From NCBI GenBank assembly GCA_011525625.1, contig WYAX01000015.1:124001-188000 (forward strand): a stretch of 64,000 nucleotides of DNA, read 5' to 3'. The first letter of the stretch is position 1; each line of letters starts with the position of its first letter. The stretch is from Nitrospira defluvii (GTDB lineage Bacteria; Nitrospirota; Nitrospiria; Nitrospirales; Nitrospiraceae). Shown here in pieces: positions 1 through 64,000 of the stretch. The translations under genes were made by a program, and so were the position numbers. The notes under the pieces are model-generated. The model saw only the letters and a list, made by a program, of their open reading frames with translations. It was not told the DNA's origin and made no database searches.

Positions 1-1
1 G

Positions 2-568
2 CTGGGAATGGATGTGCTGTGCAGCGAGCTGCGGCTGGCTACAGGCGGGTTACTGGGGGGCGGGGCTCCATTTCTAAAAGCGGAAGCAAACGAAGCCGAG
101 TTCTTCGCTAATCTGAGCAGTTCCGCCACCACCTTGACGCAGAGTGCGGTTCCCGGTTTGCAGGATCTGCAGGTAGACGACGGCACTGATTGGCCGAGGG
201 GAAAGCAGGTCGTGTTGTGTTCAGCGACTCGTTGTATGTGGAATCAACTGGCGGTGGACGGCCGGAAGCACACGCTGACGCTCGCCACACCGCCGACGGA
301 ACAGTTCCAGATCCGCAGTGCCGTGTTTCTGCTCAATCGCGTACGTTATTACGTCAAACCCCAAGGAGAGGGAACGCTGCGGCTGATGCGCGAGGTGGAT
401 GGTGGCGTCAGTACGCTGTTGAGCGACGTGCGCCGTTTCCAGCTGCGATATTTCAATAGGCTTGGAAACGTGACGGACGATGCGCGGGAGGTGGTCCGTG
501 TGCAAGTGAGGATAGAGGTCGGAACGCAAGGATTGGTTCTCTCGAGAGATATCGCGATTCGGACGTAA
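2..568 (+). CDS. PilW/GspJ-like minor pseudopilin, 5' truncated by window edge
   Basis: The reading frame is open from the first bases, so the gene almost certainly begins upstream; the ATG at position 8 lies inside the coding sequence. What is visible (about 188 residues) starts in a helix typical of the region just behind a pilin transmembrane segment (LCSELRLATG), followed by a beta-rich globular part ending in VRVQVRIEV, the pattern of PilW/GspJ minor pilins. The hydrophobic prepilin N-terminus is not in the window. It ends 12 bases before a second pilin-like gene and probably shares its transcript. The family call rests on pattern and context only. Confidence 0.6.
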   Translation: MGMDVLCSELRLATGGLLGGGAPFLKAEANEAEFFANLSSSATTLTQSAVPGLQDLQVDDGTDWPRGKQVVLCSATRCMWNQLAVDGRKHTLTLATPPTEQFQIRSAVFLLNRVRYYVKPQGEGTLRLMREVDGGVSTLLSDVRRFQLRYFNRLGNVTDDAREVVRVQVRIEVGTQGLVLSRDIAIRT

Positions 569-580
569 TGAGGAAGAAGG

Positions 581-2077
581 ATGAGAAACATGGACATGAG
601 TAACGCGCAGCGACGTGTCGGCAACCAACGGGATGAGCGTGGTATTGCCTTGTTGACGGTGTTGATGGTGGTGTGTTTGTTGACGCTGTTGGGGATGACC
701 TCCATGCATCTGGCTGGACAGGAGGTTGTCGGGGCCAGTGTGCTGCAGGAGGAGCGTCTCGCCCATCACGCTGCGGAATCTGCGGTTGATGTCGTGATGG
801 GGTGGTTTCACGATCCCTCGCTTGTGCCGCAGGAGATCGGGACGACATGGTTCGCGAAGCGATTCGTCAATGCGCAAGGTGATCCCTCATATTTTGATGC
901 GGAGGGGCGTGCGCAATTCGTGGGAACCGTCGCTCAGCCCGACATGTTCTTTGATGCGGCCAATCCCCAGCACGACCGCTTGCTGAACGATCCTCAAACA
1001 GGGTGGTTCAAGTCTCTCAAGGGGCTGGCCAGGATTCTTAAGTTGCGAGTGTACGGAGCGACGCGACCCGGTTTGCTCTGCACGGTGGAGGTGACGGCAG
1101 GAGCCGGCCAGGCCGCTCGGGTGACGAAGACATCATCCGTGGAATTCGGAGCGTATGCCGTTCCGGCCTTGCATGCCCCCCTGCAGAGCGGTGCGCTGGG
1201 GAGTCAGTTGAGTGAATTGAGTGCCGGAGCTGTGTTTGCTCACTGGGGGGAGATGATCGTTCGTGGTCCGGCTCATTTCCCAAAACCGAGCGAGATGCCG
1301 GTGAAGAGCGCCCTTGCTCCGGTGACGGGGCAGGCTTATGACGAGATGGGGCAACGCACCGACCGTTGGCTTCACATCAAGATCGGGGGGGAGGCTAGGT
1401 TTGCTCAATTGCCTCTCGAAGCGTGGGCTAATGTCCCATTGAACCTCCAGGCCCATCAGGAACCGATCCCCGGCATTCAGGTGGATCAGTGGGAGTATGC
1501 AACATTGAAGCAAATGGCCATGCAGTTTGGTCAGTTGTATGGGATCGATCGGGACGGGCTGTTATATCCGGGCGGTGTGATTCGGCCAGGATTGGGACGT
1601 CCTGCATCGGAGGTGTTTGCCTCAAGGGGGCCGGGGGATCATCGGGGACTCGTTTTTGTAGACACACTCGATGGGATGCCGCCCCGCCTCGATAACTTGG
1701 GCTCAATCGTGCTCGAGCAGGACTATGCGGAAGGTATCTTCATCGTGAACGCCCATGTGTTCTGGAAGGCCGGCCCAGCGGGAAGAGCCGTCCTCGCGCT
1801 GAGTCCACCTCCGGATGGACAACAATCACTTGGGGCTCGAATCCCCGTGCAATTGTCAGGCATCCATCTGCAGGGTGTGTTGTATGCGGCGGGTGACGTG
1901 CGGTATGCGGGACACGTTAAAGTCTATGGCGGAGTAGTGGCGCAGGGCACGACTGCGGACGGAACTAACGGATCGGGCACGCTAGAGGTCTGGTACAACC
2001 ATGATCTTCGCGAGGGGTTCGTGCAGGGACTGCCACTGGTGTTCGTTGCACCTGGCAGTTGGCAGGCCAAGCTGTAG
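581..2077 (+). CDS. PilX-like pilus assembly protein, large form
   Basis: A 498-residue protein with a PilX-type N-terminus: a short basic leader, then ERGIALLTVLMVVCLLTLLG (about residues 22-41) and a helix carrying HHAAESAVD. PilX-family proteins have this RGIALLTVL-type segment instead of a canonical GFTLIE cleavage site. It is much longer than a typical PilX (about 200 residues); the extra C-terminal 300 residues are beta-rich (for example the SGIHLQGVLYAAGDV stretch) and may form a surface domain. The start could be 581 or the in-frame ATG at 590, which has GAAGG at a better distance (576-580). It is a second PilX-like gene beside the one at 6420. Likely role: minor component initiating pilus assembly in the inner membrane and periplasm. 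Confidence 0.65.
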   Translation: MRNMDMSNAQRRVGNQRDERGIALLTVLMVVCLLTLLGMTSMHLAGQEVVGASVLQEERLAHHAAESAVDVVMGWFHDPSLVPQEIGTTWFAKRFVNAQGDPSYFDAEGRAQFVGTVAQPDMFFDAANPQHDRLLNDPQTGWFKSLKGLARILKLRVYGATRPGLLCTVEVTAGAGQAARVTKTSSVEFGAYAVPALHAPLQSGALGSQLSELSAGAVFAHWGEMIVRGPAHFPKPSEMPVKSALAPVTGQAYDEMGQRTDRWLHIKIGGEARFAQLPLEAWANVPLNLQAHQEPIPGIQVDQWEYATLKQMAMQFGQLYGIDRDGLLYPGGVIRPGLGRPASEVFASRGPGDHRGLVFVDTLDGMPPRLDNLGSIVLEQDYAEGIFIVNAHVFWKAGPAGRAVLALSPPPDGQQSLGARIPVQLSGIHLQGVLYAAGDVRYAGHVKVYGGVVAQGTTADGTNGSGTLEVWYNHDLREGFVQGLPLVFVAPGSWQAKL

Positions 2078-2144
2078 CTCTCAGGGGAGTGTACGTTCTT
2101 GTCGTAGAGTTTCAGCCGCAGATCGTGGGAAAGGAACTGATGTC

Positions 2145-3944
2145 ATGATTCGTGCAACTGTATCCGCACTACCGTCAGAGGGAGTAGGTCCATCCGTTTT
2201 ACCTGCACAGGAAACGCACGGCCGTGGCCGTTATAATCAGCTTGTTCAACAGGGGTTTCTTCGGCAGGAGGAATTGGCAATCGCTCTGTCGGAAGCGGCA
2301 CGCAAACGGCTTGATGCCGCCACGTGCCTCATGGATCGATATCGAATCCCTAAGTCGGCCATCGGTGCCGCGTTGGCTGAATTTTATCGTTGTCCCTTTC
2401 TTGACTATGATGAGCAGATAGTCGTCGAGCGTGATCTATTGAAAAATTTGAGCTTCGATTATTTGAGAACGAATCATTGGGTTCCGTTTCGGCGTCACAG
2501 CTCCGGGGTCGACGTGCTGATCGACAACCCTCACGATGCCGACAAGCTCCTCGATATTCGGCGGGCGTTCCCTGGAAAGACTATTTCCTACCGTGTCGGC
2601 CTGAGGGCCGACATTGAGCGTGTCCTCAGTGAGGTGTCCGGGCGAGAGGTCGGTGATCCGATTAATGACATCCTTGGCGAGCTGGTGAGCGAAGCTCAGT
2701 TGGAAGAGCAGCAGAATGCGACCATTGCGGCGATCACGGAAAACGATTCGGCCATTGTTCGCCTCGCGAACCAGATTATTGCGGAGGCGTATCGGCGTGG
2801 CGCCTCCGATATCCATATCGAGCCCTATTCCGATCGGAAGGAAACGGCGGTGCGCTTTCGCGTCGACGGCAGCTGTTTTATCTATATGAAGATTCCAGCT
2901 GCGTATCGTCGTGCGATTGTGTCTCGGGTGAAGATCATGGCCAGTCTGGATATTGCAGAACGGCGAAAGCCTCAGGATGGAAAGATTCGATTCAAGCTGA
3001 GTACGGGACAGGAGATCGAATTACGTGTTGCGACGCTCCCCACCGCGGGGTTTAACGAAGATGTGGTCATTCGACTCTTGAGTGCCAATGGGCCTCGGCG
3101 CCTTGACGATCTTGAATTCAGTGATGAAACGCGTCGGTTGGTCCGCACGTTGGCTGAGAAGCCGTACGGCATTGTGTTGTGCGCAGGACCCACGGGTTCA
3201 GGCAAGACCACGACCTTGCATGCGATTCTGGCATCGATCAATACGGACGAACGAAAGATCTGGACGGCGGAAGACCCGATCGAAATCACGCAGGACGGCT
3301 TACGGCAGGTGCAGGTTCATCCTAAGATCGGCCTGACGTTCGCGACCACCATGAGGGCGTTTCTACGGGCGGATCCGGACGTGATCATGATCGGAGAAAT
3401 GCGAGACAAGGAAACGGCCGATATCGCTATTGAAGCCTCCCTGACGGGACATCTGGTCTTCAGCACCATCCATACGAATAGCGCCGTGGAAACCGTTGTG
3501 CGATTGCTCGATTTGGGGTGCGATCCCTTCAATTTTTCTGATGCCATGCTGGGTGTGCTGGCGATGCGGTTATGCAAGCGTATCTGCCTCAATTGTCGTG
3601 AGGCGTACCAGTCCACTCGTGACGAATATGAGGAGTTAGTTCAGGCATTTGGCCTCGGAGAATGGGAGCGCGTTCACGCTGATGGATCGACGTCGCTCAC
3701 GCTGTACCGGGGGCGCGGGTGTGAGGCGTGCAATCACAGCGGCTATCGCGGACGGGTACCGATTCATGAACTCATGGTGGTTTCTGATCGCATGAAGGCG
3801 CTGATTCAGACCCGAACTCGCACGGGTGAAGTGTTGGCTCTCGCGAAGAGCGAAGGCATGAAGACATTACTCCAAGACGGCATCGAGAAAGTCCTTCAGG
3901 GAATGACGACCTACAAGCAAGTGCGAGCGGTAGCGATCAAATAG
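2145..3944 (+). CDS. Type IV pilus / type II secretion assembly ATPase, PilB/GspE family
   Basis: A 599-residue cytoplasmic hexameric ATPase that powers pilin polymerisation. An N-terminal MshEN-like domain (about residues 28-160) precedes the catalytic domain. Visible motifs are Walker A GPTGSGKTTT (about 348-357), an Asp box around the TAEDPIE stretch, Walker B VIMIGEMRD (about 412), a His box with STIHTN, and the two-CxxC zinc motif of PilB/GspE (CKRICLNC about 480 and CEACNHSGYRG about 526). I chose ATG 2145 because AAGGA lies 9 bases upstream; the frame is open further 5' but that stretch overlaps the previous gene. No PilC or PilT is adjacent, so it cannot be assigned firmly to pilus extension rather than a type II system; the surrounding minor pilins favour the pilus. 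Confidence 0.85.
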   Translation: MIRATVSALPSEGVGPSVLPAQETHGRGRYNQLVQQGFLRQEELAIALSEAARKRLDAATCLMDRYRIPKSAIGAALAEFYRCPFLDYDEQIVVERDLLKNLSFDYLRTNHWVPFRRHSSGVDVLIDNPHDADKLLDIRRAFPGKTISYRVGLRADIERVLSEVSGREVGDPINDILGELVSEAQLEEQQNATIAAITENDSAIVRLANQIIAEAYRRGASDIHIEPYSDRKETAVRFRVDGSCFIYMKIPAAYRRAIVSRVKIMASLDIAERRKPQDGKIRFKLSTGQEIELRVATLPTAGFNEDVVIRLLSANGPRRLDDLEFSDETRRLVRTLAEKPYGIVLCAGPTGSGKTTTLHAILASINTDERKIWTAEDPIEITQDGLRQVQVHPKIGLTFATTMRAFLRADPDVIMIGEMRDKETADIAIEASLTGHLVFSTIHTNSAVETVVRLLDLGCDPFNFSDAMLGVLAMRLCKRICLNCREAYQSTRDEYEELVQAFGLGEWERVHADGSTSLTLYRGRGCEACNHSGYRGRVPIHELMVVSDRMKALIQTRTRTGEVLALAKSEGMKTLLQDGIEKVLQGMTTYKQVRAVAIK

Positions 3945-4260
3945 TGGTGTGCTGTTTTCCCGCAATGTCATGTTGTCATCCGTCAAGAATCATTCCGCTT
4001 CAGCACCTGTTTGAGCCAACCCGGAAAAGCGGTGGTGAGCCTAGGGGTGGCCGGAAATCCCGTGTCTCTATCCTTGCGCGTTGCCCGATGTGCTCACTCC
4101 CATCTAAATTCTGGCTCCTCTCCTGAAGCGCCATCGCACGCCCCTCGACAAAAATTGTCATTTCTTAGATTGTGAAACGCGCGGAATTGTACGCCTGCCT
4201 CAAGGAACGAGACCAATATATCAAAGGTTTGCGATAGGGTTTTGGCGTGGCGTCATCGGC
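3945..4260. other. Intergenic region upstream of the minor-pilin operon
   Basis: About 316 bases between the assembly ATPase and the FimT-like gene. A 60-codon open frame at 3944-4126 overlaps the ATPase stop and has no recognisable protein features, so I treat it as non-coding. The second half (about 4140-4215) is AT-richer than its surroundings and is where a promoter for the downstream operon would be expected, but I see no convincing -35/-10 pair and no terminator hairpin. Confidence 0.4.
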
Positions 4261-4764
4261 ATGGCACTTGCTCATCTGCCTGTCGCTATGTGTAGTCGCC
4301 GCCAACAGTCAGGAACTGCCGCCGCCCGTTCTCAGGTGGGGTTCACCCTCATCGAAGTAATGATCGCAGTCGCGATCGTCGGCATTCTGGCCATGGTGGC
4401 CGTTCCCAACTATATCCAATGGAACGCTCGCTATCAGTTAAAGCAAGGCACAACCGAACTTGCCGGAAGTCTTACCCTGGCCAGAATGGCGGCGATGAAT
4501 CGAAACCTGGCCGTCACGGTGACGCTGGCGCTGGTCTCTGGGAGAGTGAACGTGGATTTCGGGGGGGCGCTTGCTCCAATCCTCCTGCCGCAGGCGATTG
4601 TTGGATTTACTGGCGGTCCGACGGTGCAATTCACCAGGCAAGGGCTGAGCGGGTCCTCAACGAATGTGCCCCTGACCCTGGTCTCTCAGCAAGGGACGGT
4701 CTATTCCCTGGTCATCACACCGGCCGGCAAGGTGAATTGGTGCGCCCGCGCGAGCTGTCCCTAG
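4261..4764 (+). CDS. FimT/GspH-type minor pilin
   Basis: A 167-residue prepilin. The class III signal is explicit: a 26-residue leader ends in QVGFTLIEVMIAVAIVGILA, with glycine before the phenylalanine cleavage point and glutamate at +5, the substrate pattern for PilD. The ATG at 4288 would give a shorter leader. The helix continues LKQGTTELAGSLTLARMAAM, very typical of FimT/GspH, followed by a beta domain and a C-terminal Cys pair (CARASCP). It is the first gene of an almost gapless run into pilV, pilW and pilX, which implies one transcript and a joint minor-pilin tip complex. Confidence 0.85.
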   Translation: MALAHLPVAMCSRRQQSGTAAARSQVGFTLIEVMIAVAIVGILAMVAVPNYIQWNARYQLKQGTTELAGSLTLARMAAMNRNLAVTVTLALVSGRVNVDFGGALAPILLPQAIVGFTGGPTVQFTRQGLSGSSTNVPLTLVSQQGTVYSLVITPAGKVNWCARASCP

Positions 4765-4771
4765 AGGCTGA

Positions 4772-5296
4772 ATGACGAGCATGGGAATTGATAAACGGCA
4801 ATGTGTTTGCGCAGCGCGCCGCCAGGGTGGGTTTACCTTGTTGGAAGCGATGGTAGCGGCAGGCGTGCTTTCAGTCGGCCTGTTGGGTTTAGCGGGATTG
4901 TCGGGAATGGCGCTGGGAAAGAATGTGGATGCCAACGACATGTCGCGAGTGACGAACCTTGCGGCAGATATGGCAGAGCGTATTCAAAATAACCGCCAAC
5001 GCGTCCTGGATTACCATGGCACGGCCACGAATGCGGCCTGTCCACAAAGCGTCAGTACGCAGCGTATGGCATGGGGTGACTGTACGCAATGGTCGGCGTT
5101 GATGGCTAATTCCGGTCTGCAGACCGCTGTTGGCACCGTGACAGCCACTCGCCTCGATCCCGATCCCACGACGAACCCCGTGACGATGAATCGCTTCTTG
5201 GTCACTGTCACTGTGAACTGGCAGACCAGACGGACGGATGTGAGTACTTCTCGCAACAAGACTGCCGCGTTCACCACGATCATTGCGCCTGAATAG
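4772..5296 (+). CDS. pilV: Type IV pilus minor pilin PilV
   Basis: A 174-residue prepilin with cleavage site GGFTLLEAMVAAGVLSVGLL (about residues 19-38) followed by LAADMAERIQNNR, a signature stretch of PilV proteins. It starts 7 bases after the FimT-like gene and ends 2 bases before pilW. PilV, PilW, PilX and FimU/FimT form a tip complex that primes pilus assembly and presents PilY1. The start ATG at 4772 fits; a second ATG at 4781 would shorten the leader by three residues. Confidence 0.85.
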   Translation: MTSMGIDKRQCVCAARRQGGFTLLEAMVAAGVLSVGLLGLAGLSGMALGKNVDANDMSRVTNLAADMAERIQNNRQRVLDYHGTATNAACPQSVSTQRMAWGDCTQWSALMANSGLQTAVGTVTATRLDPDPTTNPVTMNRFLVTVTVNWQTRRTDVSTSRNKTAAFTTIIAPE

Positions 5297-5298
5297 AT

Positions 5299-6420
5299 AT
5301 GGGGTGGAGCACGACCATGCGTCGAGTGACAGAAAATCAACAAGGCTTCACGCTTGTAGAATTGATGGCTGCGGTGTTGATCACCGTGGTGATTGTGGCG
5401 GCGATGATGACCACGGTCGTGACGTCGAATCGCGCTAATGTGGTGAACAGTCAAGTGGCTGACACTCAGCAGAACGTCCGGTTGGCCATTGATCTCCTCA
5501 GTCGAGACATCAAAATTGCGGGATACAACTACAACGCCACCGATCCGTCGAGTACGGCGATCGGCTCCTGTAACGCGACGATCGGGGCCGTGACCAGGCC
5601 GGTCGGGCTTCTCCCGCAGGATCAATCGCCGAATGGTGCGGATAGCGGTCCTGACGGGGTCTCAATGGTGTTGCCGATCATGAATACGACGGGATGGACC
5701 TTAACGGCAGCAGTGGGTGGAACGGCCAATGCGCCGGCCCTGGAAAATTCAATAAGTCTTTCAGCATCTGCCATTGCTGAAATGGTCGCACAGGGCTTAG
5801 CGGTCAATTCGACCATTTCGATCGGGGGCGCACTCTCAAAAACCGTCAAGACCATCAATGCGACGACACTCGAGTTCGGCACAGGGAATTATGTGACCGG
5901 ACAATTTCCCATCGGCACCCCGGTGTATTTGCTGCAATGCGTCCGATACCAAATTATCACGAATACTCCGGCCACGTGCGGCAGCGACGCCCCCTGCCTG
6001 GTTCGAGACAATGTGCCGCTTGTGGACGGCGTCGAGGATATGCAGGTCACCTATGCCTGCGACGGGTGCAACCAAGCCGCGCCGAATCCGCTCTATCCTG
6101 ACGGCGTGATTGATGATCAGGACGGGTCTTCTTCCGGCGGTTTCCCCACGTTCTCGCAAGGAGACTTTGTTTCTAACGGGTCGTGGGCAATTGCACCCCG
6201 GATGCCGGACAAGATCAGGATGGTGCAGGTGAGTCTGGTGGTAAGGCCGACGAAAGCCGACGACGGTTTAGATGAGAAGGGGACCAAAGCCGTCAATACG
6301 GCTGGACCGGTGATCGTCGGTGATCACAATCCATCGGCGGATGCCGGCTACGACGCCCAGACGTATCAACAGCAACGAAGGCGGGTGGTGATCCGCACGA
6401 TCCAGCCGAGGAATTTGTAA
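5299..6420 (+). CDS. pilW: Type IV pilus minor pilin PilW
   Basis: A 373-residue prepilin with QGFTLVELMAAVLITVVIVA (about residues 14-33) and the downstream NVRLAIDLLSRDIKIAGYN-type helix characteristic of PilW. The C-terminal part includes MVQVSLVVRP, the last beta strand typical of this family, and a cysteine-rich loop (CRxxC-like pairs around residues 214-255) that could form disulfides in the periplasm. It overlaps pilX by one base (TAATG), indicating translational coupling. Confidence 0.85.
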   Translation: MGWSTTMRRVTENQQGFTLVELMAAVLITVVIVAAMMTTVVTSNRANVVNSQVADTQQNVRLAIDLLSRDIKIAGYNYNATDPSSTAIGSCNATIGAVTRPVGLLPQDQSPNGADSGPDGVSMVLPIMNTTGWTLTAAVGGTANAPALENSISLSASAIAEMVAQGLAVNSTISIGGALSKTVKTINATTLEFGTGNYVTGQFPIGTPVYLLQCVRYQIITNTPATCGSDAPCLVRDNVPLVDGVEDMQVTYACDGCNQAAPNPLYPDGVIDDQDGSSSGGFPTFSQGDFVSNGSWAIAPRMPDKIRMVQVSLVVRPTKADDGLDEKGTKAVNTAGPVIVGDHNPSADAGYDAQTYQQQRRRVVIRTIQPRNL

Positions 6421-7076
6421 TGAGAGATAGGGGCATGAATCTTCGACAGGGCACAACTGCCGGGCAACGGATACAGGCGAATCCCGCTGTGATCGGGCAG
6501 CAAGGCATCGCGCTGCTGACCGTCATGTTGATGCTGTTGATTTTGTCGATACTCGGCATCGCCTCGATCACTGTGACCAGCATGGAGAATCGGATGGCGG
6601 GATTTTTTCGCACGACCGAGGCGGTGGTGGCGGCAGCGGATTCGTGTGAAGGCCTCGGAGTCAACATCATCCAGCAAACGTTGTCGCCCCCCGGAGTCCT
6701 TCCGGCATCATTCATTGCCCCGACCGGCCCCGTACCTGCAGCCAATGCCACGATCCTCACGCAAGAGATTTACGGCACCTCGCCCCTTCCTTCGCCTGCC
6801 CCGACCGGGACATTGGCCGAAAACTACGCCGATTCTGCGGCTACGGATCCCAACTTTGTCATGACGAATGTTCCTGGCTTTACGGTGAACGGCGACATTG
6901 ATCGTCTCTATGCCCAGACTAAATCGGGACAGAGCCAAAGCAGTGGGGTGATCTCGACGGAACTGGTCTATCGCATTACCTGTACCGCGACAAATGCGGC
7001 GACCGGATCGAGTAGCACGGTGACCTCGGTGTACGGATGTTTGTTCGGCGACACATGTGTAAAAAAGGTCAGCTGA
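6420..7076 (+). CDS. pilX: Type IV pilus minor pilin PilX
   Basis: A 218-residue protein with the PilX N-terminus QGIALLTVMLMLLILSILGI (about residues 28-47), followed by SMENRMAGFFRTTEAVVAAADS. This lacks the canonical GFTLIE site but matches the PilX pattern. A pair of Cys near the C-terminus (YGCLFGDTC) may close a disulfide. The start codon overlaps the pilW stop. It works with PilV/PilW and PilY1 encoded alongside. Confidence 0.85.
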   Translation: MRDRGMNLRQGTTAGQRIQANPAVIGQQGIALLTVMLMLLILSILGIASITVTSMENRMAGFFRTTEAVVAAADSCEGLGVNIIQQTLSPPGVLPASFIAPTGPVPAANATILTQEIYGTSPLPSPAPTGTLAENYADSAATDPNFVMTNVPGFTVNGDIDRLYAQTKSGQSQSSGVISTELVYRITCTATNAATGSSSTVTSVYGCLFGDTCVKKVS

Positions 7077-7084
7077 GAAGAGGT

Positions 7085-7411
7085 ATGGCAATGACTTACA
7101 CGATGTTCCTGGGCGTACTGTCGATCCTGACTCTGGTGCCGATCGGGGCACATTCCGTCTACGCCGAGACGGAGCAAGGCTCGGAGGCGATGCCGCTCTC
7201 GACCGTCGGGTTTCAGTCCGGTGTGATCGACGAGGTCCTGGGATCGACGATTCGTATTGACGGCCGGACGTATGTCTTGAAGGCCGCAGCGGTGGTCGTG
7301 ACTCATGAGGGGGAAGCTTTGGAATTGGAACGGATTATTCCAACGTCGCTCGTGAAGTTTCATCTAAAAGAAGGCCATATCGATAAGATGGTGGTCACGT
7401 TGCCGCAATAG
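7085..7411 (+). CDS. Small exported protein of unknown function in pilus operon
   Basis: About 108 residues with a signal peptide: a short polar start, a hydrophobic stretch MFLGVLSILTLVPIGAHSVY and an Ala-x-Ala-like region before AETEQ. The mature part is small and beta-rich (VIDEVLGSTIRIDGRTYVLK), resembling a small OB- or barrel-like fold, but I do not recognise the family. AGAAGAGG at about 7076-7083 serves either ATG 7085 or, with better spacing, ATG 7091. It sits between pilX and pilY1 with the same orientation, so a periplasmic accessory role in pilus assembly is plausible but inferred only from position. Confidence 0.6.
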   Translation: MAMTYTMFLGVLSILTLVPIGAHSVYAETEQGSEAMPLSTVGFQSGVIDEVLGSTIRIDGRTYVLKAAAVVVTHEGEALELERIIPTSLVKFHLKEGHIDKMVVTLPQ

Positions 7412-7489
7412 CGCATGAAAGGTCTTGTCTCAACTCGTAGCCGGGAATTCGACGGCTGTTGTCCTGCTTGAGATGAGGAGGAAGAACGC

Positions 7490-10400
7490 ATGAATCGCCG
7501 AACGCTTGTCGCTGTGATGTGTGTGGCCGGCAGCCTGGGTGCCGCACTGCTTGGCTTCCGTGATGCCGGAGCCGTCGTCTCCAATGCCGATTACACCGCG
7601 GTGCCACCCTTTGTCTCAAGTGCGACGACGCCCAATATCATCGTGGTTATGGACAACTCGGGCAGCATGAGCAACCGAGCCTGTGAATCATCGTCATGCG
7701 GGACGCTGGCGGACGGGAGTACGTCGACCACAACCACATGGACCAATACCACACGATATTCCGGATACTTCGATTCGCTTCGGTGCTACACCTACAATAC
7801 GACCGATACTCGATTCGAGAGCGGAACCGGCAAAACGGCATTGGCGACGGCTTGTCCGGACGCGGAATGGGATGGCAATTTTCTGAACTGGGCCACCTTG
7901 CGTCGGTTTGATGCGGTGAAGCGAGCGATGATCGGGGGCGATTGTTTCAGCACGAGAGCGACCGACGGAACCTGTCCGACCAGCGGGACACCGGCCCTCA
8001 AGACCGTTCGCGCACAAGCCAGCGGCCTCAGCAACGAACGTGCAGACGTTACCTATGGCGGTGGCACAGGCGCCAATACCTATGTCGGCCGGATTCCATT
8101 GGCCGATCGAACCGGTAGCCCCGCGACGATTTCTATCCATGTATCTGACGCGTATTTCTGTGTTGAGAACGATACGAGTTTCAATAGCAACTGCGGGGAC
8201 TCGTACAGTGTTCGAAAATATCATCTGAAGATTGGATACACGACAGAGCCGACCGGGGTCATTCAGCAGATCGGAAGCAAGGCACGATTTGGATTGGTTG
8301 AGTTTAAGTCCAGCAGCGAAGGTGCGCGTATGCTGGTAGGCGCCGGGTCTCGCCAATCAATCAACTGGTCTGGGAGCGGAGTAGAGACGTTCTCCACGAA
8401 CACGGCCGCCATGGTCGATGCCGTGCAGGAGTCCTATCCCTCCACGTGGACTCCCCTCAGTGAGGCGTTGTATGAAACCGCGCGCTATGTCGCGCAGATC
8501 GAATCCACATTTTCCACAGGCTACGTGTATCCGATTGCGTTTTCCGGTGGCGTGTCAAATGGTGTCAATTTTGCCACAAGCGGTGCCGGGTCGATCGGAA
8601 CGAGCGAAATCACGGCATTGGTCGGGTCTGAAACGTGTCCTGCCGGCTATATCACCAATGCCTGTGGCCGCGACCCGTATTTCTTCGGACAAAACCATAC
8701 TCCGCCCTGGTCTTCGAGTTCTCAAGTTGTGGCTTGCTGTCGGACGTTTGTGATCGTATTCACCGACGGCGAACCGACGCAAGATCAGAATGTCCCGACG
8801 GCTCTGCAAGACTATGCGCATGCCCATCATGGGCAGCATTGCACAGGGAGTGATAGTGCGGCTCCCCCGCGCACCATCGATGACACCTGCAATACACACG
8901 CAGCCACTCCGTATAGTGATCTGTTGGCCGAGCATAAGACGAATTATGCCGATAGCGGGAGCCACTACTTAGACGATGTCGCCTATTGGGCGCATACGAC
9001 CGATCTGCGGCCTTGCAGCGGCACCAGTGACGGTACCATCGCCGGTTTATCGGTAACGGGACATTGCATCGCAGGGACTCAGAGCTTAACGGTGTACTCC
9101 TTCTTTGCGTTCGGCAACATCAATGGTCGCGGGATCTTGGCTCAAGCCGCCCGGTTGGGAGGGTTTGAGGATTCCAACAATGACGGTATCCCACAGACCA
9201 ATGAATGGGACAAAGAGAATAATCTCACAGGAGCGGCCACTCCCGACGGAATCCCTGACGCCTATTTCGAATCCTCTAACGTCGACGATCTTCAGGATAA
9301 GCTGCTTGCCACAATTGCGAGCATTCTCCGACGAAGCGCCTCTGGTTCATCCGTATCGGTGCTGGCCACCGCGTCGACCGGCGAAGGCGCCCTCTATCAA
9401 TCGTATTTCTTTCCCAGCACAATCGAACCTTCGACATTGAGCGATGTCAAATGGACCGGCTATACGCAGGCCTTGTTCATCGATACCTTCGGCAATACGC
9501 GGGAGGACACGAATCAAGATGGTCGCCTCGACTACAAGGTCGACAAGATCATTAAGACCCGTTTTGACGCGGCGTCGAATTCGGTGAAAGTCGACAAGTA
9601 CGTTGATTCCGACGGCGATGGATTGCCGAACGATCAGACTGGCGATAGCGCTGTGACAGCGGCGGATTGCAATCCATGCGGGCTGGCGTTGAGCGATATT
9701 CTCCCGATTTGGGAAGCCGGGAAGCAGTTGGCGTTGAAGGACGCGTCCACTCGGAACATTCTTACCTGGGTCGATGCCGATCATGATGGAGTGGTTGACT
9801 CCGGGGAGCAGATCGCGTTCACGACGGCGAACGAGCCGACGCTTCGCCCCTACCTTCGTGCCGCATCGAGCACGGAGGGGACGAAGATTATTAACTTTGT
9901 GCGTGGGTGCGATGTGGCCACCTGCGCCGAGCAGGCGGCGACCAGAGATCGTCGTCTCCAGGTGCCGGCCGGAAGCGGAACCTTGAAAGTCTGGAAGCTG
10001 GGTGATGTCATCCATTCGACACCGACCGTGGTGGCGGGGCCTCGGGATCGGTACGACGCGATCTATGGGGATCAAAGTTATACGGCGTTCCTTCAGAAGT
10101 GGTACAACCGCAGGCAGGTGGCCTACGTCGGCGGCAACGACGGCATGCTGCATGCGTTCAATGCCGGCTACTACCACCCTGGTGATGACGCAAGCGCATC
10201 TGCGCCTGCCAGTACCATCGAGCACGGCTGGTTTACGACGGCCCCCGCAGATAACTCCAGTGGAGCGGCGCTGGGTGATGAGTTGTGGGGGTTCGTGCCC
10301 TATGAGCTCCTTCCGCAGCTCGAGTTCCTGAGCCGGGCCGACTATCAACATGTCTACTATGTGGACCTGCCTCTCAAGGTGGCCGATGTGCGGATCTTTA

Positions 10401-11893
10401 CTGCGGATACCGACCATCCTAACGGTTGGGGCACAATTCTGATCGGCGGATTTAGGATGGGGGGAAGTTGTGGCGCGTGTACCGCGGGGACCGGCGCGCC
10501 TCCGATGACCGTCAATATCAGCGGCACGGACTACACCTTCTATAGCTCGTACTTTGCGATGGATATCACCAATCCTGATGCTCCCAAGTTGCTTTGGTCG
10601 TTCAGTAGCCCGAGTTTGGGGTTGACGACCAGTGTGCCTGCCGTGGTTCGCGTGAATCCTGCCGCTGATGCGAAAGCCAGCAATACCAACGCGAAATGGT
10701 ACATGGTCGTGGGGTCGGGTCCGACCGGGTATGACGCCAGCGTGACGCAAAGCGCGAAAGTGTTTGCGATAGACCTGGCAACGGGACCGGGGAGTAGTAA
10801 TGCGCTGGTAACATCGTATTCGGTGGGGTCGTGGGATTCCTATATCGGCGACATTACGGCATTGGATCGGGATCTCGACTATCGTCATGATGTCGTCTAT
10901 TTCGGTCGTGTCATTCATGATGGCGCGCTTCCATGGAGAGGCAAAATTTATCGATTGACGATGGGTGCGGGGGGGGCGACGGCGAAATTTGGTACCGTCA
11001 CGAATCCATCGCAGTGGGGAATTGCGTCAGGCAGTGCGCGAGTGCCGACGGAAATGTTGGATACGTTTACCTCTGGAGCGGAGATGGGACCCGTTGCGAG
11101 TGCCCCTTCCGTCACGCTGGATGATGCCGCGAATGTGTGGGTGTTTGTAGGCAGCGGACGTTATTACAGCAAGTCTGACAAGACGGATCTCTCTACTCAG
11201 TATTTTGTGGGGATGAAAGATTCTGTACTCAACACCGGATGCAATCAGTCCGCCGGCGCGCTGAGCTGCATGGATAATGATTTGGTGGATGTGTCGAATG
11301 CCACGGTGTGTGTCGTGGGCGTCGGCGATTGTGGGCTGGCAAGCGGTACCAATCAGGTGTCTGGTGTGACCGGTGCGACCACCTTCGCGGGCTTAATTAG
11401 CCTTGTTCAAAGCAAAGATGGGTGGGTGACCAAGCTTGTTGAGCCGGCCAATCCGCCGACGAATCCGACACCGTATGGCATCGGAGAGCGGGCGGTGAGT
11501 AGTCCCACGGTCTTCGGCGGGGTCGTGTTTTTCCCGACGTTTATACCGACCAACGACATTTGCGTCTCGTCCGGAACCAGCCGACTCTGGGCGCTGTTTT
11601 ATAAGACAGGAAGCGCGTATCAAGAGCCGATTCTGGGCACGACGGGAGCAGGCGCCAATCAGACGGTCAACAAGTTCGGGTCCCTCGGCGAAGGCTTGGC
11701 CTTCGGTGTGGTGGTACATATGGGGTCCGGGCGGGATGGTGGAAGTCCGTTTGGGCTCCTGATCAACATGAGCCAGGGAAACTTCGGAGATTGTGCGACC
11801 TGTACGACAGGTGGCGGAACCTTGGGGTCAAATATTAGCGTTCCTGTGGCGATTGATCCGCGGAGTAGATTCTTCTCATGGACGAACCAGTGA
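7490..11893 (+). CDS. pilY1: Type IV pilus tip adhesin/assembly factor PilY1
   Basis: A 1467-residue exported protein. After a signal peptide (about residues 1-28) comes a von Willebrand A-like region opening with IIVVMDNSGSMSN (MIDAS DxSxS) and containing FVIVFTDGEPT. Three calcium-loop-like segments follow: DTNQDGRLDYKVD, DSDGDGLPNDQTGD and DADHDGVVDSGEQ. The C-terminal half is the PilY1 beta-propeller, recognisable from GDVIHSTPTVVAGPRDRY and AYVGGNDGMLHAFNAG. PilY1 caps the pilus and controls extension/retraction through calcium binding, and often mediates adhesion. AGGAGG precedes the ATG at 7490. It is the last pilus gene except for an overlapping lipoprotein. Confidence 0.93.
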   Translation: MNRRTLVAVMCVAGSLGAALLGFRDAGAVVSNADYTAVPPFVSSATTPNIIVVMDNSGSMSNRACESSSCGTLADGSTSTTTTWTNTTRYSGYFDSLRCYTYNTTDTRFESGTGKTALATACPDAEWDGNFLNWATLRRFDAVKRAMIGGDCFSTRATDGTCPTSGTPALKTVRAQASGLSNERADVTYGGGTGANTYVGRIPLADRTGSPATISIHVSDAYFCVENDTSFNSNCGDSYSVRKYHLKIGYTTEPTGVIQQIGSKARFGLVEFKSSSEGARMLVGAGSRQSINWSGSGVETFSTNTAAMVDAVQESYPSTWTPLSEALYETARYVAQIESTFSTGYVYPIAFSGGVSNGVNFATSGAGSIGTSEITALVGSETCPAGYITNACGRDPYFFGQNHTPPWSSSSQVVACCRTFVIVFTDGEPTQDQNVPTALQDYAHAHHGQHCTGSDSAAPPRTIDDTCNTHAATPYSDLLAEHKTNYADSGSHYLDDVAYWAHTTDLRPCSGTSDGTIAGLSVTGHCIAGTQSLTVYSFFAFGNINGRGILAQAARLGGFEDSNNDGIPQTNEWDKENNLTGAATPDGIPDAYFESSNVDDLQDKLLATIASILRRSASGSSVSVLATASTGEGALYQSYFFPSTIEPSTLSDVKWTGYTQALFIDTFGNTREDTNQDGRLDYKVDKIIKTRFDAASNSVKVDKYVDSDGDGLPNDQTGDSAVTAADCNPCGLALSDILPIWEAGKQLALKDASTRNILTWVDADHDGVVDSGEQIAFTTANEPTLRPYLRAASSTEGTKIINFVRGCDVATCAEQAATRDRRLQVPAGSGTLKVWKLGDVIHSTPTVVAGPRDRYDAIYGDQSYTAFLQKWYNRRQVAYVGGNDGMLHAFNAGYYHPGDDASASAPASTIEHGWFTTAPADNSSGAALGDELWGFVPYELLPQLEFLSRADYQHVYYVDLPLKVADVRIFTADTDHPNGWGTILIGGFRMGGSCGACTAGTGAPPMTVNISGTDYTFYSSYFAMDITNPDAPKLLWSFSSPSLGLTTSVPAVVRVNPAADAKASNTNAKWYMVVGSGPTGYDASVTQSAKVFAIDLATGPGSSNALVTSYSVGSWDSYIGDITALDRDLDYRHDVVYFGRVIHDGALPWRGKIYRLTMGAGGATAKFGTVTNPSQWGIASGSARVPTEMLDTFTSGAEMGPVASAPSVTLDDAANVWVFVGSGRYYSKSDKTDLSTQYFVGMKDSVLNTGCNQSAGALSCMDNDLVDVSNATVCVVGVGDCGLASGTNQVSGVTGATTFAGLISLVQSKDGWVTKLVEPANPPTNPTPYGIGERAVSSPTVFGGVVFFPTFIPTNDICVSSGTSRLWALFYKTGSAYQEPILGTTGAGANQTVNKFGSLGEGLAFGVVVHMGSGRDGGSPFGLLINMSQGNFGDCATCTTGGGTLGSNISVPVAIDPRSRFFSWTNQ

Positions 11894-12846
11894 AGACCGT
11901 CTGGCGAACCCTTTTCCCGGCTTTTCGGGTGCCGCTGATGGCTTTGGCGGCTGCTGCATACTGGGGTTGTTCTTCCTCTCCCCAGGACGGACCGGTTGTC
12001 GGGGGTGGGGTGAAGAGTAATCACCCTCCCACGGTTCGTCTCGTGACGATCGTTCCGGATCCTCTTGTGCTTGCCGGACCCATCACGGCGCATGTGGCGG
12101 CCGACGATCCTGACGGCACCGAACCCACCAAGCGATTTCAATGGATCGTCAACGGAGTTCCAGTCTTGGGGGCGACCGGACCGGAATTGCCTCCCAGCCA
12201 AGTCAAGCGGGGAGATTTGATCGCTCTTGAGGTGATTGCCACGGATGGTCAGGTGGAAAGCGTGCCCTATCGCACACAGCCGGTGACTGTGGTGAATACC
12301 CCGCCGGTGATTGCCCATGTGGTGGTGGAGATGGAGGCTCCGGGAAACGGGAATCGGGTGCACGCCAAGGTAGACGCCGTCGACCCTGATCGTGATGAGA
12401 TCCACTATACGTATCGCTGGTGGAGGAATGATCAAGAGATCCAGGAAGGCGAGGAGAGTGTGCTCGACACCACGGGGTTCGGCAGGAAAGATGTCATTGT
12501 GGTCGAGGTGATTGCGCGGGATCAGGATGCGGCCGCCGCTCCGGTCCGTTCAGCCCCCAGCGCATTGGGGAACTCACCGCCGCTGATAGTGTCGAGTCCG
12601 GTTCCGTTGACGAATCGAGAGGTGTACGAGTATCTCGTGCAAGCCAAGGACGTTGACGGAGATAGTATCACCTATGTGTTGGAGACAGGGCCTCCGGGAA
12701 TGACGATCAATATGGCGACGGGACAAGTGACCTGGAAAATTTTATCTGGTGTGGCGGGCACCCATCGTGTGAAGGTTATGGCAGAGGACGGACAGGGAGG
12801 GGCGGCCTGGCAAGAATTCGAACTGTCTATTCCCTCGACGGCCTAG
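11878..12846 (+). CDS. Lipoprotein with Ig-like/cadherin-like repeats, coupled to pilY1
   Basis: A 322-residue protein starting 16 bases inside the end of pilY1 in another frame, so it is probably translationally coupled to it. The N-terminus has a hydrophobic stretch ending in AAYWGCSSS, a lipobox-like site with the Cys at about residue 37. The mature part contains three repeats of about 90 residues, each opening with a PP-x-V/I motif (NHPPTVRL, NTPPVIAHV, NSPPLIVSS) and carrying DPDG/DRDE/DVDGD acidic loops, typical of Ig-like or cadherin-like folds that bind calcium. The last repeat has PPGMTINMATGQVTW, the signature of putative-Ig domains. Likely role: surface or periplasmic partner of PilY1 (inferred from overlap). 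Confidence 0.7.
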   Translation: MDEPVKTVWRTLFPAFRVPLMALAAAAYWGCSSSPQDGPVVGGGVKSNHPPTVRLVTIVPDPLVLAGPITAHVAADDPDGTEPTKRFQWIVNGVPVLGATGPELPPSQVKRGDLIALEVIATDGQVESVPYRTQPVTVVNTPPVIAHVVVEMEAPGNGNRVHAKVDAVDPDRDEIHYTYRWWRNDQEIQEGEESVLDTTGFGRKDVIVVEVIARDQDAAAAPVRSAPSALGNSPPLIVSSPVPLTNREVYEYLVQAKDVDGDSITYVLETGPPGMTINMATGQVTWKILSGVAGTHRVKVMAEDGQGGAAWQEFELSIPSTA

Positions 12847-12996
12847 TCGTTGGCGCAACCGTCGGCGTAAGGCTAGCGCTCTGCGGGCGTCAGAGATCTC
12901 TCCCGCTGTCATCTGTTTCCCCCGATCTTGTCCCGGACTTTCGCTGTTTGCTAGAATCCCTCTATCGCTTCGACGAAAGGAGTGCTCGACACCGGC

Positions 12997-14055
12997 GTGC
13001 GCAAGATCAAACTACGGGAAGGCACAAACACGGCGGTCCTCTTTGGACACCACGATCGCCACCTCAAGCTGATTGAGGAGGAATATGGCGTGCGATGTTC
13101 GGCGCGTGGCGAAGAAGTCACGGTCGAAGGAACGCCTGAGACGGTAAAGCAGGCCGAACGAGTCCTCAACGAACTCGCCGCGCTCACCAATGAAGGCTAT
13201 GAACTCAGGTCCGATGATATCAGTCATGCCCTGACCGCACTCCGCCACAACCAGGACGCCTCGCTGAAAGAGCTGCTCTTCAGCGCCTCTCCTATCGTCA
13301 CCAGAAAGCGGTTCATTGTTCCCAAGACTCCAACGCAGAAGCACTACCTCGAGGCCATCGAAAAACACGACATCGTGATCGGGATAGGTCCGGCCGGAAC
13401 CGGCAAGACGTACTTGGCGATGGCGATGGCAGTGAGTGCACTGATGAGAAAGGACGTCAGTCGCATCATTCTCGCGCGTCCGGCAGTGGAAGCCGGGGAA
13501 AAGCTGGGGTATCTGCCGGGGGACATGTACGCCAAGGTCAATCCATATCTTCGTCCTCTTTATGATGCGCTATTCGATATGATGGATATGGAGCGGGCCA
13601 ACCGGCTCATCGATCGGGGAGATATCGAAATCGCTCCGCTCGCGTTCATGCGCGGCCGTACGCTCAACGACTCGTTTGTGATTTTGGATGAGGCGCAGAA
13701 CGCCACTGCCGAACAGATGAAGATGTTCCTTACGCGTTTGGGTTTTCACTCGAAAGCCGTCGTCACGGGTGATATTACGCAGATTGATTTGCCCTCGGAT
13801 CGGGTCTCTGGGCTGATCGAAGTACGGGAGATTCTTCACGGTATTGCGGGTATCGAATTTGTCCACTTCGATGAGCGAGACGTCGTTCGACATCGTCTCG
13901 TGCAAGAAATCATCAAGGCCTACGACCGTCATGCCGCTACTCCGACACACCTTCCTCCCGCGCGAAGAAGTGAACCGTCCAAAGGTCAGCGACAGGACTC
14001 CAAGGCTCCTCGGTCCAATCCCTCCCAGCCAGGTTCCTGGGGCCAATCGCATTAA
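12997..14055 (+). CDS. phoH: PhoH-like ATPase
   Basis: About 352 residues, usual for the PhoH/YbeZ family. An N-terminal KH-like segment (about residues 1-75) is followed by a RecA-like ATPase core with Walker A GIGPAGTGKTYLA (about 129-141) and Walker B FVILDEAQNATAEQMKMFL. Position directly before ybeY with overlapping TAATG is the classic ybeZ-ybeY arrangement; these proteins act together in 16S rRNA maturation and ribosome quality control. GTG 12997 is preferred because it begins the conserved RKIKLREG stretch; GTG 12982 overlaps the only Shine-Dalgarno-like AAAGGAG (12976-12982). The C-terminal tail of about 40 residues is low-complexity. Confidence 0.88.
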   Translation: MRKIKLREGTNTAVLFGHHDRHLKLIEEEYGVRCSARGEEVTVEGTPETVKQAERVLNELAALTNEGYELRSDDISHALTALRHNQDASLKELLFSASPIVTRKRFIVPKTPTQKHYLEAIEKHDIVIGIGPAGTGKTYLAMAMAVSALMRKDVSRIILARPAVEAGEKLGYLPGDMYAKVNPYLRPLYDALFDMMDMERANRLIDRGDIEIAPLAFMRGRTLNDSFVILDEAQNATAEQMKMFLTRLGFHSKAVVTGDITQIDLPSDRVSGLIEVREILHGIAGIEFVHFDERDVVRHRLVQEIIKAYDRHAATPTHLPPARRSEPSKGQRQDSKAPRSNPSQPGSWGQSH

Positions 14056-14513
14056 TGCCGGTCATTGTCGGCATGCGGCTTCGGCGGCGGCGCCTCAGCC
14101 TCGAACACCTCACGAAACTCGCCGGTCGTATCCTTCAGTCCGTCGGGGAACCTGAGGCGTTGCTGAGCCTGGAAATAGTAGGAGACGTTCGGATGCGTCG
14201 CCTCAATCGACTGTTTCGCCAGCGCGACACAACAACCGATGTCCTTGCGTTCGCGACCAGGGAGGGTCCAGGGCCGCCTTCTGCGCTGCTCGGAGACGTG
14301 GTCATTTCATTGCCCCAGGCTCTTCGGCAGTCCCGTCGACATCAACGAGGGGTCGACTATGAACTGGTGGTGCTGTTGATTCACGGCATTCTGCATCTGT
14401 GCGGCTACGACCATGAGCGGAGTGAGCAGGAAGCGAGAAGAATGAGCCGGCGCGAACGGGCTGTGCTCCGTACCGTCGGCCGAATCCCCAGATTATTAGT
14501 GTCCGGCGAATGA
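14055..14513 (+). CDS. ybeY: Endoribonuclease YbeY
   Basis: A 152-residue metalloprotein with the defining zinc motif HGILHLCGYDH (about residues 112-122). It is a single-strand-specific endoribonuclease needed for 16S rRNA 3' end processing and 70S quality control. DVLAFATREG and LLGDVVISL are the other conserved family segments. It starts on the last base of the PhoH-like gene stop codon, consistent with translational coupling of functionally linked proteins. Confidence 0.93.
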   Translation: MPVIVGMRLRRRRLSLEHLTKLAGRILQSVGEPEALLSLEIVGDVRMRRLNRLFRQRDTTTDVLAFATREGPGPPSALLGDVVISLPQALRQSRRHQRGVDYELVVLLIHGILHLCGYDHERSEQEARRMSRRERAVLRTVGRIPRLLVSGE

Positions 14514-14584
14514 GATCGGGTATGATGCACTGCCTGATGAGCGGTGCGTGTAGCTCCCGGGCAGACAGACTTACGAGGTGAGCG

Positions 14585-15499
14585 GTGGGTTGGTTTCAGA
14601 AATTGAGCGAGGGGCTTGCCAAAACGCGTGATGCGGTCACGGGGCATCTCGACCGACTGCTCGGGCGCGCAGCGGATCCGGCTCTGCTGGACGAGCTGGA
14701 GGTGGCCCTGATCAGCGCGGATCTGGGCATGCCGGTGGTGGATCGCGTGATGGAACAGCTGCGCGCGCAGATGCGCGGGGGGAATTTCTCCGACTCCGAA
14801 AAGGTTCGCGAGCTGCTGCGCAAGTCCGTGCTCGATATCTTGCTCCCGACGCAATCCGCTTCGATGGAGCAGCTTGTGGCCCAAGGGCCGCGCCCATTTG
14901 TGATCCTTGCCGTGGGGGTCAACGGTGTCGGGAAGACGACCACCGTGGCCAAGCTCACCCAGCGGTTTTGCCAACAGGGCAAGACCCCGCTTCTTGTTGC
15001 CGGGGATACGTTTCGCGCGGCAGCGATCGATCAGCTCCAGGTGTGGGCGGACCGCATCAACGTGGAGGTCATTCGCCATCGACCCGGTGCCGATCCGGCG
15101 GCGGTTGCCTACGACGGGATCACGGCCGCCAAGGCGCGTGGGGTCGACGTGGTACTCATCGATACCGCCGGCCGGCTGCACACCAAGACCAATCTGATGG
15201 ACGAGCTGCGAAAGATCAAACGTGTGGTCGCACAAGAGTGTCCCGGCGCTCCCCATGAAGTCCTGCTTGTCCTCGATGCCACGGTCGGTCAGAATGCCAT
15301 CGCCCAAGCACGGCAATTTCACGACGCGGTCGGTGTGACAGGTATCGCTCTGACCAAACTGGACGGAACGGCGCGGGGCGGGATCGTGGTCGCCATCGCC
15401 GATACGTTCAAGATCCCGGTTCGCCTGATCGGAGTCGGAGAATCAGTCGAAGATTTGCAGGACTTTGACGCCAAGGCGTTTGTCGACGCATTATTCTAA
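14585..15499 (+). CDS. ftsY: Signal recognition particle receptor FtsY
   Basis: A 304-residue SRP GTPase consisting of the N and G domains only; the acidic A domain of Escherichia coli FtsY is absent, as in many non-enterobacterial forms. Motifs: P-loop GVNGVGKTTTVAKL (about 111-124), DTAGRLHTK (about 193) and TKLDGTARGG (about 257). It docks the ribosome-SRP complex at the membrane translocon. The GTG start at 14585 has GAGGTG 4 bases upstream. It follows ybeY by 71 bases in the same orientation. Confidence 0.94.
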   Translation: MGWFQKLSEGLAKTRDAVTGHLDRLLGRAADPALLDELEVALISADLGMPVVDRVMEQLRAQMRGGNFSDSEKVRELLRKSVLDILLPTQSASMEQLVAQGPRPFVILAVGVNGVGKTTTVAKLTQRFCQQGKTPLLVAGDTFRAAAIDQLQVWADRINVEVIRHRPGADPAAVAYDGITAAKARGVDVVLIDTAGRLHTKTNLMDELRKIKRVVAQECPGAPHEVLLVLDATVGQNAIAQARQFHDAVGVTGIALTKLDGTARGGIVVAIADTFKIPVRLIGVGESVEDLQDFDAKAFVDALF

Positions 15500-15654
15500 C
15501 CCTCCATCCCTGGCCGAGGGCGGCCCCGCCTACTTAAACGCTTTCGTTCAATTGCTTCTCATCCCGTGGGGCCCATGCTAGGCTGTTTCTTCCGGTGTTC
15601 TCGCGAGGAGGAGCTTCGGCAGTACCGGGCATTGCACCGCATCGGGAGCAGCTT

Positions 15655-16440
15655 ATGAGTACGCTGTTGGTGATTGATGATGATCGGTTGCACTGCGACC
15701 TGTTGCAGGTGGCATTGGCGCGGCATGGGTATCAGGTCAGCACCGCCACAGGCGGTCGTGAAGGCGTGGCATTGTTTCGGCAGCTCCGACCCGTCGTGAC
15801 ACTGCTGGATCTCCGTATGCCGGAGATGGACGGGCTGGCTGTGCTCAAGGAGATTCGAACGCTCGATCCCCGCGCGGGGGTGATCATGTTGGGAGGCGGC
15901 GCAACGGAGGAGTTAGAAAATCACGCTCGGAAATTGCGCGTCACCGATTTTTTCAGGAAAGGGTTGTCGCTGGACGTGCTCGTCGGTGCGGTGCATCGGG
16001 CGGTACAACAGGCTAGGCGAGAGGCATCCGCCACCGCGTTGCGGGCGGAAGCGGACATGGAGCAAGCTCCGGAGGAACAGATTCTTGTCGTCGATGACGA
16101 TGTGATGACGCGGGACCTGCTTGTCCGCTTCCTCAGCCTGCGGGGCTATCGTGTGCGTGCGGCCAAGGACGGCCGTGAAGCGTTACGGCTGGTCGAGGAA
16201 TCGTCCCCTGACTTGGTGATCCTCGACCTGGCCATGCCGGAAATGAATGGGGTGGAACTCCTGCGGGCGCTGGCTGCGCGGGACTATGCCGGAAGAACGA
16301 TTATTTTGAGCGGGCATCAAAACGATTCATTGCTGGCCGACGCGTGGGCCTTGGGGCCGCAGGAGGTGCTAGATAAGCCCCTGGATTTGGAACGGGCATT
16401 GATGGCCGTCCAGCTTGTGATGGTCTGCCGGGAGTGTTAA
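15655..16440 (+). CDS. Tandem-receiver response regulator without output domain
   Basis: A 261-residue protein made of two CheY-like receiver domains. REC1 (about 1-120) has the acidic pair IDDDR and the phospho-acceptor in LLDLRMPEMDG. REC2 (about 140-260) has VDDDV, VILDLAMPEMNG, the switch Ser in IILSGHQ and Lys in VLDKPLD. In REC1 the usual Thr/Ser is replaced (VIMLGGGA), so its phosphorylation-induced switching may differ. There is no DNA-binding or enzymatic output domain and no adjacent histidine kinase, suggesting a phosphorelay adaptor. ATG 15655 is chosen for GGGAG 6 bases upstream; the frame is open back to 15595. Confidence 0.8.
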   Translation: MSTLLVIDDDRLHCDLLQVALARHGYQVSTATGGREGVALFRQLRPVVTLLDLRMPEMDGLAVLKEIRTLDPRAGVIMLGGGATEELENHARKLRVTDFFRKGLSLDVLVGAVHRAVQQARREASATALRAEADMEQAPEEQILVVDDDVMTRDLLVRFLSLRGYRVRAAKDGREALRLVEESSPDLVILDLAMPEMNGVELLRALAARDYAGRTIILSGHQNDSLLADAWALGPQEVLDKPLDLERALMAVQLVMVCREC

Positions 16441-16473
16441 TCTTCACGCTCCACCTTGTGGTGCCGGTGAAGG

Positions 16474-18663
16474 GTGAATTGGTTGCATCGCTTCTTCCGC
16501 TTCAGTCTGCTTGTCTCCTGTCTCCTTCCTGCGCTCGCAGCGGCTCAGCCTCTTAGACAGACCCCGACGATTGAACACCATCAACTCACCCTCGAACTGC
16601 GGCCGGACTCCCATCAACTGATCGCGACGGATCGTCTGACCGTGCGCGGAGGGGCCTCCGGGCAAGAGTTGGAGTTTTCCCTTGCGCCGGCTCTTGAGTT
16701 GGAACGTATCGAGGATGTCACTCGCTGTCAGGACCCCTGCGAGTCTGCCCCTCAACTTATGTTCAGAAGAGAGCGCATAGCCGGTGGGACAGCCCTGTCT
16801 CGCGTCATCCTGTCGCAGCCGGCCAGCGGTGCAAATGACCGCCCAGTGCTGCTGAAATTTTCCTACCGTGGTGTCATCGACGATCCTCCCCGCGATCCAC
16901 GTCACCTGCGCTTTGTGACCCCGAGTGAGACCTCCGGCCACATTGGTCCGGAGGGGGTTTACTTGAGTAGTGAAAGTCAGTGGTACCCCGATCTGGACGA
17001 TTCATTGGCTACCTATGATGTGAGGATTGTATTGCCGGAAGGATGGTCTGCCGTCACGCAAGGAACGGCTCAGTCCGATCCCGCACACTGGATTGTCTCC
17101 ACGAACAGTGAAGCGTTGACGGTGGTCGCCAACCGATTCGTGGTGAAGACTCGTCCCTGGAAAGCGCAATCGGGACAGGCCGTCCTTCTGGCCACCTATC
17201 TGTTTCCGGACGAAGCGGCGTTGGCTGATGAGTATCTCGATGCGTCGGCCCGCTATCTCGACGCCTATATTCCACTGCTTGGCCCCTATCCGTTTACGCA
17301 GTTCGCAGTGGTCGAGAACTTCTTTTCAAGCGGCCTGGGCATGCCGTCGTTTACGCTGTTAGGAAGTGGCGTGATCAAGCGGCACTATACTCAGCCCTAT
17401 GCGTTGGGGCATGAAATCGTACATTCCTGGATCGGCAATGGGGTGTTCAATCGGGTGAGTCGTGGCAATTGGGTGGAGGGGCTCACGACGTATTTGTCCA
17501 ACTACTATTATCATGAACTGATGGGCGACGCGGTTCAGGCGCGCGAGCAGCGGCGGTTAATGCTGCTGGGGTATGCCGTCTACGTTCGTCCAGGTGAGGG
17601 ATATCCCGTCAAAGAGTTTGCGCAGAAGCAGGATGAAAAGGACAATGCCATCGGCTATCAGCAATGCGCTATGGTGTTTCACGCCCTTCGACAGGAAATG
17701 GGCGAAGAGGCGTTCTGGCGGGCCGTGAGACAGATCCCGGAGCGATACCTCGGTGCCGTGGCAGACTGGGACGATCTCGAGCGGATTTTCCAGGAGGTGG
17801 CTGGCCGAAACCTCCGCTGGTTTTTTGCCCAGTGGGTTGAACGGGCCGGTGCGCCGGACATCGAACTGTCGGGTTTGCGTGTGCAGCCGTCCCGCAGCAT
17901 GGCCGGGGCACAGGGCGGAACCGAGGCGGTCGTGCATCTCGCTCAACGGGGTGTGCCATACCGTGTCTCGATCGAACTGGAGTTTGTGCTGAGCGAGGGG
18001 CGTACCCACCGGACGCGGGTGCAACTCACCGAAGCACAGCAGGACGTCATCGTCCCGGTGCCGGAGCGGCCTCTGGCTGTGCGGATGGATCCCGGCGTCC
18101 ACCTGTTTCGTCGCATCGCCCGATCCGATATGGCTCCGATGCTGAATCTGTATGTGACAGACGCGCAGCGGACCATCGTCGTTTCGCGGGACGGCTCCGG
18201 AACCCCCGGCCCGTTTCCCGACATCGTGCAACGTATCGTCGCACAGGAAGCGGCGAAATCAGCCTTGTCACGCACGACGGTGGTGACTGCGGCCGACGAC
18301 TGGAGTGCTGCGCGGGCTGGATCCTGGCTGGTGTTGGGCGGCCCTCGAGACAATCCGGCGGCGGCCGCAGTGGTGCAGCAGTGCCGAGATCATTTTCGAC
18401 TGACCGACAACGGCTTTTTCGTTGACGGAAAGTCCTATGCAGGCGCCGGTATGGCGCTATTGGTGTCTTGTCGGCGGGAGGACCATCCGGGCAGCGTAGT
18501 GACCCTGCTGTACGGGGTGACCCCGCAGGCATTGGGTCGTGTCGCCCGGCTCTTGTTTTTTTACGGGTGGCAGAGTTATGTGGTGTTTCAGGACGGAGCC
18601 GTGGTAGCGCGCGGAGATTGGGAGGATATGATGAGTGCAGAGGTGCCAAGTGAAACACGGTAA
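16474..18663 (+). CDS. Exported M1-like (gluzincin) metallopeptidase
   Basis: A 729-residue protein with a signal peptide (about 1-24, ending LPALAAAQP). The catalytic region has HEIVH (about 313-317) and a downstream Glu in NWVEGLTTY, the zinc ligands of M1 aminopeptidase-like enzymes. The spacing counts as 17 residues between the motif and the Glu rather than the usual 18. The upstream VENFFSSGLGMPS corresponds in position to the substrate-anchoring loop. The N-terminal beta domain (about 25-230) and C-terminal 250 residues fit an M1 architecture. GTG start with GGTGAAG just upstream. It heads a unit with a PD40 protein (14-base overlap) and a PAP2 phosphatase. Confidence 0.75.
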   Translation: MNWLHRFFRFSLLVSCLLPALAAAQPLRQTPTIEHHQLTLELRPDSHQLIATDRLTVRGGASGQELEFSLAPALELERIEDVTRCQDPCESAPQLMFRRERIAGGTALSRVILSQPASGANDRPVLLKFSYRGVIDDPPRDPRHLRFVTPSETSGHIGPEGVYLSSESQWYPDLDDSLATYDVRIVLPEGWSAVTQGTAQSDPAHWIVSTNSEALTVVANRFVVKTRPWKAQSGQAVLLATYLFPDEAALADEYLDASARYLDAYIPLLGPYPFTQFAVVENFFSSGLGMPSFTLLGSGVIKRHYTQPYALGHEIVHSWIGNGVFNRVSRGNWVEGLTTYLSNYYYHELMGDAVQAREQRRLMLLGYAVYVRPGEGYPVKEFAQKQDEKDNAIGYQQCAMVFHALRQEMGEEAFWRAVRQIPERYLGAVADWDDLERIFQEVAGRNLRWFFAQWVERAGAPDIELSGLRVQPSRSMAGAQGGTEAVVHLAQRGVPYRVSIELEFVLSEGRTHRTRVQLTEAQQDVIVPVPERPLAVRMDPGVHLFRRIARSDMAPMLNLYVTDAQRTIVVSRDGSGTPGPFPDIVQRIVAQEAAKSALSRTTVVTAADDWSAARAGSWLVLGGPRDNPAAAAVVQQCRDHFRLTDNGFFVDGKSYAGAGMALLVSCRREDHPGSVVTLLYGVTPQALGRVARLLFFYGWQSYVVFQDGAVVARGDWEDMMSAEVPSETR

Positions 18664-19783
18664 CAGATTCATGGCTGGGGTGTTGGGATTGCTGCTGACC
18701 ACCGCCGCGACGGGTTCGGCATGGGCAGAGGTCTCGAAGCCAGCCACGCCCGCGTCGCCGGCTGCCGTGTCGGGTGAGCGACATCTGACGAATGTCCGGC
18801 AACTGACGTTTGGCCGGCAGAATGCCGAGGCGTATTTTTCGTTCAGCGGCGACAAACTGATTTTTCAGTCCACGAACAATTGGATGAAAGATACGTTTGC
18901 CGCGGCGATGCATCCGGCCGACATCCCGCTCGGCTGTTATCAAATGTATGTGATGGACCTCGGAAGCGAAAAGATTCGGATGGTCAGCACCGGTTCCGGC
19001 ACCACGACTTGTGGGTATTTCTTCCCCGGCGACCGGCGGGTGCTGTATTCGTCTACTCACCTGCGTGGGCCGAACTGTCCGCCGAAGCCGAAGCGTGACG
19101 GTGGGGCCTACCGGTGGGCCTTGGACGACTACGATTTGTTCTCCGTTCGGATTGATGGGCAAGACCCCCAACGGTTGACCAACACGCCGGGGTATGACGC
19201 AGAGGCCACGGTGTCTCCTAACGGGAAGACCATTGTCTGGACCTCCATGCGAGATGGGGACTTGGATATCTATGCGATGGATCTCGACGGGACCCATCCA
19301 CGGCGGCTGACCCATGAGGTGGGCTACGATGGCGGAGCGTTCTTTTCTCCCGACAGTAAGCGGATCGTCTACCGTGCCCAGCATCCGAGCAATCAGGAAG
19401 AGCTGGATCAGTATAAGGCGCTGCTCGCGCAACACCTCGTGGAACCGGGTCGGCTCGAAATTTTCATTATGAATGCCGATGGGTCTGGTAAGCAGCAGGT
19501 GACGACCAATGGCGCCTCCAACTTCTCTCCCTACTTCCATCCCGATGGTCACCGTGTCATCTTTTCGTCGAATGTGGAAACCCGCAACGAGGGGGGACGG
19601 CCGGAATTTCACCTGTATCTCGTCAATGAAGACGGGACCGGGATGGAGCGGGTGAGCTTTGGCGGGAAGTTCAATAGTTTTCCGATGTTCTCGCCGGACG
19701 GCAAGCGGCTCGTCTGGGTCTCTGACCGGAACGCGAAGGAGCCGGGGGAGTTCAACGTGTTCCTTGCCGACTGGGTTCCATGA
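18650..19783 (+). CDS. Exported TolB-like PD40 beta-propeller protein
   Basis: A 377-residue protein with a signal peptide (hydrophobic stretch MAGVLGLLLTTAATGSAWAE) and repeated TolB/PD40 blades, for example FFSPDSKRIVYRA, YFHPDGHRVIFSS and MFSPDGKRLVWVS, alternating with IYAMDLDG and IFIMNADG strands. Such propellers act in the periplasm as protein-interaction platforms or as non-catalytic partners of peptidases. GTG 18650 has AGAGG 6 bases upstream and gives a normal signal peptide; the frame is open to 18635. It overlaps the peptidase gene by 14 bases and the next gene by 4, so the three are probably co-translated. Confidence 0.8.
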   Translation: MKHGNRFMAGVLGLLLTTAATGSAWAEVSKPATPASPAAVSGERHLTNVRQLTFGRQNAEAYFSFSGDKLIFQSTNNWMKDTFAAAMHPADIPLGCYQMYVMDLGSEKIRMVSTGSGTTTCGYFFPGDRRVLYSSTHLRGPNCPPKPKRDGGAYRWALDDYDLFSVRIDGQDPQRLTNTPGYDAEATVSPNGKTIVWTSMRDGDLDIYAMDLDGTHPRRLTHEVGYDGGAFFSPDSKRIVYRAQHPSNQEELDQYKALLAQHLVEPGRLEIFIMNADGSGKQQVTTNGASNFSPYFHPDGHRVIFSSNVETRNEGGRPEFHLYLVNEDGTGMERVSFGGKFNSFPMFSPDGKRLVWVSDRNAKEPGEFNVFLADWVP

Positions 19784-20865
19784 GTGGTTCGGGTGACGGG
19801 CAGGCGGCGTCGTCAGCGGCGCCGCCTGAACCAGCACCGGATTGTCCGTCGGCTCCAGCCGTGATCCTCTCGGCGCTCGTGGTGCTGGGGTCATTCGCCG
19901 CGCTGTTCCACATCGATATTCCCATCCTCAGGTTCCTCCGGTCCTACAATTTGTCGGCGCTCCAGTCCTTAGGCGATTTCGGAGAAAAGCTTGGTAATGG
20001 TGGGACCCTCATCGCCATCAGTCTGCTCCTGTTGGGAGCCGGGTTCTTGCTGAAGCGTCAAGCATGGATGCAGATTGCGCTGGATAGCCTGCTGGCGCAT
20101 GGCATGGTGGCGATTGCGGTGAACAGTCTCAAGCATATCATCGGTCGTCCAAGGCCGCGTCTGACGCACTCGGGCGGGTGGCACTGGTGGCCGTCGCTGG
20201 AGTCGGGTCTGGATTCATTTCCCTCCGGCCATACGTCGGCGACGGTCGCCGTGGCGACTGTTCTGGCTCGGGCACTGCCTCGTCTGCGTTGGGTGCCGTT
20301 CGCACTGGCTGTATGGGTCGGGGCCAGCCGGATCTGGAGAGGATCTCATTTCCCCGGCGATGTGGTGGGCGGGATGGCGTTGGGGTTTGTGGTGGGCTCG
20401 GTCTGTAACGAACCATTGCGCGAGTGGCGGCAGTCAGGCTCATGGGCACTGGTTCGCGTCGCGCCGATCGTGCTGTTGCTGACAGGACTCTTCTGGGTGC
20501 TCACGCACCGTATTATCGGTCCCGTGATGGACACGGTGTTCCTCGTGCTGGGACTGGTGCTCGTAGCGAGTGGCTGGCTGGTGCGGACGGGACGGGGCCT
20601 ACTCGCAACACGTGCCGCAGTAGGCGGCAGAGGAACAGTTTCGAATGTCCTCATCTTGTTGGGGCTGGGAGTGGTCACTGGTGCGCCCGTCATGATCGGA
20701 TTGACGGTGCTGCTCTGCATGGCGCAATGGATTGCCGCCACCGGTGTGCCGGCCTGCGAGTCGGCAGCAGGTCGATCCTGGCGCGCGGAAGGTGTGTATG
20801 CGCTGGGCCTGCTCGCGGCTGTGGTTGCGCTTCAATTGCTCAAAGGGCTCGTGCCCTTACACTAA
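19780..20865 (+). CDS. PAP2-family membrane phosphatase
   Basis: A 361-residue multi-pass membrane protein. All three parts of the acid-phosphatase signature are present: KHIIGRPRPR (about 114-123), PSGHTS (about 148-153) and SRIWRGSHFPGDVVGG (about 187-202). These enzymes dephosphorylate lipid phosphates such as undecaprenyl-PP or phosphatidic acid at the membrane surface. About 130 C-terminal residues with several extra hydrophobic helices extend beyond the usual PAP2 core. It overlaps the preceding gene (ATGA, 4 bases) and converges on the ArnT-like gene with a 4-base gap. Confidence 0.85.
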   Translation: MSGSGDGQAASSAAPPEPAPDCPSAPAVILSALVVLGSFAALFHIDIPILRFLRSYNLSALQSLGDFGEKLGNGGTLIAISLLLLGAGFLLKRQAWMQIALDSLLAHGMVAIAVNSLKHIIGRPRPRLTHSGGWHWWPSLESGLDSFPSGHTSATVAVATVLARALPRLRWVPFALAVWVGASRIWRGSHFPGDVVGGMALGFVVGSVCNEPLREWRQSGSWALVRVAPIVLLLTGLFWVLTHRIIGPVMDTVFLVLGLVLVASGWLVRTGRGLLATRAAVGGRGTVSNVLILLGLGVVTGAPVMIGLTVLLCMAQWIAATGVPACESAAGRSWRAEGVYALGLLAAVVALQLLKGLVPLH

Positions 20866-20869
20866 CCGG

Positions 20870-22669
20870 TCAATGGCCGGGGATGCGCATCGCGGGCTTC
20901 TCGGCCTCTTCCGGCACATGGATCAGCGATTGACTGGCCAGCAGGATGTAGCCATAACGCTCCAGCATGACCGGGTAGTCCATCGTCTCAAACGGCAATC
21001 GATTGCGCAGAGCTGCCGGTAAGAGGATCATGGTACGTCCCGGTTGAGTCAGGTAGGGCTTGATGTTGGCCTCTTCTCCCTTCGGGACGACGATGGCTTT
21101 GCGTTTGGCGTAAAACACGAGCGACGGGCGTGGTTGCCCGTAAAGGATCAGACGGTCGTTGGGCTCCAGGTTGAGACCAGCAACTTCGGCCAGTCGTTGT
21201 GGCGGCTCGATGACAAAATGGTTGATGAGCGGAAAGGTCAGTTGCATCGCGGCCAGCACGACGAGCGCGAGCGATCCGCCGGCGGCCCAGAAGGCGGCCG
21301 GTCTTCGCGTCTCGCTCAATCCAAAATAGGCCACGAGGCCCATTCCCACAAGGAAAATGGAGGCGACAGCGTAGGGGCCTGGCCCGAGTGTCACTTGTCC
21401 AGCCAGAGGAAACTCTTCCACTAATTTCCCGGCGAATTTGGCGTAGAGCGGGGGCAGCACTGCGAAGGCCAGTGCCAGAATGGAGCCCACGGCGGTCATG
21501 GTATGGATCGCGGCTCGCAGACCCGGCGCCGCATGGTCGGTCACGCAGCGATTCCAATAGCAGGCGGCCAGAATTGCCGCAGCAGGAAACAGGGGGCCGA
21601 TATAGTGCGGCAAGCGGGTTGAGGAGAGGCTGAAGAAGACGAATCCTCCCAGGACCCAGGCGGCGGCGAACCATTCGAGTGCATCGGGCGAAGCCTGGGC
21701 ATCGACATCGGAAGACTGGCGAGGGGGGAGGGTTCCGGCCCGTCTCGCCTCACGCCAACTCCGATAGCTCTGGTACCAGGCAAAGGGAAGCAGGCCGCTC
21801 CAGGGGAAAAATCCGAGCAGGAAAACGGGAATGTAGAACAGTAGCGTACCGCCATGCCCTTCCATGGCTCCGAAGAATCGACCGATCGTATCACCCTGTG
21901 CAGACCTTGTGTACCGTTCCCCGTGAATGTTCAGCATCATGAGATACCAGGGGAGCGCCAGGGCGACGAAGAGGATGAGGCCTGGAAGGAGATACCCGCG
22001 ACGACGGAACAGCGGCCAGGAGCGGGTGAGCCACAGGTACAGTCCCACCGCCAGCATCGGAATGAGGAAACCAATCGGACCTTTCGTCAGTGTGGCCAGC
22101 GCCATGCCGACATAGAAGAGCCACATGCAGTGGCGCTCACGCCCCTCTCCGTGTAGGCCCAGCCAGAAGCCATACAGCGACAGGGTGGTGAAGAAGATCA
22201 GCACGCTGTCGGTCAGGGCCATGCGACTGAGACCGATGATCTCCAGGTTCAGTAACAGCATCGCCGCGCCGAAGAGGCCGACGACCCGCCCCCGGCACCG
22301 TGTCAAAAAGAGATATTGGAGCAGAATCAGCCCAAGCCCGAAGAGAGCCGAGGGGAATCGCGCCGCGAATTCGTTGACGCCGAACAGGTGGTACGAGCCG
22401 GTCATCAGCCAATAGACGAAGCCCGGCTTGGCGAAGCGCGGTTCATAATTGAAGGTCGGACTGATGTAGTTGCCCGTTTCATACATCTCCCGTCCGGCTT
22501 CGGCGTTGCGTCCTTCGTCCCGGTCGGTGAGACCGAGAGCGCCGAGTCCGACGAAAAACAACACCGCGGCCATCGCCAGCAATAGCAGGAGTGCGAGCGG
22601 CTGGATGGAGCGGTCAATCGGCGCGGGGGCCTGCAAGGGGGGGAGTTCTCCATTCATGTGCGGTTCCAT
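20870..22669 (-). CDS. ArnT-like glycosyltransferase (GT39/GT83 family)
   Basis: A 599-residue integral membrane protein with about 11-12 hydrophobic segments. Near the N-terminus, LTDRDEGRNAEAGREM matches the conserved first periplasmic loop of ArnT-type transferases, with the DE acidic pair involved in catalysis. These enzymes move a sugar from undecaprenyl-phosphate to lipid A or another acceptor on the periplasmic face. The start overlaps the stop of the upstream LABN gene by one base, and a GT2 transferase precedes that, the same order as arnC-like/arnT systems. Substrate unknown: no aminoarabinose biosynthetic genes are in the window. Confidence 0.82.
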   Translation of the reverse strand: MEPHMNGELPPLQAPAPIDRSIQPLALLLLLAMAAVLFFVGLGALGLTDRDEGRNAEAGREMYETGNYISPTFNYEPRFAKPGFVYWLMTGSYHLFGVNEFAARFPSALFGLGLILLQYLFLTRCRGRVVGLFGAAMLLLNLEIIGLSRMALTDSVLIFFTTLSLYGFWLGLHGEGRERHCMWLFYVGMALATLTKGPIGFLIPMLAVGLYLWLTRSWPLFRRRGYLLPGLILFVALALPWYLMMLNIHGERYTRSAQGDTIGRFFGAMEGHGGTLLFYIPVFLLGFFPWSGLLPFAWYQSYRSWREARRAGTLPPRQSSDVDAQASPDALEWFAAAWVLGGFVFFSLSSTRLPHYIGPLFPAAAILAACYWNRCVTDHAAPGLRAAIHTMTAVGSILALAFAVLPPLYAKFAGKLVEEFPLAGQVTLGPGPYAVASIFLVGMGLVAYFGLSETRRPAAFWAAGGSLALVVLAAMQLTFPLINHFVIEPPQRLAEVAGLNLEPNDRLILYGQPRPSLVFYAKRKAIVVPKGEEANIKPYLTQPGRTMILLPAALRNRLPFETMDYPVMLERYGYILLASQSLIHVPEEAEKPAMRIPGH

Positions 22670-22968
22670 TAGGATTTGGTCGCCGGAGAGGCCGGATCGG
22701 GGCTGTCCTGGTTAGGCCTGTGGATGAGCATGAGGTTACGTAGGTACACAATACTGCCGATGCTCTGTCCGGCGATGAAGACCGGGTCCTGCCGATAGAT
22801 CGCATAGGCCAGCGTGATCAGTCCGCCGATCATGCTCATGTACCAGAACGCCGTCGGGACACGGCTCTCTGCATGGCGTTCGGAGGCGATCCACTGGACG
22901 ACCCAGCGCATGAAGAAGATCCCCTGCCCGAGGAATCCAATGATAATCCAGATGGTATCGAGTGTCAT
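22669..22968 (-). CDS. LABN-domain (lipid A biosynthesis N-terminal) small membrane protein
   Basis: A 99-residue protein with three hydrophobic helices and the LABN pattern: IIGFLGQGIFFMRWVVQWIA followed by ESRVPTAFWYMSMIGGLITL. Such short proteins occur beside ArnC/ArnT-like genes and resemble the EamA/SWEET-like half-transporters; a role in lipid-linked sugar flipping is suspected but unproven. I start it at the ATG at 22968, which overlaps the stop of the GT2 gene by 4 bases (ATGA); the frame continues upstream without a better start. Confidence 0.8.
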   Translation of the reverse strand: MTLDTIWIIIGFLGQGIFFMRWVVQWIASERHAESRVPTAFWYMSMIGGLITLAYAIYRQDPVFIAGQSIGSIVYLRNLMLIHRPNQDSPDPASPATKS

Positions 22969-23726
22969 AGTTGTGCGGAGGCTGGGGGCGTCCCGGTGGT
23001 GCGGTACCGGTAACGCAGGCAACGGTGCTGCATCCACCGTACGGCCACCAGATCGTAGAGGCCCTTGAAGAGCCGGTTGCCCACACCGTATTTCGACGTC
23101 CCGTGCGCACGCGGGTAGTGGCGTACTGGAACTTCGGTGACGGTGAATCCGTGCATCAAGGCCAGGGCGGGAAAGAACCGGTGCATGCCCTCGAACAGTT
23201 GCAACTTGTCGACCACCGCCCGTCGAAACAGTTTGAGCGAGCAGCCGGTATCGTGCACTCGGTCGCCGGTGACGGCACTACGGACGCTGTTCGCGATCCG
23301 GGAGGAGATCTTTCGCGTCACGTTGTCGTGCCGGTCCTTCCTCCAGCCGCAGACCAGGTCGAACCGGTGGATCAGCGGGAGCAGCGTGGCGATGTCTGCC
23401 GGGTCGTTTTGCAGATCGCCGTCGATCGTCATGACTAGGTCTCCGGTCGATTGTTTGAACCCCGCATCGAAGGCTGCCGACTGGCCGTAGTTGCGGTCGA
23501 AGTGAAAGACCTTGACCCAACGATACTGAGCGGCCAGACCGTCGAGGATCTCGGAACTCCCGTCCGTGCTGCCGTCATCGATGAAGAGCAGTTCGAACGG
23601 GGCCGACCGGGATTCCTCACGGCTCTCCAGCACCTTCACGAGTTGCTCTGTCAGGGGAACCAGATTCTCTCGCTCATCCTTGATCGGGATGACAACGGAA
23701 GCCCATGGGCGGGTCGCTACAGTCAT
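22965..23726 (-). CDS. GT2 family glycosyltransferase (dolichol-P-mannose synthase/ArnC-like)
   Basis: A 253-residue enzyme with the GT-A fold signature: SVVIPIKDERENL at the N-terminus, FIDDGSTDGS (about 50-59), NYGQSAAFDAGFK, and the metal-binding DGDLQNDP (about 100-107). It resembles polyprenyl-phosphate glycosyltransferases, which load a sugar from a nucleotide donor onto undecaprenyl-phosphate at the cytoplasmic face. It lacks the two C-terminal transmembrane helices of longer ArnC forms. First gene of the three-gene GT2-LABN-ArnT-like operon. Confidence 0.85.
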   Translation of the reverse strand: MTVATRPWASVVIPIKDERENLVPLTEQLVKVLESREESRSAPFELLFIDDGSTDGSSEILDGLAAQYRWVKVFHFDRNYGQSAAFDAGFKQSTGDLVMTIDGDLQNDPADIATLLPLIHRFDLVCGWRKDRHDNVTRKISSRIANSVRSAVTGDRVHDTGCSLKLFRRAVVDKLQLFEGMHRFFPALALMHGFTVTEVPVRHYPRAHGTSKYGVGNRLFKGLYDLVAVRWMQHRCLRYRYRTTGTPPASAQL

Positions 23727-23839
23727 GGAGCAGGAACAATTCCTTCAGGCCGCAGGTTGTCGGTCGACACGGAAGGCATTTTACAGAACGGGCGGAGGAG
23801 TGGTCAAACAGTTCCCGCTCCGGGCGACGGGTCGCACGG

Positions 23840-25531
23840 CTATTCGATGACAATCTGACGGTCCACCTCGCCTGAGAACGTCGGATCGTTGGACAGAAAC
23901 ACGACCGACCATGGCTGGTCCTTGCTGCACAGCCGACGTAACAGGAGGGTGCGTGTCGCGGGCAGCATGTTGTGCAGGGTTCCGTCGAAAATCAACACCT
24001 GCGGCCGTGTCACGATCGCGCGGGCCACGAGAATTCGGAGAATCTGGCTGATGGACAGGGTGATCTCCAGGCCGGAGACCGCTGTGTGCAATCCCTCCGG
24101 CAGCGCATCGATGTCCCTGTCCAGTTCGACAAAGCGCAGAGCCCATTGGAGATCGTGATACTCGATGCCTGGCCGTCCCAGCGTAATGTTGTCTTCCAGC
24201 GTGCCGTCGAGCAGCGTCGGATGAGAATCTAGGATGAGGCCGCGCACCCGGCTGATGGAGGTGTGCTTCACCTCGACCAGATTCATTTCGTTGTACCGGA
24301 CGAAGCCTGTGGTCGGGGGGTGAAGCCCGGCCAGCACCTTGGCCAGCGCGGTTTTAGCGGGGTTGCTGTTACAGAGGACTGCCACTTTCTCTCCGGGTGA
24401 CACCTCCAAGGAGACGTTCTGGAACATCGTGCTTCCATCCGGACCGGTATAGGACAGGTTCCGGCAGGTCAGCCGAATGCCTGATCCGCCGAACTGCCTC
24501 GTCGGCACATTCTCCTTGGCCCGCTCTTCTTCCGTCGGCAGCGAAAACACGGCGGCGATTTCCCGGCAGGAGACGAAGGTGAAAAACATGGCAACCATCC
24601 GTCGTGCCAACGTGTCCATATTCAGCAGCAGATTCCCGACCAGTACCTCGGCGGCAGCGAATTGGCCCACGGTCAGTTGCCCGTCGACCACGAGCAGCCC
24701 GGCGGTAATGATGAGCCCGCTGTGGCCGACCACCTGCCAGAGAGCGGCGGCCTTGTATTGCCGGCCCGTCAACGTGTCAGAACGGCGTTGTCGAATACGG
24801 GCATAGAGTCGGGTCAGGCCGTCGGTGCGTTCCAGCAGATAGGGGCTGTCGCCTGCCGCGCGAAGGTGCGGGAGGTTGTGTGCGATGTTTTGGATCCAAC
24901 CGAAAATCTGGTAGTGCAGTCGGGACATCTCCAGGGTGATGAAAAAACCGCCGCGACCGAAGAGCGTCAGCAGTCCGACGAAGCCCAGGATCAGGACCAG
25001 AACGTAGAAGATGAAGTAGGGGTGAAACAGGATCAGCATGGTCATCCCGATGGTGCCGACCACGGCGACGTTGAACAAATCGGCCACCATGGCAACCAAG
25101 GCTCGCGTGAGCAGGTCGGCCTCCATGAATCGATGGGCCTGTTGCGGCGCGAAGGTATCGTCGCGTAAGCGCGGCAGCAGACGCGTGAAGGCGATGGCGA
25201 TGCGTGTATAGATCCGCTGCTGAAGCGTTTCGACCGCGCGGGCCTGGAGCACGCGGAAGGCGGCGACCCCGGTCAGTGAGCTGGCGACGAAGATCGTCAG
25301 CGTAAAGATCATCCTCGGCTCCATGGCAAAGGAAAAGGTGCTGACCAATTCCTGGACGGCGATGGGGACGCAGAGGAGGAACAAGCCGATCGCCACGGCA
25401 TAGGAGGCGATAATGCCGAGCATCGACCGTTCGAGCGTGAGGAGGAGGCTCAGGTGCGTGAAGATGTCGCGGAGGACCCGGGTCAGCTGATATTGCGGAT
25501 AGGCCTGGTTGGATGTGGGCGTTTGGATCAA
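23840..25531 (-). CDS. ABC exporter-like protein with degenerate nucleotide-binding domain
   Basis: A 563-residue half-transporter: an N-terminal membrane domain with about five to six helices (about 40-330) followed by an ABC-type domain. Every catalytic motif departs from consensus. Walker A reads CNSNPAKT instead of GxxGxGKS/T, the signature is LSISQ instead of LSGGQ, Walker B ends IFDG so the catalytic Glu is Gly, and the H-loop region reads LSNDPTF with no His. The Q-loop position (RGLILDSHPTLLDGTLEDNI) also lacks Gln. The fold-defining stretches around these motifs (FQNVSLEVSPGEKVAVL, HPTLLDGTLEDNI) are intact and there is no frameshift. It may bind but not hydrolyse nucleotide, or have another function. 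Upstream same-strand genes encode a TSUP permease and an exported protein. Confidence 0.8.
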   Translation of the reverse strand: MIQTPTSNQAYPQYQLTRVLRDIFTHLSLLLTLERSMLGIIASYAVAIGLFLLCVPIAVQELVSTFSFAMEPRMIFTLTIFVASSLTGVAAFRVLQARAVETLQQRIYTRIAIAFTRLLPRLRDDTFAPQQAHRFMEADLLTRALVAMVADLFNVAVVGTIGMTMLILFHPYFIFYVLVLILGFVGLLTLFGRGGFFITLEMSRLHYQIFGWIQNIAHNLPHLRAAGDSPYLLERTDGLTRLYARIRQRRSDTLTGRQYKAAALWQVVGHSGLIITAGLLVVDGQLTVGQFAAAEVLVGNLLLNMDTLARRMVAMFFTFVSCREIAAVFSLPTEEERAKENVPTRQFGGSGIRLTCRNLSYTGPDGSTMFQNVSLEVSPGEKVAVLCNSNPAKTALAKVLAGLHPPTTGFVRYNEMNLVEVKHTSISRVRGLILDSHPTLLDGTLEDNITLGRPGIEYHDLQWALRFVELDRDIDALPEGLHTAVSGLEITLSISQILRILVARAIVTRPQVLIFDGTLHNMLPATRTLLLRRLCSKDQPWSVVFLSNDPTFSGEVDRQIVIE

Positions 25532-25724
25532 AAGTGCTCCTACCGCGTGGGGCGCTGGTAGGAGTTATCAGCCGGGCGCGGAAGGGCGGTCGGCGGTTCT
25601 CGGTGAACTCCATCACCGTTGGACTCGTCAGGAACTGTGCGAAGTCTAGATCGGCACCCTTGCTGCCGTCAAGACAATCGGCGGTTCTGTGCAGGATGAT
25701 GCTGTGGCACACGCCGGACAGGGG

Positions 25725-26456
25725 CTACTGCAGGAAGAGCGATTTTACAATCAGCGCGGTGCCGGACAGAAACAGAAACGCCGCAAAGGTGGTCCGGTAT
25801 CGCTCGGTGCTCAGTTTACCGTAGAGCAGTAACTCGGTGCCCAGAAACATGCTGACTCCCACAGCCATATAAGAGACGGTGGTAGCTGTGGCGATGGCCG
25901 CCGGACCGAGGGTGAGCCCCAGCGTCAGGAGTTGAAAGAGCGCAAAGGTTCCATACGACACGGCGGTTGTGGCGCGGGTCTGGTCTTTGTCGTACGGTTT
26001 ACTGTGAATGAGGGCCGTCAACAGTGAGCCACCCAGATTGGTCAGGCCATGCACCACGCCCATCACCACGAAGTACGTACGCTCATACCGTACGAGTGAC
26101 TCGATCACTCGTTGGAACGGTGCATAGAGGCTTTTCAGAGCGGCCACGATCAGAAACAGCCCGACCACGCTGCCGATATTCATTTTGCGCGCCGTCACCA
26201 GCAGCAAACAGAGGATGATGCCGGGAATCGAGAGCGTGAGGATCTGTCGATAGAACGGAAGATGAATCTGCCGGTAGTCTTTCGTGACCTGGAGTAGGTT
26301 GATGGTCAGCGAGATCGGGAGGAGTGTGATCAGGGTGGTGATGAAGTCGTAGCCTAGCACCAGCAGAATCGGAGTACCGAACAGCAGGACACCCACGCCG
26401 AAGAGGGACTGGATGGTGGCTGTCAGGAGGATGGTGGCGAGAATGTCCCAGTGCAT
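25725..26456 (-). CDS. TauE/SafE (TSUP) family membrane permease
   Basis: A 243-residue protein with about eight hydrophobic helices. It has the TSUP-like repeated pattern: FGVGVLLFGTPILLVLGYDF in the first half and GVVHGLTNLGGSLLTALIHS in the second. Family members export or import small sulfonates, sulfite and other anions. Start ATG 26456 is preceded by AAGGAGG; the open frame upstream (to 26546) has no signs of coding. No sulfur genes are adjacent, so the substrate is unknown. Confidence 0.75.
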   Translation of the reverse strand: MHWDILATILLTATIQSLFGVGVLLFGTPILLVLGYDFITTLITLLPISLTINLLQVTKDYRQIHLPFYRQILTLSIPGIILCLLLVTARKMNIGSVVGLFLIVAALKSLYAPFQRVIESLVRYERTYFVVMGVVHGLTNLGGSLLTALIHSKPYDKDQTRATTAVSYGTFALFQLLTLGLTLGPAAIATATTVSYMAVGVSMFLGTELLLYGKLSTERYRTTFAAFLFLSGTALIVKSLFLQ

Positions 26457-26618
26457 GGCGACGCGGCCTCCTTCGGGGTGTGACCTGCTCCACCCCGGCT
26501 TCCGGCCCTCAAGCCGCTGTCGCGGTATAGCGCAGGGCCTGAGCATCAGTCAACCGGCAGCGTCTGGCCGGCGAGGGAGGAAGGTGTCGGCGGCGAACGG
26601 CGCGGGATGCAAGCCGTG

Positions 26619-27194
26619 TTATCGGGGCTTGGCGGGAACCGGGGGATCGGGCGGCGCGGAGACGGTGAAGCGCATGGTGCCCATCAAACTCATGTCGTTG
26701 ACCTGTTCGCCGGCGTGGATTTCCACTTTATAGCGGCCGGGTTTCCACCGGCCTTCCGTGGGGAGCAGTGTGAGATAACCGGTTTGGTCTTCCAGGGCGA
26801 TGTACATGGCGTCTTCCGCCACGATCGGTTGCCCAGCCGCCCCTGTTTCCGGCTCGGGGTAGCAACGCCCGAATATTTGAAACGATTGATAGTGCTGGTG
26901 AAGCTCGAAGACAATGAAGACAGGTTTCGTACCGGCGAGGAACTGTTCGGTTGGTCTGACAGGGACGATTTCGTGGGTCCGTTGAAAGCCCAGTTCTTCA
27001 TCGAATCCCTCGGCGAGGACAATGCGGCGGAACATGCCCTCGGGCGGGGCGTCAAAATTGTAGGGTTTTGCGTGCTCGGTGCGATTCTGAAAGTCCGGGA
27101 TCGGCACATTGTGCGTGAGGGGGAGCTCCTCGGCTCCGAGCGTCGAGGCTGAGAGAAAGACGATGAGACCGATCAGCGCGCCGAGCTCCCACAT
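26619..27194 (-). CDS. Exported protein of unknown function
   Basis: A 191-residue protein with a signal peptide (hydrophobic ALIGLIVFLSASTLGAEE) and a beta-rich mature part. Segments such as FIVFELHQHYQSFQIFG, GYLTLLPTEGRWKPGRYKVE and MGTMRFTVS resemble an Ig-like fold of the kind found in periplasmic accessory proteins; I do not recognise a named family. ATG 27194 is preferred because it starts the signal peptide; the open frame to 27389 is Pro/Arg-rich and unlikely to be translated. The gene is divergent from the methyltransferase at 27378, with 183 bases between. Confidence 0.6.
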   Translation of the reverse strand: MWELGALIGLIVFLSASTLGAEELPLTHNVPIPDFQNRTEHAKPYNFDAPPEGMFRRIVLAEGFDEELGFQRTHEIVPVRPTEQFLAGTKPVFIVFELHQHYQSFQIFGRCYPEPETGAAGQPIVAEDAMYIALEDQTGYLTLLPTEGRWKPGRYKVEIHAGEQVNDMSLMGTMRFTVSAPPDPPVPAKPR

Positions 27195-27377
27195 GCTGTC
27201 TTGGTACACCGGCCCCGGCAGGCCTGTCAAGGAAGTGTGCAGGCGCGCGGAGCTGCTTGTGCAGGTTCGAGCGTCAGGAGGGGGTGTCGGGGTGCGAGGG
27301 GGTGGAGATCGCTGGGGACCGGTTGCGGGTGAAAATTGCTTCCTGTTAGACTTTCTCCCTTTCCATAGGGGGACAGC

Positions 27378-28859
27378 ATGGAACAGCACCTGATGACGCA
27401 GGTAGAGGATCCCGACGCATTACCTCAACCGCTGGGGGAGTATAGGCCGGTCGATTGCTGGCAGGCGCATATCAACACCCTGTTCTATCAACTACGGGGC
27501 GACCAGCAACGGAGTTTCTATCAGACATTCACGTCGGCCGATTATCGATTGGCCCATGCGCTGGCCGCCGACTATTTTGAACAGGTGACGAAGCGGGACC
27601 GCGCCGCGAGTAAGCAAGGTTCGTCCGTCACGCGGAGCGCCGGTGATGCGGCACCCGTTGTGCCCGCGCCATCGCTGACGGTCATGGAGTGGGGCCCCGG
27701 AAACGGCAATCTGGCCGCCTGCTTCCTCAGCCACCTGCAGAAGCTCGACAGGGCCGGGCAGGTCTACCCCCGCGTGCGATATGTCCTCGTTGATGCTCAG
27801 GCCTCTGCTCTGGAGCAGGCGCGCTCCCACCCCGATTTGGCTCCTCACCTGTCCAAGGTGGAGTCGCTCTGTGCGGACGTCGAGAATCTGGCGACCGTTG
27901 CAGACGGGACCGTCGATCGCATCGTTTGCAATGAACTCTGGAATGAGCTGGCGACCAAGCTCATTGTGAAGAAGGGCGGGGAGTATGAGGAAGAACATCT
28001 CCGGCCGAACCTCAATGAGCGCAAGGCGGCCGCCATTGCCGATTGGTCCGGCTTTGTCCGGGCCTTTGAAGCGAAAGATATCGAGACGTTGAAACAGTTT
28101 CCCCCGTTCCTGGACGACCTGATCTGGGAGCGCGAGTACCACAAGGTGGATTGGAAAGATGTCCCCTATCGCAAGACGATCACCGAATTTATGAAGGCCA
28201 TCGACGACGAAGTCCTGGTGCCGGTGAATCTTGGCGCCTGCGCGTCGATCAAGGAAGCCAAGCGGGTATTGGCGTCGAATGCCGTGGGGTTCAGCAGTTT
28301 CGATGCCGGGACGGCGGATCTGCGGGTGCTCAACGATCCCGACAAGCCCTGTTACGGTCAGTTCGGCGGACAATACAGTTTCATGGTGAATCTGGCATTG
28401 ATCCAGGCGGTGGCCAAGCACCTGGGTATGGCGACCACCACCGTGGAGACGCAACGGGAGTTTGTTGGAAGCCGGCTCGGGACAAACGTGATGACACTGA
28501 TGGATGTACTGGCCTGCCATCCGATGGTCGGGTCAAAAGTGCCGGCCTGGGAGTTGGATCGCCTGACCTTGCAGACCATTCGCGCGTTGAACGACATCTA
28601 TGAAAGCCCCTATCAGCGCACGATCGACTTCCCGCTCCGCCACGAAATGCCCGCGCAGGAGCGTGAATCGGCGCAGGGGATCCTGCTTTCGCTGAAGCCG
28701 AACGGGATTCCCGATACGATCGCCTATGTCACGGAAGAGGAATTGAGTCAGGCGCAGACCGAGTTGGAGACCCTCGGGTATGAGCGTGAGGCGGTGATGA
28801 TGGCCCTCGGGGCGCCGCCGAGTCCTGTCGAATACTATCACTTCGCGTTTCGACCGTGA
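27378..28859 (+). CDS. SAM-dependent methyltransferase, MidA/NDUFAF7-like
   Basis: A 493-residue protein. The SAM-binding loop VMEWGPGNGNLAACFL (about 96-111) corresponds to motif I of MidA-type methyltransferases, followed by YVLVDAQASALEQAR (acidic loop, motif II) and VDRIVCNELWNELAT, which matches the NELxD/NE-type catalytic stretch of the family. NDUFAF7/MidA methylates an arginine of complex I subunits in mitochondria; bacterial targets are mostly unknown. The C-terminal 200 residues do not match anything I recognise. ATG 27378 (GGGGGACAGC upstream) or the in-frame ATG at 27393 are both possible. Confidence 0.6.
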   Translation: MEQHLMTQVEDPDALPQPLGEYRPVDCWQAHINTLFYQLRGDQQRSFYQTFTSADYRLAHALAADYFEQVTKRDRAASKQGSSVTRSAGDAAPVVPAPSLTVMEWGPGNGNLAACFLSHLQKLDRAGQVYPRVRYVLVDAQASALEQARSHPDLAPHLSKVESLCADVENLATVADGTVDRIVCNELWNELATKLIVKKGGEYEEEHLRPNLNERKAAAIADWSGFVRAFEAKDIETLKQFPPFLDDLIWEREYHKVDWKDVPYRKTITEFMKAIDDEVLVPVNLGACASIKEAKRVLASNAVGFSSFDAGTADLRVLNDPDKPCYGQFGGQYSFMVNLALIQAVAKHLGMATTTVETQREFVGSRLGTNVMTLMDVLACHPMVGSKVPAWELDRLTLQTIRALNDIYESPYQRTIDFPLRHEMPAQERESAQGILLSLKPNGIPDTIAYVTEEELSQAQTELETLGYEREAVMMALGAPPSPVEYYHFAFRP

Positions 28860-28917
28860 CGAGTGTGGAGCGGTCTTCGCTGCATGCTGCGGGCGTGGCG
28901 TCCGCAGGAGAAAGAGC

Positions 28918-28944
28918 TTGACTAATTAAATTCGTTTCTATAGC
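28918..28944 (+). promoter_or_regulatory. Possible sigma-70-type promoter upstream of tatA
   Basis: TTGACT (28918-28923) and TATAGC (28939-28944) separated by 15 bases within an AT-rich island between the methyltransferase and tatA genes. The -35 matches consensus well; the spacing is short, so this is a weak call. The leader to tatA would be about 180 bases. Confidence 0.3.
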
Positions 28945-29130
28945 CTTTCCCGCGATTTCCGAGAGAAGACCTGTCTCTGCTTGAGGTATCGCGAGCATGC
29001 AGGCGAGGGCAAGATTCACAGGCACGATCATCTCAGGCGACTTCCTTCACGAGACGGCACTGTCGTCGCCGGGGCGTGAATATCCATCGTGCGAATAATC
29101 GCACAGCTGTAACAAGGAGCATACAGTACC

Positions 29131-29415
29131 ATGTTTGGTTCGTTCGGCTGGATGGAGTTGCTGCTCATTCTCATCATTGTCCTGATCATCTTCGGGGCCG
29201 GGAAAATCCCCCAGCTCGGTGAGGGATTAGGCAAGGCAATCAAAGGGTTTAAGAAATCGGTTCACGAAGCGGATGCCATCGATGTGACGGCGACCGAGGC
29301 GGAACCAACCGCGGCTCAATCCACGGCACAAATCCAGCAACCCGGACAGCCATCCACGCCGCCGCCTGCCCAACAGGCCGCCGCGGCTCCACCGCCACGG
29401 ACGACGCAGGGGTAA
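29131..29415 (+). CDS. tatA: Twin-arginine translocase subunit TatA/TatE
   Basis: A 94-residue protein: short N-terminus [20 protein letters not shown] forming the single membrane helix, the hinge [22 protein letters not shown] (here read as FGAGK then [12 protein letters not shown]) giving the amphipathic helix, then a Pro/Ala/Gln-rich tail. TatA oligomers form the pathway through which folded, often cofactor-bearing proteins are exported. A second TatA/B-like gene follows; TatC is not in the window. Ahead of it, ACAAGGAG supplies the ribosome binding site. Confidence 0.9.
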
Positions 29416-29508
29416 CCTGCGGAACTGAGGACGCAGACCGAATGACGGCCTTGGCCTGTCGTAGATACGCCGCCCGGTCTTTACCACAACCCCCTCAGTA
29501 GGAACACT

Positions 29509-29808
29509 ATGTTCGGTCTTGGCGCTGGAGAAATTCTCATCATCCTGGTCATTGCGTTCCTGTTGTTCGGGCCCAAGCAGTTGCCCGAAATCGGGCGCCA
29601 AGTGGGCAAGGCCGTCAAAGGGTTCAAGGAAACAGCGGATGACTTGAAGAAGACGGTTGAGCCCGAGCTCAACATGATCCAGCAGGAAATGAAGATGGTG
29701 GAACAGGATTTCGAGTCGTCGATGAAGGAAGCGGAAGAACAGATCAACCATGCAACATCGGGCGTAGAGCACGGGGCAGAAGAGTCGGGTTTGCCCAAGC
29801 AGGCCTAA
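29509..29808 (+). CDS. Second TatA/TatB family translocase subunit
   Basis: A 99-residue protein with N-terminal helix MFGLGAGEILIILVIAFLL, then FGPKQLPEIGRQVGKAVKGF, the TatA/TatB hinge and amphipathic helix. The long charged C-terminal helix (ELNMIQQEMKMVEQDFES) is more TatB-like than the neighbouring TatA. In TatB this helix binds TatC and recognises twin-arginine signals. The Phe-Gly hinge and lack of a clear TatB-specific Glu-Pro pair leave both assignments open. It follows tatA by 93 bases, so co-transcription is likely. Confidence 0.8.
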   Translation: MFGLGAGEILIILVIAFLLFGPKQLPEIGRQVGKAVKGFKETADDLKKTVEPELNMIQQEMKMVEQDFESSMKEAEEQINHATSGVEHGAEESGLPKQA

Positions 29809-30061
29809 TACCAATTCATACTCGCTCTACGGCTGTGAAGGGAGGTGACCACAGCGACAGTACAAGACCGGACAGTGTGTGGGGTCCGCTTCGGGACTGA
29901 AGCGGGGTCGTAGCCGGATGGTGGGCACCATTCAGGTTCGGCAGACCAACCCCCCGCATGCGCGAGTTGGCTTTGTCGTGCAATAGCGGTTGGATGTAGA
30001 GGCGGCACCCGGAGTGAATGGGTACACGACGGGATGCCATCCAATTCACAGGAGGAACGCT

Positions 30062-31717
30062 ATGAACAGCATCCATGGACGGACCAGATGGGGCCGGTTG
30101 GCCGCCATCTTTGGCGCTGCGGCAGTAACGGCTCTGCAGTGCCTGTCGCTCCCGGCCTTTGCCGGATTCGAACTTCCCCCGGGCGAACGTATCACCAATC
30201 TCCCTGCCATTCCCCGCAACCTACCGCAAAAAGAAGCGTACGAACTGTACGATCCGGTCATTGGCCGGAACTTCGACATCAAGAATCTCTGGATGCGCGC
30301 CGACCTGCGTGTGCGTCCGGAAATGCGCAACAATGCCTGTTTCGGAGGTGCTCAGGGGGGCGGTGGAACGTGTAACTCGTTCGGAACCAGAGGGACTGCT
30401 CCCGGCGGCGGGAACAAAGGAAACGATTTCTTCGTGCAGCAGTGGATGCGTTTGGGCATCGGATACGATCTCTCGCCGGACGTCAATTTCTATGTGGAAA
30501 TCATCGATAGCGCGGTGTGGGGCGGCAACGGGAGCGCCGTGAACGCGGGCAACGGCGGCGATCCCTTGAACCATAACGGCGCCAGCGCCAGCGGGGCCGG
30601 CAACGGCGGCCGACTGGGTGTTCGTGCGGCCTACATGTTGGTCCGTAATCTCGCCGACATTCAAGGCTTGAGCATGAAAGTCGGGCGTCAATATGTGGTC
30701 TTCGGCAACCACTCCCTGTTCGGTCACTTCGACTGGGCGAACACCGGCTATTCGCATGACGGTGTAATGTTCGCGTACCAGACCAAGAAATGGGACAGCT
30801 ATTTGGGCTGGTTCCGCAATTCGGAGAGTGATCTGGGGCAGGCGTCTCCGGTCGGGAGCGGGGCGCCCAATATCGCAGGCAGCGGTGCGCAGGATGCGCA
30901 GCGCGATGCGGACATGTTCATTTTCTACAACCAGATTAAGATGGTGCCTGGGATGGTCATCGAGCCCTTCTACGTGTTGTACTCGAATCGCTATGGTTCG
31001 GCGGATAACGCGGGGCAGGGGCTCGGTACCGCGAAACACTCCAACCAGACCCGGCATATGATCGGAAACCGGATCGAAGTGCGCAAGGGCGGATTCGATT
31101 TCAGCAACGAAATCGCGTATCAGTTTGGTCAGATGGGCCAGGCCGGGGCCTGCGTGGGCGAACAAAAGTGTTTGCACATCAATGCCTGGGCGACCAGAAA
31201 CTGGATCGGCTACACGTTCTATGACACGGCGTGGAAGACACGCATCGCGTTCAATCTCGATTACGCGTCCGGCGACAGCCGGAACAATACCTGTACCAAC
31301 GCCGCGACTTGTAAATCGGCCAACACGTTCGAAAACTTCTTCCCGACGAATCACATCCATATGGGATACATGGATGTGCAAGCGTGGAAGAACATGCTAT
31401 CGCCGTCGGTCAACTTGCAGGCTCGTCCTTCGGCGCGTGACCATATCGAAATTTGGTATACGAATCTGAACCTGGCCAATTCCAAAGACTGCTGGTATCG
31501 AGGGGCGCAGGGCTGCTACGTGTTTTCGAACGCCAACAACACGAAGACCCACATCGGCGACGAAATCGACGTGGCCTATACCAGAATGTTCGCCGACGGC
31601 AAGGTGGCCCTCCAGGCTGCGTATGGCACCATTTTCGCTGGTGGCTATTTGACCAGCACCTTGAACCAGACGCAGAATCAGCACTGGGCTAATCTGTCGC
31701 TGTGGATGAACTTCTAG
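30062..31717 (+). CDS. Outer membrane porin, alginate-export-like family
   Basis: A 551-residue exported beta-barrel protein. After a signal peptide (about 1-38, ending LPAFAGFE) the sequence shows alternating amphipathic strands with aromatic residues typical of outer membrane porins, ending in the aromatic residue pattern WANLSLWMNF; a C-terminal Phe is the BAM recognition feature. Segments such as LWMRADLRVRPEMRNNACF and VGRQYVVFGNHSLFGHFDW resemble alginate-export (AlgE-like) porins, a family often expanded in Nitrospira. GGAGGAAC precedes ATG 30062, so the frame upstream of it (to 29990) is not coding. Substrate unknown. Confidence 0.8.
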   Translation: MNSIHGRTRWGRLAAIFGAAAVTALQCLSLPAFAGFELPPGERITNLPAIPRNLPQKEAYELYDPVIGRNFDIKNLWMRADLRVRPEMRNNACFGGAQGGGGTCNSFGTRGTAPGGGNKGNDFFVQQWMRLGIGYDLSPDVNFYVEIIDSAVWGGNGSAVNAGNGGDPLNHNGASASGAGNGGRLGVRAAYMLVRNLADIQGLSMKVGRQYVVFGNHSLFGHFDWANTGYSHDGVMFAYQTKKWDSYLGWFRNSESDLGQASPVGSGAPNIAGSGAQDAQRDADMFIFYNQIKMVPGMVIEPFYVLYSNRYGSADNAGQGLGTAKHSNQTRHMIGNRIEVRKGGFDFSNEIAYQFGQMGQAGACVGEQKCLHINAWATRNWIGYTFYDTAWKTRIAFNLDYASGDSRNNTCTNAATCKSANTFENFFPTNHIHMGYMDVQAWKNMLSPSVNLQARPSARDHIEIWYTNLNLANSKDCWYRGAQGCYVFSNANNTKTHIGDEIDVAYTRMFADGKVALQAAYGTIFAGGYLTSTLNQTQNQHWANLSLWMNF

Positions 31718-31793
31718 GACGAGGCAATCAGCTCACGGCATTCAGCTGACAGCGTTTGTGCTGATGCCTATTGCCAGACAAAGGAGACACACA

Positions 31794-32222
31794 ATGAAGA
31801 AACTCATGTTCGTAACGCTGGGCATCGCAGCGCTGGCGATCGGTAGCCAGCCGGTCACTGCGCAGGCTCAGGTCGCGGATGCGATTCAAGCAGTGAACGA
31901 TGCCATCGTCGAGTTGACCGATGCGCCGGGTCTGGGTAAGCGGACGACCGTCGATCTGGCGAAGCGATGGGGATCCGACCGATCTGTCATCGATAGCGCC
32001 ACGGCGAAATTGCAGGACGGGCTCAGCAAGGCTCAGTCCGGTGGGGCCGGAGCCGATGCCATGCGCCAGTTGAATATGGCGGTGAATTACGGCAAGGCTC
32101 GTATGCACAAGGAAGCTCGCCTGTCCGCACAGGGTGCGTTGCGCCATCTGTGCGTGGCGAATCAAGATCAGGGGCCAGGCTGCGACACCGTGCCGAAGTT
32201 CGGAAGCTACACGGCACCATAA
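31794..32222 (+). CDS. Small secreted protein of unknown function
   Basis: A 142-residue protein with a clear signal peptide (MKKLMFVTLGIAALAIGSQP then TAQAQ) and an alpha-helical mature part with one Cys pair (HLCVANQDQGPGCDT), which could form a disulfide in the periplasm. AAGGAG precedes the ATG at 31794. It lies 76 bases after the porin gene and is followed by a strong terminator, so porin and this protein probably share a transcript. I do not recognise the family. Confidence 0.7.
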   Translation: MKKLMFVTLGIAALAIGSQPVTAQAQVADAIQAVNDAIVELTDAPGLGKRTTVDLAKRWGSDRSVIDSATAKLQDGLSKAQSGGAGADAMRQLNMAVNYGKARMHKEARLSAQGALRHLCVANQDQGPGCDTVPKFGSYTAP

Positions 32223-32280
32223 TCGAACCGTGCTGCTCTCTGCGAGACGGCCGGGCGACCCCCTGTTTGTCTTTGCCTCT

Positions 32281-32320
32281 GAAGCCCCGCCGGGTGACCC
32301 CCGGCGGGGCTTCTGTTTGT
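32281..32320 (+). terminator. Rho-independent terminator after the porin/small protein unit
   Basis: Perfect 14-bp stem (32281-32294 with 32300-32313; arms GAAGCCCCGCCGGG and CCCGGCGGGGCTTC) with a 5-base loop, followed by TGTTTGT. It lies about 60 bases after the stop at 32222 and before recQ. Confidence 0.8.
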
Positions 32321-32506
32321 AGTCGGGTGCTTCATAGCTTCCGATGCCGATGTTTTGTCGGGAGGTTGATAGGGAGGGGGCCGATTGTTGGCCCGCGTAC
32401 CCTCCATTGCCGCATGACTGCACCAAGCGGCTTGCCGGTGGTTCCTTAAGCGTCTTATACTCGGCTCATCTGCCATGTCTTGTACTGCGCGTGTTGAGTT
32501 CTCACC

Positions 32507-34369
32507 GTGGATGATCTGACCAGGCAACTGGCCCAACAATTCGGGTTTTCCGCATTCCGTCCTGGCCAGCGCGAGGTGATCGATGCCGTGTTGTCTCGTC
32601 GTGATGCGATGGCGGTGATGCCGACCGGCCAGGGCAAGTCGTTGTGTTATCAACTGCCGGCGACGATTCTGCCCGGGCTCACCCTGGTCATCTCTCCATT
32701 GATTGCGCTGATGCAGGATCAGGTGAACGCGTTGAAGGCTCGCAATATTGCCGCGTCGGCATTTCATTCCGGGCTCACCGAGCAGGAACGGGATCGTGTG
32801 GTGCTCCATCTCAAGCTGCGGCGGCTGCAGTTACTGTATCTGGCTCCTGAGCGGATGCAGCATGAACGCTTCCTTCGCCTCTTGCGATCCTTGTGGGTGT
32901 CCCTGCTGGTTGTGGACGAGGCTCATTGTATTTCCCAGTGGGGACATGATTTTCGACCGGACTATCTAAACATCGGCCGGTTGCGCCGTGAGCTCGAAAA
33001 CCCGCCTTGTCTGGCCTTAACGGCCACGGCCACTGCGCGTGTGCAGGCGGATCTTTGTGAGCGACTCTGCCTCCAGGACCCGCTTCGACTGGTCACGGGG
33101 TTTCGTCGCCCCAACCTCGCCCTCTCTGTGCGTCTCTGCCGGTCGCGACAGGAAAAGTTGGCGGTGCTGACGCGCATGGTGCGCGAGTGCGAGACGGGGA
33201 CGATTCTGGTTTACTGCGCTACCCGCCGCGCAGTGGAAGAGGTAGCCACCTGTCTCGGGCGGTCTGACCTGTCTGTCGGGTACTATCATGCCGGGTTGTC
33301 GGATGAGCAACGGCGAGTGGTCCATGAGCGATTTTGCACCGGAGCGCTGCGTATCTTGGCAGCGACCAATGCGTTCGGCATGGGGATCGATAAATCGGAT
33401 GTCAGGCTCGTCGTCCATTTCGACATTCCCGGAAGCCTGGAGGCCTACTACCAAGAAGTTGGACGGGCCGGGCGTGACGGACAGCCTGCCTCCTGCCTGT
33501 TGCTGTTTCATGAGCGGGATGTGGCCACGCAGGAATATTTCATCCAGCAGGCGGCGAAGGAGTCCAGTAGTGCGGCGCGCGTCGAGCGTATGAAGACATT
33601 GCTGCAGGACATGTTGGACTATGTCTCGGTGCAGACCTGCCGCCAGCTGGCGATCCTTGAGTATTTCAGTGATGAGGTCGAACGAGCCTTCGGGCCCTGC
33701 GGGCTGTGCGATCGTTGCGTCGCAGCCGGGCCTGTGAGGGAGGCTGTTGCCGGCGATGAGGCTTCGTGCGCGAAGGCCGTTCTTGCTGCAGTCTCTTGGT
33801 GCGGGGGGAGATTCGGGGTCACTCGAATCGTGGAGATGCTTCGCGGAAGCCGTTCCAAAACCTTGCTGGCCCATGGCGCAGAAGACTGTCCGGGGTATGG
33901 AACGTATCAGGCCAGCACAAAGACGGCGCTGACTCGTCTGGTGAAAGCCCTAATTGATTCGGGGCATCTACAGGTAGAAGGCCAGGAATATCCCACCCTT
34001 GATCTGACTCGCCGCGGGCATGACGTGTTGAAAGGCCTCAGTTCTGTCGAGGTAAGTCAGAAGGGCGAGTCTTCGACCACGTCGTCGCTCAAGTTGCCGG
34101 TCAGTGGTCAGAACAGCTCTATGGCTCCATCACTCACCTCCCCCGTCGATCCGCAACTCTTTGAACGCCTGCGTCAGCTGCGGACAGAACTGGCTGAGGA
34201 AGAAGGCGTTGCCCCGTTTGTGATCTTTCACGACAAGACCCTGCGCACGATCGCCGGGCATAGACCCATGACGCTCAGCGCCTTGCGGGAGATCTCCGGC
34301 ATCGGCGAGGTCAAGGTGGAGCGATATGGTCGCCGGGTGTTGAATGTCGTGAATCCTGAGCCGGGGTAG
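32507..34369 (+). CDS. recQ: ATP-dependent DNA helicase RecQ
   Basis: A 620-residue RecQ helicase with a full set of motifs: the FRPGQREVI aromatic/Q motif, Walker A MPTGQGKS (about 44-51), SPLIALMQDQV, DEAHCISQWGHDFRPDY (about 137-153), TATAT, and motifs V/VI FGMGIDKSDV and YYQEVGRAGRDG. Conserved cysteines of the RQC zinc-binding subdomain are visible in the stretch FGPCGLCDRCV. The C-terminal HRDC domain (about 540-615) aids DNA binding. The start is GTG 32507; no strong Shine-Dalgarno is visible. RecQ unwinds 3'-5' and works in recombination, replication restart and suppression of illegitimate recombination. Confidence 0.95.
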   Translation: MDDLTRQLAQQFGFSAFRPGQREVIDAVLSRRDAMAVMPTGQGKSLCYQLPATILPGLTLVISPLIALMQDQVNALKARNIAASAFHSGLTEQERDRVVLHLKLRRLQLLYLAPERMQHERFLRLLRSLWVSLLVVDEAHCISQWGHDFRPDYLNIGRLRRELENPPCLALTATATARVQADLCERLCLQDPLRLVTGFRRPNLALSVRLCRSRQEKLAVLTRMVRECETGTILVYCATRRAVEEVATCLGRSDLSVGYYHAGLSDEQRRVVHERFCTGALRILAATNAFGMGIDKSDVRLVVHFDIPGSLEAYYQEVGRAGRDGQPASCLLLFHERDVATQEYFIQQAAKESSSAARVERMKTLLQDMLDYVSVQTCRQLAILEYFSDEVERAFGPCGLCDRCVAAGPVREAVAGDEASCAKAVLAAVSWCGGRFGVTRIVEMLRGSRSKTLLAHGAEDCPGYGTYQASTKTALTRLVKALIDSGHLQVEGQEYPTLDLTRRGHDVLKGLSSVEVSQKGESSTTSSLKLPVSGQNSSMAPSLTSPVDPQLFERLRQLRTELAEEEGVAPFVIFHDKTLRTIAGHRPMTLSALREISGIGEVKVERYGRRVLNVVNPEPG

Positions 34370-34411
34370 GTCCGTGTCGGCTTGGTCCTGCCCCGGTCGC
34401 GTCCCCACGCG

Positions 34412-35032
34412 TTAGGCCTTCAACCCACCCGCTTTGCGAAACTGTTCCTGCAACTCGGCATAGGTCCTCGTTACAGGAAATTGTGGGAACTCCTTGGGAA
34501 GATGGTCCGGGGGACGGAAGAAAAACCCGGCATGGGCTTCCCCCAGCATCGCGGTGTCGTTGTAGGCGTCTCCTGCCGCCATCACGTGGAAATTCAGGTG
34601 CTTCAGCGCGGCGACTGCGTGTTTTTTTTGGTTGGGCTGGCGGAGTTTGTAATTGACGATGCGGCCGTTGGTGCCGATCTCCAATTGGTTACAGAAAATC
34701 GTGGGATAGCCCAGTTGCCGCATCAACGGGAGGGCGAACTCGTAAAACGTATCGGACAAAATGATGACCTGGGCACGTTCACGCAGCCAGGCGATGAAGT
34801 CGGCGGCTCCGTCCATCGGCCCCATAGCGTCGATGACGGATTGAATATCGGCGAGCGTGAATCCGTGTTGCGCCAGAATGTTCAAGCGGCGAGTCATGAG
34901 TGCATCATAGTCGGGCATTTCGCGCGTCGTTATCTTGAGTTCCTCGATGCCGGTCTTGATGGCGAAATTGACCCAAATTTCCGGAACCAGCACGCCCTCA
35001 AGGTCCAGGCACACAATCACCGGGTTCTGCAT
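34412..35032 (-). CDS. thrH: ThrH-like phosphoserine phosphatase / homoserine phosphotransferase
   Basis: A 206-residue HAD-superfamily enzyme. The N-terminal motif CLDLEGVLVPEIWVNFA (about 8-24) is the ThrH signature, in which the second Asp of DxD is replaced by Glu, as in characterised ThrH. Other HAD motifs are ILSDTFYEFA (motif II region), KKHAVAAL (motif III Lys) and MAAGDAYNDTAML (acidic motif IV). It dephosphorylates phosphoserine and can transfer phosphate to homoserine. Isolated gene, convergent with recQ; 52 bases to the preceding minus-strand gene. Confidence 0.88.
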   Translation of the reverse strand: MQNPVIVCLDLEGVLVPEIWVNFAIKTGIEELKITTREMPDYDALMTRRLNILAQHGFTLADIQSVIDAMGPMDGAADFIAWLRERAQVIILSDTFYEFALPLMRQLGYPTIFCNQLEIGTNGRIVNYKLRQPNQKKHAVAALKHLNFHVMAAGDAYNDTAMLGEAHAGFFFRPPDHLPKEFPQFPVTRTYAELQEQFRKAGGLKA

Positions 35033-35083
35033 CGATCCTCCTTCAGCAAGTTCTGAGTTCTGAACGGTTCGTAGAATAACCAG

Positions 35084-35890
35084 CTACTCATTCAACATTC
35101 CGCTCTCGCGGCGGGCGTTTTCCTGACTCAGGTACCGCCAGACTTTGTCGAGTGCGCTCTCGAAGAGTGCGGTTCCTGCCCAGCGGCGGGCGTATTCGCG
35201 TTGATGACGCTTGGCCCAATCGACGGCGAGGGGGAGTGGAATCAATCGCGGCACCGTTCCCGTCAGGTCCCCCCACAGGAGACTCAATGTGGTGCTGATG
35301 CGCACGGCCACGGGTACCGGTCGGATTGTCCGGCTCGTCATGTCCTGGCAGTCCGTGGCCGGCGATGTGACCGCGAGTTCCCGGCAGGCCGCAGGGCGGT
35401 CCTCATAGATGCTGCAAGCTTCATTATCCAGAAACGGGCACGGCATGCGAAGGGCATAGTAGGCCTTATTCAGGGGCTCAATCGCTTCGTCGCTTGGAGA
35501 ATCGGAAGACTCGGCCAAGGCCGAGAGCTGTGTCAATATCCCGGCTTGTGCGAGCTGTTGTTGCGCCAGGTCGAGTTTGGTGAGCAGACGGTCGCGTTCC
35601 GGCTGGTCCAGGCGATCGATCCTATTTGCGAGGGCAAAGGCTTCAGGTGCCGATATCGGGACCAGCATGCGGCAACAGGCCGCGCATCCTTTCTGGCAGG
35701 ACACGGTGTGGCCGGTCTGTCGCACACGAGTCAGTTCAAGCGCCTGCACCTCCTCGCCGAGACTCCGCATCAAGGGTAGGATGGCGGTTACCGGCACAAC
35801 ACTCGTGGGAACCCCCACGGCCGTGGACACCTCTCCGCAGGGGGTGCGCAGGGAAATCTCAAAATGTTCCACCAGGGGCTGATCGCTCAC
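35084..35890 (-). CDS. YkgJ-family cysteine-cluster (metal-binding) protein
   Basis: A 268-residue protein with the CxxxCxxCC signature CQKGCAACC (about 66-74) and a second Cys set CPFLDNEACSIYEDRPAACR (about 150-169), the pattern of YkgJ/zinc-or-iron-chelating domain proteins. The function of the family is not known; bound Zn or Fe-S cluster is likely. A paralogue with the same CxxxCxxCC-type arrangement lies at 48119. The start at 35890 is not strongly supported by a Shine-Dalgarno; the N-terminal 60 residues are less conserved-looking. Confidence 0.7.
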   Translation of the reverse strand: MSDQPLVEHFEISLRTPCGEVSTAVGVPTSVVPVTAILPLMRSLGEEVQALELTRVRQTGHTVSCQKGCAACCRMLVPISAPEAFALANRIDRLDQPERDRLLTKLDLAQQQLAQAGILTQLSALAESSDSPSDEAIEPLNKAYYALRMPCPFLDNEACSIYEDRPAACRELAVTSPATDCQDMTSRTIRPVPVAVRISTTLSLLWGDLTGTVPRLIPLPLAVDWAKRHQREYARRWAGTALFESALDKVWRYLSQENARRESGMLNE

Positions 35891-36044
35891 GGGCGTGATG
35901 TCCGAATGTTATGGTTGAGGTGATGAGCGGCGAAGCCCAACGATGTCGTGCCGGAGCCTATCATAGAGAACCCTTGAATCGAGGGTCAACCGCGCTGCGT
36001 GCTGGACTTGCTCCCCATGGACCGTTGGGGCTACTCTGTCGTCG

Positions 36045-36416
36045 ATGCGCGTGTCCGGTCATATCATCGGGTTATTGAAGGAGTATATGGGCGATCTGGT
36101 CGAGCAGGCCAGACAGGAATCCCATGCGCACGAGGCCTTCGGCTTTTCCGTGCCGCCGTATCAGTCGGATCACGCCATCGCCGATTTGCTGGCCATCTTG
36201 GACGACCGCATCGAGTCGGAGGGGGTCCAGGTGGGTATGCCCCTGGAGTTTCTGCATGAGATGTGGCGTCGTTGTAACGAGGCCCGAGGGCAGGTAATAG
36301 ACCACGTGTGGATGGAGACGAGTCTCGATCCGCCGGGCTCCTCCAAAGCCAGAATTCGTGAACTGACCTACGCGGCACTCATCAAGTATCTCGAAGAAGA
36401 CTCAGCCACGGAATGA
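36045..36416 (+). CDS. Hypothetical alpha-helical protein
   Basis: A 123-residue, mostly helical, acidic protein (LEFLHEMWRRCNEARGQVIDH). No recognisable domain, signal peptide or transmembrane segment. ATG 36045 has no clear ribosome binding site; AAGGAG at 36078-36083 suggests the alternative ATG at 36087 (MGDLVEQARQ), though the spacing of 3 bases is short. It is divergent from the cysteine-cluster gene and converges with the DUF218 gene. Confidence 0.5.
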   Translation: MRVSGHIIGLLKEYMGDLVEQARQESHAHEAFGFSVPPYQSDHAIADLLAILDDRIESEGVQVGMPLEFLHEMWRRCNEARGQVIDHVWMETSLDPPGSSKARIRELTYAALIKYLEEDSATE

Positions 36417-36453
36417 GTGCGTGTGGCCGGTGGGCGCTATGTTTTCGCCGGAT

Positions 36454-37266
36454 TCACCATTTCCCGGCAATCCAATAGACGAAGATGCCGATCACCTCGT
36501 CGACGGCCTCTGTGGTGAGTAGTAAGGCGTTGACGGTGGGAATGAAATCGAAGAACGTCGCCCTCGCCCAAGCCTCCTTTGGCCGGTGCTGCGCCTCAAA
36601 GCCGCAGGCGACCGGCGTAACGACAAGACCCTGCTTCTCAAACAGGCCCACGGCGCGTGGCATGTGGTAGGCGGCGGTGACCAGCAAAATGCGCGCGGAT
36701 CCCAGCATCGCTTTGGTCTGGAGCGCATTTTCGTAGGTCGTGCGCGATTTCTCCTCGAGCAGCAGGGCGGACTCGGGGACGCCGAGACGGAGGGCCCATC
36801 GCTTCATCTCGCCGGCTTCGGATGGACCGGTCCGGAAGACGGTGGCATCGCCTCCCGTCAGCAGCAGCGTGGGCGCGACGCCCTGATGCCACAATGCGGC
36901 CCCGCACGCGGTCCGTTGGCGTGATGCGTCCTTGGCTTCGTCCGATGGCCGCAGCGAGCCCCTGTGATAGAGGCCACCTGCCAACACGACGATGACGTCA
37001 AAGCTCGACCCCGAAGCCGCGATGAACGGCGGGTATCCCATTTCAAGAGCTCCGATGTACGTCGTGGAGAGCAGAGGGGTTGCCGTGAGCAGTAGGAGCA
37101 GCACCGTGCAGAAGGCAAAACGCCTAATCCAGGTCGTGCGCCTGGGGGTGCCCGGGAGGCAGGCGACGAGCAGGGTGAGGAGGCCCGCTAGGACAATCCA
37201 AGACAGAGGATACAGGGTGTATTTCAACGCCTTATACACGCCGTACCACAGGGGCGTCAGGTCCAT
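36454..37266 (-). CDS. YdcF/DUF218 family membrane protein
   Basis: A 270-residue protein with two N-terminal membrane helices (about 10-32 and 47-65: VLAGLLTLLVACLPG and FCTVLLLLLTATPLLSTTY), then a DUF218 domain: FDVIVVLAGGLYHRGS, LLLTGGDATVF, and LLEEKSRTTYENALQTKAM, the TxENA motif typical of the family. Members such as SanA, YdcF and ElyC act at the envelope; ElyC affects undecaprenyl-phosphate metabolism. I start it at ATG 37266 (GGGAG upstream) rather than at the upstream frame. A further hydrophobic stretch near the C-terminus (NALLLTTEAVDEVIGIFVYW) could be a third helix. Confidence 0.75.
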   Translation of the reverse strand: MDLTPLWYGVYKALKYTLYPLSWIVLAGLLTLLVACLPGTPRRTTWIRRFAFCTVLLLLLTATPLLSTTYIGALEMGYPPFIAASGSSFDVIVVLAGGLYHRGSLRPSDEAKDASRQRTACGAALWHQGVAPTLLLTGGDATVFRTGPSEAGEMKRWALRLGVPESALLLEEKSRTTYENALQTKAMLGSARILLVTAAYHMPRAVGLFEKQGLVVTPVACGFEAQHRPKEAWARATFFDFIPTVNALLLTTEAVDEVIGIFVYWIAGKW

Positions 37267-37345
37267 AACCACTCCCAGTTGACTGACCGACAGAGGTTCA
37301 GCATACACGGAGGCAGTGGAGACACCAAGCAGTGAGGAGGAATTG

Positions 37346-37831
37346 ATGGCTGCGGGACGTCAGTATTGGTTGATGAAGTCGGAACCTGATGTGTTTTCCA
37401 TCGACGATCTGGTCCGTTCGCCGAACCGCACGACGTCGTGGGACGGGGTGCGGAACTATCAGGCGCGTAACTTTATGCGTGCGATGAAGCTGGGAGACCA
37501 GGTGCTGTTTTACCACAGCAATGCCAATCCACCGTCTGTGGTGGGCATTGCGGAGGTGGTCCAGACCGCCTACCCCGATGCAACGCAGTTCGATCCACAG
37601 GATCCGCACTATGATTCAGCCAGTAGGCCTGAACAACCGCGTTGGGATGTCGTGGATATTCGGTTTCTGGACAAGTTCGAGACGCCGCTCTCGCTGGATC
37701 TACTGCGAGGGCAGCCGAGGCTCAAGGGGATGGAGTTGCTGAGAAAGGGGTCGCGCTTGTCGGTTCAGCCGGTGCGGGCAGCCGAGTGGAATCAGGTTGT
37801 TCGGCTCGGCCGACGCCGCGCCGACGGATAG
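37346..37831 (+). CDS. EVE domain-containing protein
   Basis: A 161-residue protein that is essentially one EVE domain (YTH/PUA-like fold): QYWLMKSEPDVFSIDDL, WDGVRNYQARNFMR and GDQVLFYHSNANPPSVVGIA are the characteristic conserved blocks, with WMKSEP-like and aromatic-cage residues intact. EVE domains read modified bases in DNA or RNA and often occur beside restriction or defence genes; here no such neighbours are visible. GAGGAGG precedes ATG 37346. Confidence 0.88.
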   Translation: MAAGRQYWLMKSEPDVFSIDDLVRSPNRTTSWDGVRNYQARNFMRAMKLGDQVLFYHSNANPPSVVGIAEVVQTAYPDATQFDPQDPHYDSASRPEQPRWDVVDIRFLDKFETPLSLDLLRGQPRLKGMELLRKGSRLSVQPVRAAEWNQVVRLGRRRADG

Positions 37832-37884
37832 GCGACTGATTCACATGGGCTGCCGGAGATGCGGCGCCGGGGGAGGAACGCTGG

Positions 37885-38130
37885 CTAGCTACGGGCTTTT
37901 CCGTCATCGAGGTAGCGGTGTTGCCAATCCAACCAGGCATGTCCGAGCTCATGGGCAAGGATGTATCGTCGGCGCGTGACAGGAAGTCGTTTGCGGATAT
38001 AGATGACTTTGGCTTCGTTGTCCCAAATTCCATCCGCGTTTGCATCCTGCCGGTCCATCTCAGAGTCGGTTACCTGGCGGATCATGATGTGATAGCCGAA
38101 TGGAAGGACGACTTTATTTGGTATTCGCAC
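37885..38130 (-). CDS. Minimal HEXXH zinc-peptidase-like protein (ImmA/IrrE-type motif)
   Basis: An 81-residue protein with RRRYILAHELGHAWLDW (about 52-68), the HEXXH active-site helix of gluzincin/ImmA-like peptidases, preceded by EAKVIYIRKRL, the strand-turn that usually precedes that helix. The third metal ligand of IrrE/ImmA is not obvious, since only about 13 residues follow the motif, so the domain may be truncated or need a partner. GTG start with GAGGGA upstream. No HTH gene or prophage around it. It lies convergently with the EVE gene. Confidence 0.55.
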   Translation of the reverse strand: MRIPNKVVLPFGYHIMIRQVTDSEMDRQDANADGIWDNEAKVIYIRKRLPVTRRRYILAHELGHAWLDWQHRYLDDGKARS

Positions 38131-38348
38131 CGTATCCCTCGCTGTCTTTCCAATGGGCGCTGGTGCGCCCTATTCCTGCTCCCGGTTAGCCTAACACATT
38201 TCCCTTTTTCGCTTCCTGGTTAAAATATCGCTCACTATCAAGTAGTTATGTTATTCATCCCGAGGGAGGCTCTGTCGGACACTCCCGTGCGATCGCACCG
38301 TGCCGGATCGTGAGGAGCGGAGCTTGAGGATTTCAATTGAACGCTTGG

Positions 38349-39122
38349 ATGGTGTATCATCCGGCCATGGTCGACAAACTGCTTGCACAGGAACTGGCAA
38401 CTCCCTATCCCTCGGTCGTGCGGATCGTAGGGGTGAAAATCCGTGATCGGGGAGAGGTCAAGAAGTTCGATGCCGGAGAAGCAGCGTTGGCATTCGGGGA
38501 TCGCGTATTGCTCGATGTCGCCGGCGAATTGACCTATGGTGTGGTGTACGGGGTTCCGCAGGTGACGCCGTTTATCCCACCCATGCGTGTGATGCAGCCG
38601 ATTGTCAGGAAGGCCACCCAGGAAGATGCGGTGACCATCGATCGGTATGAGCGGCTGGCGTCTGAAGGAATGAGAGCCTGCCGGGAGCAGGCGGCGGCAC
38701 TTGGGCTCAGGATGAAGCTCGTCGAAGTGTTCTGCTCCTTTCATCGCCGGCAGATGACCTTTGTCTATACCGCCGATGATCGCATCGACTTTCGCGAACT
38801 GGTTCGCGTGCTCGCGCGCCGGTTCGGAGGACGCATCGAAATGCGCCAGGTGGGAGTGCGTGACGAAGCGAGCCGATTGGGTGGGATTGATACCTGCGGA
38901 CTCGTGTTGTGTTGTGCGGCCTTTCTGACGGAGGTCAAGCCGGTGACGGTGAAACAGGCCAGAGTCTTGGGGCTTCCCGTCGACGACCCCAAATTACTGG
39001 GCGTGTGTGGCCGCCTCAAGTGTTGCCTGTTATTTGAGGCGATGGAGAGTCAGCCTGTCCCGGCCTCGTCAAAGTCGTCCACCCTCATTAATCCTTCCCG
39101 TTCTCGTCTGGCTTCGTCCTAG
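38349..39122 (+). CDS. PSP1 domain-containing protein (RicT/YaaT-like)
   Basis: About 257 residues. The PSP1 core spans roughly residues 20-235: VRIVGVKIRDRGEVKKF, FGDRVLLDVAGELTYGVV, FHRRQMTFVYTADDRIDFR, FGGRIEMRQVGVRDEASRLG. A cysteine cluster follows (GLVLCCAAFL and GVCGRLKCCLLFE), which in RicT coordinates Fe-S clusters. RicT is part of the Ric complex controlling RNase Y in Bacillus; its role in Nitrospirota is not known. The start could be TTG 38337 (GAGGA upstream), ATG 38349 or ATG 38367. The C-terminal tail is Ser-rich and disordered. Confidence 0.85.
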   Translation: MVYHPAMVDKLLAQELATPYPSVVRIVGVKIRDRGEVKKFDAGEAALAFGDRVLLDVAGELTYGVVYGVPQVTPFIPPMRVMQPIVRKATQEDAVTIDRYERLASEGMRACREQAAALGLRMKLVEVFCSFHRRQMTFVYTADDRIDFRELVRVLARRFGGRIEMRQVGVRDEASRLGGIDTCGLVLCCAAFLTEVKPVTVKQARVLGLPVDDPKLLGVCGRLKCCLLFEAMESQPVPASSKSSTLINPSRSRLASS

Positions 39123-39247
39123 TCTAGAGTCTTCCATTCCGGTGTCCCGCACCGGTTCCATGACCGGCGCTTTGCTTGTCCCGTGGGTTGCGCCTGGACC
39201 CCCTCGTGCTTTTCCCTCGAAAGAGTATAATGACCATGAGGTGCTGA

Positions 39248-40339
39248 ATGCCTCAGGTACTGGTGCTCGGGGCCGGAAAGATCGGGTCGTTGGTTGCGGC
39301 GCTGTTAGCGACCAAGGGGCAGTATCAGGTTCACCTGGCCGATCTCACGCTCGATGCCCCTAAACGACTGATCGATGAATTGTCTCTGTCCACGGTCACG
39401 CCGTGTGCGTTGGACGTGCGTCGCCCCAACTCGCTTGAAGACTATGTGACCTCCCACCGGTTTGATGCCGTTCTCTCCGGGCTTCCCTATTTTCATAATC
39501 CAGCGGTCGCCGAACTCGCGCGGACCTACCACCTGCACTATTTTGACCTGACTGAGGACGTGGCTGTGACTGAGCGTGTGAAGGTGATCAGCGAGGGGGC
39601 TGATCGAGCCTTCATTCCTCAATGCGGCTTGGCACCGGGGTTTATCAGTATTGTCACCAACGATGTGATCAGTCGATTCGATTCTATTGACCATGTGAAG
39701 ATGCGGGTCGGAGCGTTGCCGGTTCATCCAAGCAATGCGTTGAAGTATTCCCTCACATGGTCCACCGACGGGCTCCTGAACGAGTATGGGAACGCTTGTC
39801 TTGGAATCGAAGGGGGGCAGGAAGTCCGTCTGCAACCCCTGGAAGGGTACGAGACGATTGAATTGGATGGTCTGCTCTACGAGGCGTTCAATACGTCCGG
39901 TGGGTTGGGGACGTTAGCGGATACGTATCGTGGACGGGTCCGCACCATGAACTATAAGACATTGCGGTACCCTGGCCATTGCGAAAAAATTCAATTCCTC
40001 ATGAACGATCTAAAATTGAATGAAGATCGGGACACACTGAAACGCATCCTGGAACGAGCGATTCCGCAGACATATCAAGACGTCGTCTTGATCTATGCCT
40101 CGGTAACCGGGACCCGGAAGGGCGAGCTCTTCGAGGAAACCTATGTCAAGAAGGTCTATCCGCGGACCATGATGGGACGCCTGTGGTCTGCGATTCAGGT
40201 GACCACCGCCTCGTCATTGTGCTGTGTGGTGGATCTTGTTATGGCCAGTTCATCGGACTATCGCGGCTTTGTGAGACAGGAAGATTTCCTCCTCCAGGAT
40301 GTGTTGGACAATCGCTTCGGAGAATGCTTTCGCTCCTAG
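39248..40339 (+). CDS. Saccharopine dehydrogenase-like oxidoreductase, probable L-lysine 6-dehydrogenase
   Basis: A 363-residue protein with a Rossmann NAD-binding start VLVLGAGKIGSLVAALLA (about 5-22). Length and segments CGLAPGFISIVTNDV, LPVHPSNALKYSLTWS and FNTSGGLGTLADTY followed by LRYPGHCEKI resemble lysine 6-dehydrogenase (LYSDH) more than the longer fungal-type saccharopine dehydrogenase. LYSDH oxidises lysine to 2-aminoadipate 6-semialdehyde, the substrate of the ALDH7 enzyme encoded 6 bases downstream. A carboxynorspermidine dehydrogenase activity is an alternative within the same fold, but the neighbours favour lysine catabolism. Confidence 0.7.
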   Translation: MPQVLVLGAGKIGSLVAALLATKGQYQVHLADLTLDAPKRLIDELSLSTVTPCALDVRRPNSLEDYVTSHRFDAVLSGLPYFHNPAVAELARTYHLHYFDLTEDVAVTERVKVISEGADRAFIPQCGLAPGFISIVTNDVISRFDSIDHVKMRVGALPVHPSNALKYSLTWSTDGLLNEYGNACLGIEGGQEVRLQPLEGYETIELDGLLYEAFNTSGGLGTLADTYRGRVRTMNYKTLRYPGHCEKIQFLMNDLKLNEDRDTLKRILERAIPQTYQDVVLIYASVTGTRKGELFEETYVKKVYPRTMMGRLWSAIQVTTASSLCCVVDLVMASSSDYRGFVRQEDFLLQDVLDNRFGECFRS

Positions 40340-40345
40340 CAGATC

Positions 40346-41905
40346 ATGACAATGTCGGAACTGTTCACGTCATTAGGCTTGTTGCAGGAACAGCCGGGAG
40401 GCTGTTTCTCCTCAACCGCTTGGACCAGTACGGCGGGGGCGGGAGTTGTGGAGTCTCGGAATCCGTCGAATGGGGCGGTGCTGGGTCGTGTCTACGCCTG
40501 TTCCGATGCAGACTACACCATGCTCGTCGACGGTGTGAGCCAACGGCAGGTCTCCTGGCGGCAGGTTCCGGCTCCCAAGCGAGGCGAGGTGATTCGATTG
40601 ATCGGGCAGGCGCTGAGGGAGAACAAAGACGCTCTGGGAACGCTGGTGTCGCTGGAAGTGGGCAAGATCAAAGCCGAGGGTGACGGTGAGGTGCAGGAGA
40701 TGATCGACATGGCGGACTTTGCCGTAGGGCTTTCCCGCATGTTGTATGGGCAGACCATGCATTCGGAACGCCCTCGACATCGGATGTACGAACAATGGCA
40801 TCCCTTGGGCGTCGTGGGGGTAATCACCGCGTTTAATTTCCCCGTTGCCGTCTGGGCTTGGAACGCCTTCATTGCCGCCGTTGCCGGAAATACAGTGTTA
40901 TGGAAGCCCTCGCCCAAAGTGCCGCTCTGTGCACTGGCTGTGCACCATCTCTGCAATCGTGTGTTGGATGACGCCGGGTATCCCGGCGTATTCGCGCTGC
41001 TCACCACGGATCGGATCGATCTCGCCGATCGGATGATTCGTGACGAGCGGCTTCCGCTGATCTCATTTACCGGGTCGGTGCCAGTGGGACGGCACGTGGC
41101 GGAAGTGGTCGGGCATCGCCTGGGGCGCAGTCTGTTGGAATTGAGCGGCAATAATGCGGTGATTGTGGATGAGACGGCAGATCTCGAACTAGCCACGCGT
41201 GCGATTGTCTTCGGCGCGGTCGGGACAGCGGGTCAGCGCTGCACGAGTACCAGGCGGGTGATCGTACATGAGCTGCACTATGCGGAGTTGGTGTCTCGAC
41301 TCCGTGGCGCCTATGCTCAAGTGAGAATCGGCGATCCTCTGGCGCCCGACGTCTTGATGGGACCGTTGATTGATGCTCTTGCAGTTGCGAGGTATCAAGC
41401 GGCGCTTGAGGCGGTGATCCAAGCTGGTGGAGAAGTTCTTTTCGGAGGGCATGTGTTGCCAGGCCCCGGACATTTTGTCGAGCCGACGATCGTGCGCGCT
41501 CATCATGATTGGGATATTGTCCAGCAAGAAACGTTTGCGCCGATCCTCTATGTGATGACCTTTCGAACGCTGGATGAAGCCATCCACATGCAAAATGCAG
41601 TGCCGCAGGGGTTGTCGTCTGCCCTGTTTACTCAACACCTTCGCCATAGTGAGACCTTCTTGTCGGCCATGGGGAGTGACTGCGGAATTGCGAACATCAA
41701 TATCGGTACCTCAGGCGCGGAAATTGGTGGGGCATTCGGCGGAGAGAAGACCACCGGGGGCGGGCGCGAAGCCGGATCTGATGCCTGGAAAGCATATATG
41801 CGGCGGCAGACGACGACCATCAATTGGGGTACGGAGCTGCCGTTGGCGCAGGGCGTGAGGTTCGGGCGAGCGGAAGGAGGAGATCATGATGGGACAAGCG
41901 TCTGA
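40346..41905 (+). CDS. ALDH7/antiquitin-type aldehyde dehydrogenase (aminoadipate semialdehyde dehydrogenase)
   Basis: A 519-residue NAD-dependent aldehyde dehydrogenase. Catalytic Glu lies in LLELSGNNAV (about 254-263), the nucleophilic Cys in GTAGQRCTSTRR (Cys at about 302). The C-terminal block GGEKTTGGGREAGSDAWKAY and the following INW...LPLAQG stretch are the hallmark of ALDH7/antiquitin, which converts 2-aminoadipate semialdehyde to 2-aminoadipate in lysine degradation. It begins 6 bases after the LYSDH-like gene and its end overlaps the next gene by 20 bases, so the three form an operon. Confidence 0.85.
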   Translation: MTMSELFTSLGLLQEQPGGCFSSTAWTSTAGAGVVESRNPSNGAVLGRVYACSDADYTMLVDGVSQRQVSWRQVPAPKRGEVIRLIGQALRENKDALGTLVSLEVGKIKAEGDGEVQEMIDMADFAVGLSRMLYGQTMHSERPRHRMYEQWHPLGVVGVITAFNFPVAVWAWNAFIAAVAGNTVLWKPSPKVPLCALAVHHLCNRVLDDAGYPGVFALLTTDRIDLADRMIRDERLPLISFTGSVPVGRHVAEVVGHRLGRSLLELSGNNAVIVDETADLELATRAIVFGAVGTAGQRCTSTRRVIVHELHYAELVSRLRGAYAQVRIGDPLAPDVLMGPLIDALAVARYQAALEAVIQAGGEVLFGGHVLPGPGHFVEPTIVRAHHDWDIVQQETFAPILYVMTFRTLDEAIHMQNAVPQGLSSALFTQHLRHSETFLSAMGSDCGIANINIGTSGAEIGGAFGGEKTTGGGREAGSDAWKAYMRRQTTTINWGTELPLAQGVRFGRAEGGDHDGTSV

Positions 41906-42482
41906 ACTCGATGCCGTCTTGGCTCGGATGACCGCTGAATTTCTGGCGCACAACAGTGCGGCCGAACTGCTTCGCCAGGCGCTGGATGAGGTCGGGGTGG
42001 GATTTGTGCCGGTGATGGATCATGTCACCATCAGGACCACGGATATTGACCAACGAGCGGAGGAGTTCATTGAGTTGGGCTACGAGTATGACGAAACGAT
42101 TCGGTATGAAGATTGGTTCGCGAAAGTCTACCGGAGGCCCGGGTATCCGGCGCTCTTCGTCGATCAGGCTTATCCCGACGACCGCGGGAAAACCAGTATC
42201 ATTCCTCGCTGGGTCGAAAAGTTCGGTGATCGAGTATGGCACCATGTGGCAGTGCGGGTCGAAGACATCGAGCAGGCCATTCTCAAGTTGAAAGCGAGGG
42301 GCATCGTCTTTGCCGGGGAGATTGTCGGTGCACCTGGAGGCCCGCTGAGGCAGATTTTTACGGCCCCCGAGATGGTCGATGGCCAGCCCTTCTCAGTGCT
42401 GGAATTAGCCGAGCGGCATCAAGGGTACCAGGGATTTCTTCCCCCGCAAGCGGATAGTTTGATGCGATCTACCGTGCGCTGA
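41886..42482 (+). CDS. Small VOC-fold protein resembling DUF1338 2-oxoadipate dioxygenase/decarboxylase
   Basis: A 198-residue protein with a two-half VOC fold. The N-terminal part (LLRQALDEVGVGF, VMDHVTIRTTDID, FIELGYEYDETIRY) resembles the start of DUF1338/HglS enzymes, which turn 2-oxoadipate into 2-hydroxyglutarate. Predicted Fe ligands are His46, His120 and Glu173, and Arg50 keeps the H-x3-R spacing seen in HglS (His70/Arg74). It is less than half the usual HglS length. AAGGAGGAG precedes ATG 41886. Position, overlapping an ALDH7 gene, supports a role after aminoadipate in lysine breakdown; a generic VOC dioxygenase is the alternative. Confidence 0.55.
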   Translation: MMGQASELDAVLARMTAEFLAHNSAAELLRQALDEVGVGFVPVMDHVTIRTTDIDQRAEEFIELGYEYDETIRYEDWFAKVYRRPGYPALFVDQAYPDDRGKTSIIPRWVEKFGDRVWHHVAVRVEDIEQAILKLKARGIVFAGEIVGAPGGPLRQIFTAPEMVDGQPFSVLELAERHQGYQGFLPPQADSLMRSTVR

Positions 42483-42779
42483 CCCCGTTGGCTCAAGCCA
42501 ATCCTTGTTGTCTACCAGTGCGTTGCAGAGAGGCTGTTGTTTCTCTCCGTCTAGCCTAGGCCGGTTCCACCAAGTGGCCTACAATGCTCGTCTGCGCTAC
42601 GCCGAGCTGACCGGTTCGTCTTGCTGCGAACGACCCAGGAGGTCATGGAGATGGTGCGAGGTGCCTTACCGCTTCGCCCAATCACTGTGCTGGGAGCTGT
42701 CAGTGTGTCCGGAGGCAGTGATGGCCTCCTGAAGGCCTCCCTCTCCGGCGAGGCTCCTCATGGCACGGTGGTAATTCAC

Positions 42780-43660
42780 GGCGTAACTGTCCCCGATCTC
42801 GTTCCGCTGCCTGTCGTCGTTCCCGTCTCCTCCTTCAATTGCACTCATGCTGCGAAAATCGAACTTGAGAAGCACCTGTATTTCGGGGGCGGCTTTCGAG
42901 GAATAACGCCGTTCCTTGGCTTTTTGTCACAATCCGAAGTCGGATTTGGCGATTCTCTGCCTACATCAATCGGAGTCGGTGGTGGGATGTGGGGACGTCA
43001 GTTGCCGAAGGTCTACAATATGGCTTCAACCATGTGAAGTTCGGGGATGCGCGGGCGTGTCCCCTGAGAGAACACGCTATCAGGCCGATTCAGAACCCGG
43101 TCGAAATGGTCGAAGGACGTCTGTCCAGTTTGGAGGTGAATGTGCCGGGCATCTCTGAATCTATTGCAGTCCATGCGCGGACGGTTCTCTCAAGCAACTC
43201 AGCAGTCGACAAATTGATGATGGATGACCAAAAAGCGATGGACGAGGCGGCTGCTCGCCATCCGGGGCTTCCAAAGGGGAAAGCTCGCTGCATCTTGTGC
43301 CACAACGGGTCGAATTTCACCGTAAATCAATTCCGCAATCTCGGTGTGCCCAGGTTGGCCCCATGAAGGAATCCCTCGGTCGGTACGATGCGACTCGGGT
43401 GGAAACAGATAAGGATGCGTGACAGGTACTCACGCTACGCAGCTCCACGGAAACGTCTCTGTACATGCAGGAGGGTGCTGTAAGACGCTGGAGGAAGTGG
43501 TTGAGCGTATGGATGAGGGCACAAGGGGTGCACTTCCAATTTACGCTCCCTCATGAAGCCCTTGGGGCTGACACCAGAAGAAAAAGCTGATTGCATGGTA
43601 TTCTCCGGGCGTTGACGGGAGCATCCCTCACGTTTACGATGCCGAAGTTGCCACTATGAT
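42780..43660 (+). pseudogene. Decayed di-haem cytochrome c peroxidase (MauG/CcpA family)
   Basis: Fragments of a bacterial di-haem peroxidase are recognisable in order but in different frames. IELEKHLYF and VGFGDSLPTSIGVGGG, with the stop soon after KVYNMAS (42860-43037), come first. Shifted frames give FCHNP (first haem site, one Cys lost), then HAIRPIQNPVEM, and KARCILCHNGSNFT with QFRNLGV, the second haem region (43080-43366). A further frame holds GRYDATRVETDK, another KTLEEVVERMDEG and KPLGLTPEEKAD near 43560-43600. At least four frameshifts or stops break it and there is no surviving full-length frame. Start and end are approximate. Confidence 0.7.
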
Positions 43661-43770
43661 GTAATTTTGAATCGTTTTCTGAGAATCAGACTCTAAACAT
43701 GATGTACGAAGAGGACGGTCCTGTGAGTGGGCTCGGAAAACCAACCAAACAATAGAGGAGGCCAACTGTG

Positions 43771-44289
43771 ATGAAAAAAGGACTACTGGCTGTCTTAGCG
43801 GCGGCTACGATTGGATGTGCGGGAGTTGCTCCCCAGAAAGCGGTGAGTGGTGAGCCACAGTCTCCGGTTCAAGGATTTGATATTCATGTGCAGGCGCCCC
43901 ATCTCATGCCGAATGGTGAACCGGGGGGGCCCTACCATCACTATTGTAAAGGTATCTCCGATCAAATCCTCCAGTGCCTGCTCTTTGATTCACCGGATCC
44001 AAAAGCCAAGCTGGTGGCCATTGAATATTTCGTATCCAAGGATCTCACGCGGAAATTGCCTCCGATTCAATGGCATCGCCACTTCCATGACCACAAGGTG
44101 GAAATTGCGACCGGTCGTGTGCAGGTCCTCGATCTTCCCCCTGACCAGGCAGCGAAAGTGGCGGAAGTCGCAGCCGGTACCGATGGCGTGATCTATCATC
44201 TTTGGCAGGCTGGACAAGAGTTCCCGGATGGAACGGTTTCCTTCCCGCAATCACTGGGACACAAGTTCCCGGGGCATTCGGACAAATAA
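43771..44289 (+). CDS. DUF1264-family lipoprotein
   Basis: A 172-residue protein with a lipoprotein signal: KKGLLAVLAAATIGCAG, lipobox Cys about residue 16. The mature part carries YHHYCKGISDQILQCLLFDS and VAIEYFVSKDL followed by IQWHRHFHDHKVE, which match the DUF1264 (oil-body-associated-like) pattern; the His-rich stretch could bind metal. GAGGAGG lies upstream; the frame starts at GTG 43768 or ATG 43771. A c-type cytochrome gene follows by 94 bases in the same direction. Function unknown. Confidence 0.75.
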   Translation: MKKGLLAVLAAATIGCAGVAPQKAVSGEPQSPVQGFDIHVQAPHLMPNGEPGGPYHHYCKGISDQILQCLLFDSPDPKAKLVAIEYFVSKDLTRKLPPIQWHRHFHDHKVEIATGRVQVLDLPPDQAAKVAEVAAGTDGVIYHLWQAGQEFPDGTVSFPQSLGHKFPGHSDK

Positions 44290-44383
44290 TAGGCATGCGG
44301 ACCCAGGCCTCCTCCGGCTGGGAGGAGGTCTGGGCTTAACCAAAACGATACGAAGCGAGCCGACGAGGCAGCAGAGAGGGGCC

Positions 44384-44830
44384 ATGATATCCAAACTATG
44401 GAAGAGGTGGATCTTAGGTCTTTCTCTATTGGGAGTGTGGACAACGCCAGCGTTAGCAACCGACCAGGCGGTTTTGCGTCCCCGAGTGCCTGCCGACAAA
44501 ATCGACGAAGCGAAAGCTTGGACCAATCCCATCCCGGCTACCGCCGAAAACATCGAAAAAGGGAAAGCCCTGTTCCAGGGAAAAGCATTTTGTGCAACCT
44601 GCCATGGCAGGGAAGGCAAGGGGCTTGCCGATATTGAGGGTTTGCGTGGAAAACTGCCGAGAAATTTCACCGATAGGATATGGCAAGCTGCCAGAAGCGA
44701 TGGAGAATTGTTGTGGATTTTGAAGAATGGGAGTCCTGGAACTGATATGGCGCCCTTTATTCCCCTCGTGCTGACGGAAGAAGAGGCTTGGCAGGTGCTT
44801 TTGTATGTGCGATCGTTCGGTCAGCGGTAA
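44384..44830 (+). CDS. Exported monohaem c-type cytochrome
   Basis: A 148-residue protein with a signal peptide (ILGLSLLGVWTTPALA) and a class I cytochrome fold: the haem-binding CATCH motif in GKAFCATCHGREGKG (about 67-81), with a Met ligand in DMAPFIPLVLTEEEAWQVL (Met in the GxxMxxF region). Electron transfer in the periplasm is likely, probably as carrier for the respiratory chain. GAGAGGGGCC precedes ATG 44384. The open frame upstream (to 44228) overlaps the lipoprotein gene and is not used. Confidence 0.85.
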   Translation: MISKLWKRWILGLSLLGVWTTPALATDQAVLRPRVPADKIDEAKAWTNPIPATAENIEKGKALFQGKAFCATCHGREGKGLADIEGLRGKLPRNFTDRIWQAARSDGELLWILKNGSPGTDMAPFIPLVLTEEEAWQVLLYVRSFGQR

Positions 44831-45279
44831 CGGGAACGGGAACGTCCAGTGTCGTTTCTTGCTATTATGAGGGCGAACCGCTTTGGGCGTTCATGCTGAC
44901 CGGCATACCGACTATTCTCCCGGGGCCCGACCAAGTGGCCGTGTAAATTTTCCCAGTCACAGCGTTTCCCATCAGGTGCGTGCATTCCACCCCCAATTCG
45001 ATTCTGAGGCGAGGTTTCAGCGAACGCACTCAGATTCGCCTGCTTGTATTGGTACGACCTCGTGAGGTGCTTGTTCCGAACGTCCTGAAGGTTTCCCTCC
45101 TTGAGCCTCTCCCCAAGCGTCGCACAAGTGAGTCGGACCCGTTCATCTTCGCCCACTACGCCAGGCCAGTGTGACCACTGCGTAGGGCCGGAGTCTGAAG
45201 CTAACCGCGTTGTCTTCAGTGCGACGAAGATCGCATAGCGTGTTCTCCGACGATATGGCTCCCTTCGAAAGGTCTCCAT
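44831..45279. other. Gene-poor stretch left of IS21 remnant
   Basis: Over 440 bases with no convincing gene. A minus-strand frame of about 152 codons covers it (44821-45279), but it lacks a ribosome binding site or recognisable domain. Part of it (about 45130-45279) may be decayed insertion sequence flank, since it continues directly into the istB remnant. Confidence 0.4.
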
Positions 45280-45575
45280 AAGTGAGTTTCCGGTTGACGG
45301 CTGTCACGGGGCACCCGATTCACCCCAGTGATGGTCATCGAAAAGTCCCCACCCCGTTAGGCTGTTGTTGAGGCTTCTTCGACTCGCACCAATCCTGCTT
45401 TGAGCTTCTCCTTCAGTCGGTACGAATGGCCACGGATGTTGATCGTCATCGCGTGGTGTAGCACTCGATCCAGGATTGCCGTCGCGAGCGCCCGGTCGTC
45501 AAACACCTCGCCACAGGCACCAAAGCCTTGGTTGCTCGTCAGAATCATCGGCTCTTTTCGTGCCGACGTGAGATG
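45280..45575 (-). mobile_element. istB: IS21-family remnant with 3' end of istB
   Basis: The minus strand encodes the C-terminal part of IstB, the AAA ATPase of IS21 elements: a frame from about 45575 to 45357 reads MILTSNQGFGACGEVF, ATAILDRVLHHAM and NIRGHSYRLKEKLKAGL, all matching the end of IstB. The N-terminal 180 residues including Walker motifs, and istA, are missing. About 75 bases beyond the stop resemble an IS21 end (around 45289-45350), but I could not find a matching terminal repeat or target duplication. The boundaries are therefore approximate, and the element cannot move. Confidence 0.65.
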
Positions 45576-45647
45576 AGTTGAAAAAATGGCGCCGGTGCGG
45601 CCGCGGCAAGTCCGTCTGTTGTGGTAGCCGGGTATCGGGGTGTGTTG

Positions 45648-46022
45648 TTAACGGCGGTAGCTGGACAAGAACCGATTGAGGCGACTGTGGTCTGGAGCGG
45701 GAGTCCGTAGGAACTCAATGCCGAAATGGTGCTGACGTACCCAACGAATCGCAGCGACTTCAATGACTAGCGCAGGGGCCTGGTCGGGTAACAGCAGGCG
45801 AGCCGTGATGCAGCTACCGGCCAGAATCGTATGCTCACACTCAACCAGGCACCCCGCCTCTGACAGGTTGTGGATCAGTGCTTCACTGAGATAAGCGGCA
45901 CCGGCGAGCATGGCCGGGCAGCGAACTTCCAGGCGGTTTCGAGATCGCTGAAAAGTTAGCATGGTGGTTGATGCCAGGTGGTAGCTCTGCGACTGTTGTG
46001 AGGTGGAACTGTATGCGTACAT
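45648..46022 (-). CDS. PilZ domain protein
   Basis: A 124-residue protein dominated by a PilZ domain: the c-di-GMP-binding Arg region is RSRNRLEVRCPAML and the second motif is HNLSEAGCLVE (D/N-x-S-x-x-G). The hydrophobic core strand HFGIEFL closes the domain. The protein may start at 46022 or at the in-frame ATG 45962, neither with a clear Shine-Dalgarno. Likely role: c-di-GMP receptor; no partner gene is adjacent. The preceding IS21 remnant shows the region has been disturbed. Confidence 0.75.
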   Translation of the reverse strand: MYAYSSTSQQSQSYHLASTTMLTFQRSRNRLEVRCPAMLAGAAYLSEALIHNLSEAGCLVECEHTILAGSCITARLLLPDQAPALVIEVAAIRWVRQHHFGIEFLRTPAPDHSRLNRFLSSYRR

Positions 46023-46202
46023 GCGTTGCAGTGTAGGGCGGGGAGGAGAAAAACAATACCCCTGCCTTAGAGGGGGAAGTGTGTTGGCCCGGGGAGATCA
46101 CAAGTTGTGGCCGTGAATCGTGGTGGAGGCACGGCTTTCCCAGATCGTTCTCTGGAGCAAGCGTACAGGGGATGGTGGCAGTATGGCATCGGCAGAGGAT
46201 GC

Positions 46203-46280
46203 TCACTCTTGCCACCACACCAAACGAATCAGATAAATTCCTGCCACATAGGTTCCGGCGATTAGGATTGCCCAAAGCAT
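46203..46280 (-). CDS. 25-residue single-helix membrane peptide
   Basis: A 25-codon gene, start ATG 46280, stop TGA 46203-46205, preceded by a strong Shine-Dalgarno GCAGGAGGAG 6 bases from the ATG. The peptide is one hydrophobic helix, MLWAILIAGTYVAGIYLIRL followed by VWWQE, with a short C-terminal charged end, as in small respiratory-complex subunits such as CydX. I see no adjacent oxidase genes. It is flanked by PilZ and zinc-ribbon genes on the same strand. The call rests on the RBS plus hydrophobicity, not homology. Confidence 0.5.
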   Translation of the reverse strand: MLWAILIAGTYVAGIYLIRLVWWQE

Positions 46281-46659
46281 GATGTGCTCCTCCTGCTTAT
46301 GCTGAGATAATTGTCGCGTCACTTGTTGACGCGCTGTTATGTGCAGGAAGCAACTCGCATACCGCAAGCCTCATTCCTCGCGGGAGTGCAGAATAGGCAA
46401 TTTCTTGATGCGCGAGGGGGAGGCGTCTGATTGCGATGTATCCAATTCGATAAAGAACGAATCAATTTAGATAATCTTTCAGGGGTTGGATGTGAGCTGC
46501 GGAGAAAGGCCATGGAACTCCATAGAGTCGCGTCGCAGGGTCACCGCCTTGGCGCTCTCCGTGAGTGCAGCATGCACGGGTAGTCGTTCATTGAGTGGAA
46601 CTATTTGGAGTGTCATTCAGGAACTATCTCCTCCCTACTCATCACGTGGCAGTTTGAGC
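46281..46659. other. Stretch without recognised gene
   Basis: About 380 bases between two very short minus-strand genes. A plus-strand frame of 89 codons (46486-46755) overlaps the zinc-ribbon gene antisense and shows no protein-like features. A region around 46430-46480 is AT-rich and could hold promoters for the minus-strand gene at 46280, but no clear pair is visible. Confidence 0.35.
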
Positions 46660-46815
46660 TTACTTTTGTGCATCGTGAGACCGCGCGTTGCTCAGCCGCT
46701 GTTCGACCGCGAGGGCGGCAGCAGTGATGGCATAGCTGCACTGCTCGCAGGATAAGAAGCCTCCTGTAGGGATGAGGCTATGATGTTTGCAGCGGGGACA
46801 GTCATAAATTTTCAT
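46660..46815 (-). CDS. 51-residue zinc-ribbon-like protein
   Basis: A 51-codon gene, ATG 46815 to TAA 46660-46662, with AGGAG 7 bases ahead of the start. The protein reads MKIYDCPRCKHHSLIPTG, then FLSCEQCSYAITAAALAVEQ and a short charged tail. Two CxxC motifs (CPRC and CEQC) 18 residues apart give a zinc-ribbon topology. The C-terminal helix (residues 31-42) is Ala-rich. Function unknown; such tiny ribbons may bind RNA polymerase, tRNA or other proteins. Confidence 0.6.
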   Translation of the reverse strand: MKIYDCPRCKHHSLIPTGGFLSCEQCSYAITAAALAVEQRLSNARSHDAQK

Positions 46816-47849
46816 CGACGTGCTCCTGCACTAATGACTGAGATCATCGGAAAGTGATGTGGTCGAATCGACGGCTCGTGGGATATGCGCGCTTGAATGA
46901 GGAGTCTTGCGAGGAAAGCGAGCGGGCAATTGTGATGAGGGGCTGGCCGGGGCATCATTGCGAGTTCCGTAGTTGATGCCGCATCGACGAGCTTTCGGCT
47001 GATAAAGCTCGATGGACTGGTCAGGTACAAGCTGCCCCCCTCGCATCGTGGACGTTTCACAGATCATCCTTTCAGCTTGCGTCGACTTGCAGGAAGCCAC
47101 AGGAGGGAGGCGGGTGAAGTGAGATGCGCCCCTCCACTCGCTCCGTCCTGCGGGTTCATTCACGCTGCTCCCGGACTGATGGGTAAGGTCAGTGCCGTAA
47201 CGCCGTTTCGCGAGGGACATAAACGAACTGTTCAGTTCCTGGTCGCGTAGACGGTGGAACAGGGTGAATGTCTAATATGAGATCAATTATCAAAATCAGT
47301 ATAGCGGCAGGTCTAGGGGCTGGGAATGTTTACTTTCCCGAAGCAGAAAGATAGGGGGGCGATCTAATCGCACGATCTCCCGGTATGGCCGAGGCGGGCT
47401 GTTGTATAGAAAGAGGGGCAAACGTTTCGCCAGAGGAGGTCGAACGACTCGATTGGAAGATGTGAGAATTGGAAAGTCGGCCGTGGGTCGTGCTCCACAG
47501 ATCAACCATGATTGTGCGAGGTCCAGGTGCGTTGCACCGGCACGACTCCTCGGCCTCAGCGGCTGGCCGGTTCACTCCGGAAGCGAGCACCTTGGAATAG
47601 TACGTGCGGAATCATCAGTCACTACGCTAGACGTGAGCTACTGAAGGAGTGAATTCTCGGAAGGTATTTATACGATGTTTCGCTAGGCAAAGGTTGTATG
47701 CAAAGGCGGCCTGCGAGCAAGAAGTAGTGCTGGAATGATGCCCCTTGATCGAGCGTTTGGGAAGGTATGGTGCCAGCAGTCGGCGTGGGTCGTGAAAATG
47801 AGAGCTGATTACAATTTGATCTAGTCAAGAAGATTAAGAAGGAAGAAAA
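46816..47849. other. Large gene-poor stretch upstream of zinc-ribbon gene and downstream of tRNAs
   Basis: About 1 kb with no gene I can support. A minus-strand frame of about 70-130 codons ends 15 bases before the zinc-ribbon start (46831 to about 47067 or 47220); it could be a small gene co-transcribed with the ribbon, but composition and start signals are weak. The rest (47230-47849) has short frames on both strands, no repeats and no hairpin terminator. I see nothing that explains the region; decayed DNA is the simplest view. Confidence 0.4.
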
Positions 47850-47925
<76 letters not shown>

Positions 47926-47974
47926 CACCGGTGTGCACTATGTGTATCGAACTCGACGTGTCTGACGGAGCGAT

Positions 47975-48051
47975 TGGTGCGCCTGACAGGATTTGAACCT
48001 GTGGCCCTCAGCTCCGGAGGCTGATGCTCTATCCAGCTGAGCTACAGGCGC
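47975..48051 (-). tRNA. tRNA-Arg (anticodon CCG)
   Basis: 77 bases on the minus strand with an acceptor stem GCGCCTG/CAGGCGC, discriminator A and encoded CCA (47975-47977). The anticodon loop CTCCGGA gives CCG (Arg codon CGG). The T arm contains AGGTTCAAATCCT. It lies 49 bases upstream of tRNA-Lys and they probably share a transcript. Confidence 0.97.
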
Positions 48052-48118
48052 TCCCGTCGATCAGACCAGGCACATTAGCATAGCGTTTCCGTCTCTGTCT
48101 AGGGAGTTACGGGGTGGG

Positions 48119-48727
48119 TTAGAGGAATCCGTATGGCAGGAGGAGCTCGTCGCCACGTTGGGATTGAACTTGACCGGCGACAAACAAGGCTGCTGCCTCG
48201 TGCTCGGCCAATCGGACCGATTCGGCCTGGAGGCTATGCGAGAGGCGGATGATGGGAACGGCAGTTTGGACGGTGCAGGCGCCTTCAACCATTCCGTTGG
48301 ACTCAGTTGGGATCCCCATGGTGCGACATGTGATGGGGCGAGATGCATAGACGAGGCAACTGCCATCGGTTCCAAGGGCAGGACAAGGTAGGTCTGCGAA
48401 CTGTTCGGCTATGGCATCGAGTGTCGAATCGGCCCATTCATCCAGGCAGGGTGTTGAGCGGAGGCTTGGGTAACTCGCTTCAATCAGGCCGACCTGATTC
48501 GTCGCGCGCGCGACGATGGCCTCTCGTTGCGTGGGGTCTAGGGCGTCAAGACCACGCCGTAGTTCCTGGGCATCTAGGCGGGTAATGGGGAAGATGCCGA
48601 TACAGCATTCACAACAAGCTCGGCCGCACGGAATCGCCTCAAGTAGGGAGGCGCGAGCACGTCGGAACCACAGGGAGGCGCTCTCGAACAGGGAGGTGCG
48701 AAGTGGTGAGGACACGTCGGTCCCCAT
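48119..48727 (-). CDS. YkgJ-family cysteine-cluster protein
   Basis: A 202-residue protein with the cysteine signature CGRACCECC (about 34-42) followed by PCPALGTDGSCLVYASRPI and TCRTMG (about 113-138), the same two-part cluster as the paralogue at 35084. Metal- or Fe-S-binding is likely; function unknown. The start at ATG 48727 follows the previous gene by 5 bases, with GGAGG at about 10 bases; the upstream frame (to 48847) lies inside the neighbour. Probably co-transcribed with 48733-49290. Confidence 0.7.
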   Translation of the reverse strand: MGTDVSSPLRTSLFESASLWFRRARASLLEAIPCGRACCECCIGIFPITRLDAQELRRGLDALDPTQREAIVARATNQVGLIEASYPSLRSTPCLDEWADSTLDAIAEQFADLPCPALGTDGSCLVYASRPITCRTMGIPTESNGMVEGACTVQTAVPIIRLSHSLQAESVRLAEHEAAALFVAGQVQSQRGDELLLPYGFL

Positions 48728-48732
48728 GAGGC

Positions 48733-49290
48733 CTATTCCTCCGACACGGAAAGATCGACGATCAGTTGCCCTTTCGGCGAGAAAAATCCTTGCCGATCGA
48801 TCTGGACGATGCCGTTGCAGTGTTCCTGGAAAAACTCCAGAATCCAACCGTTGAAGTCGTACCCGTCTTCCGTGATATCCGCTTCAAGCATGCGCGTGGT
48901 GAGAATGAAGCGCGCCCGAGTGACGTGTTCCTGGGCAAGGCTGGCTTCAATATCATCGTGGGAAGAGAGGTCCTCCCGGAATTGCCGCTGTTCCTGTTCG
49001 AACAGGTCTTGATATGTGCCGCGATCCCGCACGCAGAACACCTGGATGGGCTTGCGATCACGCGCATACCCTAAAATGACCTGAACCCATGCCCAGTCAT
49101 CCAGCATGGCATCGCTCATGTCAGGTGGGAGAATCGGCAGTTGTCCTCGAGATTTGAGAAACTCGACGAGGAGCCGCAGAGGAGGGGCATTTTCGTTCTT
49201 GCAAAAGACTCGTGAGTAAATGACTGCCTCCGGCGCGGTGCCTTCCGCCGGTTGGGCTGCTGAGGGAAGTATGGGAAGTTCTCTGGCCAT
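48733..49290 (-). CDS. Conserved-looking protein of unknown function
   Basis: A 185-residue soluble protein with mixed alpha/beta pattern (AWVQVILGYARDRKPIQVFC, ARFILTTRMLEADI, FNGWILEFFQEHCNGIVQID) and no signal peptide, transmembrane helix or metal motif. The C-terminal half alternates hydrophobic strands, ending in PKGQLIVDLSVSEE. I do not recognise the family. It precedes the cysteine-cluster gene by 5 bases on the same strand, so the two may function together. Confidence 0.55.
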   Translation of the reverse strand: MARELPILPSAAQPAEGTAPEAVIYSRVFCKNENAPPLRLLVEFLKSRGQLPILPPDMSDAMLDDWAWVQVILGYARDRKPIQVFCVRDRGTYQDLFEQEQRQFREDLSSHDDIEASLAQEHVTRARFILTTRMLEADITEDGYDFNGWILEFFQEHCNGIVQIDRQGFFSPKGQLIVDLSVSEE

Positions 49291-49586
49291 AAAGACGCCT
49301 CGTGATGCTGAATGATAGGCTGACTTTCGAGTTGCCAGGGTACTCTACTCTCTGGTCTGCGCCACGCGCAAGGGCGTGCATCGTGCTTCTCGCCACTCTG
49401 GGCGCGCGTGCCCTGCATGGCGGCTCTTGACAGCCCCCAGGGCTTTGGATACACTCTCGCCCTGTTTTCGGACTGATTCTGCAGACCACGCGCAGATTTC
49501 CGGCTCCACCTCTGTACGTACGAGTTTATAGATCGCAGCCCGCACAAGTCAGTTCACTTTCATTCGTTGTTCAAAGGGAGGAACGC

Positions 49587-49874
49587 ATGGCCAAGTCGAT
49601 GACGAAATCGCAGATTGCTGACCATCTTGCTGGAAAGGCGGGAATTACGAAGAAGACGGCGGTCCAACTCCTGGACGATTTTGCCGCGCTTGCCTACCGA
49701 GAAGCGAAGAATGCTTTCGTCGTCCCCGGTATCGGAAAGTTGGTCCTTGCCAATCGGAAAGCGCGTATGGGCCGGAATCCGCAGACCGGTGAGCCCATTA
49801 AGATTCCCGCCAAGCGCGTGGTGAAGTTCCGGGTCGCGAAGATGGCCAAAGATTCGATTCTCGGAAAGAAGTAA
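49587..49874 (+). CDS. HU/IHF family DNA-binding protein
   Basis: A 95-residue histone-like protein. TKSQIADHLAGKAGITKKTA forms the N-terminal dimerisation helices, FVVPGIGKLVLANRKARMGR the beta saddle, and NPQTGEPIKIPAKR the arm with the conserved proline that intercalates into DNA. It bends DNA and compacts the nucleoid. The sequence is closer to HU than to sequence-specific IHF, but the final call needs comparison. AAAGGGAGGAACGC gives a strong ribosome binding site; a terminator follows 26 bases after the stop. The 296 bases upstream show no other gene. Confidence 0.92.
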   Translation: MAKSMTKSQIADHLAGKAGITKKTAVQLLDDFAALAYREAKNAFVVPGIGKLVLANRKARMGRNPQTGEPIKIPAKRVVKFRVAKMAKDSILGKK

Positions 49875-49899
49875 GCAGCCCGTTCCTCTACCGACTTAC

Positions 49900-49932
49900 G
49901 GGCCGGTGTTTTCCGCGGGAAAGCACCGGCCC
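49900..49932 (+). terminator. Rho-independent terminator after the HU gene
   Basis: A 9-bp perfect GC-rich stem, GGGCCGGTG (49900-49908) with CACCGGCCC (49924-49932), extended inward by TTTCC/GGAAA around a short loop and followed by TGCTTTTCC. It lies just beyond the stop at 49874. Confidence 0.8.
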
Positions 49933-49976
49933 TGCTTTTCCTGCAGGTCTGCCGGTGATCCGGTGGTGCAGAGCCC

Positions 49977-50249
49977 CTAAAACGACGGCGCCAGCCCGCT
50001 TCCTCCGGCACCGTCGTGCCCCACAAAACGCACCGCATCTCCATCCTGTACGATCGAATCCTCGCTTGCGATCCGCTTGTTGATCGTAACCAAGACCTTT
50101 TTTTCACGTAAGAGTTGGAGCATGTGGCGAAGACCACGGCCCTGCCGCTGAATGACTTGGCGGACCGTAACCGGAGCAGGCAGCTCGCAGGCCAAGTCCC
50201 GTTCCCCATCCGTGGTCTGGAGTTGTCCCATGAGGGTGATGGTAATCAT
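49977..50249 (-). CDS. MoaD/ThiS-like ubiquitin-fold protein with C-terminal tail
   Basis: A 90-residue protein with a beta-grasp pattern (MITITLMGQL, TVRQVIQR, KVLVTINKRIAS, IVQDGDAVRFVG). The usual sulfur-carrier ending is a terminal Gly-Gly; here a GG is present at about residues 82-83, followed by seven more residues (SGLAPSF). Family members of this type (for example QbsE) need the tail removed by a JAMM-type protease before thiocarboxylation; no such protease is in the window. It is convergent with HU and divergent from the next gene. Cofactor or other sulfur transfer role is inferred. Confidence 0.65.
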   Translation of the reverse strand: MITITLMGQLQTTDGERDLACELPAPVTVRQVIQRQGRGLRHMLQLLREKKVLVTINKRIASEDSIVQDGDAVRFVGHDGAGGSGLAPSF

Positions 50250-50356
50250 GCGTTGTGAATCCTCCGTCGACGATAGATCACACAGTGTGTAGGGGAGCAG
50301 TCCGTGGAGTTTTGCAAAATTGACTCGCTTTGGCAGCTGCGTCTAATATTACCACT

Positions 50357-50758
50357 ATGCAATCCCTGAATATCCAGCATCCCGGGATGCCGGATCTCCA
50401 ATTTGTGCTCGTCGTGTCCGCTTTGTGCACATCCGGGTTGGAGACGCTGAACGTGCCGGAAGATCTCCGCCGGAGAGTCTTTGATGCCTGCTGGGCCTTG
50501 GTCAACACCGATCCTCCCCCCGTCACTCAGGCGGAGCGAGTGTTGGACCTTCGGTTTGGTACGGAGTTGACGCTTGATGCCCTGGTGGCGACGATTCGCC
50601 AACTCTTTTCGGAAGCGGGAATTGCAACGTTGACATGGGATCATGCGCCCAGTGACCCCACACGTCCCAGCAGTCCTGCCGCCGAACCACTTATTGACCG
50701 GTTGCACAAATTGTATCCAGATCCCCCTTCGCCCCCCGACCGTTCCGCTCACAATTAA
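50357..50758 (+). CDS. Hypothetical protein
   Basis: A 133-residue protein from ATG 50357 (an in-frame start nine codons upstream, at 50330, is also open). Mixed helix and strand content with a Pro/Ser-rich C-terminus (PSDPTRPSSPAAEP). No domain, signal peptide or transmembrane segment recognised. It lies between the divergent MoaD-like gene and rfbC. Confidence 0.45.
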   Translation: MQSLNIQHPGMPDLQFVLVVSALCTSGLETLNVPEDLRRRVFDACWALVNTDPPPVTQAERVLDLRFGTELTLDALVATIRQLFSEAGIATLTWDHAPSDPTRPSSPAAEPLIDRLHKLYPDPPSPPDRSAHN

Positions 50759-50933
50759 CCGCTCAGTGAATCGAGACATACTCAGGCTAGGGTTTCGCCA
50801 CGATTGCTGCTGAGCAGTTTCCTTCCCAGAGCCATGGTCCGTGCGGCGGTCGCCGAGGGTTTCTTCGATCGAGTTTTCACGTTGGACGGGATTAGGTATG
50901 ATGGCCACAGGTCAATTCGATTCCGGAGGTGTC

Positions 50934-51491
50934 ATGCGAATTCTGCCGACGCCACTTAGCGGTCTGTTTCAAATCGAGCCCGATGTCTTTGGAGATGCTC
51001 GGGGGAAGTTCGTCGAGATTTTTCGTGAGTCGCGCTATGACGCGGCGGCGATCGAAAAACCTTTCGTGCAAGACAATTTCTCCTGGTCTGTGCGCGGCAC
51101 GTTGCGGGGGCTCCATTATCAGCTCGGACGTCCCCAGGGTAAGCTCGTCACAGTTGTGAAAGGCTCGGTCTACGATGTGGCGGTGGATATTCGGCAGGGA
51201 TCGCCGACCTTCGGGCAATGGTATGGGGTGGAATTGTCGGATACGACGATGCGGCAACTCTACATCCCGCCTGGGTTCGCCCACGGGTTTTGCGTGCTCA
51301 GTGAAGAGGCCGGGTTCCTGTATAAGTGCACCGATGTGTATTCCCCGGTCGATGAGCGGGGCATCGTGTGGAATGATCCGGAACTGGCCATTTCCTGGCC
51401 CATCACCACGCCGCTGCTTTCGGCGAAAGATCAGGCGTACAAGTGTCTCGCCGATATGATGACGGAATTGCCACGCTACACCGATCGGTAG
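50934..51491 (+). CDS. rfbC: dTDP-4-dehydrorhamnose 3,5-epimerase RmlC
   Basis: A 185-residue cupin of normal RmlC length. Catalytic and binding blocks are complete: FVEIFRESRYDAAAI, FVQDNFSWSVRGTLRGLHYQ (catalytic His in RGLHYQ), GKLVTVVKGSVYDVAVDIR, and YIPPGFAHGFCVLSE. It epimerises dTDP-4-keto-6-deoxy-glucose in dTDP-L-rhamnose biosynthesis. GGAGG five bases upstream supports ATG 50934; the longer upstream frame is not conserved. No other rml gene is adjacent. Confidence 0.93.
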   Translation: MRILPTPLSGLFQIEPDVFGDARGKFVEIFRESRYDAAAIEKPFVQDNFSWSVRGTLRGLHYQLGRPQGKLVTVVKGSVYDVAVDIRQGSPTFGQWYGVELSDTTMRQLYIPPGFAHGFCVLSEEAGFLYKCTDVYSPVDERGIVWNDPELAISWPITTPLLSAKDQAYKCLADMMTELPRYTDR

Positions 51492-51699
51492 CCTGAGCAG
51501 CGTTTTTTGCCGGACCGACTTTCCCCCAACTCTCCGTCGTGCGAGCTCTCGACCCTCGATCCGAGGGAGTGGTTCCTCCTCCCGTGCGTGGTTCACTACA
51601 GAAGACGCTCCTCCTGGCACTTCTGGTGCGAGCGCGCGTCTTGCCGTAGGGTGGAACGGCGTGCTATGTAGGAATCATTCCTGTCTAGATACCAATGCC

Positions 51700-52152
51700 A
51701 TGACGCTGCATCCGCAGGAAATCGAGGTCCGCTTTCGTCGACACGCAGTTCGTGTGACGCGTCAGCGAGCGGCCATCTATGCTGCGTTGGTCGGGACCAG
51801 TAGCCATCCCACTGCCGATGATCTGTACCGGATGGTGACGCGGCAGCATCCGGCGATGTCGCGGAATACGGTCTATTACACTCTGGGGGTGTTGCGGAAG
51901 GCCGGATTGGTGCAGGAAGTCAACGTCGGGCACGAGGTGGCGCGGTTTGACGGCAACGTCACGATGCATCACCACCTTATCTGTGTGCAGTGCGGTCGGA
52001 TCGAGGACGTGATGGACCAGGAGCTGGATCAAGTGAAAATCTCAAACCGGCGGGCCAAGGGATTTCACGTTCTCGGACATCGGGTTGAGTTTCACGGTTA
52101 TTGTGAGAGTTGTCGAGAGGGCAGGCGCGATGCGTCACCGTCTCACGGATAA
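51700..52152 (+). CDS. perR: Fur-family metalloregulator, PerR-like
   Basis: About 150 residues: a winged-helix DNA-binding half (VRVTRQRAAIYAALV, SHPTADDLYRMVT, SRNTVYYTLGVLRKAGLV) and a metal-binding half with MHHHLICVQCGRIEDV and GYCESC, the two CxxC pairs holding structural zinc. PerR senses peroxide by iron-catalysed His oxidation; the rubrerythrin gene 35 bases downstream favours PerR over Fur. ATG 51700 is preferred; the frame is open to 51661. The family would bind an operator near its own and the rubrerythrin promoter, but I could not mark one. Confidence 0.8.
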   Translation: MTLHPQEIEVRFRRHAVRVTRQRAAIYAALVGTSSHPTADDLYRMVTRQHPAMSRNTVYYTLGVLRKAGLVQEVNVGHEVARFDGNVTMHHHLICVQCGRIEDVMDQELDQVKISNRRAKGFHVLGHRVEFHGYCESCREGRRDASPSHG

Positions 52153-52187
52153 GTAGCAACAGCATCCATTCATGTAAGGAGGACAGC

Positions 52188-52616
52188 ATGGGAAACAGTT
52201 TGAAGGGCACCAAGAGTCATGAAAATCTCAAGCACGCGTTTGCCGGTGAATCGCAAGCCAACCGGCGGTATCTGTATTTTGCGCGCCGTGCCGATATTGA
52301 GGGATACCCCGACGTCGGTGGATTGTTCCGCGACACGTCCGAGGCGGAAACCGGCCATGCCTTCGGACATTTGGACTTTCTGAAGGAAGTCGGTGATCCC
52401 GCGACCGGTGTGCCGATCGGGAACACCGAGGCCAATTTGAAGTCCGCCATTGAAGGCGAAACCTACGAGTATACGCAGATGTATCCGGGCATGGCCAAAA
52501 CGGCGCGTGATGAAGGCTTTTCCGAATTGGCCGAGTGGTTTGAGACGTTGGCCAAAGCCGAGCGGTCTCACGCCAACCGGTTTACCAAGGGCCTTGATAG
52601 CTTGAAGCAGCAATAA
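52188..52616 (+). CDS. Rubrerythrin, short form without rubredoxin domain
   Basis: A 142-residue ferritin-like diiron protein. The four-helix bundle carries Glu/His iron ligands in [39 protein letters not shown] and [11 protein letters not shown]. Standard rubrerythrins have a C-terminal rubredoxin Cys4 iron site; this one ends right after the bundle, so it needs an external electron donor. The neighbouring Fe-S protein is an obvious candidate. AAGGAGG before ATG 52188. It reduces peroxide and is probably under PerR control. Confidence 0.88.
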
Positions 52617-52727
52617 CTTCCCGCCAATGTCGGCCATGGGCGTGTCTGGGGCAGGATGGGGGGGGGTGCGGGATACCACCGGCCGCGCATCCTGCCTCGG
52701 TCGACTCAGGGACAAGGATTTCCGTCC

Positions 52728-54029
52728 GTGAAAGAACTTCGTCTGCTCCAACCCATCGATCCGTCGACGCTCGAACAAGAAACGCTGCGAATTTACGATG
52801 TGTGCGATGGCTGTCGTCGCTGTTTTAATCTGTGTCCATCCTTCAATACGTTGCTGGATCGGATCGATGAATATGACAGCGACGTGGCGAAGTTGACCCC
52901 CGCGGATCATCACCGCGTCGTCGATGAGTGTTACTACTGCAAACTGTGCTTCAACCATTGCCCCTACACGCCGCCGCATCAATATGGGATCGACTTTCCG
53001 CTCTTGATGGCAGTGTGGAAAAAACGACTGGCAGCGGAACGAGGCACCAGGTGGCGAGACTGGCTCCTGACGAGGACCGACTTGCTGGGGCGACTGAACA
53101 GTGCGTTCGCGCCGTTGGTCAATTGGGGACTTGCGCAGGGATGGGTGCGCGGGCTCATGCAGTCCCTTCTGGGAGTGCACCGTGAGCGCCAGGTGTTGCA
53201 CTATCAGCGTGAGACATTTGTGCGGTGGTGGGGGCAGTGGGTGAGAAGCCGCAAGCCGGCGACGGGAAAGAAGGCGGCGTTGTTCGCCGGCTGTTTGGTC
53301 AACTATCAGGCTACCGATGTCGGTAAGGCGGCCGTGCAGGTCCTCGAAAAAAACAATGTCCATGTGGAGTTGCCGGACCAGTCGTGCTGTGGGATGCCGT
53401 CGTTTGATATCGGGGACACGGAGGCGATGGTTGCGGCGGCGGAACGGACGGTCGCGTCCCTGAAGCCATGGGTCGACCAGGGCTACGATGTTGTGGTCCC
53501 CACCCCCAGTTGCAGCCTGATGATCAAACGTGAATATGCGGGCATCCTGGCGGGGGACGATGCTCAGCGCGTCGCAAATCAGACCTACGACATCTGTGAA
53601 TACCTCATGAAGCTTAAGCGTGAGGGGGGATTGTCGACGGACTTCACCAGGAATCCAGGTCGGGTTGCCTACCAAATGCCCTGTCACTTACGAGACCAGA
53701 ACATCGGCTTCAAATCCAAAGAATTGATGGAGTGCTCCGGGGCGAAAGTTGAGCTGATAGAGAAATGTTCCGGCCATGATGGGTCTTGGTCGGCCAAGAC
53801 GGAATTTTTCCCACTGTCGATGAAAATCGCGCAGAAGGCGGTCCGTCTGGTGGAGCAGGTCCCGGCAGACCTGGTTGCGTCCGATTGTCCGTTGGCAGGG
53901 TTGCAGTTGGATCAAGCCGGGGCTGCTGCCCATGTCGGAGGAAGGTCCACACGACATCCCATTCAGATTGTCCGTGATGCCTATGGGTTGCCGAGTGATC
54001 CGCCGGCTTCTTCGGGTGGGCACAGATAA
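52728..54029 (+). CDS. Two-cluster Fe-S protein with CCG domains (GlpC/HdrB-like)
   Basis: A 433-residue cytoplasmic protein. The N-terminus has two 4Fe-4S motifs, CDGCRRCFNLCP (about 25-36) and CYYCKLCFNHCP (about 68-79). The C-terminal two-thirds contains CCG-type domains: LFAGCLVNYQ, then the cysteine set DQSCCGMPSFD (about 223-233), VVPTPSCSLM, and a second set around MPCHLRDQ, KCSGHDGSW and DCPLAG. These bind an unusual Fe-S cluster in HdrB-like proteins and are typical of GlpC/LutA relatives. GTG 52728 is preferred. It sits between rubrerythrin and DUF3501 in one run, so it likely donates electrons to rubrerythrin. Confidence 0.82.
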   Translation: MKELRLLQPIDPSTLEQETLRIYDVCDGCRRCFNLCPSFNTLLDRIDEYDSDVAKLTPADHHRVVDECYYCKLCFNHCPYTPPHQYGIDFPLLMAVWKKRLAAERGTRWRDWLLTRTDLLGRLNSAFAPLVNWGLAQGWVRGLMQSLLGVHRERQVLHYQRETFVRWWGQWVRSRKPATGKKAALFAGCLVNYQATDVGKAAVQVLEKNNVHVELPDQSCCGMPSFDIGDTEAMVAAAERTVASLKPWVDQGYDVVVPTPSCSLMIKREYAGILAGDDAQRVANQTYDICEYLMKLKREGGLSTDFTRNPGRVAYQMPCHLRDQNIGFKSKELMECSGAKVELIEKCSGHDGSWSAKTEFFPLSMKIAQKAVRLVEQVPADLVASDCPLAGLQLDQAGAAAHVGGRSTRHPIQIVRDAYGLPSDPPASSGGHR

Positions 54030-54053
54030 GAGAGGGAGCATGTGAGGAACGTC

Positions 54054-54641
54054 ATGATGCAACCGCTGACGCAGGCTGATGTATTGAGTTCGGACGAGTA
54101 CGAACGACAGCGCGAGCCGTATCGGCAGAGCATTATTGAGCTCAAGCGTCGCCGGCGGATCTCTGTGGGTGACAAAATCACTCTCGTCTTCGAGAATCGC
54201 GAGACCTTACGGTTCCAAGTTCAAGAAATGATCCGGGTGGAACGTATCGTGGACCCGCAGAAGATCCAGGAGGAGTTGGATGTCTATAACGCCCTGTTGC
54301 CTGCTCCCGGTGAGTTGAGCGCGACGCTCTTGATCGAACTGACGGATTCGAACACGATGAAGCAGTGGCTCGATCTTTTTATGGGGCTCGATCATGGCGA
54401 GAAGGTCGGGTTGCGAGCTGGGAGCGAAGTGATCTACGGGGAATTCGAAGGCGGGCATAGCCATGAGACAAAAATCAGCGCGGTGCATTTTGTGCGATTC
54501 CGTCCGACTCCCGCTATGGTTGCCACCCTGGCCGACCCAGCCGCACGCGTAGCTCTGTCCGTTCATCATCCCGGCTACGATGCCGAAGTCGAGGCCCCAT
54601 GGATTATGCGTCAGGAGTGGTTGGCTGACATACAGGCATGA
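54054..54641 (+). CDS. DUF3501 family protein
   Basis: A 195-residue soluble protein; blocks PYRQSIIELKRRRRISVGDK, FENRETLRFQVQEMIRVERI and LMRxxWL-like IMRQEWLADIQA identify DUF3501. It follows the Fe-S protein by 24 bases, and the set rubrerythrin, Fe-S protein and DUF3501 is a recurring gene neighbourhood. Function not known. ATG 54054 has GAGGAA upstream; GTG 54042 is another possible start. Confidence 0.8.
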   Translation: MMQPLTQADVLSSDEYERQREPYRQSIIELKRRRRISVGDKITLVFENRETLRFQVQEMIRVERIVDPQKIQEELDVYNALLPAPGELSATLLIELTDSNTMKQWLDLFMGLDHGEKVGLRAGSEVIYGEFEGGHSHETKISAVHFVRFRPTPAMVATLADPAARVALSVHHPGYDAEVEAPWIMRQEWLADIQA

Positions 54642-54725
54642 GTGTCGAGTTTTAATTGTCAGTTTTAAGTCAGGATTCATTTATAATCACCGCATTCACC
54701 AATCACAACTTAGAACGATGGTGCT

Positions 54726-55478
54726 ATGGCCTCCGTACTCCTCAATAAACGCATAGAGTTTTGCGCTTCTCACCGTTATCACAAACCCGAGTGGGATGCG
54801 GTGAAGAACCGGACGACGTTCGGTGCCTGTAATAACGATCCGGGGCATGGCCATAACTATATGCTGGAAGTGACCGTAGCGGGTGAAGTTGATTCACGAA
54901 CCGGCATGGTCGTGAATCTGTTCGATCTGAAGGTCGTGTTGTTGCAGGTGCTGGAAGAGTTTGATCACAAACATCTCAACCTCGACCTGCCTTATTTCAA
55001 GGAACAGATTCCGACCTCTGAAAACATCGCGCGTGTACTCTGGGACAAACTCAGCGCCCAGCGGGACATCGGCACGCTGCAACGGTTGTCTCTCTATGAG
55101 GACGAGGATTTGTGCGCAGATCTCACAGCGGAGGCCGGGCTGGATCTGGCGTCGGTCACCAGGCGCTATTCATTTACTGCCGTCCATGAAGGCCACCGCG
55201 GACACACCTGGGATATGTTTGTGTCGGTGCATGGGCCGATCGACCGAGAGACCGGGATGGTGACCGATATTGTCGCGCTGGATCGTTTGGTCCATGACCG
55301 AGTCCTCGTGCCATTCGAAGGCCGCGATCTCCGTATTGCGCTCGCGACGCCATCCGTCACGGGAGAATATCTGGCCAAAGCCGTGTGGGATCGAATCGTC
55401 TCGGCGGTGCCGGCGGGGCGACTGCAACTCGTCAAGCTGGTCCAAACTCGCGACCTCTCCTACGAATACTGCGGGTGA
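54726..55478 (+). CDS. Fused tandem 6-pyruvoyltetrahydropterin synthase-like protein
   Basis: A 250-residue protein composed of two PTPS/QueD-like domains. The first (1-125) is complete: zinc His16, His41 and His43 (from CASHRYHKPEW and GHGHNYMLEV) and catalytic Cys35 in FGACNNDPGHGH. The second (about 145-250) keeps His in TAVHEGHRGHTWDMF and the metal-site His pair, but lacks the insertion carrying the catalytic Cys. Single-domain QueD acts in queuosine/preQ0 synthesis, PTPS in tetrahydropterin synthesis. A fused pseudo-dimer may have one active site per pair. No queCEF genes are adjacent. Confidence 0.82.
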   Translation: MASVLLNKRIEFCASHRYHKPEWDAVKNRTTFGACNNDPGHGHNYMLEVTVAGEVDSRTGMVVNLFDLKVVLLQVLEEFDHKHLNLDLPYFKEQIPTSENIARVLWDKLSAQRDIGTLQRLSLYEDEDLCADLTAEAGLDLASVTRRYSFTAVHEGHRGHTWDMFVSVHGPIDRETGMVTDIVALDRLVHDRVLVPFEGRDLRIALATPSVTGEYLAKAVWDRIVSAVPAGRLQLVKLVQTRDLSYEYCG

Positions 55479-55656
55479 GCCGCAGCAACTGGCAGGTCTG
55501 CTCTCTGTCAGGCTTCTGATCTTCAGCCAGTACCCCATCCGCTTCATCCCGTCCCGTCTCTAATCAGCAGGGTAGTCGCATCCACGTTATGCGACTGGAT
55601 TTTGCCAGAGTACTCGACCGGCTGACAGTGAGCCTATCGAGGGGATCGTGAGGATC

Positions 55657-55986
55657 TTACCCGCGGACTAGGACGTAGGCCAATGTCGCCAGAGAAAGCA
55701 GTGCAATCGCGACCAGGAGGCTCCGAGCCACAGAGAGCGATCGTTGTGTTGTGCGCAAGGCCGCCTGGAGCTCTTCGATCGTGTTGGCTTGAACCGCGAT
55801 GGTGCGTTGATGGGCATCGACTTGTTCGTGAAGCGCGGCGACAATCGGGTCGACAGTGGTCGGCGGTTCGGCGGGAACCGGCGTGCGAAGGCGGCCGAGG
55901 GTCTTTAATAGCTCAGGGGCGTTGTCCACGACCACGGGCAGCAACTTCTTGGCAACCTGCAGCGCGGCGATCCACGGAATGTTCAT
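55657..55986 (-). CDS. Small protein with coiled coil and C-terminal membrane anchor
   Basis: A 109-residue protein: an N-terminal amphipathic helix (LQVAKKLLPVVVDNAPELLK), a coiled-coil-like region (VAALHEQVDAHQRTIAVQAN, then TIEELQAALRTT) and a C-terminal membrane helix (LLVAIALLSLATLAYVLVRG). Tail-anchored topology. No family recognised. It is divergent from the motor-like gene at 56253, with about 265 bases between. Confidence 0.55.
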   Translation of the reverse strand: MNIPWIAALQVAKKLLPVVVDNAPELLKTLGRLRTPVPAEPPTTVDPIVAALHEQVDAHQRTIAVQANTIEELQAALRTTQRSLSVARSLLVAIALLSLATLAYVLVRG

Positions 55987-56252
55987 GCCGACCTATCCAA
56001 ACCGTTGTTCAAACATACTCCTGCCTATTCATGACACAGGGGAGATGCCCAAATCCACCTGCCGTGAGGCGGCAAAAAACTCCTGCCTGTCCCGGTAGTT
56101 CTTGCCGGGTGACCTTGTTCTTCCCAGGGCACACTCTTTCAACTGACTGAATTGTGGCCAGTTTCAGGAGGAGGTTCCTCTGGCTCGATTGTTGAACAGA
56201 GTGATTCCCGGTGTGGTCGCAAGCTTGGGTCTTTTCTGGAGGAACGGGCGTC

Positions 56253-57479
56253 ATGATGTCTATCTGGGAATTCTTCGGCCGAGATATAACGCTCTTCGGT
56301 GAACTTCACAGCCCGATGTTGAGCTGGCTTGGCTCAGGCGGGTTGATCACTCTATTTCTCTGGCATGCCGGACGGTTGATGTCGGCCATCTCCAGTGGAC
56401 AGGCCTGTTACATGCGTGTGTGGCCCGCACTGGAGCGTCTCGCCGTCAGCCGAAAAAGTCTCCAGGCCGAATGGCTGGTGGTCCCACATCTGAGGGAGGT
56501 CAAGCAAGCAGCGAATCAAAGCGGCGCACAACCAGAACGGGTCGATCTGGACGATCTCCACACGTTGGACAAGGCGATGCGTTGCGAGCCGCGCCTTGAG
56601 CAAGCCTGGTTACACTTTCGAAAGACCTTTGTCGTGGAGCGTACCGCGTGGTTCATCGAACCGAAAGTGTTCGCGACCCGGACGGCAGCGGAATTTTTCC
56701 CGCGCGATCTGCTGAATAGCCGGTTGAATCTAGCCTTCTACCATCAGTTTCCGTCGTTGATTACGGGGGGCGGGTTGTTGTTCACGTTCCTGGCCATTCT
56801 CATCGGCCTGAGTAAGCTGCATGCGGATGGATCTCATATCGTCGGCATTCAGGGGTTGATCAACGGGTTGGCCGGAAAGTTTCTGACGTCGATTGTGGGA
56901 TTGCTCTGTGCCAATGTGTTTGTGTTGCTTGAGAAGTCGGCCTTGCACCGCCTGGCGACGACTCAGCAGCAGTTTGTGACGATGGTCGATGAGCTCTTTC
57001 CTCGCAAAACCATGGAGCAAATGTTGGAGAACTTCACCCCGGGGACTGGGTCCACGAAAGCTTCAGCCGGCAAGGGCGTGATTCCCGGCGATCTCGGGGA
57101 TCGACTAGTCGGGACCCTGACCGATCGCTTGAATCCCACCGTCATTGCGCTGAGGGAGGCTGTAGAAGCGCTGGGTCGGCGGGATCACGGTGGTCGCGCT
57201 GCAGCTCCGGATCGGCTGGCAGAGGACTTGTCACGGGTCATGCAGCAGACGATGGCGACGCCGATCCAAGAATTGAATCAGGCGATTCAGACGCTGGCCC
57301 GTTCTGTTGAAGACCTCAAGCAGGAGCGTCACTCGGCCGCTCCCGAAGAGGAGCTGACCATGTTCGATGACGAGGTGCCGCTGCAGGGGGATGAGGACGT
57401 CATCCCGGATGACAGTATGCGTGGGTTGCGCTGGTTTGCCAACTGGCGGCAAGGGGCTGCCATAAAGGAGGCGGCCTGA
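56253..57479 (+). CDS. MotA/ExbB-like membrane motor subunit resembling ZorA
   Basis: A 408-residue inner membrane protein. There are three likely membrane helices: one near the N-terminus (SWLGSGGLITLFLWHAGR), and the pair FPSLITGGGLLFTFLAILIG and TSIVGLLCANVFVLLEK in the MotA/TolQ/ExbB arrangement. The cytoplasmic tail (about 250-408) is predicted helical. Together with the OmpA-domain protein one base downstream it looks like a proton-driven stator pair, closest in layout to ZorA/ZorB of Zorya defence rather than flagellar MotA/B, as no flagellar genes are near. ATG 56253 has GGAGGAAC about 10 bases upstream. Shorter than typical ZorA (about 700 residues). Confidence 0.65.
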   Translation: MMSIWEFFGRDITLFGELHSPMLSWLGSGGLITLFLWHAGRLMSAISSGQACYMRVWPALERLAVSRKSLQAEWLVVPHLREVKQAANQSGAQPERVDLDDLHTLDKAMRCEPRLEQAWLHFRKTFVVERTAWFIEPKVFATRTAAEFFPRDLLNSRLNLAFYHQFPSLITGGGLLFTFLAILIGLSKLHADGSHIVGIQGLINGLAGKFLTSIVGLLCANVFVLLEKSALHRLATTQQQFVTMVDELFPRKTMEQMLENFTPGTGSTKASAGKGVIPGDLGDRLVGTLTDRLNPTVIALREAVEALGRRDHGGRAAAPDRLAEDLSRVMQQTMATPIQELNQAIQTLARSVEDLKQERHSAAPEEELTMFDDEVPLQGDEDVIPDDSMRGLRWFANWRQGAAIKEAA

Positions 57480-57480
57480 G

Positions 57481-58233
57481 ATGCACACGAATTCGTCGGT
57501 GGATTCCCCGGAACATTCGTCGGTGTTGACCATCGGGGTGACGGACTTGATGACCTCATTGGCCGTGATTTTTATCCTCCTGTTCAGCGCGTATGTCACC
57601 AAGGTCTCCGAAACGGACGCGCAGACGAAGGCGTCGATCCCCGACCCCACGCCTGAGCCACGTGCGACAAAGAGAACGACGGAGGATATCAGAGGGGTGT
57701 TGCGGGATCATTTCCAGCGGTTTGATTTGTCGTTGGATGCCGATTCAACGGATCCCCATGTGGTACGCATTGTCGTGCCCGATGCCTTGTTGAACTTTGA
57801 GTTCGGGAAGGGAACGCTCTCCATGGTCGCTGATCAATTCCTCGCGGAAGCAATGCCGACGTATGCCGCGCTCTTGTGCGGCGCCATGCGGGATCGCATT
57901 GATTCGCTGGTGATCGAAGGGCATACCGACGATCGAGGGTCGGATATCTATAATCTGAAACTGAGCCAGGAACGCTCGCTCAATGTGATGGTCAAGGGGC
58001 TGGAGGTCATCAAAGATTCAGCGCCCTGGGCCTATCGTTGCTTCCAGGAGAAGACTTCCGCTAGTGGTCGAGGGCGACAGGACTTGGTGCTGGATCAATC
58101 CCGCGAGCTGGACCGGGAGAAGAGTCGACGGGTTGTGTTTAAGATTCGCCTGCGATCGATGGACCAATTGGCAGAAGCGAGTCACCTTATGCAACCACTG
58201 GAATCCGCGACAGTCAGTTCTCGCCTGTTCTAG
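57481..58233 (+). CDS. OmpA-domain MotB-like protein resembling ZorB
   Basis: A 250-residue protein with a single N-terminal membrane helix bearing an ion-path Asp (GVTDLMTSLAVIFILLFSAY, Asp22), then a peptidoglycan-binding OmpA domain (about 90-230) with FEFGKGTLSMVADQFL, VIEGHTDDRGSDIYNLKLSQ and KSRRVVFKIRL. This is the MotB/ZorB architecture: Asp in the channel helix, OmpA anchoring the stator to the cell wall. AAAGGAGG before ATG 57481, one base after its partner gene. No ZorC, ZorD or ZorE gene follows; the next gene is on the other strand. Confidence 0.7.
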   Translation: MHTNSSVDSPEHSSVLTIGVTDLMTSLAVIFILLFSAYVTKVSETDAQTKASIPDPTPEPRATKRTTEDIRGVLRDHFQRFDLSLDADSTDPHVVRIVVPDALLNFEFGKGTLSMVADQFLAEAMPTYAALLCGAMRDRIDSLVIEGHTDDRGSDIYNLKLSQERSLNVMVKGLEVIKDSAPWAYRCFQEKTSASGRGRQDLVLDQSRELDREKSRRVVFKIRLRSMDQLAEASHLMQPLESATVSSRLF

Positions 58234-58420
58234 CCCGCATTATGCATGACGTGTCTGCTGCCAGCACCGATTCATGGCTGCGACGGGCCTTCGTCCGGCG
58301 GGCTCGCCCCTCGGATCCTCAACGTCCTGCACGAGTACACGTCGGATCCTTCCGGCTCCGCGCACCGGTTTCCCAACATGACTCGGCGATTTCGCGACGA
58401 ACCGTCATGAATAATGCGGA

Positions 58421-59269
58421 CTAGCGGCTGCCGGCCTGTTGTGCGTCCCTTGCACAACGAAATCCCACATCGTTTCGTTTGGCGTCGGGTGCGTATCCGG
58501 CGCGATTCGCGGATCGTATCGCCTTCGAGTCGTTATTCCAGGCGCCTCCCCGCAAGCTTCGTAGTGGACCGGCTTTGGGGCCGGTCGGATTGTCGCGCGG
58601 GCTGAATTGGTAGTAGGTGGAGTCGTACCAGTCGGCCACCCACTCCCAAAGGTTGCCGGCCAGGTCGTAGATTCCGTTGGGGGTCCTACCGAGTTCTAAC
58701 TGTCCCACATTGCTTACGGTGTCATAGCCTCGCCACGCGGTTTGTCCTGCGGTTGTGTGCCCTTTTGTCGGGCGTGCGTGGCCCCAGGGATAGGTGCGGC
58801 CTTCGGTGCCGCGTGCCGCAAACTCCCATTCCGCTTCGGTCGGTAGTCGTTTCCCCACCCATCGGCAGTAGTCGCGTGCATCGAACCAGCTCACGCCGAG
58901 GACCGGCTTCCGTGCGTGAGTATTGAGGTTCGCTTCGTGCCACTTGAAGGGCGGGTCCGGCTTTTGGGCATGAAGAAATTCAGCGTAGTGAGACACCGTC
59001 ACTTCATAGGCATCCAGGTAGAAGGCATTGACCGTGACTCGATGGACCGGCTGTTCATCATCCTGTCCGCGATCGTCTCCCATGGCGAACTCGCCGGTGG
59101 GGACCAGAATCATCGGTGCATCACGGGCCGGGTTGCCGGAGGCGGAATGTGATTGGAATGAATGGGGGGGTGATGGTTGCACGGCGAGGTCGTGGCTGCG
59201 GCTGAGGTCGGCGCATACGGCCGACAGGAGCACGGCCACATGGTAGGTGAACAAAGAAATACGTCGCAT
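58421..59269 (-). CDS. Exported SUMF1/formylglycine-generating-enzyme-like protein
   Basis: A 282-residue protein with a signal-like N-terminus and the FGE-sulfatase fold: MILVPTGEFAMGDD, HRVTVNAFYLDAYEVT, RLPTEAEWEFAARG, and NLWEWVADWYDS followed by LRGGAWNNDS and DVGFRCARD. The active-site Cys pair of true formylglycine-generating enzymes is not both present (only the Cys in GFRCARD is in place), so a non-catalytic or alternative role such as EgtB/GldK-like is possible. It is convergent with the motor genes. Confidence 0.8.
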   Translation of the reverse strand: MRRISLFTYHVAVLLSAVCADLSRSHDLAVQPSPPHSFQSHSASGNPARDAPMILVPTGEFAMGDDRGQDDEQPVHRVTVNAFYLDAYEVTVSHYAEFLHAQKPDPPFKWHEANLNTHARKPVLGVSWFDARDYCRWVGKRLPTEAEWEFAARGTEGRTYPWGHARPTKGHTTAGQTAWRGYDTVSNVGQLELGRTPNGIYDLAGNLWEWVADWYDSTYYQFSPRDNPTGPKAGPLRSLRGGAWNNDSKAIRSANRAGYAPDAKRNDVGFRCARDAQQAGSR

Positions 59270-59426
59270 GGTGTGGTACCCAAACGATGGAGTGTGGCAT
59301 CAGATAGGGACGTCAGCAGTCATTGTATCCGCTTTGTGTGAGGAAGTGTGGGGCCTGAGCACGTTTTGATGGAGCGGGAGGCTCAACTGAGAGAGGGGAC
59401 TGCCCAGTGTCGGCACTGGGAGAGCG

Positions 59427-59759
59427 TTATTTCAGGAGGTGATCGTTGATGAGGGCGGCGAGTTCTGCCGGCTCAACAACGCCTTCACGAGTGAGGAGGA
59501 GTTTTCCGTGCGCAAAGAAGTGGGTGGTGGGATAGGTTTCGAACGTATGGGCCTTCTTGATCTCGCGGCATCGGCCGGGGACGTGCATCTTGGCCTTGCC
59601 GATCTTGATGTTCGGGAACTTGGCGGCGGTCTCTTCCAAAATCGGATCGTATTGCTTGCAGGGCTCGCAAGTCGCTAAGCCATACGCAACCACGGCTCCG
59701 GCGCTGTCGGTAAATTCTTTGTAGTTCTCGTCTCTAACGTCTTGCACTGTGCCGGTCAT
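59427..59759 (-). CDS. Thioredoxin-family protein with CEPC active site
   Basis: A 110-residue thioredoxin fold: VVAYGLATCEPCKQYDPILE carries the CxxC in the form CEPC; cis-Pro in ETYPTTHFFAHG. Canonical thioredoxin is CGPC; the Glu should make the site more oxidising or alter partner choice. No signal peptide, so cytoplasmic. The peroxiredoxin gene upstream on the same strand is a likely partner. Confidence 0.85.
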   Translation of the reverse strand: MTGTVQDVRDENYKEFTDSAGAVVAYGLATCEPCKQYDPILEETAAKFPNIKIGKAKMHVPGRCREIKKAHTFETYPTTHFFAHGKLLLTREGVVEPAELAALINDHLLK

Positions 59760-59782
59760 GCGCTCTCCTCAGGGTGAGCAAT

Positions 59783-59819
59783 GATCGAGCGGGAGGTTCT
59801 TAATGCCCCCCGCTCGATC
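59783..59819 (-). terminator. Hairpin between peroxiredoxin and thioredoxin genes
   Basis: GATCGAGCGGGAGG (59783-59796) pairs with CCCCCCGCTCGATC (59806-59819), 11 perfect base pairs plus extensions. It lacks a following T-run on either strand, so it is more likely an mRNA-stabilising or partially terminating element between the two genes than a full terminator. Confidence 0.45.
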
Positions 59820-59830
59820 GCTTCGGAAAT

Positions 59831-60301
59831 TTAGCTCAATTTCGCGAGGGCTTCGAGAATCTCCTTGTCTTCCCGCGCTACCTTGATTTCCTGCACCTTC
59901 ACGTAGGCCACTTTGCCGTTCTTATCGACGATGACCGTTGCGCGCTTGCCGCAATTCAGCGGTTCGAAATACAGACCATACTTCTTGACGACTTCACGAT
60001 TGAAGTCGGAGAGGAGACGATGCTTCAGATCCAATGAATCCGCCCAGGCCTTGTGGGAGAAGAAGCTGTCGCAGCTGATCCCGAAGAGCTCAGCGTGGGC
60101 ACTCTGAAACTTCGGGAAGTCATCGGTCAGACACTTGTTCTCGCCCTGACAGACCGGGCTCCAGTCGAGCGGGTAAAACGCGAGGACGACATTGCTCTTG
60201 CCTCGGTAATCGCTCAGCTTGACGTCCTTCTGGTCCTGATCCTTTAATGTGAAATCCGGCGCGGTATCGCCGACCTTAATTTCTGCAGCCACATCGCTCA
60301 T
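59831..60301 (-). CDS. Peroxiredoxin (AhpC/TSA family, BCP/AhpE-like)
   Basis: A 156-residue thiol peroxidase. Peroxidatic Cys is in [17 protein letters not shown] (about Cys50), with the Thr/Ser-Pro-x-Cys environment (here SPVC). Other blocks are [15 protein letters not shown] and [19 protein letters not shown], a potential resolving Cys. ATG 60301 is chosen because AGGAGG lies upstream; the frame runs to 60418. The neighbouring thioredoxin probably recycles it. Confidence 0.88.
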
Positions 60302-60460
60302 TGAGAATCCTCCTGGGTTAGACCGACAGCACGACGCAAAACTCTTTCGTGGTACCACGCCCAGAAAAACCTTGTCAACGGGGCCAGAAGGCCTACCGGC
60401 GAGAGTAACTTCCCCCAACGCGTTGATTTCACAACGCCTTAGCCCATTCGTGCCGTCGTG

Positions 60461-61216
60461 CTAGCGGGGCGAGATGGCGATTTGCCTGAATGTCACCATG
60501 CGACCGGCCGGTGCGGTCGTGCGATGTTTGATGAAGTGAATGGTGCGGGCAAGGGCGAAGAGATCTAACGCAGTGCCGACCTTTTGGTTGTGTCCAATTC
60601 GCAGGACCTCGTCGGCGGCTGATTCGAGGAGCGCGATCGCGTCGGCTTCCGGGAGGCCGCGTGGTTGGATCAGCTCCAGCTCATCCATGCCGAATTTCGT
60701 CAGGCCGAGGGTGTAATACCAGTCGGAGCCTGCGTCATCGGTCTCCTGATGGTGGACGGTGACATGGTCCCGCGTCACGAAGACCGTTAACGGCCGGTCG
60801 TTCCAGTCGGAAGGATTCAGATACTCATGGCAGGCGACGTCGAACGCGGTGCCGTCGGTGAGTAACGTCAGACCACGGGCAAGTCGGGCAGCAACCAGTA
60901 CGGTGTCCCCTCTGTTGCCTGGTGAACTCGCGGACGGCGAGACGACGCCGAGCTGCTGGTGATCCCAGGTGAGGACAGACTGCCAGTGCAGGGCCTCTGT
61001 CTCGGGCAGGCTGGCCAGGACATGGGCGCGCCATGGACCGTGGGAGGCGCTGGCGCGCCCATCCTCGTGACGATCGGTCCACAGGAGTGGCCCTCCGTAG
61101 TGGACGTCGTACCAGACGGTCAGTTCGTCGAGCGTCGGTGGGATCCCTCGATAGCCGATCACATACAACGGCAACTTGGCGGGTGCAGGCTTCGGGAATT
61201 TTTTCCGAATCTTCAT
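60461..61216 (-). CDS. Hypothetical protein
   Basis: A 251-residue soluble protein with alternating strands and helices. Segments such as PLYVIGYRGIPPTLDELTVWY, VACHEYLNPSDWNDRPLTVF and YTLGLTKFGMDELELIQPRG may represent two similar alpha/beta domains. No signal peptide, transmembrane segment or known motif. It lies between the peroxiredoxin and typA genes on the same strand. Confidence 0.5.
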   Translation of the reverse strand: MKIRKKFPKPAPAKLPLYVIGYRGIPPTLDELTVWYDVHYGGPLLWTDRHEDGRASASHGPWRAHVLASLPETEALHWQSVLTWDHQQLGVVSPSASSPGNRGDTVLVAARLARGLTLLTDGTAFDVACHEYLNPSDWNDRPLTVFVTRDHVTVHHQETDDAGSDWYYTLGLTKFGMDELELIQPRGLPEADAIALLESAADEVLRIGHNQKVGTALDLFALARTIHFIKHRTTAPAGRMVTFRQIAISPR

Positions 61217-61252
61217 GCCGTCCGCACGTCAGGCCCTGCGCACTCGTCGGGG

Positions 61253-63136
61253 CTACTTGGCGCTCTTCTTCGCTTTCCGGCGGTCCTCTGGGTTCAGGAG
61301 TCGTTTCCTGAGGCGCAGATGCTTGGGGGTCACTTCGACCAGTTCGTCAGGGCCGATGTACTCCATGGCAAATTCCAGCGACATCTCTCGCGGGGGGGTG
61401 AGGACCAGAGCTTCGTCGGTACCGGCTGCACGCATGTTGGACAATTGCTTTTGCTTGCAGACGTTGACGTCCAAGTCTTCATCGCGGCTGTTCTGGCCGA
61501 CGATCATGCCTTGGTATACATCGACCGCCGCGCCAATGAAGAGTTCCCCACGCTCTTGGGTCATGAACAGGGCATAGGCCGTGCTGGTTCCGGCCTCAAA
61601 GGCCACCAGTGAGCCATGGGGTGCCACGAGGAGCGCCTTCTCATCGGCCGGGGCGTAGCCGGAAAACACGTGATGCATGATGACCGTCCCCCGCGTCTTG
61701 GCCAGCAGCATGTTTTTTAGGCCGATGATGCCTCGAGTGGGAATGTGATATTCGATGTGCATTTCGCTCGACGCAGTCTCCCCCCCGACAAGTTTCATAT
61801 GACGGAGTTCGCCACGTCGCTTGCCGATCTCCTCGATCACCGGGCCTTGGTATTCCGCCGGCACCTGGATCGTCAGTTCTTCAAACGGTTCCGTGACGGT
61901 ATCGCCGTCCCGATGCAGAATGACTTCGGGTTGCGAGATCTGAAGTTCATAGCCTTCGCGCCGCATCTGTTCGATCAGGACCCCGAGATGGAGTTCCCCT
62001 CGACCGGCTACCAGGAATCGGTCGGCACTGTCGGTCTCTTGGACGCGCAAGGAGACGTTGGTTTCCAACTCTTTGAACAGCCGCTCGCGAAGATGGCGCG
62101 ACGTGAGATACTTGCCCTCACGGCCGGCGAATGGGCTGTTGTTTACGGAAAAAGTCATTTGGACGGTCGGTTCATCGATCGTCACCCGTGGGAGCGCGAC
62201 TGGATTATTCGGGTCGGCGATGGTGTCGCCGATGTTCACCTCTTCCAGGCCGCACAGGGCGACGATTTCGCCGGCTTCCGCCGTTTCGATATCGCTGCGC
62301 TCAAGCCCTGAAAACACCGCGAGATCCGAAATTTTGCCCGGTACCTGGTCGCCGTCTTTCGTCAGGGTGACGACGTTTTGCCGTCGAGCAATCGAGCCCG
62401 ACTGAATCTTGCCGATGCCCATTTTCCCTTTGTAAGTGTCTTGTGCCAAGGCGAGCACCAGGAGTTGGAATGGGCTGTCTCGATTGATGGCCGGTGCGGG
62501 AATCTTGTCGAGGATGGTATCCAGCAGCGGCGAGATATCTGTTCCGGGCTGCTTCAGATCCAGCGTGGCGATGCCTTTGAGGGCTGAGGCGTACACGATG
62601 GGGAAGTCGAGCTGTTCGTCACTGGCCCCGAGATGGACGAAGAGATCGAAGGTACGGTTCACGACATCGTCAACGACGGCGTCGGGGCGGTCGATTTTAT
62701 TGACTACCACGATCGCCTTATGTCCCAGGGCCAATGCTTTGCGCAGCACGAAGGTCGTCTGCGGCATCGGGCCTTCCTTGGCATCGACGAGGATCAGCAC
62801 CCCATCCACCATACGGAGCGTGCGTTCCACTTCGCCGCCGAAGTCGGCGTGCCCCGGCGTATCGACGATGTTGATCTTGACGCCTTTATAGGTCACGCTG
62901 GCATTCTTGGCTCGGATCGTAATGCCCCGCTCGCGCTCCTGATCCATGGAGTCCATGATCCGTTCGCCCATGTCGTCGATCTTTCGATGGACGTGGGTCT
63001 GACGCAGCACGGCATCGACAAGGGTCGTTTTCCCATGGTCGACGTGTGCGATGATGGCGATGTTGCGAATATCGGTCCGACGACCTTGCGGTGCATGCAG
63101 ACCGGATGGGGTGGATGAGGGGGCTGAACTGTTCAT
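61253..63136 (-). CDS. typA: Ribosome-binding GTPase TypA/BipA
   Basis: A 627-residue translational GTPase. G1 is [17 protein letters not shown]2 region [13 protein letters not shown]3 [17 protein letters not shown]4 NKIDRPDA, G5 [11 protein letters not shown]-like domains III and V and the BipA-specific C-terminal domain are all present by length. It assists ribosome assembly and stress adaptation. ATG 63136 (GGAG upstream) is used; GTG 63166 in frame overlaps a terminator-like hairpin. The transcript probably starts upstream of that hairpin. Confidence 0.95.
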
Positions 63137-63164
63137 AGTCTCCAATGCCTGCCGTGAAAGTGCC

Positions 63165-63195
63165 AAAAAAAAGACGCCTTCGTATGAAGGCGTCT
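63165..63195 (-). terminator. Rho-independent terminator-like hairpin just upstream of typA
   Basis: On the minus strand AGACGCCTTC (63195-63186) pairs with GAAGGCGTCT (63181-63172) around a 4-base loop, followed by eight T (63172-63165). It ends 28 bases before the typA ATG, with no recognised minus-strand gene upstream. It could be an attenuator in the typA leader or terminate a short antisense transcript. Confidence 0.75.
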
Positions 63196-63363
63196 AAGCC
63201 TTTGGACTATACCCGATTCAATAATCTTCCCGCAAGCTGATTGTGGAATGTGCAGCGGAAACTTCTTCGGCCGACGATTCGAACCTTGCTTGAGTTTGTC
63301 GGGTGTGCATTGTATGGTGAGTGTGTCGCGGGTTGACCTCTTTCCTCGCAACCATCCAACTGC

Positions 63364-64000
63364 ATGTCCGAACTCGATCACCTACTTGATAAGCCGGAAA
63401 AGCCTCGTCGTCGCTGGCGATGGTGGAAAATCGCCCTGATTGGGCTTCTCCTCGCCCTGATTTTCGGGGGCGGCGGCGCTGCCGGGATCCTCTGGTATTT
63501 TTCTCAAGATCTGCCCTCCCTAGACCCGCTACAGAACTATCAGCCCAGTCTGGTCACGCGGGTGTATTCCGATGACCGGCAGGTGATCGGGCAGTTTTTC
63601 ATCGAGCGACGCTTTCTCAAGCCCATTCAGGACATGCCGAAGAGCCTGACTCAGGCCGTCATTGCCACCGAGGATACGCGATTTTTCGAGCACCCCGGTT
63701 TGGACATCGTCGGCATTCTTCGCGCAGCTTGGACGAATATTCGACATGGCGGTCGAAAAGTCGAGGGTGCCAGCACTATCACCCAGCAGTTGGCGCGTTC
63801 ATTGTTTCTTTCGGCGGAACGGACGTTCGATCGTAAAGTGCGCGAGCTGATCCTGGCCTACAAGATGGAGTTGGTGCTGACGAAGGAACAGATTCTGGAA
63901 ATGTATCTGAACCAGATTTACTTCGGGCAGGGTGCCTACGGCGTGGCGGCGGCCGCTCAAACCTACTTCGGCAAGGAACTTTCGAACCTCACGCTGGCTG
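63364..64000 (+). CDS. Class A penicillin-binding protein (PBP1A), 3' truncated by window edge
   Basis: The frame from ATG 63364 runs out at the right end (about 212 residues seen). A short basic N-terminus precedes a membrane helix (IALIGLLLALIFGGGGAAGI), then the glycosyltransferase family 51 domain: ATEDTRFFEHPGLD, VEGASTITQQLARSLFL, ILEMYLNQIYFGQGAYGV, AAAAQTYFGKEL. The catalytic Glu is in ATEDTRFF. The transpeptidase half lies beyond the window. It polymerises and cross-links peptidoglycan. Divergent from typA, with 227 bases between. Confidence 0.93.
   Translation, partial: MSELDHLLDKPEKPRRRWRWWKIALIGLLLALIFGGGGAAGILWYFSQDLPSLDPLQNYQPSLVTRVYSDDRQVIGQFFIERRFLKPIQDMPKSLTQAVIATEDTRFFEHPGLDIVGILRAAWTNIRHGGRKVEGASTITQQLARSLFLSAERTFDRKVRELILAYKMELVLTKEQILEMYLNQIYFGQGAYGVAAAAQTYFGKELSNLTLA

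What the first reader, a model, noticed from the sequence alone, without database searches (positions are those of the whole stretch)
56253..58233. Orphan ZorA/ZorB-like motor pair without Zorya effector
Two translationally adjacent genes encode a MotA/ExbB-like protein with a long helical tail and an OmpA-domain protein with Asp22 in its membrane helix. Both are non-flagellar by context. The layout matches Zorya AB sensors, but no ZorC, ZorD or ZorE is in place and the ZorA-like part is only 408 residues. It may be an uncharacterised envelope motor, a minimal defence module using distant or new effectors, or a Tol/Exb-like energy transducer. The tail-anchored coiled-coil protein at 55657 (divergent) could be a third part.
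Basis: partly seen in the sequence, partly recalled or inferred. Interest (0 to 1): 0.65.

Follow-up and report, generated by a model that had tools for sequence, protein, structure and literature searches.

The report
Stand-alone Zorya-type motor in Nitrospira
Two adjacent genes encode a small ion-driven motor of the kind known from the Zorya anti-phage system, but in Nitrospira it has none of Zorya's other parts, is inherited by nearly every species like an ordinary core gene pair, and goes together with having a flagellum, so it has probably been turned to another job.

Summary
The pair is real: ZorA-like 56253-57479 and ZorB-like 57481-58233, one base apart. Profiles, structure search and tree make it Zorya type I-like, not Mot, Tol or Exb; the same genome has separate MotAB, TolQRAB-Pal and three ExbBD pairs. 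Ion-path residues (ZorB D22; ZorA T178, S213) are kept. It is not a Zorya defence system: no zorC/zorD neighbour or genomic homologue, and a ZorA tail of about 180 residues against 430-620 in the canonical systems compared. It is in 29/29 genomes of the genus and in 101/162 Nitrospirales genomes, at lineage-specific housekeeping loci with no shared companion. It is under purifying selection (dN/dS 0.07-0.23), follows the neighbours' tree, and ZorA was not found on plasmids. The proposed third gene is missing from 6 of 17 loci. Unexpected lead: presence tracks the flagellum (97 of 101 carriers have FliG; within-genus odds ratio 25, p=2e-5; urease control shows none). Best reading: a domesticated, effector-free ZorAB motor with an envelope role, perhaps motility-linked. 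Defence with distant effectors is not excluded.

The parts
56253..57479 (+). ZorA-like motor subunit, 408 aa: N-terminal helix, cytoplasmic domain with beta-hairpin (126-141), membrane helices (about 160-192 and 196-248), short helical tail
   Evidence: PADLOC ZorA1 E=2e-22; six best Foldseek hits are type I ZorA; AlphaFold secondary structure; T178 and S213 align with E. coli ZorA T147 and S184
57481..58233 (+). ZorB-like subunit, 250 aa: one membrane helix with invariant D22 and a periplasmic OmpA-type peptidoglycan-binding domain
   Evidence: PADLOC ZorB1 E=1e-39; Pfam OmpA E=1e-7; five best Foldseek hits are ZorB; D22 aligns with E. coli ZorB D26
56237..56243 (+). Shine-Dalgarno-like TGGAGGA before the ZorA-like start
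   Evidence: sequence; inference
57464..57471 (+). Shine-Dalgarno-like AAAGGAGG inside the 3' end of the ZorA-like gene, before the ZorB-like start
   Evidence: sequence; inference
55657..55986 (-). Small coiled-coil protein with a C-terminal membrane helix; proposed as a third part, not supported
   Evidence: found in 11 of 17 genus loci; no defence family hit

Best explanation
A Zorya type I-like ZorA/ZorB motor that has become a stand-alone, vertically inherited core component in Nitrospira and relatives. Inferred mechanism: five ZorA-like subunits surround two ZorB-like helices in the inner membrane; ZorB is anchored to peptidoglycan by its OmpA domain; ions pass along ZorB D22 and ZorA T178/S213, and the ZorA ring turns or changes shape around the fixed ZorB; the short cytoplasmic stem passes this to a partner encoded elsewhere, in an envelope function that is probably not anti-phage defence and may be tied to motility. 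Shown here: family, kept key residues, absence of ZorC/ZorD and of the long tail, core vertical inheritance, co-distribution with flagella. Inferred from homologues: 5:2 assembly, ion flow, rotation. Unknown: partner and exact function.
For: Zorya-type by profile, PDB profile search and Foldseek. Key residues kept in 28 orphans and 12 canonical systems. No ZorD or ZorC in the genome, with positive genomes in the same searches; no defence-family neighbour. Tail 152-229 aa against 432-618 aa. 29/29 genomes of the genus, same locus in 16/16 examined; 101/162 genomes of the order. No companion shared between contexts. dN/dS 0.07-0.23 and tree congruent with neighbours. No ZorA hit on plasmids. Co-occurrence with FliG, not with urease.
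Against: No experiment; the partner is unknown. Membership of the complex in a 5:2 form was not modelled. ZorE and ZorF were not searched genome-wide, and the ZorC model missed one known ZorC (G312), so effectors elsewhere are not excluded. Some defence genes are core in some taxa. The flagellum association could reflect lifestyle or shared ancestry.
Confidence: 0.62

Rival explanations
1. Flagellum-linked motor (a specific form of the best explanation): the pair supports flagellar motility or a motility-dependent behaviour, for example as accessory energiser, surface sensor or for peptidoglycan work, and is lost after the flagellum is lost.
For: 97 of 101 carriers have FliG against 17 of 61 non-carriers; within-genus odds ratio 25, p=2e-5; in g2 the one carrier has FliG and the four non-carriers lack it; urease shows no such link.
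Against: 17 flagellated genomes lack the pair; it is not near flagellar genes; the genome has its own MotAB; genomes are not independent and no species tree was made.
Confidence: 0.3
2. Core defence sensor: the pair detects envelope damage by phages and acts through effectors encoded elsewhere in the genome.
For: ZorB peptidoglycan-binding and ion residues are kept; relatives are defence systems. Loss together with the flagellum would also fit defence against phages that use the flagellum.
Against: No ZorC/ZorD in the genome; ZorAB alone is reported insufficient and the ZorA cytoplasmic extension is required (PMC8565338, PMC11890865); core, syntenic, slowly evolving distribution is unlike the sporadic canonical systems.
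Confidence: 0.2
3. A Tol-, Exb- or Mot-type energiser that only resembles ZorAB.
For: Same superfamily; OmpA domain also in MotB.
Against: Best matches are ZorA/ZorB in every search; MotAB, TolQRAB-Pal and three ExbBD pairs are present separately.
Confidence: 0.04
4. A decaying remnant of a Zorya system.
For: Effectors are missing and the tail is short.
Against: Purifying selection, invariant key residues and retention throughout the genus.
Confidence: 0.02

Closest known systems
ZorA/ZorB of Zorya type I (E. coli 8QYD, Shewanella ANA-3 8VVN)
   Same: Fold by Foldseek, domain order, ion-path residues, peptidoglycan-binding domain, adjacent gene order; orphans lie next to a type I Zorya group of the same phylum in the tree
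   Different: Tail about 180 aa after the E227 landmark instead of 430-620; no zorC/zorD; core and vertically inherited rather than sporadic
ZorA/ZorB of Zorya type II (Sulfuricurvum kujiense 8VVI)
   Same: Motor core and peptidoglycan-binding domain; type II ZorA can also be short in total (378 aa)
   Different: The orphan has the larger type I-like N-terminal part; no zorE beside it; separate branch in the tree
Flagellar MotAB
   Same: Superfamily of peptidoglycan-anchored 5:2 motors; Asp in the B-subunit helix
   Different: Sequence and fold closer to ZorAB; separate MotAB in the genome; not in a chemotaxis or flagellar cluster
TolQR and ExbBD
   Same: Superfamily of 5:2 motors
   Different: Foldseek E of 0.02 or worse; OmpA-type domain in the B subunit; both systems present separately

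Membership tests
ZorA/ZorB protein family | Sequence and fold relation to ZorA and ZorB above other 5:2 motors | tested here: met
   (NCBIfam cut-offs not reached: divergent)
ZorA/ZorB protein family | Ion-path residues (ZorB Asp; ZorA Thr/Ser ring) | tested here: met
   D22, T178, S213 kept in all compared
ZorA/ZorB protein family | Peptidoglycan-binding OmpA domain in ZorB | tested here: met
   Pfam OmpA; T149, D150, L161, R165, R216 kept; binding itself not tested
Zorya anti-phage defence system (types I-III) | Effector genes zorC+zorD, zorE, or zorF+zorG with zorAB | tested here: not met
   No neighbour; ZorD, ZorC and DUF2894 absent from the genome; ZorE and ZorF not searched genome-wide
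Zorya anti-phage defence system (types I-III) | Long ZorA cytoplasmic rod | tested here: not met
   152-229 aa against 432-618 aa after E227; a solved type II rod is shorter, about 280 aa (PMC11890865)
Zorya anti-phage defence system (types I-III) | Protection against phages | not testable with these tools
   needs experiment
Flagellar MotAB stator | Best match to MotA/MotB and flagellar or chemotaxis gene context | tested here: not met
   the genome's MotAB is elsewhere
TolQR / ExbBD | Best match to TolQ/ExbB and TolR/ExbD, with TolA/TonB partner | tested here: not met
   those systems are elsewhere in the genome
5:2 peptidoglycan-anchored rotary motors | 5:2 assembly and ion-driven rotation | not testable with these tools
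   only single-chain prediction was available

The most novel reading that the evidence does not exclude
A Zorya-type ZorAB motor has been domesticated in Nitrospirales as a core, effector-free, flagellum-dependent cell-envelope motor, a further job for the 5:2 motor family in organisms that also keep MotAB, TolQR and ExbBD.
Probability: 0.3. Interest if true: 0.8.

Novelty: new variant of a known kind. Interest (0 to 1): 0.6.

Why it matters
ZorAB is described as the sensor-motor of a defence system and is reported not to be sufficient for defence by itself. A core, effector-free ZorAB under purifying selection indicates that this motor can be kept for another use, which bears on what it does mechanically and on how defence and housekeeping machines exchange parts. 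It concerns Nitrospira, which includes major nitrite oxidisers and complete ammonia oxidisers. It also means that ZorA/ZorB hits alone should not be counted as defence systems in genome surveys. The flagellum link is a concrete, testable lead.

Tried and rejected
Coiled-coil protein at 55657 as third part: rejected (11 of 17 loci in the genus, not shared by other lineages). PilZ-like protein beside ZorA in L089, L094, L097, L173: only within one syntenic context, so not a general partner. FGE-family protein downstream at 58421: convergent and specific to the context of this genus. ZorC by Pfam PF15611: no hit in 61 genomes but the controls did not ring, so PADLOC ZorC and ZorD models with positive genomes were used instead; the ZorC model missed the ZorC of G312, so its negatives are weaker. 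Plasmids and phages: no ZorA hit; ZorB gave only remote hits. The one scan of named genomes was filled by Nitrospirota (80 of 80 kept loci), so occurrence of the short form in other phyla is open.

Full report
Observation. The ZorA-like frame runs from ATG 56253 to 57479 (408 aa), the ZorB-like frame from 57481 to 58233 (250 aa), with one base between stop and start and a Shine-Dalgarno-like sequence before each.

Identity. PADLOC gives ZorA1 (E=2e-22) and ZorB1 (E=1e-39). NCBIfam Zorya models are hit below their cut-offs, so it is a divergent relative. Pfam does not recognise the ZorA-like protein, and MotA_ExbB matches only 2 of 49 relatives weakly. Against solved structures, the ZorA profile hits only ZorA below E=0.01, and the ZorB profile hits the three solved ZorB (E 1e-10 to 1e-12) well before MotB (7e-4). 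AlphaFold models (ZorA mean pLDDT 66, ZorB 78) give type I ZorA as the six best Foldseek hits, with TolQ only from E=0.02, and ZorB as the five best hits. The ZorA model has a beta-hairpin in the cytoplasmic domain, a feature described as particular to Zorya-type proteins (PMC12505986). The ZorA model has low-confidence parts, mainly in the tail.

Key residues. T178 and S213 of the ZorA-like protein align with T147 and S184 of E. coli ZorA, and D22 of the ZorB-like protein with D26 of E. coli ZorB. All three are kept in 28 orphans and 12 canonical systems. In the OmpA domain T149, D150, L161, R165 and R216 are kept in all 28 orphans; position 148 is H or Y. By motif and constant offset they correspond to residues tested for peptidoglycan binding and defence in ZorB (PMC11890865); that correspondence is inferred.

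Other motors in the same genome. The MotA_ExbB hits are MotAB beside chemotaxis genes (C2), a TolQ-TolR-TolA-TolB-Pal cluster (C35) and three ExbBD pairs (C32 twice, C4) (names from reading the translations). The pair is an additional motor, not a substitute.

Not a complete Zorya. No tested neighbour matches a defence model. The ZorD model gives no hit at E<=1e-10 in the window's genome; hits of full strength (580-724 bits) occur only in the four genomes with complete systems, while weaker hits near 250 bits elsewhere are probably general SNF2 helicases. ZorC is absent from the window's genome and was found in three of the four positive genomes. DUF2894 (ZorG) is absent. ZorE and ZorF were not searched genome-wide. 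In the same phylum, loci with long ZorA carry zorB, zorC and zorD in order, as do plasmid copies, so companions would have been seen. After the E227 landmark, orphan tails are 152-229 aa and canonical ones 432-618 aa; the solved type II protein is shorter (378 aa in all). Published work reports that ZorAB alone does not defend and that the ZorA cytoplasmic extension is required (PMC8565338, PMC11890865).

Distribution. ZorB is in 29 of 29 genomes of the genus, and the pair sits in one conserved neighbourhood (HU to TypA) in 16 of 16 genomes examined. In the phylum 100 of 396 genomes match, mostly with a 400-430 aa ZorA in two families; long forms are sporadic. In the order, 101 of 162 genomes at least 90% complete carry the short form. 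All 80 named loci kept by the genome scan are Nitrospirota, including Candidatus Nitrospira defluvii; ZorA is 384-460 aa where complete, and ZorB follows it except in four loci, at least some cut by contig ends. ZorA has no hit on plasmids. Several lineage-specific neighbourhoods were seen, with no gene family common to them apart from the pair.

Evolution. dN/dS for close pairs is 0.07-0.18 (ZorA) and 0.07-0.23 (ZorB), similar to neighbouring genes other than TypA. In the genus the ZorAB tree shares 10 of 14 splits with a tree of four neighbours; the only conflict with a supported split has 55% support. In a joint tree all 28 orphans are split from all canonical systems with 99% support and lie next to a type I Zorya group of the same phylum. 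Descent from a type I Zorya by loss of zorC and zorD is plausible but depends on the root.

Flagellum link. In the 162 genomes 97 of 101 carriers have FliG, against 17 of 61 non-carriers (odds ratio 63). Stratified by genus the Mantel-Haenszel odds ratio is 25 (p=2e-5), from g2, g21 and g6. Urease, also a patchy trait, shows no positive association (odds ratio 0.69, p=0.31; stratified 0.25, p=0.17). Limits: genomes are not independent, nine genomes could not be assigned to a genus, and no species tree was made. The relation is one-sided: carriers are nearly always flagellated, but 17 flagellated genomes lack the pair. The test was suggested by a first look at 61 overlapping genomes, so it is exploratory.

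Interpretation. The evidence supports a domesticated, effector-free ZorAB motor. 5:2 assembly, ion flow and rotation follow from homology with solved complexes and were not tested. A motility link is the most specific lead; a defence role with unlinked effectors remains possible. The Tol/Exb alternative and the three-gene alternative are not supported.

Novelty. I found no paper in the open library that describes an orphan ZorAB in Nitrospirota; the library lacks most subscription journals. I class it as a new variant of a known kind.

Noticed in passing
window 25552-25626 (-): Fluoride riboswitch (Rfam RF01734, 54 bits) on the minus strand just upstream of a 563-aa ABC-type exporter-like frame (23840-25531) rather than an evident crcB or eriC gene.
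   Followed up: partly
window 58421-59269 (-): FGE-family protein convergent with the ZorB-like gene; its NCBIfam matches include GldK/GldJ, lipoproteins of the gliding and type 9 secretion machine, below cut-off. Found next to the pair only in the context of this genus.
   Followed up: partly
L087 (G333) and L088 (G319): Two Nitrospiraceae genomes carry both the short orphan pair and a complete type I Zorya with long ZorA, zorC and zorD.
   Followed up: partly
L089, L094, L097, L173: A small PilZ-like protein (by reading; possible c-di-GMP receptor) lies one or two genes from ZorA in one syntenic context.
   Followed up: partly
phage record MT837639.1, 1841-2254: A 6.5 kb phage record from human faeces encodes a stretch with 29% identity to the ZorB OmpA domain.
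   Followed up: no
window 60461-61216 (-): Conserved 251-aa protein in the same neighbourhood with no family above cut-off (weak DUF4262/DUF4026 matches).
   Followed up: no
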